64,000 nucleotides of DNA from Chondrosia reniformis (Eukaryota > Porifera > Demospongiae > Chondrillida > Chondrillidae). The notes beneath the pieces were generated by a model. That model did no database searches and had not been told where the DNA came from. It was given only the letters and a program-made list of their open reading frames with translations. The stretch covers positions 3,162,001 through 3,226,000 of the forward strand of contig OX359197.1 in assembly GCA_947172415.1 (NCBI GenBank). Reading direction: 5' to 3'. Every line of letters begins with the position of its first letter. Positions within the stretch are counted from its first letter, which is position 1. The translations under genes were made by a program, and so were the position numbers. Shown piece by piece: positions 1 through 64,000 of this stretch.

Positions 1-3000
1 CAAGTTATATTTACTAATTATAGGTGTTAGTTGTATGTAGTAGTTGTATGTTCTAATTGTTTGAACTAGTTGTATGTACTAATTGTATGCACTAGTTATA
101 TGAACTAGTTATAAGTATTAGTTCTGTGTACTAGTTGTATGCACTAGTTTTATGTACTACTTGTATGTACTATTTGTATGTACTAGGTGTAAGTAATATT
201 TATAGGTACCTGTTGTATATGTATGTACTAGTTATATGTAGTAGTTCAATACTAGTTATAGGTACTATTTGTAAGTTCAAGTACTAGTAAAACTAGGTAC
301 TAAGTAGGTACTAGTTGTATCTGCTATTACCAGTAATATTTAATAGTTACATTTACTAGTTGTATCTGCTAGTACAAGTAATATTTAATAGTTATATTTA
401 CTAGTTGTATTTACTAATTGTTTTTACTGGTTTTATGTACCAGTTGTATGTACTATTTATAGAACTAGTTGTATATACTAGTTGTATGAAATAATTATAC
501 ATCACAGTTGGAGTTCTAGTTTAATGTACTAGTTGTATGGACTATTTATAGGTACTAGTTATCTGTGGATGTTATAGTCATAGGTCCTAGTTGTATGTGC
601 TAGTGGTATGAACTAGTGGTATGTACTAGTTATATGTTCTAGTTCCTTGCACTAGTTTCTAGTTGTATGTAGTAGTTGTATGTATAACTAATATGAACTA
701 GTTGTGTACTAGTTGTAGGAACTATGGTATGTACTATTTATATGTACCAGCTATATTAGCTAGCTGTACTAGTTATACGTAGTAGTTATATGTACTAGTT
801 GTTTGTACTAGCTATGTACTAGTTTTATGTACTAGTTGTATGTACTAATTGTATATACTAGTTGTATTTACTAGTTGTATGTACTAGTTGTATTTACTAG
901 TTGTATGTACTAATTGTAGGTACTAGTTATATGTACTAATTATATGTACCAGTTGTATGTACTAGTTATATGTACTAGTTGTGTGTAATTGTTGTATGTA
1001 CTAGTTGTATGTACTGTATATATGTACTTGCTGTATGTACTGGTTGTATGTACTATTTAAATGTACTAATTACATTTGTATGTACTAGATATATGTAGTA
1101 GTTGTTTGTACTGGTTTTACGTACTTTTTATATGTACTAATTATATGTTTATGTACTAGGTATATGTACTCCTTATGTGTACTAGCTGTATGTATATACT
1201 GGTTGTATTTACTAATTGCACGTACTAGTTGAATGTACTATTACTAGTTATATTTACTAGTTGTATGTGGTAGTTGTATGTACTAATTGTATGTACTAGT
1301 TGTATATACTAGTAGTATGTACTAGATATTAACCAGTTCTATGTACTAGTTGTATGCACTAGTTGTTTGTACTAGCTATATACTAGTTTTATGTACTAGT
1401 TGTATGTACTAATTGTATGTACTAGTTGTATTTACTAGTTGTATTTGCTAGTTGTATGAACTAGTTGTATGTACTAGATGTATATACTATTCATCTGTTC
1501 TGGTTATATGTAGTAGTTTTGTGTTAGTTATATATTCTATTTGTATGTATTAGTTGTATGTACTAGTTGTATTTACTATATGTATGTACTAGTTATATGT
1601 TCTAATTATTAGTTGTATGAACAAGTTATATATACTATTTGTATGAACTAGTTGTGTGTACTAAATCTATGTACTAGCTATATGTAGTAGTTTCATGTTC
1701 TAGTTGTATGTACAAGTTGTATGAACTAGTTTGTAGTTGTATGTACGGGTTTTATGTACTGCTTGTATGTACTATATGTATGTACTATTTATATGTTCTA
1801 GTTATATTTTTATGTATTAGTTATATAAACTAGTGGCAAGTTCTAGTTGTATGTACTAGTTGTTTGGACTAGTACTAGCTATATTTATTAGTTGTAGGTA
1901 CTAGTTGTATGTGTAGTTGTATATAGTAGTTGTGTGTACAAATTGTATGTATTGGATGTGTGTACTAGTTGTATGTATATATTAGTTGTATGTACTAGCT
2001 ATGTATTAGTTGAATGTTCTAGATGAAGGTACTAGTTGTTTGTACTTGTTGTAGGTTCTTGTACTAGTTATACTCGGTACTAGTAAGGTAGTAGTTGTAT
2101 GTTCTAGCTGTATGTACTAGTTTTATGAACTAGTTGTAGGTAGTAGTTGTTTGTACTAGTTGTATGTAATAGTTGTATTTACTATTTGTATGTACTATTA
2201 TAATTACTAGGTGTATGTGTTTTACTAGTTATATGTAGTACTAGTTGTATGTCATAGTTGTATGTCCTAGTTGTTTGTACTAGTTGTATGCAGTAGCTAT
2301 GAACTAGTTTTATATACAAGTTGTACGTTCTAGTATTAAGTACTCGTTCTATGAACTAGTTGTATGTACTAGTTTCTAGTTGGATGTACTAGTTGTATGT
2401 ACTAGTAATATGTACTATGTGTATGTACTATTTATAAGTACCAACTTTATGTTTGTGTACTAGCTATATGTACTAGTTGCATTCGCTAGCTGTGAGTACT
2501 AGTTGCATGTACTATTTATAATTTGTAGGTATATGTGTATGTACTAGTTATATGTAGTAGGTGTATGTATTAGCTATATGTACTAGCTGTTTGTACTATT
2601 TGGTTGTAATAGTTGTATGCAATAGTTTTATGTACTAGTTTTACGTATAAACAAGTTGTATGTAGTAGCTATGCACTAGTTGTATATACAAGTTGTAATT
2701 TCTAGTATTATGTACTCGTTCTATGAACTAGTTGTATGTACTAGTTGTATGTATTAGTTGTATCTACTCTTTGTATGCACTATGTGTATGTACTATTTAT
2801 AAGAACCAGTTATATGTGTATGTACTAGTTATATGTTTGTGTACTAGTTCTATGTACTAGTTGTATGCACTAGCTGTATGTACTAGTTGTATATACTATT
2901 AATAAATACAAGGTGTATGTGTATTTACTAGTTATATGTAGTAGGTGTATGTACTAGTTATATGTCTTAGCTGTTTGTCCTAGCTATATGTACTAGCTGA

Positions 3001-4983
3001 ATGTCCTAGTTGTATGTGCTAATTGTTTGTACTAATTGTATGCACTAGTTATATGTACTAGCTCTAGTTATATTTACTAATTGTAGGTATTAGTTGTATG
3101 TAGAAGTTGTATGTAGTAGTTGCTTGTACTGGTTATGTCCTACTTGCATATACAAGTTGTATGTTCTAGTATTATGCACCCGTTCTATGAACTAGTAGTA
3201 TGTACTAGTTGTATGTACTAGTTGTATATACTAGTTGTTGATTCTTGTGCTAGTTATATAAGGTATTAGGTAGGTTCTAGTTGTATGTACCAGTTGAATA
3301 TAATAGTTGTATGAATTAGTTGTATGTACTAGTACAAGTTATATTTACTAGTTGTAGGTATCAATTGTATGTACTAATTGTATGTAGTACTTGTATGTTC
3401 TAATTGCATGAACTAGTTTTATGTACTAGTTGCATGTACTAGTTCTAATAACTAGGTGTATGTACTAGTACTGGTAATATTTACTCGTTGTAGCTACTAG
3501 TTTTATGCACTAGTTGTATGTACTAGTAGAAGTTATATTTACTAATTATAGGTATTAGTAGTATGTAGTAGTTTTATGTTCTAATTGTTTGAACTAGTTG
3601 TATGTACTAATTGTATGTACTAGTTATATGAAGTACTCGTTCTGTGTACTAGTTGTATGCACTAGTTGTATGTACTACTTGTATGTACTAGGTGTATGTA
3701 ATATTTATAGGTACCTGTTATGTACTAATAATATGTAGTAGTTCGGTACTAGTTATAGGTACTAGTTGTAAGTTCAAGTACTAGTTAAACTAGGTACTAA
3801 GTAGGTACTAGTTGTATCCACTAGTTGTGTCTGCTAGTACAAGTTATATTTAATAGTTACATTTACTAGTAGTATGTACTAGTACAAGTTATATTTATTC
3901 GTTATATTTACTAGTTGTATTTACTAGTTGTTTGTACTGGGTTTATGTACTAGTTGTATGTACTAGTTGTAGTACTAGTTGTATGTACTAGTTTTAGTAC
4001 TAGTTGTATGTACTAGTTGTATGAAATAATTATACGTCACAGTTGGAGTTCTAGTTATATGTGCTAGTTGTGTGAACTAGTGGTATGTACTAGTTATATG
4101 TTCTAGCTCCATGCACTAGTTTCTAGTTGTATGTAGTAGTTGTATGTACAACTAATCTGAACTGGTTGTATGAACTAGTTGTATGTACTATGGTTTGTAC
4201 TATTTATATGTACTAGCTATATGTGTATGTACTAGTTATACGTAGTAGTTGCTTGGACTAGTTATATGTACTAGTTGTATTTACTAGTTGTATGTACTAT
4301 TACTGGTACTATTTACTAGTTGTAAATACTAGTTGCATGTACCACATGTATGTACTATTTGTATGTACTCGTAGTATGTTCTAGGTGTATGTACCTGTTA
4401 TATGTACTAGTGTTAGGTTCTAGTACTAGTAATACTAGATACTTTGTAGGTATTAGTTGCATGTACAAGTCCTAGTTATATTAATTAATTATATTAGATG
4501 AATGTACTAGTTATGTACAAGTTGTATGTACTAGTTATATACTAGTTGTATGTATTACTTGTATATACTAGTTGTATGTACTAGTTGAGTGTACTAGTTG
4601 TATGTATTAACTGTATGTATTAGTTAGGTACTAGTTGCATATACTAGTTCTAATAACTAGTTGTATGTACTAGTACTGGTATTATTTACTAGTTGTAGGT
4701 ACTAGGTTTGTGCACTAGTTGTAAGTAGTGGTACAAGTTAAATTTACTAATTATAGGTATTAGTTGTATGTAGTAGTTGTATGTTCTAATTGTTTGAACT
4801 AGTTGCATGTACTAATTGTATGTACTAGTTAAGTACTAGTTCTATGTATAGTTTTATGTATTATTTCTGTGTACTAGTTGTATGTACTAGTACAAGTTAT
4901 ATTTATTAGTTACATTTACTAGTTGTATGTACTAGTACAAGTTATATTTATTAGTTATTTTTACTAGTTGTTTGTACCAGTTT
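1..4983 (+). repeat. 13-bp minisatellite array, + orientation
   Basis: Degenerate head-to-tail copies of ACTAGTTGTATGT. Common variants change TTGTATG to TTATATG, TTTTATG or TTGTGTG, and units gain or lose a few bases. A longer variant block with the sense TACTAGTTATACTAGGTACT recurs (near 285, 2055, 3250, 3780 and 4425). No gene is visible; open frames here are only the repeat translated. Confidence 0.97.
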
Positions 4984-5990
4984 TAATATTTGCAGCAAAT
5001 CCACAGAAGCGTCCAAGAATTCTGAAGAAAACAGCAAGAAATTTGAGGGGGTTGTTGATTGCATTATCAGGAATATAATGCTTGGCTTGTATCTGAATCA
5101 AGAATCCCACTAACCAATGAACTAATATTTTTTGGGTATGGTTTTCTGATGATTCAGTTGCTGTAGGAAGTTGAGGCCCTAGGTCATGTTCATCTACTGT
5201 AGCTACTTTGTCAAATTGATCAAAAGTCATGTCCTCATCATCACTACAATTCCATACTTCTTCACCATCTCATTCAGAGTCATCTACACACATGTATATA
5301 GATAGACTGATAAATATATGAAAGATCAATTAACCCTCTGCATGAGCCCACACCTATATTCCATTCAATTCAAAATTCTTGAATCCGAATGACAGCTATA
5401 AATAAGAAGCTGGCTATCACATATAGCAATCTATAAACCCATGCTAAAATTTAGTTATGGAGGTTTTAATTTTTGGATGGAAGAAAATTGAAGGAGCCTA
5501 AGCTGATTTTCATCTAATTTACAAAAACTTACCTGTACAAGAATCATCTGCACTGCTACTATTGTTATCACCACATATGACATTGGCAGGGTTGTTAATT
5601 CCAGAATCATTAGGGGGCAGCTGAGGAGGAATCTCCATTAATTCCAGTTCCAGCGTGTGATGAAGGTTATATAATGGTAAAGCTGGGGACAACTGAAGTG
5701 AATTTAAAATCCAGGAATGGGCTGAAAGTAATACAGAGTGGTAAAACGTTCAGTAGGCCATGATTAATCTATTAAATTATATATACAATAAAATATCCAT
5801 TAATTTCACGTGCTATCCTCAATCGATATATTAGAACAATCAAAGACCTACCGTCTGGATCAGTGTGGGACTTTTGAGAAGGAGCAGATATCCATTCTTC
5901 CTTTTCTTCATTAAAATACAGCCTACGATGCTTCCTGTATGTTTTCACTGCTAAAAACATACCACAATGTTCACACTTAATTTGCTTAGC
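4984..5990 (-). pseudogene. tnp2-like transposase, N-terminal exons only
   Basis: Three exon-like pieces read leftwards. The first (about 5990-5850) carries a zinc-finger-like start, CEHCGMFLAVKTYRKHRRLY, ending near a GT donor after SHTDPDG. The second (about 5720-5533) lies between a CAG acceptor and a GTAAG donor and is rich in Asn/Ser/Asp. The third (about 5286-4984) is acidic (WNCSDDEDM) and then hydrophobic (HWLVGFLIQIQAKHYIPDNA, LKFLAVFFRILGRF). This finger, acidic linker and hydrophobic stretch is the usual opening of intron-bearing CACTA-type transposases in invertebrates, from my memory of the family. A TGA interrupts the third exon near its start, and the gene is cut off where satellite begins, so no catalytic part remains. 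Confidence 0.55.
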
Positions 5991-6062
5991 CTTAGGTTCA
6001 AAGCACTGTACTTTTCAACACGAGTGCAAAGCTTTTGTTTAGACTTAACAACTTCCTCATCC

Positions 6063-6585
6063 GGCATATTTGCAAACTTATATAGATATTATAAAAGCTG
6101 TAGTGAGCAAATGTCTGTTCAATATCGAGGTAAAGCAACAACAAAGGGCACGTTTACCAGAAGGCGTGAACGTATAACTAGAGTGAGATTTAATTCATAA
6201 CATTAATTAACATGCAGAAAAAAATGTTTGCTGGCATATGTAACCTAAAAATGTAATTCTTGAAATTTAGAAACTTGAGGAAAGGAAAGCTGCCCTCCTT
6301 AAGATGACTTTTACTGAGGAGCAGCAGAGAGAAAGATGGCAGACCATTATGAATACCGATTTTATGTCAAGTGAGGAAAGTGGTTTAGAGGGTGATGAAG
6401 ATGTCTTCTTTATAAAGCCCATAGCCTGGAGTAGTGACAAAGTGGAAGAACTATTGGATCGTTTAGATGAAAAAATAGCTGGGGGCAAGTCATCACAATC
6501 TCAAAGGCAAGCCAAGAAAAGAGTTCCTGCAACAGAATACTCTACACGGGAGCAACCTAAAGGACCTGCTTGGTGCTTCAAGTGA
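6063..6585 (+). pseudogene. TnpA-like accessory protein of CACTA-like element, C-terminal part
   Basis: Two coding stretches, a basic one (KGTFTRRRERITRV, ending about 6175) and one from about 6270 to the stop at 6583-6585. The second contains ERWQTIMNTDFMSSEESG and SSDKVEELLDRLDEK. The phrase MSSEES, an acidic run and a following lysine-rich or leucine-rich helix match the C-terminus of the minus-strand gene at 8475-9496 (DYMSSEESDSEK). The two are therefore members of one family in two different elements. It lies head-to-head with the tnp2-like piece on the other strand. The biochemical role is not known; DNA binding is an inference from the basic region and from TnpA of plant CACTA elements. 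Confidence 0.5.
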
Positions 6586-6970
6586 TCCATGCATATGCCA
6601 TGGCTGTAACATTCATTAAAACTTAGACTTTTGACTATTTACTTGCATGCACATATATGTCAACATTCTTTTATACATTATTATCGCTGACTGGTTTTGT
6701 ATTCATCATGAAAAATGTCAAGCTTGCCCAATACCTGATATATATATAACACGAAATGTATAGAAAATGAAACATGTTCTATATACAGTACAGAAAGAGT
6801 ACAGGATATACCAAATTAACTAAACAGGAAAGTCTAAAGGAAATGGTGCCCTGCCCTGATACAGAAAATTCTACAGGAAAATGTGAAATTTCCTTCCTAT
6901 CAAAATTTGGTCGAATGTGACATTTCCTGTACCAAATAGGCAGCAGAAAATTTTATTTTATTTGCAGTGT
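6586..6970. other. Noncoding end of element 1 with subterminal motifs
   Basis: No gene. Near the right edge, short repeats of AGGAAAATGTGAAATTTCC type occur in both orientations (about 6830-6935, e.g. ACATTTCCTGTA). This fits the clustered subterminal transposase-binding repeats known in CACTA elements. Confidence 0.4.
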
Positions 6971-7825
6971 AGTACATGCAACTAGTACCTACAACCAGTA
7001 AATACAAATAGGACATACAACTAGTACATTCAATTTGTACATAAAAATAGTACATAGAACTAGAACATACAACTAATACTAAAAACTCGTTCATACAACT
7101 ATTACAAAGAATTATATAGTACATAACTTGTACATATAAGTAGTACATACCACTAGTAAATACAACTAGTACATACAACTAGTACATTCAGCTAGTTCAT
7201 ACAACTAGTACACACAACTAGTACATACAACTAGTACATATAACTATTGCATACAACTTGTATATACATACAACTAGCTCATACTACTAGTACATACAAC
7301 TATTACCTAGAAATAGTACATACTGCCAGTTCATACAACTCGTACATACAACTAGTATATTCAAATGGTACATACAACTATTTCATACAACTAGTACATA
7401 CAATTAGTACATACAACTGGTACATAGAAATATTACATACAACTAGTACACACAATTAGAACCTACATTTAGTACAATCAACTAGTATATACACTAGTTC
7501 ATACAACTAGTGTATAAGAAGTAGTATATAACTTGTACATATGACAAGTACACAAAACTAATGCATAAAACTAGTCAATTTAACTAGTACATACAACTAG
7601 TTCATTCAACTATATAGTACATACAACTAGTACATAACTAGTACATACAACTAGTCCATACAACTAGTACATACAAATAGTACATACAACTAATTCATAC
7701 AATTAGTACAAGTAATTAGTACATAAAACTACTACGTATAATTAGTCCATAAACCTAGTACTTACAACTAGTACATACAACTAGTACATTCTGCTAGTTC
7801 ATACAACTAGTACATACACACAAGA
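6971..7825 (-). repeat. 13-bp minisatellite array, - orientation
   Basis: Units read ACATACAACTAGT on +, the reverse complement of the first array. The unique island 4984-6970 separates the two orientations. Confidence 0.97.
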
Positions 7826-8040
7826 CCATATCACAGGTTTCACATGGTGTGAAACCAATGTGATGCCCAATGAAATGCCTAGTTTCATTGGATTTCATGC
7901 TCTGTGTGAAAAACCAAGTTTCACAAGTTTTCAATTCATGATGTGCCCGGTTTTCAAGTTTCTATTTTGTGAAATTCGTATGAATCATCAGGTTTCCTAT
8001 AAGTTTCATAGTTGAAACACAAAGGAAGCCATATTTAAGT
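7826..8040. other. GTTTCA-rich subterminal repeat zone
   Basis: The motif GTTTCA or its complement TGAAAC occurs many times within about 200 bases, partly as inverted pairs such as GGTTTCACATGGTGTGAAACC. The density is much higher than in the rest of the island. Subterminal repeats of this kind bind TnpA in plant CACTA elements; the same role here is inferred. Confidence 0.45.
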
Positions 8041-8470
8041 TCTGTAACCTTTCCACATCCATATCGTAATTGAATTTATATATGCACATTAAATTAGATA
8101 TTAAAAGTAAATCAGATATTACACATTATACAAAAGACAAAAAATATAATTGTCTATATAGTGTTGAAGTTAATTAACTATATGAAATGCATGTAGGTTT
8201 GATTGACATGAGAAAAAGGTTAGAGTTTCTTCAGGATGTTGGACCTATAGCTATATATACAAGAAAGGAAAAATAAATTGTTTATCTAAAGGGAACAAAT
8301 GTACAAAACTTACTGCTACTTGCTATGCTTCAGTGATGCTACTCCCAGCTGTAAAAGAGCAGCTGTTACTGGTGTTGGGGGTTGATGTCAATATAGGCCT
8401 ATTCCTGTAATACCGCTTAAGGTACCAATTATGTGCCTTAAGTGGTACCGGCCTACAACTAACATTATCT
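8041..8470. other. Noncoding stretch with an imperfect hairpin
   Basis: A+T-rich with no supported gene. At about 8411-8447 the arms ACCGCTTAAGG and CCTTAAGTGGT form a stem with one mismatch around AATTATG. It lies downstream of the minus-strand TnpA-like gene, where a 3' processing or subterminal role is possible but unproven. Confidence 0.4.
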
Positions 8471-8474
8471 GTAC

Positions 8475-9496
8475 CTACCCTGGCAGTATTAACCTCCTTG
8501 CATTAGCACTTAACCTACTTTCCCCAACAATATCAATATCTCTAAACCCCTTTATGTATTTATTCTTAAGCGAAGGTAACTGTTTTACTCTGAACTGATT
8601 TTTTTCAGAGTCTGATTCCTCTGATGACATGTAATCTTGGTGCAAGAGCTCTGTCATCTTCCTTTTAAACTTGCTTGACCAAGACATCACCAAGGCAGTG
8701 TCACTAATGGCACCTCTTCTGAAGTCTAATTTCTAAAATGGGAAGGAAAACAGCTTGTACAATGTTCATTGGAATTTCTACTAGCATTTCTGATACTTAT
8801 AGTCCTTAGCCTCTTTTTTAATTTATTCTTCCTTCTATGTTGAGCAATCATACCATTTACTTTTCGTTTCTCATCAATTTTAAGATTGCGAAAATGGATT
8901 TTACAGGCTTCTACAACAGACAAATAATAAAAGTACAAACCATTATGAAAACAGGAAAGCTGTATATGTACCTTGAATAGCACTTTCTCTAGCACCTGGT
9001 CCTAGAAGAGATGCAACTTCTTTGGAGAGCTTCAAACTAATTCTTTGATTAGCCTCCTCAGTAAACCTATATATATTAAAGATGTCCCCTTAGTGAAAAT
9101 CACATAATTGAAGTCAAAGTGCTAAATTAATGTAAGGGCTCACCCCAAAGAAAACTTCCACCCTTCAAAGCCTTCATTGGAAAGCAACTTCTTGTAAACC
9201 CGTCTCACGACACTCTGTGAAAAATTAAGGCAGCCAATATAAAGCAAAATAAAGCAAATATAAATTGGGCATATTGAGCATAATACCTTTACATAGAGAG
9301 AAGGGTCAGCCTTTTCTGCAGCCTTGTTCAGAACTGAAGTTTCATTATTCATGCAATCTTCAATCTTCTTCAGCTGCTGAGAATACTGCCTATTTTGCTG
9401 TTGAATTTCTTTGTTTTCCTTTATACAATCTTGAAGTTCCTTTTGGACTTCTTGCAAAAGAATGGCTAGATTTTCTATAACATTAGTATCAGTCAT
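8475..9496 (-). CDS. TnpA-like transposon protein, five predicted exons
   Basis: Exon 1 (9496-9287) encodes a coiled coil rich in Gln/Glu/Lys starting MTDTNVIENLAILLQEVQKE and ends DPSLYVK at a GT donor. Exon 2 (9214-9144) continues SVVRRVYKKLL and EGFEGWKFSLG. Exon 3 (about 9067-8972) encodes RFTEEANQRISLKLSKEVAS and LLGPGARESAIQ. Exon 4 (about 8908-8735) is strongly basic (QHRRKNKLKKRLR). The last exon (about 8693-8475) carries DYMSSEESDSEK and a Leu/Lys-rich tail, with a stop at 8475. Introns show GT/AG borders and the reading phase is kept through exon 3; the exon 4/5 junction is less sure. The domain order (coiled coil, compact helical region, basic block, MSSEES tail) suggests a DNA-binding partner of the transposase. 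It is transcribed away from the kinase gene. I do not know a named family for it. Confidence 0.5.
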
Positions 9497-9751
9497 TGTC
9501 CAAGACTATTAAATCACTAAAAGCTAGAAAAACTGGTGGCAACCTCAAGATGCAATTAAAATGGAATTTTGGAGGGGTTACGATGGTGACATCATGATGT
9601 TATTGCTAACAGTTTAAACGGAGTGACGTAAGAAAGTTACACACCCACTACTATTATTGAGTAAAGAGTAAATCCCAGTGGGTGTAATCAGAATATTATA
9701 TTTTTGGCGCAAAATGTCTAAACTAAGTCTGCTAAGAAAAGGTTCAACAAA
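9497..9751. promoter_or_regulatory. Divergent promoter region with inverted repeat
   Basis: The only space between the start of the minus-strand TnpA-like gene and the plus-strand kinase transcript. It holds an inverted repeat at about 9637-9690 with arms TTACACACCCACT and AGTGGGTGTAA, imperfect by one base, spaced by an A+T-rich loop. A regulatory function is inferred from position only. Confidence 0.35.
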
Positions 9752-10843
9752 ATGCAAAAGATACAACAATTAATGAAGGATTGTAATAAGAATGGTCAGC
9801 AGATTAAGGAACTACTGACACAGCTGAAGGAAACAAAAGATAAATTTAGGATCTGGAAAAGGTACAAAGTCGCATGCGCAAATGCTCGAGTTATACTATA
9901 AGTGAAAATAGAGGTGAATATATGAATTTATACTTACTATATAGGCAACATGTATAAGAAAAATTGAAGCCATATGCTCTAAATGGGCCTGGTACAAGAG
10001 TTGGTACTGTAAGGGGAAGGCTGTCAGGAAAGGTTTACCTTTGTTAGGAGATGAGAGAAGTATAGTAAACATTTGCAAGGAAGCTCTCTGCTTCAGTCAA
10101 GCTTCTACTTTAGGCAAAGGAGTGTTTGGTGAATGTAAAACTGCACACTATCAAGGTGTGTACCAGGTGTGTGTTAAAAAGATGGCATCTACCAACTGTA
10201 CAGATGAAACTATAACTCATGAGGCAAACATAATGCAGCTTTTATCTGGAAGCAGCCATTTCCCACATCTTTTTGGAATTTTCTGGTTAGAAAAGCTATT
10301 GTTATGTCACTACACACGGTAGCAAATAGCTCATGTAACCTATCAGAAGCAATGGGGTCACAACATCATCTGGGAAAGAACGTTTGGACAATGTTTCTCA
10401 TCCAGATCACTGAGGGAATCAGTTATATGCATGGTAGAGAGATTCTACGTAATGACATAAAGGGAAGCAATATTCTTTTAAGTCAGAGCTATACAGGTGA
10501 TAATTCTATCAAAGCAGTTGTTTCAGACTTTGGAAAAGCCTGCCACATCAAAAGGGCTAAGACATTTAAACTTCCAAGTGAAGAAAAGGAAAAACACAGG
10601 AAAAAGCATCCCCAAATAGCCCCTGACCTAATAGATAGCCTCGCAACACAAAATTATAAAAGTGATGTGTATTCCTTAGGTCGAATCATTCATGAAGTAA
10701 AGAAAGCAAAACTTACCAATGGTGTACTAAATAAAAAACTAGAAGCTTGTCTGGAGTGCCATGAAAAAAGACATCCCGATACCAGTCACATTATTCAAAA
10801 ACTTTCAGAAGAGGTGGCTTGTTACAATGACACTTTCCAGTAA
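9752..10843 (+). pseudogene. Protein kinase (Ser/Thr-like) within CACTA-like element
   Basis: A short coiled-coil frame at 9752-9901 (MQKIQQLMKDCNKNGQQIKE) may be the first exon. The kinase domain runs from about 10095 to the stop near 10843. Visible motifs are a glycine loop LGKGVFGECK, a lysine strand VCVKKM, an alphaC-like EANIMQLL, the catalytic loop ILRNDIKGSNILL, the metal loop VSDFGKAC, and KSDVYSLGRIIHEV of the F helix. The catalytic Asp and Asn and the DFG are present; the usual His of HRD is Arg. One frameshift near 10290-10304 separates the N-lobe (FGIFWLEK) from the C-lobe (MSLHTVANSS), so this copy is probably dead unless a small intron lies there. The C-lobe is short and lacks a clear APE motif. 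It lies between the TnpA-like and tnp2-like genes in the same element, which suggests cargo or an accessory gene. A host kinase captured once is the alternative. Confidence 0.7.
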
Positions 10844-10889
10844 CTTTAATTAAGACTTATATATAGTATCTATTTTGCTATTGTATATT

Positions 10890-11590
10890 ACAAATAGAGC
10901 CCATGCAATGTGTCACAGGTTGCCTATTATTTCTTTGACTGTCGATCGGGCACTTATGCTTCATACACTACTGCACAGACATACAGACTTAGTTGAATGT
11001 GTCACGGGTTGCCTATCATTCCCTTGACTGGCCATCGGGCACTCATACTACTGCCCACACATGCAGACATAGTTGAATGTGTCACAGGTTGCCTATCATT
11101 TCTTTGACTGGCGATCGGGCACTTATGCTTCATACACCACTGCACACACATGCAGACTTAGTTGAATGTGTCACGGGTTGCCTATCATTCCCTTGACTGG
11201 CCATCGGGCACTCACACTACTGCCCACACATGCAGACATAGTTGAATGTGTCACAGGTTGCCTATCATTTCTTTGACTGGCGATCGGGCACTTATGCTTC
11301 ATACACCACTGCACACACATGCAGACTTAGTTGAATGTGTCACGGGTTGCCTATCATTCCCTTGACTGGCGATCGGGCACTCATACTACTGCACACACAT
11401 GCAGACATAGTTGAATGTGTCACGGGTTGCCTATCATTCCCTTGACTGGCGATCGGGCACTCATACTACTGCACACACATGCAGACATAGTTGAATGTGT
11501 CACGGGTTGCCTATCATTCCCTTGATTGGCGATTGGGCACTCATGCTTATACATTACTGCACAAATGCATACAGACTTTCAGACTTAGCA
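10890..11590 (+). repeat. Alternating 80/89-bp tandem repeat
   Basis: Eight copies, marked by TGTCAC at 10911, 11000, 11080, 11169, 11249, 11338, 11418 and 11498. The spacings are 89, 80, 89, 80, 89, 80 and 80 bases. Long units contain CTTATGCTTCATACAC where short units have CTCATAC, so the real repeat is a 169-bp dimer. Each unit carries GTTGCCTAT, TTGACTGG and, in most copies, the palindrome CGATCG. It sits directly upstream of the tnp2-like frame, inside the transposon. Confidence 0.93.
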
Positions 11591-11744
11591 CAAATCTTCT
11601 GGGTGATGTCAATGGTTACAGCATTTCTGTCATACATGATGTCAATATTTACAGTATTTCTGGCATGATATCAATGTTTGCAGCCTTACTGACTACTGAT
11701 AGATTATTTAGGGAAGTATATAAAACCATTAGTAGATGAACTTC

Positions 11745-13457
11745 AAACACTTTGGAAAGGTTTTAAGCTAAAGACATATTTTTCCCCAAAATTTCCAATT
11801 ACCATTAGAGGCATTTTACTATGCGTGGCTTGTGACATACCAGCTGCAAGGAAAACCTGTGGATTCAAGGTCATTCTGCTAATTTAGGGTGCTCAAAATG
11901 CGCCAAGACTTTCCCAGGTCAGATAGGGAAAAAGAATTATGGCGGCTTTAATCGAGAATCTTGTTCTAAAAGGGATATTCAGATACATTGCAGAATATCA
12001 GAGCAGATAAAAAAGGCTAAAAATAAAACAACCCGGGCAAAACTTGAGATTCTGTATGGCATTAAGTATGCATCCCTTATCCAATTGCCATATTTTAACC
12101 CTATTAAAAGCTGTGTCATAGATCCCATGCATAATCTTTTTCAAGGTACTGCAAAAGCTATAATGAAGGACATATGGATATGATTAGAATACCTAAATGA
12201 ACGGTCGTTAGCCATAATTCAGGGGAGGGTTGAATCTATTAAGACACCTGTGAGCATTGGAGGTATCCCAAAGAAGATTTCTTCTTCCTTTGCAGAATTT
12301 ACATCTGATCAATGGAAAAATTGGGTAAATACCTATTCCTTATATTGCTTGCGTGATCAGCTGCCCCTGACTCACTACAGATGTTGGGAACTATTTGTGT
12401 TAGCTTGTCGCATCCTTTCTGAGCCTTGGCTAACTAAAACTGATATCCAAATGGCAGATGCTTTATTACTGTCATTTTGTAAATGATTTGAAGATATTTA
12501 TGGAGACTGTAAAGTTAGGCTCAACATGCATGTACACTGCCATTTAGCTGAATGTCTACATGATTTTGGACCAGCTCACACTTTCTGGCTATTTGCATTT
12601 GAAAGATACAATGGCATGTTAGGCTCTATACCTTCTAACCAGAAAGGAATAGAAACACAAATAATGGAGAAGATGAACATGGAAACCTACCTATATTCCA
12701 TCATTCACAAATTTGAAATATCTACTAACATATCACATGAAATACCCTTCCTTAAAAAGATACTAGAATCATGTGACCAAAAAGGCATTCCACCTTCATT
12801 TCACACCATTCTACAATTCCGAGGAAACTGTTTAGAGGACCTCTTAGAATTAAATTGGTCCACCAGTAATGATATAATAGTGTTATCAAAACCAAATGGC
12901 ATGGTTGCCCTTACCAGTGTTGAGGTTGAAAACATATATAGCTGATTAAAGAAGACAATAAAATATCTTGATATTGCACAATCTAAATTATGCCTGTGCG
13001 AATCATATGCCTACGCTAGAATTTCAGGAGAAATCTTTGCAACTGTGGCAAGCTACAAATTTTCACAAAATTGCTTTGTTATAGCTAAATGGTTTGATGA
13101 AAACAAGCTGAAAATCCCGACATTAATGTACAGAGTTCTACTGTTAATGCAGGTAAAATGTTGCGCATTCTAAAATACCCTTACAAGGTAAAACAGGAAG
13201 GCACTACACCTGGTGAAGCTATTTGTATGGCTAAAGTGGAATGGTATATATGTGACAAAAATTGTGAATGTTATGGGAAAGGACTTTTAGCTTACAAGAA
13301 CAAACCAAGGCTAAAAAGCAAGATATCATTTATACCAATTTTGCACTTCGAAAGGAAGTTCACTCCAGGTTATGGCTTTTTAAATCCAAATATTGGAAGG
13401 AATCCAGTTGATCAATACCTCTTTGTTTGTCCTATCACAAGCAAGGTCTATATATAA
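11745..13457 (+). pseudogene. tnp2-like (CACTA/En-Spm type) transposase
   Basis: Reading from about 11750, successive frames give FSPKFPITIRGILLCVACDI, PAARKTCGFKGHSANLGCSK and then DPMHNLFQGTAK (about 12120-12155), the hallmark of tnp2-type transposases. Next come a helical part (12250-12486), LNMHVHCHLAECLHDFGPAH with FERYNGMLGS (12526-12945, resembling the DUF4218 region), and a C-terminal part (13158-13457) ending DQYLFVCPITSKVYI. The order matches animal CACTA transposases, which cut and join the element ends as DDE-type enzymes. Stops and frameshifts occur near 12181, 12484, 12943 and before 13158. The N-terminal finger and acidic region expected for this family are not found upstream, so the gene is 5'-incomplete as well as broken. 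Confidence 0.75.
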
Positions 13458-14277
13458 TATTACACTTATGCACTACAGTGTATGCACAGATTGTAACTCA
13501 GTAGAACAAGCATATAACTATAACATGAAGGTATCTGTTTAGACTTATGCCCTATATGTAGCTTTAATCTTGTATTCAATCTCAGCCTGTATAGAGGTGA
13601 ACATTTTTCAGGTTGTTCATATGCCTATATAAATATGTATATCATAGTTCTGTCATGGGAAGTGTGCTCTCCACACCAGCAGTTAATGGAAAGTTGGAAA
13701 GGCTTCTGAAAACCTATGACATTAGTTATTACTTTTCTACTGCAATCCACTGTTACTTGAAGGCTGATTTATAAACTAAGTTTACTTACCAAATCGTATT
13801 CAGAATCATCAGCTTCCTTTCACCATCTACAGAATAAATTCAAAAAGGTTTTATTTACATACCTTAAAAGGAACGATTTTTTACCTTAGCAACCACGCCT
13901 GAACAGACCCATTCCATTACAAATATGTAAATGGACATACGTATATACACGTCTACAAACATGCAAAATGTGACAAATAAGCAGAAAAGGGTTATACATC
14001 CACACACACTTGAAATAAAATTACATAGTCACGAATGTTTATGATTTAAATCCCATCATCAAACAATCATTGTACCACGTGTGTGAGCATGCACAAATGG
14101 GCAACAACCTATTGCGTATGCGCAGCGATTTCGCACTGGCAATGAGCCACAATTGAAGGCTGTCTTCGAGAGGTCGCTTGTTCAACATATATACTCTGAT
14201 TAGAGTACGCCATTCTTGGGGAGAACCCTGTTCGTTCATGAGTGATGACGTCATTGTAATAATATCCACTAATTCAT
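13458..14277. other. Noncoding tail of element 2
   Basis: A+T-rich sequence after the transposase stop. A 76-codon frame on - (14039-14269, MDIITMTSSLMNEQGSPQEW) is open but has no recognisable domain and no obvious link to the other genes. I treat it as unproven. The right edge is where satellite units begin. Confidence 0.5.
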
Positions 14278-16424
14278 AGAAATAGAACCTACAACTAGCA
14301 CATAACTAGTACATATAACTAGTACATACAACAAGTACATACAAGTGGTTGATACAACTAGTACATATACCTAGTAAGTACAACTGGAACATACAACTAG
14401 TACATACAAGTAGTACATATCATTAGGACATACACATATATCTAGAACATAGAAATAGTACTTACAACTAGTTCATACAACTAGTACAAATTTCTACAAC
14501 ATAAACCGGTAACTAGAACATATAAGTAGTACACACAACTAGTACATGCAACTAGTACCTACAACCAGTAAATACAAATAGGACATACAACTAGTATATA
14601 CTATTTGTACATAAAAATAGTACATAGAACTAGAACATATAACAACTTGTTCATACAACTATTACAAAGAATTAGTACATAACTTGTACATATAAGTAGT
14701 ACATAAAACTAGTATATACAACTAGTACATACAACTAGTACATTCAGCTAGTTCATACAACTAGTACATACAACTAATACATATAACAAGAACCTACACT
14801 TATAACTAGTACACACAAATAGTACCTACTACTAGTACATACAACTAGTTCATACAACCAGTATATACAGCTAGTTCATACAACTAGTACATACAACTAG
14901 TAATTATAACAGGAACATACACTTATAACTAGTACATACAAATAGTACCTACTACTAGTATATACAACTAGTTCATACAACCGGTACATACAGCTAGTTC
15001 ATACAACTAGTACATACAACTAGTAAATATAACAGGAACATACACATACAACTAGCACATAGAATTGATAAATACATCTAGTACATACAACTAATACATA
15101 ATACTAGTACATACAACTAGGCCATACAACTAGTACATACAAGTAGTACATACAACTAGTTCATACAATTAGTACATGGAATTAGTACATAAAAAGTACA
15201 TAATTCCTAGTCCATAAAACTAGTACTTACAACTAGTACATACAACTAGTACATTCAGCTAGTTCATACAACTAGTACATAAAACTAGTACATATAACAA
15301 GAACATACACTTATAACTAGTACATCGAAATAGTACCTTTAACTAGTACATACAACTACTACATACAGCTAGTTCATACAACTAATACATAAAACTAGTA
15401 CATACAAGTTGTCCATACAACTAGTACATAGAAATAGTTCATACTACTAGTTCATACAACTAGTACAGGCAACTAGTGCATACATCTAGTTCATGCAACT
15501 AGTTCATACAAGTACTTCATTCAGCTAGTACGTAACTAGTACATATGACTAGTACATACAACTAGTACGTACAAGTAGTATATTCAGCTAGTTCATACAA
15601 TTAGTTCATACAACTAGTACATACAGCTAGTATATAAAACTAAAACATACAACTAGTTCATACAAGTAGTACATACAACTAGTACACACAAATTCTACAT
15701 ACAACTAGTTCATACAATTAGTATATGGAATTAGTACATAACTAGTACATATATTTAATCCATAAAATTGGTACTTACAACTAGTACATATAACTAGTAC
15801 ATTCAGCTAGTTCATACAACTAGTACATACAACTAGTACAACAAGAGCATACACTTCTAACTAGTCCATAGAAATAGTACCTACAACTAGTATATATAGT
15901 TAGTACATACAACTAATACATACAACTAGTTCATACAAGTAGTCCATACTACAAGTACATAGAAATAGTAGGTACTACTAGTTCATACCACTAGTACATG
16001 CAACTAGTGCATATATCTAGTTCATGCAACTAGTACACACAACTAGTACATATAACAAGAACATACACTAATAACTAATACCCACAAATAGTACCTACTA
16101 CTAGTACATACTACTAGTGCATTCAGCTAGTTCATACAACTAATAAACACAACTAGTTCATATAAGAAGTACATACAACTAGTACATAGAAATAGCACAT
16201 ACTACTTGTTCATACAACTAGTACATAAAACTAGTGCATACATCTGGTTCATACAATTAGTACATACAACTATTATATAAAACTAGTACATAAAATTAGT
16301 TCATGCAATTAGTACATACAATAAGAACATACAAATAATACATGCAAATAGTACATACCACTACTTCATACAACAAGTACATATAACTATTACTTACAAC
16401 TAGTACACACAACTAGTACATATC
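14278..16424 (-). repeat. 13-bp minisatellite array, - orientation
   Basis: ACATACAACTAGT units with an interspersed longer motif in which TATAACAAGAACATACACTTATAACTAG-like text recurs (near 14785, 14905, 15295 and 16045), giving an irregular higher-order pattern. No genes. Confidence 0.97.
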
Positions 16425-17213
16425 AGGGAGTACGGTAGTACTCCCTTTTTAGGGATGACGCGGGTTTTTTCGTTTTCCCCATACATCGGTATAGGAGCGA
16501 AATCCCGAAATAGGCCAAAAATCAAGAAGGGAAGGCTATATATAGCTAAATATACCATATACATACTCTAAATAAACCTTAAAGGCAAGCGAATATGTCC
16601 CGCTGGCGATATAATAAACTTTAAAAATTCCAAATTTCGTCCTCTTCTTCATCTTCATTTTATCTTCATCTTCATCTTCATCTTCATCTTCATCTTCATC
16701 TTTATCTTCTTCATCTTCTTCGCTCGCTATAACTAAAAAAGGAAAGAAGCTTTCGGACTACTTCTAAAGCGAAAATACTCTAAATTTTCCGCGCTACATT
16801 CTTTTGTAGAAGCGAGAGTGATTACTTTATTATTGAGCATGACGGTTTTCATGGCCCAAGAGTCACGGCTTCAATAAAGTCGCCATTTTAATGGCGTAAT
16901 AATCAGTCGAAGATTGTGAAACCAAAGTGGTTTAAAATCCAACGAATTCCTAGCTTATGCTCCATAAAAAGTACAGAAACTAGAGAACAATAAAAATTTT
17001 CAATAAAAATAGTAAAGATGTAGGGATGGCACAAAAAGCACAGAAACAAGAAAGGGATGTTACACAGTGAAGCATTAGCTATGCATGAATCCTACAAGCA
17101 AAGGTGTTGTATGATTCATGCATATATAGCTAATGCTGCTTTCTTGTTTCTGTGCTTTTTGTGCCATCCCTACATCTTCACTATTTTTGTAGAAAATTTT
17201 TATTGTTCTCTTT
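16425..17213 (+). mobile_element. Fold-back nonautonomous element, copy A
   Basis: Starts with a hairpin AGGGAGTAC-GGTA-GTACTCCCT (about 16426-16447). It runs through noncoding sequence including a TTCATC microsatellite and a conserved GCCATTTTAATGGC palindrome (about 16882). It ends with a long snap-back of about 230 bases (about 16980-17213), whose arms contain AAAATAGTAAAGATGTAGGG and its near-complement. A second copy in opposite orientation lies at 36899-37662. The sharing of both outer borders shows it is one element. No coding potential is visible and the superfamily is uncertain. Confidence 0.75.
16640..16725 (+). repeat. TTCATC microsatellite
   Basis: About a dozen TTCATC or TCATCT steps inside fold-back copy A. 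Copy B carries a shorter GAA-rich counterpart on the other strand near 37405-37450. Confidence 0.9.
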
Positions 17214-18000
17214 ACTAGTACATACAACTAGTAGATACAACCAGAACCTACAACTAGGACCGACAACTAGTAAATAGTACATACAACTATTTCATGCAAC
17301 TAGTTCAAACAATATTTATGATGGTACATCCTTCATACAACTAGTACATAAATAGTACATACAACTAGTTAATACAACCAGCACAAACAACTACTACATA
17401 ATTAGTACATACAACTAGTACATACAACTAGTAAATAAACCTAGTACTAGTACTAGTACATACAACTAGTCCATACAACTATTATATGTAACTAGTTCAT
17501 ACAACTAGTAAATATAATTACTAAATACAACTAGTACATTCAACCAGTCCGTAAAACTAGTTCATACAACTAGTACGTACATTTAGTATCTACAACGAGT
17601 AAATATAACTAGTACTAGTTCATAAAACTAGTACATTCAACTAGTATATAAAACTAGCACTGAGAACATACGAGTTCATTCAACTAGTTCATACAACTAT
17701 TACTTACAACTAGTACATACGACTAGTATCTACAACTAGTCCATACAATTACTACACACAACTAGTACATATTACTAGTACATACAACTAGTCCATACAA
17801 CCATAACATACAACTAGTTATTATTACCAATTATAGTACCTACAACTAGTGCATACAACTAGTACACACGCCTAGTACATAGAACTAGTACTTATAACTG
17901 GTACCTACATTAAGAACATACAACTAGAACTTACAACTAGTAACTAGTTCATACAACTAGTTCATACAACTAGTACATACAAGTAGTACCTACAACTAGT
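17214..18000 (-). repeat. 13-bp minisatellite array, - orientation
   Basis: Same unit. From about 17312 to 17700 it closely matches 24699-25080, including the foreign tag GATGGTACATCCTTC at 17320-17334. Confidence 0.97.
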
Positions 18001-19990
18001 TAATATTACAACTTTGTCATTCATAGAGCGTGTAACTAGAAAATCATGGAATTTCCGTACTCCAGCCAGTTCAGAATATTTTTTTATTAGGGTACTCCTC
18101 CATTCAAGAATTCCAGATCCGTCCTCAATGTGAGAAGTACTAAATTTCTGGCATATCAACCTTAGTTCTTCTGCCGTGAAAACATCTTCTCGATTGTACT
18201 GGTTGGCTACTAAGGAAAAGAGGCAGTCTGGGGCAAATTTAGTATGCCCAGCAACTAAAAAGCAAAAGCGGATGTGGTCCTCTTTACGATGGCCAACTAC
18301 TTCCATTCCCCAAGCAAACAGGAAACGATTTTTGTTGGTGTTCCCAGCGTTGTCAAAAAGATGCAAATGTGTTTTATCCATGGAAACTCAGATGTCATTT
18401 TATCCATGTATTGTGAGAGAAAGGATATTGTGTGGTCAGTATTTTTTTGGACCAATTGTTTCGTTAAATATTGTTATTGCTTTGCTATCATTTCTGTGGT
18501 CAACTAGGCCAAGATATCTTGGGAAACTTTCAGCAAGTAATAAGTTGAGCCTGGCTGCTCTGTTCTTCCCCAATGAGGAATAAGTTTACTTTGGTGGTAG
18601 TCAGCTGACAATACTAATGTGAATGTATGCTGGGCAACAGTCAGTTCTACATTTTCGGAAGATCTCCCTGCCTTAGTCAACTCAACGATTTTATTTCAAT
18701 TTTAAGTGCATATACGGATTGTCTGATTGTAATAATCCCTAACTGCACTAGCATCCTCTTTGTGGCTACACAGTCTTTCTTCAGATACTTCTATATTTGC
18801 CTCAACTTCCCTTATTTTTTGTTCTTCTGCTGATCCAACTTGCATGAGACGCTTTAAAATCGCAGCCTGCCTAGATGTTTCCTCCTTGATAAGTTTACAT
18901 GTATCGCAGTTATCGGATTCATGGGGATGTAGTGCTACCTTTGGCCGAAATGTTTTCAACCACTTTCGAACTGCAAATGCAGAGCATGTCATTTTACCTG
19001 CCTCCTCCGGTGTCTGATTGAAAACCCATACAACAGATGCCTGAGCCTTAACTTGAAAATCCCTTTCATCTAATTTGGGTGGGTCAATTATTGTAAATTT
19101 GGGGATGAAGAAGAATTGTGGGCTATAACTTCCTGCCTGGCGACCATTAGGATGGCTGTTTGCATCCACAAACTGCAAGAAGGCTTCTTGCACTTGCGGT
19201 TTTGAATGATTTGACATTCTTCCAGCTAATCCATGCCTTTCATGAGGATATTCCACTTCAACAGTGTCATCATTAAGTAAAGTGTCCCACCAGTCGGATA
19301 TTCCTCCACAGATGTCATTTACTCTAGGATAAAGCACAAAGGATTGCAGTTTCTTTTCTATTACCTCTCTCTTTGCTAGTGTAATTACAGGTGCCTGGCA
19401 TTGGTTTACTTTTATTTTCCTTTGTCTAGACAGCCTCTCCGTGTGAACACCCAGATTACTAACAATGCAGGCTAAACAGTACAGGTAATTACCATGAACA
19501 TCAAAGAAGTTTTCCCTTAACCATTGATTCTGTTCTGTTGTAGAAATGAAAAGATGACAGTGAAGAGTCACTGTTAGTGGCACAAGACAGTTTTACATAA
19601 TTTTATTTATTTATTATTGTTAATTAGAGGTTGGGATTTGGTGTGCATGTGCAGAGTTATATCTATACGTACAGATTTGTTCACATCGTAGACAAGTAAT
19701 TTAAGTGCAACTACATGAAAAATCTAAGATACCATTTACCTACATGCTATATGCCTATTCTGTAAAAAGAGCCTATAGGGGAACTAAACCTAAAGAGAGC
19801 TTTAGATGAAGATACAGTAGTCTTTTCTTCCTTCTTTTCCCTTCTTTCATCTTCTTCTCCACTGGGTCAGACAGCCGTTTCTGGGAATTCCACCCTTCAT
19901 CAGTGATCCTGGGAGTCTTTGTCTTTTTCTTTATCTTGATCTTCTGTGAATCCTTGGCTCACTATGCTAAATCTAGGGGCCTTATATACA
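18001..19990 (-). pseudogene. DUF7869-like transposon-type protein, middle and C-terminal part
   Basis: The frame at 19583-18702 encodes RKWLKTFRPKVALHPHESDN followed by CDTCKLIKEE, a Cys-containing motif, then a coiled coil (QKIREVEANIEVSEERL). Shifted frames continue to 18381-17962, with DKTHLHLFDNAGNTNKNRFL, IRFCFLVAGHTKFAPDCLFS and LEWRSTLIKKYSEL. The D-N-A-G-N-x-N-K-N and GHTKFAPD phrases are characteristic of the DUF7869 family, which is widespread in invertebrate repeat proteins and probably an RNase H-like transposase core; that last point is inference. Frameshifts between 18702 and 18381, and truncation by satellite at about 18000, make it dead. A Lys-rich exon-like stretch near 19960-19810 lies upstream. 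Confidence 0.6.
19861..19915 (-). ncRNA. Candidate hammerhead ribozyme motif
   Basis: On the - strand CTGATGA (19903-19897) is followed by a GGG/CCC stem II with an A-A mismatch next to the core. Then come GAAA and ACGGCTGT, followed by C, the expected cleavage position. The bases before CTGATGA pair with those after the cleavage site (A-T, C-G, T-A, mismatch, G-C, G-C), giving stem I. Stem III is self-complementary with no loop, as in dimeric hammerheads. It overlaps a Lys-rich coding frame, so chance similarity remains possible. Confidence 0.4.
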
Positions 19991-20189
19991 CTATTTTGGC
20001 GCCAAAAGTTAAATAAGGTGTTAACTAAGACACATGATGAAATTTAATTTTATGAAAGGAATGTAGGTCCAATTAACTTTTATGAATTAATTATAAATCT
20101 ATTAGTAATCTTGCTTGTACAGGTAAAACAGACTCAGCATAACTATAGACACAAGTAGGACATATTACGTAAGTCTACCCTTAGGTCTT

Positions 20190-20645
20190 CTAGTAGTAAC
20201 ATTTCTTTGGAGGTGCATGTAAACACTTGCCAGTAAGATTCTTGTATGCCATATCTTCCCTTTTTGGATTTGGATAGCTATTGATGCGAGATGCATAAGT
20301 GCTAGCATTACGTCTCCCTACACTTGAAAATACATCGGCCAATCTCTTGAGAATCTCAGCACAGCCACGTTTGCAGTTGCTAGATTCGGTTTCCTCATTG
20401 GTAAATGGTGAATCTGCGCTAATAAGGCTATCCTCAAGGTCTGGCTTAAGTGTGTAAGTTGCTTTCCCTTTTCCCTCTAAATAATTAGTTAAACGATTCA
20501 TTCGCCTTCCAGGCCTTGTCGAAGGTGTTTGATTTTCTCTAACAGGTACATTTGCAGTTAGATTGCATGATTCTTCAGCAAAAGGAGTTGGAGAATAATG
20601 TTGCTCGAGAATAGGAGAGGAAGAAACCACTTCGTCTAAATCCAT
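20190..20645 (-). CDS. Probable first exon of the DUF7869-like gene
   Basis: Open frame of 151 codons starting MDLDEVVSSSPILEQHYSPT and holding NCKRGCAEILKRL, then ending KKCYY at a stop. It lies upstream of, and on the same strand as, the DUF7869-like pseudogene. A Ser/Pro-rich acidic start followed by a C-x3-C segment is typical of the N-termini of such proteins, as far as I remember. No clear splice donor was settled, so a separate small protein is possible. Sequence from 20646 to 20754 is unique and noncoding. Confidence 0.35.
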   Translation of the reverse strand: MDLDEVVSSSPILEQHYSPTPFAEESCNLTANVPVRENQTPSTRPGRRMNRLTNYLEGKGKATYTLKPDLEDSLISADSPFTNEETESSNCKRGCAEILKRLADVFSSVGRRNASTYASRINSYPNPKREDMAYKNLTGKCLHAPPKKCYY

Positions 20646-20754
20646 CGTTTAAAATAAGCGTTTTCAGCTGTGCAAATTCGAATAACCGCCAAATGAAGGC
20701 TACTTATAGACCGATGCCTATTCTAAACGTATCTTATAGTCATTGTAATGCGAT

Positions 20755-22388
20755 AACTAGTATATATACCTTGTACATACAACTAGTACATATGACTAGT
20801 ACATATAACTAGTACATATAACTAGAACATACAACTAGTACTACAACCAGAACATACAACTGGTACATACAACTAGTAATGAGTACATACAGCTAGTACA
20901 TATAACTAGTACATACAAGTAGTACCTACAACTATTTAATATTACCAGTAATAGTACCTACTAGTTCATACAACTAGTTCATGCCACTATTACATAAAAA
21001 GTGCATAAAACTAGTTAAAACAACTAGCCCAAGCAACTACTACATAACTGGTACATACAACTAGTACATACAACTAGTACATACAATCAGTACAAACAAC
21101 TATTACATTAACCTGTGCATAAAACGTGTAATTACAACTGGTAAATAAACCTGGTACTAGTATATACAACTAGTCCATACACCTAGTAAATATATCTACT
21201 TCATACAATTAGTAAATATAACTAGTACATACAATTAGTACATATAATTAGTACCTTCAACTAGTTTTATGTACTAGTTGTATGTACTAGTTATGTACTA
21301 GTTGTATGTACTAGTTGTATGTACTAGTCCATATAACTAGTACATACAACTAGTACAAACATATAGTACTTAAAACTACTAAATATACCTAGTTCCAGTA
21401 TATACAAATAGTACAAACAACTAGTATTAACGACTAGTAAAGAAAACTAGTATTAGAACATACAACTGGCACATACATATAGTTATGAGTACATACAACT
21501 AGTACATACAACAATTAATTACAAGTATTACATACAACTAATAGCTAAAGCTAGTAAATATAACTAGTAGTAGTACATACAACAAGTTCACGCAACTAAT
21601 GGATACAACTACTAATGAGTACATAGAACTAGTATACAAAACTAGTGCATACAACTGGTACATACAAATAGTTCATACAACTAGAACATTAAACTAGTAC
21701 ATATACATAGTACATAAAACTTGTACACGGAAGTATATAATACATACAACTAGTACTTACAACTAGTCCATACAACTACTACATACCACTTGTACTTTCA
21801 GCACGTATATCAAGAACATACTCTTTTAACTAGTATATAGAAATAATACAAAGAACTAGTATATACAACTAGTACAAACTACCAATTCCTACAACTTGTG
21901 TATACAACTATTACATACAATTAGTACATACTACTAGTTCACACAATTAGTACTAACAACTTGTACATTCAACTAGTACATACAACTAGTGCATAAAACT
22001 AGTGCATACAAGTAGTACATATAACTCGGACATTCACATATATCTAAAACATAGACATTTAAGTAGTATATAGAAAGAGTACATAATATTAGTATGTAAA
22101 ACTAGTGAATACACCCAATATATACAATTAGTTCATTCAACTAGTACATACAAATAGTTCTTGACTAGGACATATAGCTAGTACTTTCAACTAGTACATA
22201 TAAAGAGTACATACAACTAGTACATACAACTAGAACTGGTAGACACAAATAGTACATACAACTAGTTCATTCCACTACTATATACAACTAGTACATACAA
22301 ATAGTAAATATAAGTTGAACATCGACTTATAACTAGTACATAGAAATAGGACATACGCCTAGTTCAAACAACTAGTACATATAATTAG
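20755..22388 (-). repeat. 13-bp minisatellite array, - orientation with a short flip
   Basis: ACATACAACTAGT units. A block of about 70 bases at 21257-21327 is in + orientation (TTTTATGTACTAGTTGTATG). The same flip with the same flanks recurs at 26767-26838, so the two are copies of one duplicated segment. Confidence 0.96.
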
Positions 22389-22390
22389 TA

Positions 22391-23024
22391 CAGTAGAATC
22401 TCGTTAACACGAAATCGGTTAACGTAAAAAATCGCTTAATACGAAAGTTTTAATTGGTCACTATATTTGCGCTATACTTCCCCATACATTATTATCCTTT
22501 TAATACGAAATTTGATAACACGAAAAGTCGGTTAACGTGAAAGAAATGTGGCACGCACGAAGTGTTAAAATCATTTAATACGAAATTTAATTATGGCGGC
22601 TAAGCAGAAATTGTTAAACAGTAAAAAAGGTGAAAATATTGAAGGCTATCAAACAAAGCAGTGGTCAGCATGGTGCAAAAGTTAGAATTGCAAAGGAATT
22701 CGGCATTGCCAATTCAACTTTATCTGGGACAAGACCCGTATCTTTAACATTTTTAAAACGTCAACATTCGAGCCAAAAAGGAAGCATCTACGGATGACAA
22801 AATTTGAAGAGGTACCTCACGCTTTGTTGCTTTGGTTTAAGGCTATTTGCGGCAAAAACGTACCCGTGAGGCAAGCGAATCAGCAGGACTATAATTAGCC
22901 TCTTTATTACTACATTTCTATCTACACTATACTTCTCTTTAAGCATTATACTGTTAACACGAAATACTTTTAACACAAAATTTGTAAGCAGTGCCTTGGA
23001 TTTTGTGTTAACGAGATTCTACTG
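22391..23024 (+). mobile_element. 634-bp Tigger/pogo deletion derivative
   Basis: Terminal inverted repeats of about 25 bases with one mismatch begin CAGTAGAATCTCGTTAACAC, flanked by TA on both sides (22389-22390, 23025-23026). Subterminal copies of TTAAYACGAAA occur at both ends. Inside are scraps of a pogo-type transposase. One is an N-terminal helix-turn-helix region (reading across about 22590-22730 as ...GEN..EGYQTKQWSAWCKS-like, with frame breaks). The other is a CENP-B-type piece at 22794-22896, EEVPHALLLWFKAICGKNVP. The catalytic domain is missing, so it would need a transposase in trans. Confidence 0.85.
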
Positions 23025-23026
23025 TA

Positions 23027-26000
23027 CATACAAGTGGTACATATAATTACGACATACACATATAACTAAAGCATACACATATAACTAGTACATAAAAAGA
23101 GTACATACAATTAGTACATACAACTAATACATACAACTAATACCTACAACTAGTTCATACAACTAGTACATACAACTGGTACATATAATTAAAACATAGA
23201 CATATAACTAGTACATAGAAATAGCACATACAACTAGTACAAAAAATTAGTACATGCATATAGGACATACAACTAGTAAATACAACTAGTATATACAACT
23301 ATTACATATAACTAAACTAGAATATATAAATAGTACATACACCTAGTACATAAAACTAGTACACACAAATAGTACATACATATAGCACATACAACTAGTA
23401 AATACAACTAATACATACAACTAGTACATATAACTAAAACATAAACAGGTAGCTAGAATATATAAATTATACATACAACTAGTACATACAACTAGTACCT
23501 ACAAATAGTACATTCAACTTGTACAAACAACTAATACATATTTATAACTAGAACATACAACTAATACTAACAACTCTTTCCTACAACTAGTACATACAGC
23601 TAATACATACAACTAGTTTATACAACTAGTACGTACAACTGGTACATAGAAAGAGTACATACTAGCAGTTCATTTAACTAGTAAATACAACTGGTACATA
23701 CAGCTATTACATACAACTAGTACATACAACTATTACATTCAACCTGTACATGCAACTAGTTCATACAACTAGTTCATACAACTAGTACATAAAACTAGTA
23801 GATAATTAGTACATAAACTAAAACATACAACTAGTTCATGCTACCAGTATATACAACTAACACATACAACTAGTACTTTCAACTAGTACATACAACTAAT
23901 ACATACAAGTGGTACATACAACTATATTATACAACTAGTACATAACCAGTATATATAACCAGTCCACACAACTATTACATATAATTTATACACACAACTG
24001 GTACATAGAAATAGTACATACAACTAGTACACACAACTAGTAAACACAACTTGCACAACCAACTAGAAAATACAACTATTACATATAACAAGAACATACA
24101 CTTATAACTAGATCATAAAAATAGTACATATAACTACTACATACAACTAGTACATTCAACTAGAACATATAACTAGTGTACACAACTGGTAAATTCAACT
24201 AGTACATACAACTAGTACATAACTAGCACAAATAACTAGTTCATACAACTAGTACATGCAACTAGAACATAGAAAGAGTACACACTACTAGTTCATTCAA
24301 CAAGTAAATAAAACTGGTACACAACTTGTACACACAAATAGTACATACAACTAGTTCATTCAACTAGTTCATTCAACTAGAGAATAAACTAGTACATACA
24401 ACTAGTTCATACAACTAGGACATGCAACTAGTAAATAGAAATAGTTCTTACAACTAGTACATACAACTAGTACATAGAGGTAGTTCATACAATTAGTACA
24501 TACAACTAATAAAAATAACAAGGACATACACTTACAACTAGTACATAAAAATATGCACTGACTACTAGTACATACAACTAGTAAATACAGCTTGTATATA
24601 AAACTAAAACATACAACTAGTTCATACAAGTAGTACATACAACTAGTACACACAAATTCTACATACAACCAGTAAATACGGCTGGTATATAAAACTAAAT
24701 ATTTATGATGGTACATCCTTCATACAACTAGTACATAAATAGTGCATACAACTAGGACATACAATTAGTACATACAACTCTTACATTAAACCTGTACATA
24801 CAACTTGTGTCTACAACTAGTAAATAAACCTAGTACTAGTACATACAACTAGTCCATACAACTATTATATGTAACTAGTTCATACAACTAGTAAATATAA
24901 ATACTAAATACAACTAGTACATTCAACCAGTCCATAAAACTAGTTCATACAACTAGTATGTACATTCAGTATCTACAACAAGTAAATATAACTAGTACTG
25001 GTTCATAAAACTAGTACTTACAACTAGTATATAAAACTAGCCATGAGAACATACGAGTTCATACAACTACTTCATACAACTAGTACATATAAGTATTACT
25101 TACAACTAGTACATACACCAACTACACACAACTAGTACATATTACTAGTACATACAACCAGAACATCCAACTAGTACATACAACTAGTAAATAGTACATA
25201 CAACGAGTACATATAACTAGTACATACAAGTAGAACATACCACTAGAACTTACAACTAGTAACTAGTTCTTACAATTAGTTCATACAACTACTACATCAC
25301 TAGTTGATACAACTAGTACATACAACTAGCACAAACAACTAGTACAAAACTAGTATATACACACACCTAGTACCTACAACTAGTACATAAAAGTAGTACC
25401 TACACCTAGTTAATATTACCAGTAATAGTACCTACAATTATTACATACAACTACTTCATACAACTAGTACATAAATAGTGCATACAACTGGTTAATACAA
25501 CTACCTAAACACCTAAAACATAACTAATACATACAACTAGTTCAAACAACTAGAACATACAATAAAAACATACAACTATTACATTAAACCTATATATACA
25601 ACTTGTACCTACAACTAGTAAATACACCTATTACTAATACATACAATTAGTCCATTCAACTAGTACATGTAACTAGTTCATACAATTAGTAAATATAACT
25701 ACTACATACAACTAGTACATTCAACTAGTACATAAAACTAGCAACTAGTATATACATACAACTACTTCACACAACTAGTACATATAACTAGTATCTACAA
25801 CTAGTACATAAAACTAAAACTACATCTAGTACATACAACTAGTACACACAACTAGTACATATTACTAGTACATACAACTAGTACATACAACCAGAACATA
25901 CAACTAGTACATACAACTTGTAAATAGTACATACAACTAGTTCATACAACTAGTTCATACAACTAGTTTATACAACTAGAACATACAATTAGTACATACA

Positions 26001-29000
26001 ACTATTACATTAAACCTGTACATACAACCTGTGCCTACAACTAGTAAATAAACCTAGTACTAGTACATCCAACTAGTCCATACAACTAGTACATGTAAAT
26101 ATAACTACTACATACAACTAGTACATTCAAGTAGTCCATAAAACTAGTTCAAAGAACTATTAGGTACATTTAGTACCTTCAACGAGTAAATATAACTAGT
26201 ACCGGTACATACAACTAGTACACACAACTGAAACCTACAACTAGTAAATAAACTATATAGTACATGCAAATAATACATACAAATAGCACAAACAACTAGT
26301 ACATAACTAGTGTATATATATAACTAGTATATATACCTTGTACCTACAACTAGTACATATAACTAGTACATACAACTAGTACATACAACCAGAATATACA
26401 ACTAGTACATACAACTAGTAAGGAGTACATACAACTAGTACATATAACTAGTATATACAAGTAGTACCTATTACTATTTAATATTACCAGTAATACTACC
26501 TACAACCAGTACAAACAACTAGTTATTCAACTAGTACACAAAAAGTGCATAAAACTAGTTAATACAACTAGCACAAACAACTACTACATACAATCAGTAC
26601 ATACAACTATTACATAAACCTGTGCCTACAACTTGTACCTATAGCTGGTAAATAAACCTAGTACTAGTACATACAACTAGTCCAAACACCTAGTAAATAT
26701 AACTACTTCATACAACTAGTAAATATAACTAGTACATACAATTAGTATATATAATTAGTACCTACAACTAGTTTTATGTACTAGTTGTATGTACTAGTTA
26801 TGTACTAGTTGTATGTACTAGCTGTATGTACTAATCCATATAAGCTAGTACATAAAACTAGTACGTACAACTAATACATACAGCTAGTACATATAACTAG
26901 TACATACAACTAGTACAAACATATAGTACCTAGAAATACTAAATATACCTAGTACCAGTACACACAAATAGTAAAACTACTATTAACGACTAGTAAAGAA
27001 AACTAGTTTAGTACATACAACTAGAACATACAACTGGCACATACAGATAGTAATGAGTACATATAACTAGTAAATACATCTAGTATATACAACTAGTACA
27101 TACAATTATTAATTACAAGTAATACATACAACTAATAACGAAAGCTAGTAAATATGACTAGTTGTAAAACATGCAACTAGTACATACAACAAGTTCACAC
27201 AACTAATAGATACAACTATTAATGAGTACATAGAACTAGTACACACAACTAGTGCAAGCAACTAGTACATACAAATAGTCCATTCAACTAGAACATAAAA
27301 CTGGTACATATACATAGTATATACAACTAATACATATAACTAGTACACGCATGTATATAAAACACACAACTAGTACATACAACTGGTACATTCAGCTAGT
27401 TCATGCAACTAGTACATACAACTAGTACATAAAACTAGAACTGCAACTAGTACATACGACTAGTACACACAACTAATACATATTACTTGAACATACAACT
27501 AGTACCTAAAACAAGAACATACACATAGGACATACAACTAGTAATTAGTACATACAACTAGTTCATACAATCTTTGGGATGGTACATCCTTCATACAACT
27601 ACTACATAATTAGTACATACAACAAGAACATACAATTACTACATACAACTATTACATTAAACCTGTACCTACAACTTGTACCTACAACTAGTAAATAAAC
27701 CTAGTATTAGTACATACAACTAGTCCATTCAACTAGTATATTCACCTAGTATATACAACTAGTCCATTAACTAGTACATATACTTAATACAAACAACAAG
27801 TACATATAACCAGAAAATATATCTAGTATATAAAACTAGTAACTAGTACATACAACTAGTAACTAGTACATAGAACTGATACATGCAACCAGTACATATA
27901 ACTACAAAATATAACTGGTACATACAACAAGTTACTGTTACTTACCACTAGTGCATACAATTGGAACATACAACTTGAACCAACAACAAGGAAATATAAC
28001 TAGTACCTACAACTAGCAAACATAACTAGTACTAGTACTTAACCCTAGTACACACAACTAGTACACACAACTTAAAACTAAAGCTAGTTCTAGTTCATAC
28101 AAATAGTTCATACAAATAGTACATACAATTAAGACATACAATTAGTACAAACAACTAGGATATACCTACAACTATATAGTACATACAACTAGTTCAGACA
28201 ACTAAAACTACAAATATTATATAGAACTAGTTCCCTAGTACATTCAACTAGTAACTAGTACATAGAACTAGTACGTACAACTAGTACATACAGATAGAAC
28301 ATACAACTAGTATATACATGCAACTAGTACATACAACAAGTACATACAACTAGTATATACAACTAGTATATACAACTAGACACATACAACTAGTACATAC
28401 AACTAGTTACTAATACATACAACTAGTACGTACAAATAATAACTACAACTGGTAAATATAGCTAGTACATACACAACAATTACCACACTACTAGTACATA
28501 TAATCAGTACATACACATATAACTACTACATATAAATATTACATACACCTAGTACATACAACTAATACATACAACTAGTACATACAACTAGTACATACAA
28601 CTAGTACAAACAACTAGTACACTTCTAGTACTTACATCTATAGTACATACAACTTGCACATGCAACTAGTACATTCATATAGTATATACAACTAGTCCAT
28701 TAACTAGTACATATACTTAATACATACAACAAGTACATATAACTAGAAAATATATCTAGTATATACAACTATTAACTAGTGCATAGAACTAATTCATGCA
28801 ACCAGTACATATAACTAGAAAATACAACTAGTGCATACAACAAGTTACTGTTACTTACCACTAGTGCATAAAACTGGAATATACAACTAGACACATACAC
28901 CTAGTACATACAACTAATACATACATACAACTAGGACATACAACTAGTACAAACAACTAGTACACAAAACTAGTTAGGAGTACTTATAACTAGCACATAC

Positions 29001-29172
29001 AACTAGTACATTCACATAGTATATACAACTGGTCCATTAACTAGCACATATACTTAATACATACAACAAGTACATATAACTAGAAGATATATCTGGTATA
29101 TACAACTATTAACTAGTGCATAGAACAAGTTACTGTTACTTACCACTAGTGCATACAACTGGAATATACAAC
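23027..29172 (-). repeat. 13-bp minisatellite array, - orientation
   Basis: The longest continuous array in the window. It contains internal segmental copies: 24699-25080 matches 17312-17700, and 26321-27240 matches 20753-21640. A + orientation flip lies at 26767-26838. Tags GATGGTACATCCTTC occur at 24707-24721 and, longer, at 27571-27592. Frames such as 24402-24716 are repeat translation. Confidence 0.97.
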
Positions 29173-29184
29173 TTAAACCTATTA

Positions 29185-29659
29185 ATGGAATAAGGATTTC
29201 TTCTAACTGCGTAGAACTTATCTTTGTAAAGGTTCATCTTTCGACTTTTAGAGCGTCTAGAGACGCAGTTTTTTCCAATTCTTCTGTCTGCCAAATGTTT
29301 CGACCCTGGGGGTCTTCTTCAGTGACTGGTGGTGGTCTTCAAGGTGTCTTCATTTATAGGTACCTTTTCCTGCCATTTTCGATTACCTCATCAGTGATGT
29401 CATCGGTTACGTCATTTCCCGAGGAAGGAGAGGTGAAGGGAGTATTCATAAAAAAGGGTTTCCAACCACTTCTTAGTACAAATCCTTGATCTAAGTTCAT
29501 TCTTACCTGACATTGTTGGATCTTCAGGGCTTCCTTAATTCTTCTTCTGTACCAGTTCTCTTCCCTCTCCACCACTCTGGCTAGGCTCCACTCAATTGGA
29601 TGGCCGGTTTCTAGGGAGTGAACAGCTAAGCCATTGTCGAAAGATGAACCTTTACAAAG
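29185..29659 (-). mobile_element. Penelope-like retroelement 3' fragment with 12-bp target duplication
   Basis: Flanked by the 12-bp direct repeat TTAAACCTATTA (29173-29184 and 29660-29671), which overlaps satellite-type sequence on both sides. A perfect 24-bp inverted repeat lies at 29222-29245 and 29636-29659 (starting CTTTGTAAAGGTTC). A small hairpin GCGTC-TAGA-GACGC lies at 29253-29266. The body encodes the end of a GIY-YIG-type endonuclease on -. 5'-truncation with an inverted terminal piece is a known habit of Penelope-like elements. Confidence 0.75.
29330..29655 (-). pseudogene. Penelope-like GIY-YIG endonuclease, C-terminal fragment
   Basis: The frame gives DNGLAVHSLETGHPIEWSLA, then RVVEREENWYRRRIKEALKI and MNLDQGFVLRSGW. 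The H-x7-H spacing, the (R/K)ExNWxRRxIKEA helix and the NLDxG...W ending match the C-terminal part of the GIY-YIG endonuclease of Penelope-like retroelements, which nicks the target. The GIY and YIG strands and the whole reverse transcriptase are missing. After the Trp the frame runs on through an acidic tail to a stop near 29354, with further in-frame similarity downstream to about 29290. Confidence 0.7.
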
Positions 29660-29671
29660 TTAAACCTATTA

Positions 29672-31985
29672 CTAGTAAATAAAACTAGTATTGGTACAAA
29701 CAACAAGTAGATACAACTAGTACATAAAACTAATACATACAACTAGTGTATACAATTAGCACCTAAAACTACTAGATACAACTAGTACATACAACTAGTA
29801 CATACAAATAGTGCGTAAACTAGTAAATATGACTTGTTCTTGTACATACAACTAAGGCATACAACTAGTACATGAAACTAGAAAGGAGCAGTTACAAATA
29901 GTATATACAACTAACACATAGAACTATTATATAGAATGAGTACATAAAACTAGTATGTAAAACTAGTACTTACAACTAGTTCATACAACTAGTACCTCCA
30001 AACAGAAACTAATACGTACAACTAGTACATAAAACTAATACATAAAACTAGTATATAGAACTAGTACGTTCAACTAGTACATACAGCTAGTACATACAAC
30101 TAGTACATACAATTAGTACATATAACTAGTACACAAAACTAGTAAGGAGTACTTATAACTAGTTCTTAACAACTTGTACATACAACTATTACATGAAACT
30201 AGTACATATAACTAGTGCCTGCAACTAGTACACACAACTAGTACATACAACTAATACCTACAACTAGTACATACAGTCGGTAAACACAACTAGTTATGAA
30301 TACATACATGTAGTACATACAATTCGTACAAACAACTAGGAACGAGTACATAAAAACTAGTATATACAACTAATACATACAACTAATACATTCAAATAGT
30401 AGATACATGGAACTACTACATACAACTAGAACATAAATCTAGTACACACAACTAGTAGTTACATATATTACCTACAAATACTAAATATACCTAGTACCAG
30501 TAAATACAAATAGTACAAATAGTACAACTAATATCTGCGACTAGTAAAGAAAACTTGTATTAGAACATACAACTAGAACATACAACTGGCACATACAGAT
30601 AGCAATGAGTACATATAACTAGTAAATACATCTAGTATATACAACTGGTACATACAATTAGTACATAGAATTAGTGCAAACAGCTAGGACATACCCCTAG
30701 TACATACAATTAGTACATACAACTAGTACATAGAACGATTACATAAAACTAGTACACACAACCACTACATATAACTATTACATCCACATATACATACAAC
30801 TACTAAATACAACTAGTACATAAAACTAGTACATAGAACGATTACAAAAAACTAGGACATACAACTAGGACATACAACTGGTACATAACTAGTATATACA
30901 ACTAGTATGTACAACTCGTACATATAATTAGTACAAACAAATAGCTAGTACATACAACTTCTACCTACCAAAAAGCCACTAGAACTAGTACTAGAACTTA
31001 TAACTTTTACACAAAGCTAGTACATACATAACTAGTACATATAAATAGTACATACATCTAGTACATACAACTAGTATATACAATTAGTACACACAACATG
31101 TATATACATGTAGTATATGCAACTACTACACACTACTAGTACATACAACTAGTACACACAACTAGTACAAACAACTAGTACATACAACTAGTACATGCAA
31201 CTAGTGCAAAAACAAAAACTAGAACATATTAATACTACATATAATTAGTATATACAACTAGTGCATAGAACTAGTACATAGAAAGAGTACGTAAAACAAC
31301 TACACACAACTAGTAATTACAATTGGTACATATCCAGTACATACATCTAGTACATACAATTAATACATACAATAAGTTCATACAACTACCATATACACCT
31401 AGAGTACATACATGTAGTTCTTACAACCCGTGAATATACCTAGTACTAGTATATACAAATAGAAAATACACCCAGTTCATACAACTAGTAAATATAAATA
31501 GAACATACAACAATTACACACAACCAGAAGAAACAACTAGTACATATAACTAGTACATACAACTAGTACATATAACTAGTACATACAACTAGTACAAAAA
31601 ACTAGTACATACAACTAGTTCCTACCTTGTACCTTGTATAACTAATACTAGATCCTATAACTAGTACTTACAACTAGTACATACAACTAGTTCCCACCTT
31701 GTACCTTGTATAACTAATACTAGATCCTACAACTAGTACTTACAACTAGTAAATACAACTAATACATAAAAATAGTGTATACAAATGGTACCTCAACTAG
31801 TACATACAACTAGTATATACAACTAGAAACTAGTACATACAGCTAGTTCATACAAGTAGTACCTGCAACTAGTACAAAAATTAGTACATGCAACTAGTAC
31901 ATAACTAATACCTCATATAACTAGTACTAGAACCTACAACTAGTACTTACAACTAGTACATACAACTACTACATACAACTACTAG
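29672..31985 (-). repeat. 13-bp minisatellite array, - orientation
   Basis: Same unit. Near 30460-30640 it repeats the text seen at 21355-21490 and 26915-27060, a third copy of that segment. Twice near 31610-31740 it carries a longer block with TACCTTGTACCTTGTATAAC, the reverse of the GTTATACTAGGTAC variant in + arrays. Confidence 0.97.
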
Positions 31986-32527
31986 TTAGTAGTTGTATGT
32001 ACTACTTCTATGTACTAGTTGTATGTACCAGTTGCATATACTAAGTGTATGTACTATTTTAATGAACTAGTTACATGTGTATGTACTAGTTGTATATACT
32101 AGTTGAATGTACTAGAACTAGTTATATTTACTAGTTGTAGGTACTAGTTGTATGTAGTAGTCATATGTAGGAGTCGTATATACTAATTTTATGTACTAGT
32201 TGTGTGTACTAGTTGTAGGTACTAGTTATGTACCAGTTGTATGTACTAGTTGTATGTATATATTAGTTTTACGTAATCGTTCTATGTACTTGTTGTATGT
32301 ATTAGTTTCTAGTTGTATGAAGTAGCTGTATGCACTAGTTGTGTGTACTAGTTGTATGTTCTACTTTTATGTACTAGTTGTGTGTAGTGGTTTTATGTAC
32401 TCATTCAATGTACTAGTTGTAAGTACTAGTTTCTAGTTGTATGTACTATATAGTTGTATGTAGTAGTTGTGTGTACTAGTTGTATGTACTACTTCTATGT
32501 GCTAATTGTGTGTTCTAGTTGTAGTAC
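31986..32527 (+). repeat. Strand-flipped satellite block
   Basis: About 540 bases in + orientation between two - arrays. The left junction is palindromic: TACATACAACTACTA followed within a few bases by TAGTAGTTGTATGTA. A clean inversion of part of the array would explain it. Confidence 0.93.
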
Positions 32528-33212
32528 AGGTATAAACACCTAGTACGTATATCTAATACACAACACTACTACATATTACTAGTACGTACACATATAACTA
32601 GTACATATATATATGACATAAAACTAGTAAACACAACTAGTATATACAACTAGTATATACAACTATATAATACATACAAGTAGTACACACAACTAGTACA
32701 CACAACTAGTACATACAACTAGTACACACAACAAGTACATAAGTAGTACATTCAACTAGTAAATAGAACTAGTACTTACAACTAGTTCATATAACTTGGG
32801 CTTACAACTAATACATATTACTAGAACATACACATATAAATAGTACATAAAAATAGTACATACAAATAGTACATACAACTAGTACACACATCTAGTACAT
32901 TAAACTAGAAATACACCCAGTACATTGAACTATTACAAACAACTAGTACATACATCTAGTACATACAACTAGTACATATAACTACTACATATAACTACTA
33001 CATATAACTACAACATAAAGCTAGAACACACAACTAGTACATAACTAGTACATACAATTAATACATACAACTAGTACATACAACTGGTACATAACTAGAA
33101 GATATAACTAGTACATACAACTAGTACATATAATTAGTACATACAACTCTTACATTCAACTAGTACACACAACTAGTACCTACAACATGTACAAACAAGT
33201 CGTACAGAGAAA
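32528..33212 (-). repeat. 13-bp minisatellite array, - orientation
   Basis: Same unit, ending at the TA target of the Tigger element (33213-33214). Confidence 0.97.
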
Positions 33213-33644
33213 TACAGTCAAACCTCCCATAACGGACCCGCTGAGAAGCGGACAGCCTCCCTTCAATGGACAGGCTCTATGGTACGGATTGAAATCGGCA
33301 TAGTTGTAATATTAAACCAACCTCCGAGAAGCGGACGCTTCTGGATTCCGGACAATGGACAAGATTCGAACTCCCAACGTGATTTTTCAATACAAAATTA
33401 CCTCTGAATAACTGACACCCAGGGAAGCTCACCCTTAAAATGACACCTGGCTCGAACGTGTCACATTTCTTACGGTAACTATATAGGAACGGGTGTCGTT
33501 TACCGCTTCCAGTTTTAATGGTGCAAGATGTGTTAAAATCGTATTACGTTTGCACAGTAATGGATGCACGTTCACGTACTGGTGACTCTACCTAAATCTC
33601 TATCCAGAAACTGGACGCCGGTTCCTCTATGTTCGAAATAAATC

Positions 33645-33720
33645 AAATTTGGTGAGGTATTAAATTTGGCGAGCCTCAAACTACTCGCCAAATCGACAAA
33701 TTTAAGGCCTCACCAAATTT
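33645..33720. repeat. Nested inverted repeat in Tigger left arm
   Basis: Outer arms AAATTTGGTGAGG (33645-33657) and CCTCACCAAATTT (33708-33720) are perfect. An inner pair TTTGGCGAG and CTCGCCAAA lies at about 33665-33692. It could be a small fold-back insertion or a transcription end for the HIRAN gene, which stops 66 bases away. Confidence 0.85.
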
Positions 33721-33785
33721 TCCCACTTTATGTTATATTAATAATTTTCATTAAGTAGTTTTTAGGATGTAGAACTATAAATTTA

Positions 33786-34184
33786 CTATGACACAAGACC
33801 AGATGATATTAATGAGTCCACTAATTCCTTCATCTTATCTATGTAAGGCTTCAGTCCTTTAAGATGATATATACATGGGATTTCAAGTCCATATCCAGCT
33901 CGTCTGTTAACTTTCTCTCCAACAACTTTGGCAAATGCCTTGTTAATGTCTCTTTTCAAAAAGAGTGAAATACTGGGAGCTAGGTTGAAAGGAACATGAC
34001 CAAACACTTGATCTTCTTTGTATACTGCTACAGCATTTTTATCAGCTACATTGGTAGGTTCACGTTTCAGAATCAGCATTTCATCTTGACCTGGTGTCCA
34101 TAGTGCCATGTATGCATGATAGCCTCTTACATATGAGCTAATTTGTAAAAGTTTAAGATTTTTACCTACAATTTGACTCGCCAT
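33786..34184 (-). CDS. HIRAN-domain protein encoded inside the Tigger element
   Basis: A complete, intron-free frame of 132 codons from ATG at 34184 to TGA at 33786-33788. Residues about 10-95 fit the HIRAN fold: YVRGYHAYMALWTP, then LKREPTNVADKNAVAVY and VFGHVPFNLAPSISLFLKR, followed by a conserved-looking GYGLEIPCIYHLKG segment. The REPxNxxDxNAVAV and GHVP motifs are the family's signature. HIRAN domains recognise DNA ends; in HLTF the domain binds a 3'-OH single-stranded end. No helicase or other domain is attached. It starts 95 bases from the transposase start, on the opposite strand. Unlike the transposase it has no stop or frameshift. An accessory role in handling cut ends is inference. 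The alternative is a captured host gene fragment. Confidence 0.85.
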   Translation of the reverse strand: MASQIVGKNLKLLQISSYVRGYHAYMALWTPGQDEMLILKREPTNVADKNAVAVYKEDQVFGHVPFNLAPSISLFLKRDINKAFAKVVGEKVNRRAGYGLEIPCIYHLKGLKPYIDKMKELVDSLISSGLVS

Positions 34185-34278
34185 TTTATTATGCTAATTT
34201 AGCAATCTGCATTAAAAAACGTAATATTTTGATTGAGATAGCTGCATGTAAAACCACGTGGTTGCTAATTTGAGTTTA
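34185..34278. promoter_or_regulatory. Short bidirectional promoter with E-box palindrome
   Basis: The 94 bases between the divergent HIRAN and transposase starts contain the perfect 12-bp palindrome AACCACGTGGTT (34252-34263), which includes the E-box CACGTG, plus A+T-rich sequence. Shared control of both genes is inferred from the spacing. Confidence 0.45.
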
Positions 34279-35915
34279 AGTATGGCTTCAAGAGCAAGCA
34301 ATAGTGGCTCACAGAAGAGGAAGTATTTATCATTAGAGAAGAAGGTAGAAGTTATCAAGCATTTACAGAAGAATCATGGAACATCTAACTCTTGGGGAAA
34401 TCTTTGGATGTGGAAAAACACAGATTGCCTATATCCTTAAGAACAAAGAATCAATACTATCTCTTTACCAGGCTAATACTTCAGGCAGTAGAATTTATAC
34501 AGGGAAGTCTCGCACATCAGAGTATGTTGAAGTCAATGATACTCTCTACAAATGGTTCACTCTTGCTTGCCCTAAGAATATTTATCCCTGAGGGCCAGAA
34601 TTGATGGAGAAGGCTAAAGAGATTGCAGAAAAACTAGGGAAACCAGATTTCAAAGGCTCTAGGGGATGGTTAGATAAGTGGAAGAAGAGGTACAATATGA
34701 AGCAGTTGAGAATTTGTGGGGAGTCTGGTGATGTGCAAGGAGAAACGGTAGAATCTTGGAAGGAAAGAATCCCAGAATTTTGTCAAGGGTATGAAAAAGA
34801 AGATATATGGAACATGGATGAAACGGGCATATTTTGGCGTGCTTTACCAGAACATGGATTTGGCCAGAAGAGTAGAAGCTGTAAAGGTGGGAAAAAAGCA
34901 AGCAGCGTATCACAGTTGCCTTTTTTGTATCTGCATCAGGTCAAAAAGAGAAACCTGTTGTCATCTGGAAATCTGACAATTCTAGATATATGAAAGATTT
35001 TGATAAATCTTCTTTGCCAGTTTGTTATTACAGCCAAAGAAAAGCATGGATGACTGGAGAAATACTAGAAGCTATTTTAACCCAGTTGAATCGCCGCTTG
35101 TCCAGCTCAAACCGCAAAATTTTGCTCCTTATGGATAATGCAGGCTGTCACCCAGGCGATTTGTCTGTAAAATTCTCCAACATCAAGATATGCTTTCTAC
35201 CACCAAATACAACCTCAACTCTGCAGCCTTTGGACCTAGGAATAATTCAAAATTTCAAGGTCCATTATCGTCAATATTTGTGGAGATAAGTTCTCTCAAA
35301 AATTGATGAGTTGGATTCGGCTTCTGATGTTGTAAAATCAGTCAACATATTGGTCGCAATCAGATGGGTTGCTCTAGCGTGGTCTCAAGTAACAGCTGAA
35401 ACCATAACAAAATGTTTCAAAAAGGCAGGCATCTTGGACATGGGGTTGGATGTTGTCAACCTTGGAATTTAAGATGATTTGGACCCCTTCTTAGAGGCTG
35501 ATAAACGCATGGAATTGCAAACTCTAATAGAGCAAACTGGTTGTGAAAGCTGTACTGTAGATCAGTTTTTGACTGGTGATAGTGATCTCCTGTGTGCATG
35601 GAAATGGACGATGACAATTGGGAAGCAGCATTCCTTGAAGAGCTGGAGGACCACCAGCAAGAGGAAGATTGTGGACAAGTAGATGGAGAGAGTGATGCTG
35701 AGGATGACTCTACTGCTAACACAGAAGAGCCCCTTCCCAAGTTGAAGACATACAAGGAAGCCATAACTTCTTTTGAGGAAGTGTCCCGATTTTTGGAATA
35801 TAAAGGACATGGAGAGGAAGCCTTATCTATTGGTTCCACAATTGAGAGGATTGTGAACCTAAAGCACACATTTGCAAGACAGGCAACACTACATGACTAT
35901 TTCACTCAACAATGA
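34279..35915 (+). pseudogene. Tigger-type DDE transposase
   Basis: Starts MASRASNSGSQKRKYLSLEK at 34279 with a pogo-type helix-turn-helix (KVEVIKHLQ... then, after a frameshift near 34375, LGEIFGCGKTQIAYIL). A CENP-B-type second DNA-binding domain follows (GRAWLDKWKKRYN-like, here GSRGWLDKWKKRYNMKQLRI), then the DDE core. The core has IWNMDETGIFWRALP, ILLLMDNAGCHP and PPNTTSTLQPLDLGIIQNFK, so the three acidic residues are all visible. The acidic C-terminal tail ends FARQATLHDYFTQQ at 35913. Family enzymes excise at TA. Lesions include the frameshift near 34375, a TGA near 34590, a shift near 34900-34990, a TAA at 35287-35289, a stop near 35470 and a shift near 35590. The copy is inactive. Confidence 0.92.
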
Positions 35916-36173
35916 TCATGACGGGTAAAACTAACAATCAGATAATTTTATTGATTCATGCATGCATCCATGGCATTCACAACACTTAATCCAAAATCAC
36001 TGTTTTTCAACTTTTACTACTCACAACCATGCATTTTATTAAATTATCTACCATATCTAAACATTTTAGAGGATGATACAATCAAAATTTGATTAACTGA
36101 GATAGGGATAACCTCCGAACAAAGGACAAAAGGACCAGTCTTAAAGTGTCCTTCCTTCAGAGGTTCGACTGTA

Positions 36174-36898
36174 GTATACACAACTAGTATATACATCTAG
36201 TACATACAACTACTACTTACAACTAGTATTTACAACTACTACATAAAGCTAGTACTTGCAACTAGTTCATTAAACTGGAACTTCAACTAGTACATAAAAT
36301 TGTTACATTCAATTAGTATATACAACTAGTACTACAACTAGTACATAGAACTAGCACATTCAACTAGTACTACAACTAGTACAAAGAATTAGTACATACA
36401 ACTAGTACACATAACTAGAACATACTAGTACATACAATCAGTACTTTCATCTAGTACATACGACTTGTGCGTACAGCTAATACATATTACTAGAACACAC
36501 ACTTATAACTAGCACATATATATACTACATACTATTACTGCATACACCTATTACATTAAATTAGAACTAAAACTTGTACATAGAACAATTCCATACAACT
36601 AGTACTTACAACAGTTACAAGCAGGTCATATACATAGAAATAAAGCACACAACTACTACATACAACTAGAACCTACAACTAGTAAATATACCTAGTGTAT
36701 ACACCAATTACCCACAACTAGTTCATACAACTAGTACATACAATTAATATATACAACTAGTAAATACAACTGGTATGTACAACTAATATATACAGCTAGT
36801 ATCTAGTATAGAGAATTAGTAACCAGTACATACAACTAGTATATGCACCCAAATAGAACATACAACTAGGTCATACAACTAGTACATACAAGTAGTAA
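36174..36898 (-). repeat. 13-bp minisatellite array, - orientation
   Basis: Same unit; several blocks here recur at 40290-40980 with small changes, e.g. the text around AAACTAGAACTAAAACTTGTAC. Confidence 0.97.
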
Positions 36899-37662
36899 TT
36901 AAAAAGAAATATTAAAAATTTTCTACAAAAATAGTGAAGATGAAGGGATGGTATAAAAAATAGAGAAACAAGAAAGGGATGTTACACAGTGAAGCATTAG
37001 CTGTGCATGAATCATACAACACCCTTGCTTGTAGGATTCATGTATAGCTAATGCTTCACTGTGTAACATCCCTTTCTTGTTTCTCTACTTTTTATACCAT
37101 CCCTACATCTTCACTATTTTTGTAGAAAATTTTTAATATTTCTAGTTTCTGTACTTTTTATGGAGCATGGGCTAGGAATTAGATTCGTATAATTAAAATC
37201 ATTTTGGTTTCGCAATCTTTGACTGATTATGACGTCATTAAAATGGCGACTTTATTGAGGCCTTGACTCTAGGGTCATGAAAACCGCCATGCTCAATAAT
37301 AGCGTTATCGCTCTCGCTTCTACAAAAGAATACAGCTCGGAAAATTTGCAGTAGTTTCGTGTAACAATTAGTCCAAAAGCTTATATAGTTTTTTAGTTAT
37401 GACTGACGAAGAATAAAAAGAAGAAGAAGAAGAATATGAAGAAGACGAAAATGGGAATTTTTAAAGTTTATTATTTCGCCAGTGGGACATATTCGCTTGC
37501 TTTTAAGGTCTATTTAGAGTATGTATATTGTATATTTAGCTATACATAGCCTTGTTTTGTCGATTTTCGGCCTATTTCGGGATTTTCCTCCTATACCAAT
37601 GTATGGGGAAAACGAAAAAAACCGTGTCATCCCTACATAGGGAGTACTACCGTACTCCCTGA
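36899..37662 (-). mobile_element. Fold-back nonautonomous element, copy B
   Basis: The reverse-oriented partner of copy A. The snap-back part lies at 36905-37135, with GTGAAGATGAAGGGATGGTA on one arm and its near-complement on the other. The conserved middle and the terminal hairpin AGGGAGTAC-TACC-GTACTCCCT (37639-37660) follow. In this copy both snap-back arms are better preserved. The hairpin is followed by GATA; a CTGA ending next to a hairpin also recalls a Helitron 3' end, but no matching 5' TC end was established. Confidence 0.75.
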
Positions 37663-39102
37663 TAATTACACACAACTAGTACATACAACTAGTTTATATA
37701 ACTAGCTCATACAACTAGTATATACAACTAGTATATACAACTAGTATCTAGTACATACAACTAGTACCTACCTAGAACCTAATCTAATTAGTACTAGACC
37801 TACAACTATGACATACAACTTGTACATTCAACTAGAACATACAAGTAGCACATTTCAGTAGTACAAACTTACATAACTAGCAGATATAAATAGTTCATAC
37901 AACTAGTATATACAACTAGTATCTAGTACATACAATCAGTACAAATACCTAGTACATGCAATTAGTACATACAACTAGTAAATGCAGAAGGTATCAACTA
38001 CATACAACTAGTACCTACCTAGTACCTAGTACCTAGTATAACTAGTACTAGAACTTACAACTAGTACATACAACTAGTACACACAACTACTACAAATAAC
38101 TAGTACATACAACTACTTAGAACGGGTACATAAAACTAGCATATAGCTAGTACATACAACTTGTACATACAATTGTACATACAACTAGTGCATACAACTA
38201 GTACATACAACTAGTACATTGAAATACTACATAGACCGAGTACATAACCCTAGTAAATAGCTAGCACATACAACTAGTACATACAATTGATACATATCTT
38301 ATAAATACATCTAGACATACAAATACTACATACAATTTGTCCATATAACTACTACATACAACTAGTATAAACAAATAGTACCTAGCTAGTGCCTTGTAAA
38401 ACTAGGACTAGAACCTACAACTGGTTCATACAACTAGTACATAAAACTAGTCACTACAACCGGTACTTACAACTAATTACTAGTCCATTCAACTAGTACA
38501 TACAACTAGTACATACAACTAGAACCTACAACTAGTTAATATAACTAGTATATACAACAATAACACACAACTAGTCTAAACAACTAGTACATACAAGTAG
38601 TACATACAACTATTATATGCAATTAGGACATGCAACTAGTACATACAACGAGTGGATACGACTAGTATTTAAAACTAGTCTATATAACTAGTACACACAA
38701 CTACTACTTATAACTAATACATACACATATAACTAGTACTTATAAATAGTACATACAACAAGTACAGAGTACTGGTAAATACAACTAGTTCTACAACTAA
38801 TAAGTAGAATTAGTACATACGACTAGTACACACACCTAGTACATACAACAAGTACATACAACAGGCACATACAACTAATACATATTACAAGGACATTCAC
38901 ATATAACTAGTACATATAAATAATACATACAACTACAACATACAACTAGTACATAACTTGTACATACAACTAACACATACAACTAGCACATACAACTAGT
39001 ACATAGCTGGTTCATACAACAAGTACCTACAACTAGTAAATATATCTAGTTCTAGTACATACAAATAGTAAATACTACTTGTACATTCAACTAGTACATG
39101 CA
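37663..39102 (-). repeat. 13-bp minisatellite array, - orientation
   Basis: Same unit, with several blocks containing ACCTAGTACCTAGTATAACTAG, the strand-complement of the longer variant. No genes. Confidence 0.97.
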
Positions 39103-39116
39103 ACATGTACAAACAA

Positions 39117-39503
39117 TATGGAAAAAAATTGGGGAACTACAAGATCTAAAGTTGATCTTAAACCATCGATGTCATCATCATTTAACTCTGGGTATTACCC
39201 CTGCCCTACTATTAGTGGGCTGCCACACTTCTGGCTGTACCCTTTATCTGCTGATAAGGAAACCACAGGCTTTTTTGCTTCTGTGAGTCCATATTAGCAG
39301 ACTAGCCACTCAAACTTCCATCGTATGCCACACTGATGAGTCCTAATAAGGACAAAACAGCTGTCTATGGCTTGACCATCTTTTTGAGTGGCTAAGGGGA
39401 AACTCTGGTTCCCATAAAGGGAACTTTGGTTCCGTCCATTAGCTCATTGCGCTCCTGAAGGGACATGAGTGGACGGGGTAAAACCCAGAGTTAAATGATG
39501 ATG
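39117..39503 (+). mobile_element. Short retroposon carrying a hammerhead motif, copy 1
   Basis: A 387-base insertion flanked by the 14-bp direct repeat ACATGTACAAACAA (39103-39116 and 39504-39517). That length is typical of target-primed reverse transcription rather than DNA transposition. A perfect 24-bp inverted repeat, beginning TGTCATCATC, lies at 39170-39193 and 39483-39506. There is no protein-coding capacity. It is best described as a SINE-like or Penelope/retrozyme-derived element; I recognise no tRNA-type promoter. Confidence 0.75.
39303..39394 (+). ncRNA. Hammerhead ribozyme-like motif, copy 1
   Basis: CTGATGA at 39333-39339, then stem II GTCC-TAATAA-GGAC. Next is AAA where the core should be GAA (the conserved G12 is A), then ACAGCTGT, with C at 39365 as the cleavage position. 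Bases 39327-39332 pair with 39366-39371 except one. Further out TAGCCACTCAAA (39303-39314) pairs perfectly with TTTGAGTGGCTA (39383-39394), giving a long type I stem. Stem III is the self-complementary octamer ACAGCTGT, so a dimer would be needed. The G12 change probably abolishes or weakens cleavage. Confidence 0.75.
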
Positions 39504-39723
39504 ACATGTACAAACAAGTACTACATATAACTAATACACACAACTAGTACATACATCTAGTACAAACAACTACTATTTACAACTAGTACATACAACAACT
39601 ACATACAACTGACACTAGCAACTAGTTCATTAAACTACAAATACAACTAGTACATAAAACCATAACATAAAACTAGTACTACAACTAGTACATTCAACTA
39701 GTACATGCAACATGTACAAACCA

Positions 39724-40109
39724 TATGGAAAAAAATTGGGGAACTACAAGATCTAAATTTATCTTAAACCATCGATGTCATCATCATTTAACTCTGGGTA
39801 TTACCCCTGCCCTACTATTAGTGGGCTGCCACACTTCTGGCTGTACCCCTTATCTGCTGATAAGGAAACCACAGGCTTTTTTGCTTCTGTGAGTCCATAT
39901 TAGCAGACTAGCCACTCAAACTTCCATCGTATGCCACACTGATGAGTCCTAATAAGGACAAAACAGCTGTCTATGGCTTGACCATCTTTTTGAGTGGCTA
40001 AGGGGAAACTCTGGTTCCCATAAAGGGAACTTTGGTTCTGTCCATTAGCTCATTGTGCTCCTCAAGGGACATGAGTGGACGGGGTAAAACCCAGAGTTAA
40101 ATGATGATA
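39724..40109 (+). mobile_element. Short retroposon carrying a hammerhead motif, copy 2
   Basis: Second copy created by the tandem duplication, not by a separate insertion, since the same flanks are included. It differs from copy 1 by a one-base loss near 39757 and a few substitutions, one of which breaks the right inverted repeat (ATGATAACA). Confidence 0.8.
39909..40000 (+). ncRNA. Hammerhead ribozyme-like motif, copy 2
   Basis: CTGATGA at 39939-39945 with the same stems I, II and III as copy 1 and the same A in place of G12. The change therefore predates the duplication. Confidence 0.72.
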
Positions 40110-40291
40110 ACATGTACAAACAAGTACTACATATAACTAATACACACAACTAGTACATACATCTAGTACAAACAACTACTATTTACAACTAGTACATACA
40201 ACAACTACATACAACTGACACTAGCAACTAGTTCATTAAACTACAAATACAACTAGTACATAAAACTATAACATAAAACTAGTACTACAAC

Positions 40292-41312
40292 TAGTACATA
40301 GGACTAGCACATACAATTAGGACTACAACTAGTACATAGAATTAGTTCATACAACTAGTACATACAACTAGGACATACCCAGTACATACGATTAGTACAT
40401 TCAACTAGTACATACAACAAGAACCAAGAACGAGTACAAACAACTAGTCCTTACATCTAGTACGCACGACTTGTGCATACAGCTAATACATATTACTAGA
40501 ATATACACATATAACTAGTACATATAAATAGTACATACTACTACTACATACACCTAGTACATTAAACTAGAACTAAAACTTGTACATAGAATTATTACAT
40601 ATAACTAGTACCTACAATAGTTACCAACTGGTCGTACATATAAATAAAGCACCCAACTAGTACATACAACTAGGACAAACAACTAATACGTGCCACTAGT
40701 AGGTACAACCAGTGCAAACAACTAGTTAATAGTACATACAACTAGAACCTACAACTAGTAAATATTCCTAGTGTAAACATCAATTACACACAACTAGTAC
40801 ATACAACTAGTATATACAACTAGTAAATACAACTAGTAAATACAACTAGTACATACAACTAATACATACAGCTAGTATCTAGTATAGAGAACTAGTAGCT
40901 AGTACATACTACTAGTATATGCACCCAACTAGTACATACAACTAGAACATACAAGTAATATTTAAAACAATTACACGCATCTAGTACATACAACTAGTTC
41001 ATATAACTAGCTCATACAACTAGTATATACAACTAGTATCTAGTATATACAACTAGTACCTACCTAGTACCTAATCAAATTAGTACTAGAACCTATAACT
41101 AGTACATACATATTGTACATTCAACTAGTACATACAAGTAGTATATATTAATAGTACATACAAACATAACTAGTAGATATAAATGGTTCACACAACTAGT
41201 ATATACAACTAGTACATACAATTAGTTAGTAGAACATGCAAATATTACAAGCATCAATTATGTACAACTAGTACATACAATTAGAACATACAACTAGTAT
41301 CTAGTACATAGT
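40292..41312 (-). repeat. 13-bp minisatellite array, - orientation
   Basis: Same unit. It ends at a strand switch near 41312, where ATCTAGTACATAGTGG passes into TTTGTACTAGTTGTATTTAC. Confidence 0.96.
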
Positions 41313-44128
41313 GGTTTGTACTAGTTGTATTTACTACTTGTATGTACCATTAATATGTACTAGTTATATGTGTATGTACCCGTTACATGTAGTACTTGTG
41401 TGTACCAGGTATTTGTACTAGTTGTTTCCACTAATTGTATGTATTAGTAGTATGTACTAGTACAAGTTATATTTACTAGTTGTAGGTACTGGTTGTATGT
41501 AGCAGTTGTATGTAGTAGTTGTATGTACTAGCTAGTTGTATGTACTAGTTGTGTATACTAATTGTATGTACTGGTTTGTATTAGTTGTATGTACTAGTTG
41601 TATGTATATGGTAGCTATATGTACAACTTATGTACTAGTTGTATGTACTAATTTATAGTTGTATGTAGTAGCTGTATGTACTAGTTGTGTGTACTAGTTG
41701 AACATTCTAGTACTGGTTGTACTAGGTACTAGGCAGGTACTAGTCGTATGTACTAGTTGTATATCCTAATTTTATGTGTTCCCTACTAGTTGTATGTATT
41801 ACTTGTGTATGCTAGTTAGTCGTATATACTAGTTTAAAGTACAATATATCTGAACTTGTTGTATGTACTAATTGTATGTACTAGTTATAGGTTCTAGTGC
41901 TAGTTATACTAGGTTATAGATAGGTACTAATTGTTTGTACTTGGTGTGTGTAATTGTTGTATGTACTAGTTATATTTACCAGTTGTAGGTTCAGGTTGCA
42001 TGGACTAGCTGTATGTACTATTTATTAGTATTACTTAAAACCATATGCACTAGTTATATGTGGTAATTGTGTGTACTGGCTATATGTACTAGTTGTAAGT
42101 ATTTACTAGTTGTATGTACTAGTTGTATGTACTAGTAGTATGTACCACTTGTAGGTTATAGTACTAGTTATACTATGTTCAAAGTAGGTACTCATTGTAT
42201 GTACTAGTTACTAGTTGAATGTACTAGATGTATGTACTAGTGTCATCTACTAGTTGTGTGTACTAGATCTGTTTAATTGTTGTATGTATAAGTTGTATGT
42301 ATTAATTGTATGTACTAGTTGTAAGTAATCCAAACTATACAGTTCTATGTTTTAGTTATATATACTAGTTATATGTATTAGTTGTATGTACTAGTTGGGT
42401 GTAATTGTTGTATGCACTAGTTGTATGAACAAGTTGTATCTATTAGTTGTATGTACTGGTTGTATATACTAGTTGTATGTACTACTTGTATGCACTATTT
42501 ATAGGTACTAGTTATATGTGTATGACTAGGAATACATACTATTTGTATGTACTACTTTTATGTACTGGTTGTATGTACTGATTGCATGTACTAGTTGTAT
42601 TTACTAGTTGTATGTACTATTGGTATGTCTAGTTGTAGTTACCAGATATGTACCAATTGTATGTACTAGTTGTATGTACTGGTTGTAGGATCTAGTACTA
42701 GTTGTAGTAGGTCCTAGGTAGGTACTAGTTGTATGTACCAGTGTGTGTACTCGTTGTATGTACTAGTTGTAGGTTCTAGTACTAGTCGTACTAGGTACTA
42801 GGTTGGTACTAGTTGTATGTACTAATTGTATATTCTAGTTGTACGTCCAGTTGTATGTACACAGTTTTATGTACTAGTTGTAGGCACTAGTTGTTTGTAC
42901 TAGCTATGTACTTTTTGTATGTACTAGTTGTATGTAACCAGTTGTAATAACTAGTTTTATGTACAGTTGAATGTAGGAGTTGAATATACATTTATATGTA
43001 CTAGCTATATGTGTATATATTATTTATATGCAGTCGTTGTTTGTACTAGTAATATGTATTAGTTGCATGTACTAGTTGTGTGTAACAGTTGGATGAATTA
43101 GTTTTATGTATTAGTAATTAGTTGAATGTATTAGTTGTAAATACTAGATGCATGTTGTAATTGTATTTACTAGGTACTACTTGTATGGTCTAGTTGTATG
43201 AACTAGTTGTATGCTCCAGTTTTATGTACTAGTTGTGTGTACTAGTTGAATGTACTAGATATATGCATTAGTTTAATCTACTAGTTGTATGTACTTGTTC
43301 TGACTAATTGTTGTATGTACTAGTTGTGTGTACTAGTTGTAGGTCCTAATTGTATGCAATAATTGTATGTACTAGTTGTATGTACTAGTTGTAAGTAATC
43401 CAAACTATACAGTTGTATGTTATAGTTGCATATACTAGTTATATGTACAAGTTGTATGTCCTAGTTGTATGTCCTATTTATATATATTAGTTATATGTTT
43501 AAGTACTAGGCATATCTTCTAGTTGAATGTTCTAGTTATATGTACCAGTTGTATATTCTATTTATAGGTTCTAGTTATACGTGTATGTACTAGGTATATG
43601 TACTACTTGCATGTACAAGCTGTTTCTTCTAGTTGTATGTACTGATTGTATGTACTAATTGGATCTACTAATTGTATGTACTAGTTGTGTGTTGTGGTTG
43701 TAGTTACTAGTTGTTTGTATTAGTTGTATGTACCAGTTGTAGGTACTACAAAGTAGTTGAATGTACTAGTTGTAAATACTACTTGTATGTTTTAGTTTTA
43801 TGTACTAGTTGTACTTACTAATTACCAGTTGTATGGTCTAGTTGTATGAACTAGTTGTATGACTAGTTGAATGTACTAGTTGTGTGTACCTGTTTTACGT
43901 ACTAGTTTTATGTACTAGTTGTATACACTAGTTGTATGCACTAGAACATAAAACTAGTACGTAAAAGTAGTAACTAGTAGTACTAGTTGTGTGTTGTATG
44001 GACTAGTTGCACGTACTAATTGTATGTACAATTTAAAAGTACTACTTATATGTGTACGTACTACGTACATGTAGTAGTTGTGTGTACTAGTTATATATAC
44101 TAGTTGTGTGTACGAGTTGTATGTACTT
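41313..44128 (+). repeat. 13-bp minisatellite array, + orientation
   Basis: ACTAGTTGTATGT units with repeated longer variants of the TAGTTATACTAGGTACTAGG type (near 41710, 41890, 42165, 42700 and 42780). A block of about 35 bases near 43942-43977 is flipped to - orientation. Confidence 0.97.
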
Positions 44129-44431
44129 TAGAAACAAAAGCCTTAATGGAGAACCTTGTTACTTCTTGCCTTAGTTTACTAAGGCAAGGAGTATCCGGCT
44201 TGGACAACCCTCAGTCAGTTATGTTTTCCTTTCTTTGGGTTTTTAGCCAGAAGACTCGGCTTTGCCTCCTTCCGGCAGCAGCAGACAGGTGCACGTCGGG
44301 CCAAAGTTGACCGTCATAATAGGAGGGAGTACCTCCATACACAAATCCACCACTACTTTCCAGAGGTCGTTAGGCAAGGACTGGGACAGGACTACTTATC
44401 GTCCAGGCCCCAATCCTTCAACAGATAGATG

Positions 44432-47020
44432 TCACCTCAATATCCTTACAGCCGAGCAGAGAACAGTTCTCTGCATCGCTCTCATCACTTCTACTGCACT
44501 CTTTGACAGCTTTGGAATTCCACTTAGGTCTTCCAAGAGCTTGTCCACTGTCCCCAAAGCACCAATTATCATCGGGACTACCTTAATTCGGTAGCCCCTA
44601 AATTGTTTCCTCATATCAGCAGCCAGCTTCTGGTACTTTTGGAACTTCTCTTGCCATCTTCCATTAATATTACTGTCAGTAGGAACTGACATCTCAATAA
44701 TGAAGATGGACTTACATAGCCGATCCTCAACCACTAAGTCTGGCCTTCTTTCTGTCATTTCATCATCTGTAGGGATTTATCTTTGGGATGGTACATCCTT
44801 CGACTTTTGAGCGTTTTTAAACGCTCAAAAGTCGAAGGATGTACCATCCCAAAGATAAGTTCGACGCAGTTATAATAGAATCCTTATTCTATTATCTGTA
44901 GGGATACTAGGATCCCACAAGATTTTGACAGCCCTATTCTCATAGACTGGTTTTGCTTCTAGTTTGTACCAGGGCTCTTCCTGCTTGAATCCATATTCTT
45001 TCAACAGTCTCCACAACACTATCAGTATTGCCCAGTCATGTCTCTCTTTGTAGAGAGAAAATCCCTTGGGCTCACACATGTTTAGTATGTGTTTGACCGT
45101 TTCCATAGCCTTGCCACATTCTCTGCACATTAGGAGGCTAGAATTCTTCAGAATCATATTTTGGTACCACCTAGTGTGCAGCACATCATCTTGGGCTGCG
45201 AAAATCAGAGCCTCAGTTTGAGGTCTGAGTCTCCCCTCAGATAGCCACACATAAGACTCCCTATTCGTGAGTTGTCTGTGGTATGAGCCCTGGTGAGACT
45301 TTTCGGCTAGGTTACTTTTTAACCTTTCAGTCTGAGCCTCCCGGAGCTCACGTGCCACTCTCCTCCATTCTCTTACACTATTTTGTGAAGGATCTGTCTT
45401 CAGCCACATTTCCGGTTCTAGTTCTATTCCGTGACTTCTCAGTATCAATCTGGCTTCTTTCAAGACAGTCCTCCTCTGCTTTGAGCACTCCAGCCACTTT
45501 TGGTGTTTAACCACAACAGCTATGAGTGGATCATTGGCAGTATGGAGGTATCTTGCCAGATTCACAACAGCCCTGTCGTGATCCAAAGGAAAACTACAGA
45601 GCCCTCTACCACCTTGAGAGCGAGGCAAATTCACTCTTTCAATGGCAGAGTTATAGTGATGACACGGGTACTTTCTCATGATCTTTCTCACCATTCGGTC
45701 CAGTTTTGGAAGCTCACTATGAGTCCACTTCAAAACTGGGTAAGAGTATCTCAATAGAGAGGCACACAACATGTTAGAGGCTTCTGCAGCATTCTTACCA
45801 TTGAGGTGAGAGCCCCAAACTTTGTGGAGTCTCCTCCTCAATTCATTGATCAAGCAAGCTTTGACCTTGCTGTCATCTACCTCAAACAGTTGTTCTAGCC
45901 CTGGGTACTTATAGGTAGTACCTTTTTCAAGGCTCCTTATGGATTCTTCACTGCGTTCAGGGTTGTCTGGGCCAGCCAGAAGTTTTCCCTTTTGTATGTG
46001 AGCTGTTCCACAGTTTCTCACTCCAAACCTCATGCCAATGGCATTTGAGGTTTTCTCCACACATTCCATGGCTTCCCTGAGTTTATCAGGCCCTCCAGCA
46101 TATATCTTAAGGTCATCCATGTACAGCAAGTGTGACATGGTGTTCCTTTCCCCATTATGCCAGAGGGTATATCCCTTGGTTCTGTTAAGAAGTTGGGATA
46201 TGGGAGCTATGGCCAGACAAATGAGGAGTGGCGATAGGGAGTCTCCTTGGAAGAGTCCCCTGTTATATTTAACAGGGGTGCTCCTAACCACCTTCCCCGC
46301 GGTCCTCAACTCAAGCACAGTAGCCCAGTATTTGGAGAAGAGCTCTATAGACCTCCGGATCCAACCTGGGCACTTGATGGTTTTTAGCACCTTCATCACC
46401 CACTTGTAAGGGACTCTGTCATATGCCTTCTCATAATCGATCCATACCACACTAAGTGGCTTGCCCATAATTTTGGCATTTAGACCGATTGATTGATCCA
46501 GCAGTAGACAGTCCACACAGCCCCACCTCCCTTTCCTCATGGCTCGTTGAGCCATAGGTAAAAGATCATTAGTGTAGGTGTAAGTGAGTAATTCTGATGC
46601 AATGTATGCTGTGACAGCCTTGTACATTGTGTTGAGACACGCAATAGGTCGGTAGTTGGCCGCACATTTCGGGTCACCCTTTTTGGGGATGAGTAGAGTG
46701 TGACCCCTTGTAAGCCAGTTTGGGACTGACAGATCTCCGCTCACCACCCTCCGTAGTACATCTGCCAAGGCAGACTGTGCAGAGGGGAGTGCTTTCCACC
46801 AAAAAGTGTGGATGCCATCCGGCCCAGGGGCTGATTAACTTTTTGCCTTTTTCAAGGCTTTCCTCAGTTTGGTCTCATCAATGCTATCGGGACCTTCAGA
46901 GGAGGTTCTACCCACCCTCTTTTTGGTTTCCTTTAGCCATTCTTTCACCCCTGGGTCATCTTTGTTGACCTTACCAACAGTACCTACAATCTTTGTCCAA
47001 AAGTCTCTTACTACCTCAAT
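44432..47020 (-). pseudogene. Reverse transcriptase with restriction-like endonuclease (R4/Dong-like)
   Basis: The frame from 46768 to 44870 is open for 632 codons, and upstream sequence continues it to about 47020 with a TAA at 46835-46837 just before SAPGPDGIHTFWW. RT motifs in order are LIPKKGDPKCAANYRPIACL, VVWIDYEKAYDRVPY, NRGLFQGDSLSPLLI, and the catalytic YMDD in SHLLYMDDLKIYA. A thumb region follows with LPRSQGGRGL, then the knuckle CRECGKAMETVKHIL and NMCEPKGFSLYKERHDW. After the insertion at 44777-44893 the endonuclease continues as TERRPDLVVEDRL and IIEMSVPTDSN to 44432. C-x2-C...H...C followed by RPD...E is the layout of the single-ORF, restriction-like-endonuclease LINEs (R2, R4, Dong), which choose specific targets. 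The N-terminal DNA-binding fingers are lost. Confidence 0.88.
44777..44893. mobile_element. Penelope-type terminal fragment with perfect 40-bp hairpin
   Basis: Inserted in the R4-like element with a 12-bp target duplication ATCTGTAGGGAT (44765-44776, 44894-44905). R4-like copy 2 has the uninterrupted site (about 50601-50612). Arms 44777-44816 and 44819-44858 are perfectly complementary with a 2-base loop. The remaining 35 bases (TTCGACGCAGTTATAATAGA...) match the end of the Penelope-like fragment at 29185-29220, read in reverse complement (CTAACTGCGTAGAACTTATC). Confidence 0.88.
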
Positions 47021-47025
47021 CGATT

Positions 47026-49527
47026 GTACGAGTTGTATGTACTACTTGTAAGTACTAGTTGTTTGTACGGGTTGTATGTACAACTTGTGTTTAATAGTTG
47101 TATGGACTCATTTTATGTACTACTTGTATGTACTAGTTGTATATACTAGTTGTATGTACTATTTATATGTACTAGTTATATGTGTATTTACTAGGTATAT
47201 GTACTAGTTGGATGTCATAGTTATATGTACTAGTTGTATGTAATATATATATATAGGTTCTGTTTATATGTGTATGTCTCGGTATATGTACTACTTGGAT
47301 GTACTAGTTGTATGAACTAGTTGTATGTACTGGTTGTGTGCATTAATTATATGTACTAGTTTTATGTATTAGTTGTATAGCACTAGTACTAGTTGTATTT
47401 ATCAATTCAACGTACCAGTTTGATGTACTAGTTTTATGTACTAGTTGTATGTCTAGTTGTTTTAACTAGATATGTACCCATTGTTTGTACTAATTGTATG
47501 TACAATATGTATGTAGTGGTTGTATGTACTACTTGCATGTACTAGTTGTATGTACTAGTTGTAGGTTTTAGTACTAGTTATACTAGGTACTATGTAGGTA
47601 CTAGTTTTATGTACTAGTTGTATGTACTAATTGTTTGTAATAGTTGTATATTTAGTTGCCTGTACTAGATATGTACCAGTTGCATGTACTAGTTGTAGGT
47701 ACTAGATGTTTGTACTAGCTATGGACTAGTTGTATGTACCAGTTTTATGTACTAGTTGTATTTACCAGTTGTAGCACTAGTTGTGTGTACTAATTGTGTG
47801 TACTAATTGTATGTACTAGTTGCATGTACTATTTGTGTGTCCTAGTTGTAATTCTAGTTGTATGCAGTAGTTGCAATAACTAGTTGAATGTATACTTGTA
47901 TGTAGCAGTTGAATGTACCTTTATATGTAGTAGTTATATGTGTATGTATGTATAATATGCAGTCGTTTTGTGTACTAGTTATATGTATTAGTTGTATGTA
48001 GTAGTTGTGTGCAGTAGTTGTATGTACTATTTTTATGTATATACTAGTTGTATTTATAAACTGTATGTGCTAGTTGTATGTACTATTTATAGGTACTTGT
48101 TATAGGTGTATGTACTAGTTGTATGTACTATTTATATGTGCTAGTTATATGTGTATTTACAATACAGATGTACTAGTTGTATATCCTAGTTATATGTACT
48201 AGTTGTGTGTACTACTTATAGGTACTAGTTGTATATGTATGACTAGGTATATGTAGTACTTGTATGTACTATATAGTTGTATGTACTAGTTGTATATACT
48301 GGTTGTATGTACTAATTGTAGGTACTAGTTGTATGTTCTAGTTGTAGGTTCTAGAACTAGTTATACTAGTTACTAGGAAGGTACTAGTTATATGTACTAG
48401 TTGTTTGTGTTAGCTATAGACCAGTTGTATGAACTGCTTGGTTTTATGATTTTTACGTAGTAGTTGAATGTACATTTATATGTACTAGTTATATGTGTAT
48501 GTATTTTTTATATGCGGTCGTTGTGTGTAATAATCATAAGATTTAGTTGTATGTACTATTGTGTTTCGTAGTTGTATGGATTATTTGTATGTATTACTAA
48601 CTAGTTGCATGTAGTAGTTGTAAATACTAGTTTTATATAGTATTTTTATGTACTAGTTGTAGTTTCTAGTACCAGTTATACTAGTTACTAGGTGGGTTCT
48701 AGTTGTATGTACTCGTTGTTTTTACTAGTTGTATGTATTAGTTACATTTACTTGTCGTAGTTACTATTTGTATGGACTAGTAGTATATTATGTTTGTATG
48801 TGCTAGTTGTATCTACTAGTTGTATCTACTAGCTGTTTGTACTAGTTTTATGTATTAGTTGTATATAGTGGTTGTATGTACTAATTGTAGGTACTAGTTG
48901 TATGATCTAGATGTATGATCTAGTACCAGCTACATTTACTAATTGTATGCACTAGTTGTATGTACTAGTTGTATGAACTAGTTGTATGTACTAGTTGTAG
49001 ATTCTAGTACTAGTTATACTAGGTACTACATAGGTACTAGTTTTATGTACAAATTATATATAGTAATTGTATGTACAAATTGTATGTACTAATTGCAGCA
49101 CTAGTTGTATGTACTAGTTGTAGCGCTAGTTGTATGCAGGAGTTTAAATAACTAGTTGAATGTATACTTGTATGTAGCAGTTGAATGTACATTTATATGT
49201 AGTAGTTATATGTGTATGTATTTGTAATTGCAGTCGTTCTGTGTACTAGTTATATGTATTAGTTGTATGTAGTAGTTGTGTGCAGTAGTTGTATGTACTA
49301 GTTGTCAATACAAGTTGTATATGTAGTAGTTGTATATACTAGTTGTAAGGTCTAGTTGTATGAATGTTTTATTTTTCAGTTGTACATACTAGTTGTATGT
49401 ACTAGTTTTATTAACTATTTGCATGTACAGTTGTGTGTAGCAGTTGAATGTACATTTAAATGTACTAGTTATATGTGTATGTATTAGTTATATGCAATCG
49501 TTGTATGTCCTAGTTGTGTTTAGTGTT
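47026..49527 (+). repeat. 13-bp minisatellite array, + orientation
   Basis: Same unit. Segments such as 47850-48060 and 49130-49300 (GCAGTTGAATGTACATTTAT, then CAGTCGTT) are near repeats of each other. No genes. Confidence 0.97.
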
Positions 49528-51247
49528 CAAAAGGGGAAAGTTCTGGCTGGCCCAGACAACCCTGAACGCAGTGAAGAATCCATAAGGAGCCTTGAAAAAG
49601 TACTATTTATAAGTACCTAGGGCTAGAACAACTGTTTGAGGTAGATGACAGCAAGGTCAAAGCTTGCTTGATCAATGAATTGAGGAGGAGACTCCACAAA
49701 GTTTGGGGCTCTCACCTCAATGGTAAGAATGCTGCAGAAACCTCTAACATGTTGTGTGCCTCTCTATTGAGATACTCTTACCCAGTTTTGAAGTGGACTC
49801 AAAGTGAGCTTCCAAAACTGGACCGAATGGTGAGAAAGATCATGAGAAAGTACCAGTGTTATCACTATAACTCTGCCATTGAAAGAGTGAATTTGCCTCG
49901 CTCTCAAGGTGGTAGAGGGCTCTGCAGTTTTCCTTTTCTTGTGAATCTGGCAAGATACCTCCATACTTCCAATGATCCACTCATAGCTGTTGTGGTTAAA
50001 CACCAAAAGTGGCTGGAGTGCTCAAAGCAGAGGAGGACTGTCTTGAAAGAAGCCAGATTGATACTGAGAAGTCACGGAATAGAACTAGAACCGGAAATGT
50101 GGCTGAAGACAGATCCTTCACAAAATAGTGTAAGAGAATGGAGGAGAGTGGCACGTGAGCTTCGGGAGGCTCAGACTGAAAGGTTAAAAAGTAACCTAGC
50201 CGAAAAGTCTCACCAGGGCTCATACCACAGACAACTCACGAATAGGGAGTCTTATGTGTGGCTATCTGAGGGGAGACTCAGACCTCAAACTGAGGCTCTG
50301 ATTCTCGCAGCCCAAGATGATGTGCTGCACACTAGGTGGTACCAAAATATGATTCTGAGGAATTCTAGCCTCCTAATATGCAGAGAATGTGGCAAGGCTA
50401 TGGAAACGGTCAAACACATACTAAACATGTGTGAGCCCAAGGGATTTTCTCTCTACAAAGAGAGACATGACTGGGCAATACTGATAGTGTTGTGGAGACT
50501 GTTGAAAGAATATGGATTCAAGCAGGAAGAGCCCTGGTACAAACTAGAAGCAAAACCAGTGTATGAGAATAGGGCTGTCAAAATCTTGTGGGATCCTAGT
50601 ATCCCTACAGATGATGAAATGACAGAAAAAGGCCAGACTTAGTGGTTGAGGATCGGCTATGTAAGTCCATCTACATTATTGAGATGTCAGTTCCTACTGA
50701 CAGTAATATTAATGGAAGATGGCAAGAGAAGTTCCAAAAGTACCAGAAGCTGGCAGCTGATATGAGGAAACAATTTAGGGGCTACCGAATTAAGGTAGTC
50801 CCGATTATAATTGGTGCTTTGGGGACAGTGGAGACGCTACTGGAAGACCTTAGGGGAATTCCAAAGCTGTCAAAAAGTGCAGTAGAAGTGATGAGAGCGA
50901 TGCAGAGAACTGTTCTCTGCTCGGCTGGGAGGATATTGAGGCGACATCTATCTGTTGAAGGATTGGGGCCTGGACAATGAGTAGTCCTGTCCCAGTCCTT
51001 GCCTGTCGACCTCTGAAAAGCAGTGGTGGATTGGTGTGTGGAGGTACTCCCTCCTATTATGACGGTCAACTTTGGCCCGATGCGCATCTGTCTGCTGCTG
51101 CCGGAAGGAGGCAAAGCCGAGTCTTCTGGCTAAAAACCCAAAGAAAGGAAAACATAACTGACTGAGGGTTGTCCAAGCTGGATACTCCTTGCCTTAGTAA
51201 ACTAAGGCAAGAAGTAACAAGGTTCTCCATTAAGGCTTTTGTTTCTT
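49528..51247 (+). mobile_element. R4/Dong-like LINE, copy 2 (5'-truncated)
   Basis: Same family as 44129-47025, in the opposite orientation. It starts further 3' (within the post-RT region AGPDNPERSEESIRSLEK) and ends with the same AAGGCTTTTGTTTCTTT. It is nearly identical to copy 1 over long stretches and lacks the Penelope insertion. Confidence 0.88.
49530..50980 (+). pseudogene. R4/Dong-like C-terminal region with endonuclease
   Basis: The frame 49668-50642 carries the thumb region (LPRSQGGRGLCSFPF, with a small deletion next to it compared with copy 1), the knuckle CRECGKAMETVKHIL and the start of the endonuclease. A one-base loss near 50630 shifts the frame, so RPD is lost. The next frame (50642-50980) continues VEDRLCKSIYIIEMSVPTDS to RRHLSVEGLGPGQ. 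The RT core is absent. Confidence 0.85.
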
Positions 51248-51590
51248 TAAAAGTATGGAATATTTTTATGTACTAGTAACTAGTTGCATGTAGTAGTTGT
51301 AAATACTAGTTTTATGTAGTATTTGTATGTACTAGTTGTACTTAATGGTTAGTAGTTGTGTGGTCTAGTTGTATGAACTAGTTGAATGCTTCAGTAGTAT
51401 ATATGTACTAGTTGTGTGTACTAGTTATATGTACTAGTTATATGTACTAGTTGTATGTACTAGTAATATGCAATAGTTTTATGTACTAGTTGTATGTACT
51501 AGTTGTATGTACTCCAAACTATATGTATGTACTAGCTGTATTCAATAGTGATATGTATTAGTTGCATGTACTATTTGTGTGTTCGAGGTT
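51248..51590 (+). repeat. 13-bp minisatellite array, + orientation
   Basis: Short satellite stretch between two LINEs. Confidence 0.95.
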
Positions 51591-51815
51591 CGAGGTGCGA
51601 GAAAATGGCAGAAAGTCTAGTTTATAGAATATAGTTGTTGATCGTTCTCGCGACTGTTTCCACAGAAGTCAAAGTGTGTTACCCTAAGTGTAGTTTATCA
51701 TATTTGGACGATTTCTTACAAACCTTCTCGCCACAAAACCTTTTCCCACCTTCGCGATGCTCCCAGGACCTACTCATGGAATTGCCGTTACTCTTCTCTA
51801 TCTCTTCAGCTTTGG

Positions 51816-51842
51816 GGTGATGTAGAGGCTAACCCTGGACCC
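51816..51842 (+). other. 2A-like ribosome-skipping motif
   Basis: The codons give GDVEANPGP, preceded by YSSLSLQLW. This fits the 2A consensus DxExNPGP, at which the ribosome skips the Gly-Pro bond. 2A motifs near the N-terminus of APE-type LINE proteins have been reported in several invertebrates. The frame around it is broken in this copy (a TAG follows about 60 bases later), so it is a relic here. Confidence 0.88.
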
Positions 51843-51899
51843 ACAAGATTATGTCATAAAACTAAAGACAAAGAAACTTACCATTATCCACCTATAAAC

Positions 51900-54188
51900 T
51901 TGTAGTCTGCTACGGCACTTTGAGGAACTTCAATACTTTGTTTCTGTCACTTGCCAAGAGATTCTCTGCCCCTCCGAGACTTGGTTGGACTTTTATATCA
52001 ACGATTTCGAGGTTTATCTTCGAGAATATACTCTTTTTCGTCGAGATCGAAACCACTCAGGTGGAGGTGTTGCTTGCTATATATCTGACACCCTTTCTAG
52101 CAAAGTCATCTCCTGTGGGACTACAAATGCGGGTCTAGAGTTTCTGTTGGTTGGCTTCGATGGGACCCTCCTTCCTTCCGAGTTGTTTGTTGGCTGCTTC
52201 TTTCGTCCTCCCAGCTCTCCTGTCCAGTCAGTGCACGACATATCTTCAACTTTCGACAACATCCTCATCTCCAGTAAGTATTTCATTGCTTGTGGTGACT
52301 TCAATGTTGATTTTAGTGACTCTAGCAACCAACTCTCCAAGATCTTACATGACTTTGTCTACTCTCATCTCGTATCCCAACCAATTTGCCATCCCACTCG
52401 TGTCTCTGAGAGCACCAGTTCTATTTCCGATTTATTCCTTATCTCTCCTGTTGTTCCTTATACCCAAGCCACAGTACTAGATAATGCCATTACTGATTAC
52501 CTCTTAACATCCTGGTCATCTCCTAAGTCTTCTCCCAAAACTATCTCCTGTCGCTCATTTAAAAACTTTGATGCCTCCAAGTTCTTAGCTGATTTAGATC
52601 ACATTCCCTGCCAGCTGATGGATACATTTGATGATATTGATGATAAGGTTAAGGTCTTTGAAACCCTTTTTTGGTGTCATCGATCGACATGCCCCTCTTA
52701 AGACCATAAGAGTCAAAAGCCACCCAGCCCCTTGGATTTCTAAGCCTATCAGACGTGAAATGGACAAATGTAATAAGCTACTTAAACCCTTCCGTTCTAA
52801 GCGATCCAATCAAAACTGGCAACAGTATAGGACCCAAAGAAATTTCGTCACCAACTGGCAGAGACAAGCCAAACAATCCCATTTCGCTCACCTCATTTCC
52901 AATAACACTTATCCATCCACTCTTTGGAGGGCTCTAAAGGCTGCCAATCCTCTTCAATCTTCACATAAGTGGAACGCATTTGACTCTACCTACCAGTCCA
53001 TTGCAGATAAATTCAATGTTCACTTTACCTCCATCTCCAGCTGTCAGACCTATATCAACCTTCCACTCCTTCCTCAAATCCACCCACCTCAGCTTTGTCA
53101 CCAACCCCTGAAGACTGGTGTAAATCATCTCTCTCAGGACGAAACATCAACAAAGGTACTGGGTCTGATGGAATACCTGCTTTCATGCTCAAGCTAGCTT
53201 CTTCAGTTATCATGAAGCCCATCTGCTCCATCTTCAACCATTCTATCCAAACTTCCACCTTTCCAACTACATGGAAGCATGCCATCGTCCACCTTCTCCA
53301 CAAAGGTGGTGATCCTTCCAGCCTCTCCAATTACCGTCCTATATCTATCCTACCTGCTTGCAGCAAGGTCCTTGAAAGGCATGTAAAACATCAGTTATAT
53401 CGTCATCTTTCTGAGAATGGCCTTATCTATCCATTGCAATCTGGTTTTCACCCTGGCCACTCCACCACCACATCTTTGTTATTTTGTACCGATACTTGGT
53501 CCAAAGCCCTTGATTCTGGGAAGTTTGTAGCCACTCTGTTCATCGACGTGTCTAAAGCCTTTGACACAGTAAATCACTCACTTCTTCTCAGCAAACTCAC
53601 CAACCTGGGTCTTGATCCATCTACTGTGCAATGGGGAGTTCCCCAAGAATCCATCCTAGGCCCTTCCCTCTTCTCGGCTTTCATTAATGATTTACCTGAT
53701 GACATCATTGACTCTATCACCGTCCCATTTGCCCATGACACTACTATATTCTTTGCAGGCCATGATATCTCAAATATTATCAACACCCTGCAGAACTGTC
53801 TTAACCTTTTTAATCTGTGGATGAAATCCAATGGTCTCAAGTTAAACCCTCTGAAGACCAACTCCATGCTATTCCACTCTAGTTGTAAGGCTAATCTTCC
53901 ACCACTTAACCTCTCCTTGGACGGTCACACTATTAAACAAGTTCGAGTCTACAAATTTCTTGGTATCCAAATTAACGACACCCTGACCTGGAAGGACCAT
54001 ATTGACTTTATCATTTCCAAAGCTTCTCGCAGATTAACCTCTTACGGAGGCTATCTTTGTTCCTTCCAAAACCCTTGAGGATTTTATTCTACAAATCCTA
54101 CATTATGCCTATCTTGGATTATTGTGCTGTTGTGTGGAAGCAATGTACATCCCAGGAATCTACTAGGCTAGAGCATCTCCACAATCTA
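51900..54188 (+). pseudogene. LINE endonuclease and reverse transcriptase, 5' part
   Basis: Endonuclease from about 51940: CPSETWLDFYINDFEVYLRE, FRRDRNHSGGGVACYI, ACGDFNVDF, STSSISDLFLISP (frame 51985-52701). A frameshift near 52660 leads to RT. RT motifs are GTGSDGIPAFMLK, LSNYRPISILPACSKVLERH, FIDVSKAFDTVNHSLL (motif A), GVPQESILGPSLF (motif B with Gly to Glu) and PFAHDTTIFF where the catalytic YADD should be. About 30 residues between motifs A and B are missing at STVQWGVPQ. The RT is therefore catalytically dead. The thumb continues to EHLHNLA at 54188, where the gypsy element begins. Confidence 0.88.
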
Positions 54189-54190
54189 GC

Positions 54191-54421
54191 TGTAATAAGG
54201 ATGGGGACAAACGATTACTTCGAGATAGGCAGAGGATATAGCAAGCGTCCGACAACACCGCAATGAACAGCAATACGATTCAATCAAGGTACAGCTACAA
54301 GAACTCAAAAGGATTAACTAACACGAGGACACTAAAACACGTTACTTCCGTTCATATATAATTGAGTTCACAGGTAAGTGAGAACACATACACTAATCTG
54401 ACAGTCAGGGGGCATACTACA
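54191..54421 (-). repeat. gypsy 3' LTR
   Basis: 231 bases, starting TGTAATAAGG on + and ending GGCATACTACA. Same as 58747-58977 except GAACT versus AAAGT in the CTACAA...CAAAAGG segment. Confidence 0.97.
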
Positions 54422-54437
54422 CACTTCCCCCCAAGTC
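54422..54437 (-). promoter_or_regulatory. Polypurine tract
   Basis: On - GACTTGGGGGGAAGTG abuts the 3' LTR start TGTAGTATG. The GGGGGGAAG core is the usual plus-strand primer. Confidence 0.8.
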
Positions 54438-54458
54438 CTACAAGTTCAACATGCATAG

Positions 54459-57400
54459 TTAAACGTGTCCATAACGTTCCACTGGCTTCACAGCTCTTCC
54501 ACTTCGAGTAGTCACGCAAGGAGGACAGGCCTGACGTGTGGTGGACGTGGCTTCTAGATCTGGTGGTTCAGCGTGCATCTCCTCGGTTTCTTCAGAGCTC
54601 GGAGGAGCTGCTCCAGCTGTAGAGGAATGAAGTGGCTGCTGTTGAGGGTCAGAAGGCGGTGCAGAAGGCAGCATTGAGGAAGCCCCTACATTATCCTCGT
54701 GGTGAAATAGGGGAGGCGACCACTCAGCCTGTGGCTCCTGATTTTTGTTTCCTCTGTGAGCAGGGGGCGTACACGATTCATGTGCACTGCACGATTTGTG
54801 GATCCTAGGCGCAGCAATACTGTTGTGGGCCCTCTCAGGCCACTGACTGTCCAAGGACCTGTCCATCTTGGGTCCAGCTTTCCCCTGGTAGGGTTGTTCA
54901 GTAGCACCTTCTGCCCAACAAGGAGTCTTGAACTGTTTTCTCTGTCTTGGCCAGTTCGACCTTGACGATATGCTGATTCCACAATGTTTGCATCCACAAT
55001 CTCTCTCAAATGAAGAAGCTTGCTCTTCAGGTTCATGCTGTAGTCTGAGGGTTCAGGAATCACAGTGCCAGGCACGTCTGGGATTTGTAGAGAAGGCGGA
55101 TTAGATCCAAAGAGAACCTCGTAGGGTGACATTCCAGTCGAAGCATGTTTTGTTGTTCTGTACAGGAACAGGAGCAGCTGTAAGTGTTTCTCCCACTCCC
55201 CCTCCTTTTCAGTATAGGAACGTAGTAAGTTTAGGAGTGACCTGTTAATACGCTCCACTAGGCCATCTCACATTGGGTGATAGGGGGTGGTGTGGGACTT
55301 TCTCACGCCAAACGCCTCACATAAATCACCAAGGACTCGGCTTTCAAAATTTCGCCCCTGATCCGAGTGGAGCTGTTGAGGAGGACCAACCAGGGAGAAG
55401 ACGTTGTCTCTCAATGTTTGTACTATCCTCTCCGCTTTCTGGTCTGGCATTGCCTGAGCGAAGGCCACTTTGAAAAGTAGTCTTGGGCCACCAACAAGTA
55501 CTGGTTTCCTGTGGTGGACATGGGGACCTTGAGAATGTCGACAGCTACAAGTTCCCATGGTCTTCTGGCAATCACAGGTTGTAGAGGGGCAGGCTGGTTG
55601 TTTGGAGCCTTGGTGAGTTGACAACGTACACAGAGCCGGCAGTGATGGGCCACATCTCTTCCTAGTCCGACCCAGTAGGCAATCTGGGATAACCTGGCCA
55701 TGGTCTTGTCAATGCCCTGGTGTCCAGACTCTTCATGAGACCTGCGCAGAAAGTCCGGCTGTTTAGATTTGGGGATAATGAGTAACAGGGAGTCTTCTGA
55801 CAGGGTGGGTGACCTCACCTTGCGGTACAGGACATCATCATGCTGAATCAACTGGGACCATATTTGCTTGTAGCGCTTCAGGGGATATTGCCCCCACTCC
55901 CTTGTAGCAGGGGGTGTCTGGTGGCGTTCAAACAGGTCTATAACCTTGATTAAAAGTGGATCCGACCTCTGGGCCTGACTGAATTCGTGCCTGTCCAGAG
56001 GGGAGCGCAGAGCCACCAGTCCAATGGGCATCCGAGAGAGTGCATCTGCATTTTGGTTGGTTGCTCCAGGCTTATAGACTATGTTAAACTGGTAGGCCCT
56101 GAGCTCAAGAGACCACCGCTCTAGACGTTGTGATCGGGCATGGCTGGTTCTGGCGGACTCCAGCCATTCAAGTGGCTTGTGGTCTGTTTCCAGAATGAAG
56201 GGTGCTCCGACCACATAATGACGTAATTTGCGGACAGCCCAGACAATGGCAAGGCACTCCTTTTCTATTGTGGCATACTTCTTTTCCGCTGAAGAGAGTG
56301 TTCGACTGGCATATTCCACCACTGTGCCACGTGAAGTTGAGAGAACTGCGCCCAGACCAACTTCGGAGGCATCAGTGGTGAGAATGAACTTGTCAGTCTG
56401 TCTTGGGTAGTCAAGGACTGGGGGTGATATTAGCGCCTGTTTCAAGGACTCAAAGGCTTTTTGATGAGTGTCCTGCCATGTAAAGGATACCTTGTTCTCA
56501 GTGAGACTGGTGAGTGGGGCAGCAAGATCAGCAAACTTGGGAATGAAACGCCTGTAGAAGTTGACAAGACCCAGGAAGGACCGGACTTCCTTAGTAGATG
56601 TGGGTATGGGCCACTTGGTAATTGCTTGTGACTTTCCTGCTGCTGGGGTCACTCCACTGCCTGTGTACTCAAACCCCAGGTGAGTTACCTTGTTTCTGCC
56701 AAAGAAGCACTTTGAGTCACGAAGTGTGAATCCAGCCTGGTGGAGTCTGCCAAGAACACGTCTGAGGTCTTTGATGTGAGACTCCATGCTATCCGAATAA
56801 ACAATGCAGTCATCCACATAGTTGTCCACACAGTCCTTGCAGTCTTTCAAGACTCTGTCAAGTCCTCGTTGGCATGTCTGTGTGGCTCCTGTTAGCCCGT
56901 ATGGCATTACGGTGAATTCCCAGAGTCCATATCCTGGTCCTGGACAGAATGCTGTTTTTTCTATGGAAGGGGTGCTCATGGGGAACTGCCAGTAGGCACT
57001 CCGAAGATCGATCTTGGAAAATACCTGTTTGTGAGCAAGTTTTTGCTGTGGCCCCTCTGCCCTGGGTACTGGGTAGGAATCTTTCTTGGTGGATTTGTTG
57101 AGCTGTACATAGTCCACGCAGATTCGGATTTCCCCATTGCTTTTGGGGACATAGACGGCTGGGGCGCTCCAGGGGCTCTTGCTAGGCTGAATTATTCCTG
57201 CCTTCATCATCTCCTGCAATTGGTCATGTACTTGTTTCTTGTAATGGAAAGGTATCGGGCGGGACGGTACCCTGACTGGAGGGGCGTCAGCTGTGTCAAT
57301 GACATGTTCTGTGATCTTCGTGCTGCCCAGCTGTGTGGTAAACAGCATCTGGTGTTCCTTCAAGACTTGGCTTAGTGCTGGGTGACAGTCTTTAGGCATA

Positions 57401-58080
57401 TCCAGTTCATTTTGGCTACTGCCCTTGAAGGGCATGGCTTGGGGACAGTCATCGTCTAATATCAGATTGCAGGTGGGTGGGCTTGTACCCAAGCTCAGCT
57501 TGCCTTCCTTGGTGGGAGACTTCCTGCTGCTGAAGGTACCTTTATCAAAGTCAATGATCAGGCCATGCTTGGTAAGAAAGTCACATCCCAGTATGGCAGG
57601 TCCTGAGAGGCGTTCCACTACCACAAACTTCTGGGTGGTTGTTAGGTTGGGTATTTGGACTCTCATTGTGGTGACCCCTGATGGGGAAAGACCTCTGCCA
57701 TCTGCATTGACTAGCTTTTCTGGACCCATGGCTCCTAGGTTGCCAGGTCTCACATAGTCTCGGCATACGACTGAGCAGGATGCTCCAAAGTCCAGTAAGA
57801 TGTCAACTGCCTGATTGTTTAGCTGCCCCTGGGTGTAAGCTGCCTTGGCAGTGTCCATGTAGCCTGACAGTGAGGGTATTTGCTCCAGTTCTCGAGCGTT
57901 CAGTTGCGGCGGGGAGCGCCTCTTGCTTGAGGAGTTGAGACGCTCCCCCTCTCGTTTCCCGGAAGGGGGCATTGGCAGGCAATGTGTCCCTGACCTCCAC
58001 ACCGGAAGCACTCTATGTTCTGAGTTGGTGCGGACCTGCAGTTCTTTGCTAGGTGGCCCAGTTTTCCACAACGGAAGCAT
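54459..58080 (-). pseudogene. pol: gypsy Pol: protease, RT, RNase H, integrase
   Basis: Open from 58080 to 55423 (885 codons), overlapping gag in another frame. Protease ILLDFGASCSVV has Phe where Thr or Ser is expected in D(T/S)G, and AILGCDF further on. RT shows CVDYVQLNKS, FSKIDLRSAYWQF and the catalytic YVDD (about residue 420). RNase H shows LTTDASEVGLGAVL and ETDHKPLEWL. The integrase finger is RRSHEESGHQG...CRLCVRCQ, with the first catalytic Asp in VAVDILKVP. A frameshift near 55430-55470 moves the core to LHSDQGRNFES, and a TGA just after TTPYHPM (55265-55267) precedes the Glu in LVERINR. The GPY/F-like part (RWTGPWTV, VHMNRVRPLL) follows. A further shift near 54770 leads to the Pro-rich tail ending TRSGRAVKPVERYG at 54459. 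It is inactive by these lesions. Confidence 0.92.
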
Positions 58081-58727
58081 CTAGGACGGGCTGCTGCTTC
58101 TGAGCGGCGTTTGCCCAAAACAGCCAGTTGCTCCGACACCTGGAGTATGGCCTCTTCTAACCTGTCCAAACGTCCATCTTTGGGTGCACTCTCTATTTGG
58201 TTCACTGACTCAGACTTGCGGTGAAAAATTAACCGAAGTTCCCTTGCCTTTGCCACTGTTTGGTCATAGGTCTGTTTTGGAAGCAATTTCATCTGGAAGG
58301 CAATCTTCTCTGGGAGTGCTGCTACAAAATGGAAGCGAAGCAATGTCTCTTTGGCCTCAGCCGAAAGGTCTGGGGAGGCCCTTTCCAACAGCTTTTCAAT
58401 GTCCCGCGCCAATTCATCTACACTCTCTTGATCACGAAGTCGCCTCCTGGAGAGTGCGTCGCGGGCGCTCAGTCTGTCCTCATCTGTGTCCGGACTCAAT
58501 CTCTCAAGGATAGCCGTCTTCAGACTATCGTAGGATTTCTTCTGCTCCTTGGACAGAGCGTCAAAGACGGCCCACGCTCGGCCACGCAAGAGGGTCGGCA
58601 GTCGCAGGAGTTTCTTTGCCGCGTTCCACTCGTTAGCGGCAGCACAAACTTCGAATCGCTTGAAACACGACTTTGCATCGTTGTCTAGAAGGGGCTCCGG
58701 TAGTGCAAGGCCAATGTTGGAAGCCAT
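57900..58727 (-). CDS. gag: gypsy Gag with two zinc knuckles
   Basis: 275 codons from the ATG at 58727, which directly follows the primer site with no leader. The N-terminal part (MASNIGLALPEPLLDNDAK, FEVCAAANEW, WAVFDALSKEQ, LARDIEKLLERA, LLRFHFVAALPEKI) resembles the retrotransposon capsid fold. Two CCHC knuckles, CFRCGKLGHLAKNC and CFRCGGQGHIACQC, lie near residues 230-260 and would bind RNA. The stop at 57900-57902 lies inside the overlapping pol frame, so pol needs a frameshift. An in-frame ATG upstream in the LTR exists, but starting there would read through the primer site, so I prefer 58727. The frame is intact. Confidence 0.9.
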   Translation of the reverse strand: MASNIGLALPEPLLDNDAKSCFKRFEVCAAANEWNAAKKLLRLPTLLRGRAWAVFDALSKEQKKSYDSLKTAILERLSPDTDEDRLSARDALSRRRLRDQESVDELARDIEKLLERASPDLSAEAKETLLRFHFVAALPEKIAFQMKLLPKQTYDQTVAKARELRLIFHRKSESVNQIESAPKDGRLDRLEEAILQVSEQLAVLGKRRSEAAARPRCFRCGKLGHLAKNCRSAPTQNIECFRCGGQGHIACQCPLPGNERGSVSTPQARGAPRRN

Positions 58728-58745
58728 TCCCGGGTTTCGGCACCA
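58728..58745 (-). promoter_or_regulatory. Primer-binding site, tRNA-Phe
   Basis: On - one base after the LTR comes TGGTGCCGAAACCCGGGA, the complement of the 3' end of animal tRNA-Phe (acceptor strand TTTCGGCA plus CCA). Minus-strand DNA synthesis would start here. Confidence 0.88.
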
Positions 58746-58746
58746 G

Positions 58747-58977
58747 TGTAATAAGGATGGGGACAAACGATTACTTCGAGATAGGCAGAGGATATAGCAA
58801 GCGTCCGACAACACCGCAATGAACAGCAATACGATTCAATCAAGGTACAGCTACAAAAAGTCAAAAGGATTAACTAACACGAGGACACTAAAACACGTTA
58901 CTTCCGTTCATATATAATTGAGTTCACAGGTAAGTGAGAACACATACACTAATCTGACAGTCAGGGGGCATACTACA
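58747..58977 (-). repeat. gypsy 5' LTR
   Basis: 231 bases. Read on - it starts TGTAGTATGCCCCCTGACTG and ends CTTATTACA. An A+T-rich TATATATG (on +, CATATATAAT at about 58909-58918) may serve as the TATA region; this is inferred from composition. Confidence 0.97.
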
Positions 58978-59335
58978 TAGCCATCAAAAGCATTCTACAC
59001 AAGAGTGGCTTTGACTCTGCCTCTACCGCAGACAACATCTCGGGGTTACATCCTTGGAACATAGAAGACGTCTCCACTTGGCACAGCAAGTTTTGAAATC
59101 TGTTAAGGGCATACACCCCCTTATCTTAGAGACCTATTTAAACCCCACCCACCACTACCACACATGAGGGAGTGCGTCTGACTTCAACCCTCCTCCTGTG
59201 AAAACTAACATGGGTAAACAGTCCTACACCTACGGCGGCACCTCCATCTGGAGATCACTTACTACAGATGCAAAGACAGCCTCAACCCCGGCACGTTCTC
59301 AGTGCTGGCTGGTAATTCTATAAACAGTTAGCCTA
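58978..59335 (+). pseudogene. LINE ORF, 3' end after the gypsy insertion
   Basis: Sequence resumes as AIKSILHKSGFDSASTADN, LHPWNIEDVSTWHSK and a Leu-rich stretch resembling TPLYLRDLF, which is typical of the C-terminal tail of L2/CR1-group proteins. It then has stops. Joining the codon across the insertion (ending ...AATCTAGC with CATCAAAAGC) restores the phase, confirming that both parts belong to one LINE. Confidence 0.8.
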
Positions 59336-59612
59336 TTATTGTTCTTAATTCGACTGAAATTATTTTATTTATTATATCCACTCCCAATCATGTGAATTTG
59401 GTATTTATTATTTCCTGTATTATATCACTCTAGTTATTTCTTATACATGACAATTAGGCCTTTTATTTTTAACCAGCTTTTCCCCTTCATGTTCTTTTTC
59501 CCATCTTACCCAATTTTTGTCATCGCCCATTTTTAATCCTGGGTGCCTAGTATAGTAGCCAATGGCTAAAGGCCTCCCCAGTCTAAATAAGATACTTGAC
59601 TTGACTTGACTT

Positions 59613-59865
59613 GTGTAATTGTTGTATGTACTAGTTATGTACTAGTTATATTTACTAGTTGTAGGTTATAGTTGTATGTACTAGTTGTATGTACCAGTTG
59701 TATGTACTAGTTATATTTACTAGTTGTAGGTTATAGTTGTATGTACTAGTTGTATGTACCAGTTGTATGTACTAGTAACCAGTTGTAAATATTCGCAACT
59801 AGTTTTATGTACTTGTTGTATGTACTAGTTGTATGTACTAGTTGTATGTACTAGTTGTATGTCTT
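59613..59865 (+). repeat. 13-bp minisatellite array, + orientation
   Basis: Short array containing a near-perfect duplicate of about 75 bases (GTTATATTTACTAGTTGTAG at 59646 and 59710). Confidence 0.95.
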
Positions 59866-60545
59866 GGCAGAAGTACTATGGAGGGTGGTGAGCGGAGATC
59901 TGTCAGAAGGGGTCGCACTCTACTCATCCCCAAAAAGGATGACCCGAAACGTACGGCCAACTACCGACCTATTGCATGTCTCAACACAATGTGCAAGACT
60001 GTCACAACATACATTGCATCAGAACTACTCACTTAATCTTAATGGAAGATGACAACAGATGTTCCAAAAGTACCATAAGCTGTCACCTGAGATGAGGAAA
60101 CAATTTAGGGGCTACCGAATTAAGGTTGTCCCGATGATTGGAGCTTTTGGGACTGTGGATACTCTCTTGGAAGACCTTAGAGGAATTCCAAAGCTGTCAA
60201 AAGTGCAGTAGAAGTGATGAGAGCCATGAAGAGAACTGTTCTCTGTTCAGCTAAAAGGATATGGAGTAAACATCTAGCTGTTGAGGGATTGGGGCCTGGC
60301 TGATAAGTAGTCCTGTAAAAGTCCTTGACTTTTGACCACTGGAAAGTAGTGGTGGATTGGAGGTCAACTTTGTCCTGACGTGCATCTGTCTGCTGCTGCT
60401 GGAAGAAGGCAAAGCCAAAGCTTCAGGCAAAAAACCCAAACAAGGGAAAACATGACTGACTGAGGGCTTTCCAAGTCATACACTACTTGCCTTAATAAAC
60501 TAAGACAAGCAGTAACAAGGTTCTCAATTAAGGCTTTTCTTTGTT
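59866..60545 (+). mobile_element. R4/Dong-like LINE, copy 3 (internally deleted)
   Basis: 59866-60037 matches the RT start of copy 1 (LIPKKDDPKRTANYRPIACL, then TYIASELLT). After this it jumps directly to the endonuclease end (from about 60038, matching copy 1 near 44670) and runs to the common 3' end AAGGCTTTTCTTTG. The RT core and knuckle are gone. It is more diverged than copies 1 and 2 and has frameshifts. Confidence 0.85.
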
Positions 60546-61365
60546 AACTATGTACTAGTTGTATGTATTAGTTGTATGTACTAGTTGAATGTTCTAGCTG
60601 TATCTACTAGTGATACGTACTAGTTATATGTAGTAATTGTAGTTACTAGTTGTATGTACTAGTTTTAAAGATTAGTTACAAGTTGTACGTACCAGTTGTA
60701 TGTTCTAGCTGTATGTACTATTTATATGTATTAGTTATATATATTTCCTAGTTGTATGTACTATATATTTGTATGTACTCTTTATATGTGCTTTTTATAT
60801 GTGTATGTTAAATTGAATGTACTAGTTGTATATTTCAGTTTTATGTATTAGTTTTATGTACTAGTTGTATGTACTAGATGTATGTACTGGTTGTATGCAC
60901 TTGTTTTATGTACTAGTTGGATGGACTGGTTGTTTCTATAGATGTATGCACTAGTTGTATGTCCTAGTTGTATGTACTATTTGTACGGACTAGCAGCATG
61001 TACTAGTTCAATGGACTACTTGTATGTACTTGTTGCATGTACTAGTTGTATGTACTGGTTGTATGTACTGGTTGAATGTACTAGTTGTGTGTACTAGTTG
61101 TATGTACTAGTTGTATGTATTATAATATTTACTAGTTATCTACTAAATAAACGTATTAGTTGAATGTACTAGTCGGATGGATTAATTATATGTATAGATG
61201 TATGAACTAGTTGTATCTACTAGTTGTATGTACCACTAATTAGTTGTGCATACTAGTTGTAAGTTCTAGTTGTATGTACTAGTTGTATGTACTAGTTATG
61301 GGTAATGGTTGTATGTACTAGTTATATGTGCTACTTATATGTACTATTTGTATGTACTTTTTATG
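60546..61365 (+). repeat. 13-bp minisatellite array, + orientation
   Basis: Same unit, ending at the TA (61366-61367) before a Tigger remnant. Confidence 0.96.
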
Positions 61366-61367
61366 TA

Positions 61368-61890
61368 CAGTGGGGGTTAATCAGAATCCGATTAATAGAG
61401 ATTTTTGGTTAAACAGGTGCATTCCTGTGGAACAGATTCGCTATAAACGTTTTATATACAAATTACTTCTGATAATCGGGACGAGATTTTGATTAATTGG
61501 GACATTTGGACAGGCTAAGGAAGAAATCTTGTAGCAGTTTGAAAGTGGCTGCAATCGTGAGCGTAAGCGACAGCAAATTGGGAAAGAGGAGGATGTTGGT
61601 AGTGCCCTGTTTCTATGGTTAAACAGTAGTTGAGCCAGGGTGCAAGACTATCAGGACCAATACTAAAGCAGAAGGCCAAGGAATTCGGAGAAGCAGATGG
61701 GTCTAATTTTTCCCCTTCTGACTGCTGGCTGGCACGTTGGAAGAAACTCTACGACATTGTTTAAACTTTAATATGTAGCTATTACATTATTCTTACCTTC
61801 TGCTTAATTGGGACTACTGATTAAATGGGACATACTCCCGACTCCTGAGGCATCCCGATTAAGTGAAATGTATTAAACCAGTTATCAGTG
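61368..61890 (+). mobile_element. Decayed Tigger/pogo element
   Basis: Starts CAGTGGGGGTTAATCAG after TA. The right side has short complements of the left (GGGACATACTCCCGA, CCCGATTAAG), but the right terminus is damaged. About 61525-61765 encodes pieces of the CENP-B-type DNA-binding domain: QQFESGCNRERKRQQIGKEE, VGSALFLWLN, then after a shift KAKEFGEADGSNFSPSDCWL and ARWKKLYDIV. No DDE part remains. It is a different Tigger family from the elements at 22391 and 33215, judging by the ends. Confidence 0.75.
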
Positions 61891-63665
61891 CATGTACTAG
61901 CTATATGTACTAATTGTATATACTAGTTGGATGTACTAGTTGGATGTTCTTGTACTACATATATTTACTAATTGTAGGTACTAGTTGCATGTACTAGTTG
62001 TGTGTACTGGTTTTATGTTCTAGTTGTATGTACTAGTTATATGTGTTATTTATATGTCCTAGTTGTATGTACTAGTTGCATGTACTAGTTGTATGTACTA
62101 GTTATATACCCGTGGTATATACTAGCTGTGTACTAGTTGTATGAACCAATTGTATGTACTAGTTTTATGTAATCGTCCTATGTACTAGTTGTATATACTA
62201 GCTTCTAGTTGTATGTACTAGTTTTATGTAATCGTTCTATATACTAGTTGTATGTACTAGCTTATAGTTGTATGTAGTACCTGTATACTAGTTGTATGTA
62301 CTTGTTATATTTACTACTACTATGTACTAGTTGTATGTACTGGTTGTATGTATTAATTGTATATACTAGTTGTATGTTCTAGTCGTATGTTCTAATACTA
62401 GTTATATTTATTAGTTGTAAGTACTAGTTGTATGAACTAGTTGTGTGTTCTAGTTATATGTACTAGTAGTATGTACTAGTTACTAGTTGTATGTATTTGT
62501 ACAATGTACCTGTTGTATTTACTATTGTGTATTTAAGTTGTATGTACTCCATACTACCTCTATGTACTAGTTGTATATACTAGCGATATGCACTAGTTGT
62601 ATGTAGTAGTTGTACCCACAGGGTAGGTACTAGTTGTATGTGCAAGATACTAGTTGTATGTACTAGTTGTTTGCACTATTTTTATGCAATAGATGTTTGT
62701 AAAATTTAGTACACACTAGGTGTGTGTACTAGTTATACGTACTACTTGTATGTACAAGTTGTATATACCAGTTGTATGCGCTAGTTACTAGTTGCGTGTA
62801 CTAGTTTTATGTTCTCTTTGTATGTACTAGTTATATGTACTAGTTCTCAGTTCTAGTTCAATGTACTAGTTCTATGTATTAATCATAATAACTAGTTATA
62901 GGTACTAGTTGTATGGACTAGTTCTACACACTATTTGTAAGAACTATTACTATATATTTATTTTTACAAATTGTATGTACTAGTTGTATGTACTAGTTGT
63001 ATGTAGTCGTTTTATGTACTAATTGCATGTCCTAGTTTTATGTACTAGTTTTATGTACTAGTTATGTACCAGTTGTATGTACTAGTTGTATGTATTAATT
63101 GCATGTACTAGTTGCATGTACTAGTTGGGTTTACTAGTTGTGTGTCCTATATGTATGTACTAATTGTATGAACTAGTTGTATGTTGTCATTGTAAGTACT
63201 AGTTCTATCTGCTAGTTTAATGTACTAGTTATTTGTACCAGTTCTATGGACTAGTTGTATGTACTAGTATAATTTACTAGTTGTATGTAGTAGTCGTATG
63301 TACTAGTTGTTTCTACCAGTTGTATGTACCAGTTGCATGTAATAGTTGTATGTACCAGTTGTTTGTACTAGTGGTATGAACTATTTATAAGTACTAGTTA
63401 TATGTGTATGTACTAGTTATAAGTAGTAGTTGTGTGTAATAGTTATATATACTGGTTTTTTATACTAGTCGTATCTACTCGCTGTATGTACTAGTTGTAT
63501 GTGCTACTTGTAGGCACTAATTGTATAAACTACTTATATGTACTAGTTGAATGTACTAGTTGTATTGTAGGTTATGGTACTAGTTATACTAGGTAGGTAC
63601 TAGATGTATGTACTAGTTGTAAGTCCTCCATATTAATTGCATGTAATATTTGTATATACTAGGGT
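61891..63665 (+). repeat. 13-bp minisatellite array, + orientation
   Basis: Same unit, with occasional longer variants (e.g. GTTATACTAGGTAGGTACTAG near 63583). No genes. Confidence 0.97.
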
Positions 63666-64000
63666 TATGAAATATTTTATACAATTAGTGCCTACAATTA
63701 GCCCATACAACTAGTACATACAGTGAGTAGATACGACTAGTATAAAAAAACAGTATATATAACTATTACACACAACTACTAGTTATAACTAGTACATAGA
63801 AGTATAACTAGTTCTTATAAATAGTACACACAACCAGTACAAACAGCTGGTACATACAACTATTACATACAACTGGTACATAACTAGTACATACAACTAG
63901 TACACACAACTAGTAAATACAATTAGTACATACAACTACTACATACAACTAGTACATACACCTAGTACATATAACTACTACCCACAAGTACTACATAAAA
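63666..64000 (-). repeat. 13-bp minisatellite array, - orientation
   Basis: The array switches strand at about 63666, without any insertion at the junction, and continues to the window end. Confidence 0.96.

Follow-up and report, generated by a model that had tools for sequence, protein, structure and literature searches.

Two-gene transposons are known among eukaryotes, for example PIF/Harbinger, in which a Myb-like protein accompanies the transposase, and MuDR, which carries mudrB. Tigger elements, of the pogo group, usually have one gene. The HIRAN domain has been known from other settings, namely repair helicases and phages (PMC7785012, PMC11237066), and the helicase HLTF is reported to seize 3' ends through its HIRAN domain and to strip Cas9 from cut DNA, a removal against which the isolated domain acts as a dominant negative (PMC11237066). 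The pogo transposase is described as a binder of PCNA, with unclear relevance, and the PIP (PCNA-interacting) motif is also reported for the human Tigger and Lemi1 transposases (PMC5371812).

The present analysis places the HIRAN domain in a eukaryotic transposon. The element lies in the genome of the sponge Chondrosia reniformis, within a stretch of 64,000 nucleotides that is called the window hereafter. In the open literature pairing HIRAN with transposon, transposase or transposable, titles and the beginnings of abstracts describe no HIRAN domain in a eukaryotic transposon (subscription papers and Repbase reports fall mostly outside this scope), and the word HIRAN is absent from the pogo/Tigger papers that were word-searched.

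The window element and its relatives

Positions 33215–36171 of the window are a TA-flanked Tigger (pogo) transposon, the parts of which are collected in Table 1. The original prediction, made from the letters of the window, had named the TA-flanked ends, a complete minus-strand HIRAN frame of 132 codons and a Tigger DDE transposase pseudogene on the plus strand, and all of these are present; the distance between the two start codons, given there as 94 bases, had to be corrected to 97. The HIRAN product matches the PF08797 profile at 8.3e-9, with 35.6 bits against a curated cut-off of 24.7, while the broken frames of the transposase match HTH_Tnp_Tc5 (7.9e-9) and DDE_1 (9.2e-25). The short spacer between the genes is presumed to act as a bidirectional promoter.

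Table 1. Parts of the transposon, in window coordinates
Feature	Position	Strand	Remarks
Left target-site duplication TA	33213..33214	.	read at the window element
Left terminal inverted repeat (TIR) CAGTCAAACCTC	33215..33226	+	11/12 identical to right end
HIRAN gene, 132 aa, intact	33786..34184	-	PF08797; predicted HLTF-HIRAN fold
Divergent intergenic spacer, 97 bp	34185..34281	.	between both start codons
Tigger transposase pseudogene, HTH_Tnp_Tc5 + DDE_1	34282..35915	+	about 3 frame changes, 3 stops
Open piece with part of the DDE_1 catalytic domain	34990..35289	+	profile positions 37-134 of 177; 9.2e-25
PIP-box-like motif QATLHDYF, near the transposase C-terminus	35880..35903	+	motif definition: PMC5371812
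Right terminal inverted repeat	36160..36171	-	inverse of left end, 11/12
Right target-site duplication TA	36172..36173	.	read at the window element

The window family consists of six near full-length copies, the window copy included, which are 93–100% identical and lie on contigs C7, C9, C13 and C14; the ends of L002–L006 read CAGTCAAACCTC, CAGTCGAACCTC or CAGTTGAACCTC. Five of the six have both flanks in common, formed by a 13-bp minisatellite with identical junctions, and their longest flank matches reach ~80–96% identity, so that these five are most likely one insertion duplicated together with its surroundings. Because of the shared flanks, the six copies represent only two independent sites; L002 is the only full-length copy in different DNA, and a search for its empty site with a 42-base pattern gave 0 matches. 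The minisatellite itself (CTAGTACATACAA) forms arrays of flipping orientation at window positions 31017–33206 and 36172–39000, surrounds several element copies, and is possibly a dispersed or centromeric satellite.

Joint movement of the two genes can be read from a sister family, B, as represented by L039 on C8. This element, 2728 bp long and with TIRs CAGTAAAACCTC, holds an intact HIRAN gene (132 aa) and an intact transposase gene (537 aa) on either side of a 142-base spacer, and the transposase (3091–4704) carries CENP-B_N, HTH_Tnp_Tc5 and DDE_1 (4e-37). The left boundary of the family is present in eight of the nine copies searched, with eight different left flanks, and the right boundary in two copies, many loci ending before it. 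An empty site directly adjoins L039, in the form of the next unit of a ~720-bp tandem repeat that has a single TA: when the flanks of L039 are joined with one TA, they align with the neighbouring repeat unit without gaps, at 94% identity over 200 bases. The empty site is thus demonstrated for L039, in the sister family, not for the window copy; together with the intact gene pair, it shows that both genes moved as one unit.

The same layout recurs across the genome. A search with the HIRAN protein gave 150 scored matches (258 candidates), corresponding to at least 141 loci, and a DDE_1 search gave 150 scored matches of 319 candidates. Among the matches listed, a DDE_1 match no more than 3.5 kb away accompanies 59 of the 141 HIRAN loci, whereas 200 random placements produced 2.2 such cases on average and never more than 7; in 43 of the 59 pairs the genes are divergent, in 15 tandem and in one convergent. 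The prediction of a Tigger with a second, divergent gene is therefore sustained by the same head-to-head arrangement in further copies, also of other families. The matches listed include these 43 head-to-head pairs, of which 14, all on C3 and C4, are related to one another and cannot be counted as independent. One divergent pair (L054, on C6) is read as a coincidence, as it involves a distant Tigger with a transposase start 1.8 kb from the HIRAN gene. All but one of the tandem pairs (14 of 15) lie on C3 and C4, where most elements hold a second HIRAN gene, the remaining one being on C13 with its parts 3.3 kb apart, and the convergent pair, on C4, falls between two side-by-side element copies. 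As to the 82 HIRAN loci with no nearby transposase among the DDE_1 matches listed, some are deletion derivatives (L019, L029, L036).

The reverse search, with the L039 transposase as query, gave 84 matches (81 of 431 candidates scored) at no fewer than 70 loci, 53 of them with the N-terminus. A divergent HIRAN gene lies upstream at 13/13 of those with at least 60% identity to L039, at 11/15 with 48–60%, at 13/16 with 40–48%, and at 0/9 below 40%; in other words, at 37 of the 44 loci that have the N-terminus and at least 40% identity. The head-to-head spacer in full elements is mostly ~100–150 bp. Taken together, a large and old clade of Tigger (pogo) transposons in Chondrosia reniformis is almost certainly a two-gene mobile family.

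Several other arrangements were encountered. In a three-gene variant, L041:2355-5760, inverted arms of ~1150 bp (97% identity) each hold a HIRAN gene, with one transposase between them; these arms are longer than the 392–856 bp given for the long-TIR type in the pogo paper (PMC7386202) and than the 20–741 bp given for sponge TIRs (PMC9219625). Relatives of L041 with two HIRAN genes, the second downstream of the transposase, lie at 2.7–4.2 Mb on C3 and 3.3–3.9 Mb on C4. At L040:4772-7289 a HIRAN-less Tigger is nested in a HIRAN-bearing one, whereas L019, L029, L036 and L061 are shorter derivatives that keep HIRAN sequence and have lost the transposase mostly or wholly, L061 with several TIR motifs. 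Two HIRAN-like frames of another type (L062:2224-2859 and L063:1919-2317) had no transposase in the stretch fetched.

Regarding the transposase, the CENP-B_N and HTH_Tnp_Tc5 scores exceed the cut-off for L039 and for the two transposases of L042, and the intact L039 protein has a DD32D triad (D177, D283 and D316, chosen by hand from motifs); the pogo paper gives DD29-36D and the same DNA-binding motifs for Tigger (PMC7386202). A PIP-like C-terminus is common in public homologues: among the 84 full-length ones in the best 120, 62 fit a loose and 42 a strict pattern, against 0.6 and 0.1, respectively, for shuffled tails. Two homologues from Oscarella lobularis are named "tigger transposable element-derived protein". 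Relatives of the transposase were absent from the plasmids searched, as were relatives of HIRAN from the viral contigs and genome contigs searched. The best-120 homologue lists of the two proteins have 9 equal-sized contigs in common, against 0.6 by chance (maximum 4, 5000 trials). One such pair must be a coincidence, since 1767 bp cannot accommodate the two genes (2058 nt); with this pair included, the correlation is r=0.80 (2/5000) over the 8 pairs without a chromosome-sized contig, and r=0.50 (231/5000) over all 9. The equal-sized contigs are suggestive only.

Descent, loss and selection

The two genes have diverged together. Their distances correlate with r=0.84 over 33 elements (0/2000 permutations) and with r=0.76 over 11 lineage representatives (3/5000), in a comparison of 35 rows from which L041 and L059 were dropped as empty and in which L040 is represented by its outer part only. 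In a FastTree phylogeny of 40 transposases, aligned on L039 as anchor and rooted with Tigger-like elements of the same genome (including the HIRAN-less L054), the HIRAN-bearing transposases fall into a single clade with a support of 0.997, to the exclusion of four other Tigger-like elements from this genome, even if some inner nodes of the clade are weakly supported (0.34–0.46). HIRAN occurs on both sides of the deepest split within this clade, and the HIRAN-less tips L042, L043 and L044 nest inside it, which implies at least two losses. One of them, L042:3589-5837, combines TIR motifs with an intact transposase of 553 aa, with no HIRAN found, and the gene is also missing from the L043/L044 lineage; two Tiggers with a single gene, L042:1189-3052 and L045:2009-3943, fall outside the clade. 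From the distances, the tree and the codon counts, it appears that HIRAN is an old component, present near the base of the clade, inherited with the transposase and lost at least twice. Since some lineages have lost it, the gene is helpful, not essential.

The original prediction had left open whether selection or mere shortness kept the HIRAN frame of the window copy intact. At the level of this copy shortness suffices: given six transposase lesions, the chance of an intact HIRAN frame is 0.23 from its length, and in 13 copies 7 HIRAN frames are intact against 6.1 expected from length-scaled transposase lesions (tallied by hand, leaving out L019, whose transposase is mostly deleted), so that selection as the cause was rejected for the window copy. 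Similarly, dN/dS of HIRAN within the window family is 0.56–1.61, i.e., about 1, as in decaying copies. Between lineages the comparison reads differently, and there the selection half of the alternative holds: pN is 0.21–0.41 and pS 0.65–0.93 (saturated), giving pN/pS of 0.26–0.56, and six comparisons within a subfamily of lower divergence (L015, L055, L057, L060) give 0.43–0.75, with P<0.05 in two cases. The transposase has similar ratios, the L040 values being unusable in these figures because they mix two nested elements. An alignment of 50 HIRAN sequences has 16 invariant columns. Judged by these codon comparisons, HIRAN is under purifying selection between lineages.

Possible roles of the HIRAN protein

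The fold of the transposon protein is predicted to match that of HLTF HIRAN, and sequence alignment shows the equivalents of the HLTF pocket residues N91, D94 and H110 conserved or nearly so, D94 being the residue of HLTF that contacts the 3'-OH. N90 is replaced by T43, the stacking residue Y93 corresponds to the variable A46, no clear counterpart of Y72 emerges from the sequence alignment, and D47, the counterpart of D94, is not invariant in a wider set of 18 sequences; in HLTF, the 90/91 double mutation leads to full functional impairment. From this predicted fold and the partial conservation of the pocket we infer, as had been proposed for the window copy, that the protein might take part in end handling, at forks or in repair.

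That HIRAN serves the life cycle of the element itself is very probable, and whether it would do so by binding DNA 3' ends is, by analogy with HLTF, an evenly balanced matter. The best explanation of the whole, to which we give somewhat better than even chances, is that the window holds a decayed two-gene Tigger whose HIRAN binds 3' ends on behalf of the element. A full element comprises the transposase and a small stand-alone HIRAN protein within one TIR pair, which move jointly into TA sites, as shown for sister family B; the HIRAN protein would bind single-stranded 3' ends as the HLTF domain does, and together with a transposase bearing a PCNA-motif-like sequence it could tie transposition to replication forks or, alternatively, protect the 3' ends that excision creates. 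Fork targeting is a tentative and rather improbable proposal, and so is its more elaborate form, a two-part sensor in the manner of TnsE: the transposase would sit on PCNA via its C-terminal motif, and HIRAN, on nascent or freshly cut 3' ends, would steer it to nascent ends at forks, thus aiming or timing transposition. If true, transposition would be directed to places that allow a cut-and-paste transposon to increase in number. The PIP motif is by itself no argument for a joint role with HIRAN, as it is already known in pogo, human Tigger and Lemi1. Further points against a simple account are the dispensability of HIRAN in some lineages, the HLTF pocket being kept only in part, the 82 HIRAN loci with no nearby transposase among the DDE_1 matches listed, and the single duplicated insertion behind five of the six window-family copies.

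The same fold permits a different reading, ranked below fork guidance and end shielding, in which HIRAN is a decoy directed at the host: it would compete with HLTF/Rad5 for 3' ends, so that HLTF could neither strip the transposase from cut ends nor reverse nearby forks. In favour of a decoy, the transposon encodes HIRAN as a protein of its own with a predicted HLTF fold, and the isolated domain is a dominant negative in the HLTF-Cas9 system (PMC11237066); the loss of HIRAN in some lineages speaks against an essential shield, not against a decoy. Such blocking of host HLTF is rather unlikely, and it would make this small protein a possible natural HLTF inhibitor. About equally doubtful is a regulatory role, whereby HIRAN would bind the element's DNA or the transposase and limit transposition, or control the shared promoter. 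The head-to-head genes with their short spacer at 37 of 44 loci would suit a regulator, as would the derivatives L019, L029 and L036, which keep HIRAN with most or all of the transposase gone; however, HIRAN domains are not known for sequence-specific DNA binding.

A neutral passenger, captured once, would agree with the existence of HIRAN-less lineages and with the within-family dN/dS of about 1. This is very improbable: the constraint seen between lineages goes most of the way to refuting it, and the invariant columns, the retention at 37 of 44 loci and the co-divergence with the transposase also speak against it. Chance insertion or local capture in the window copy alone has nothing in its favour except that Tiggers, L042:1189-3052 and L045:2009-3943 in the same genome among them, usually have one gene, and is practically ruled out by the recurrence of the unit (six near full-length copies and many diverged ones), its layout in other families, the co-divergence and the L039 empty site. 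Accordingly, single-copy capture was rejected, as the HIRAN-transposase unit recurs genome-wide with the HIRAN frame present in other copies and families, and so was a HIRAN segment with insertion borders of its own, as HIRAN lies inside the TIRs and the family boundaries fall at these.

Comparison with known systems

In the bolder reading, the element resembles Tn7, whose TnsE is described as an element-encoded binder of recessed 3' ends that has a clamp-binding motif and guides insertion to forks (PMC5371812). Unlike in TnsE, the clamp motif is on the transposase and the putative 3'-end binder is a separate protein; the likeness is one of function, and homology is not claimed. Compared with the HIRAN domains of HLTF and Rad5, that of the transposon stands alone, with 132 aa and neither helicase nor RING, and is encoded by a mobile element. 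The Tigger clade may thus come equipped for the handling of DNA ends or replication forks, and with a partner of HLTF-like, 3'-end-binding fold it makes the link between pogo/Tigger elements and replication directly testable, the HIRAN-less L042:3589-5837 being a natural comparison for what HIRAN contributes.

The elements resemble Tigger/pogo members of the IS630-Tc1-mariner group in having a TA target, short TIRs starting with CAGT, CENP-B_N, HTH_Tnp_Tc5 and DDE_1 domains, DD32D and a C-terminal PIP-like motif, and differ from them by the second, head-to-head HIRAN gene. With PIF/Harbinger and MuDR they share the state of a cut-and-paste transposon that has a second protein beside its transposase, but both the transposase families and the partner proteins are unrelated.
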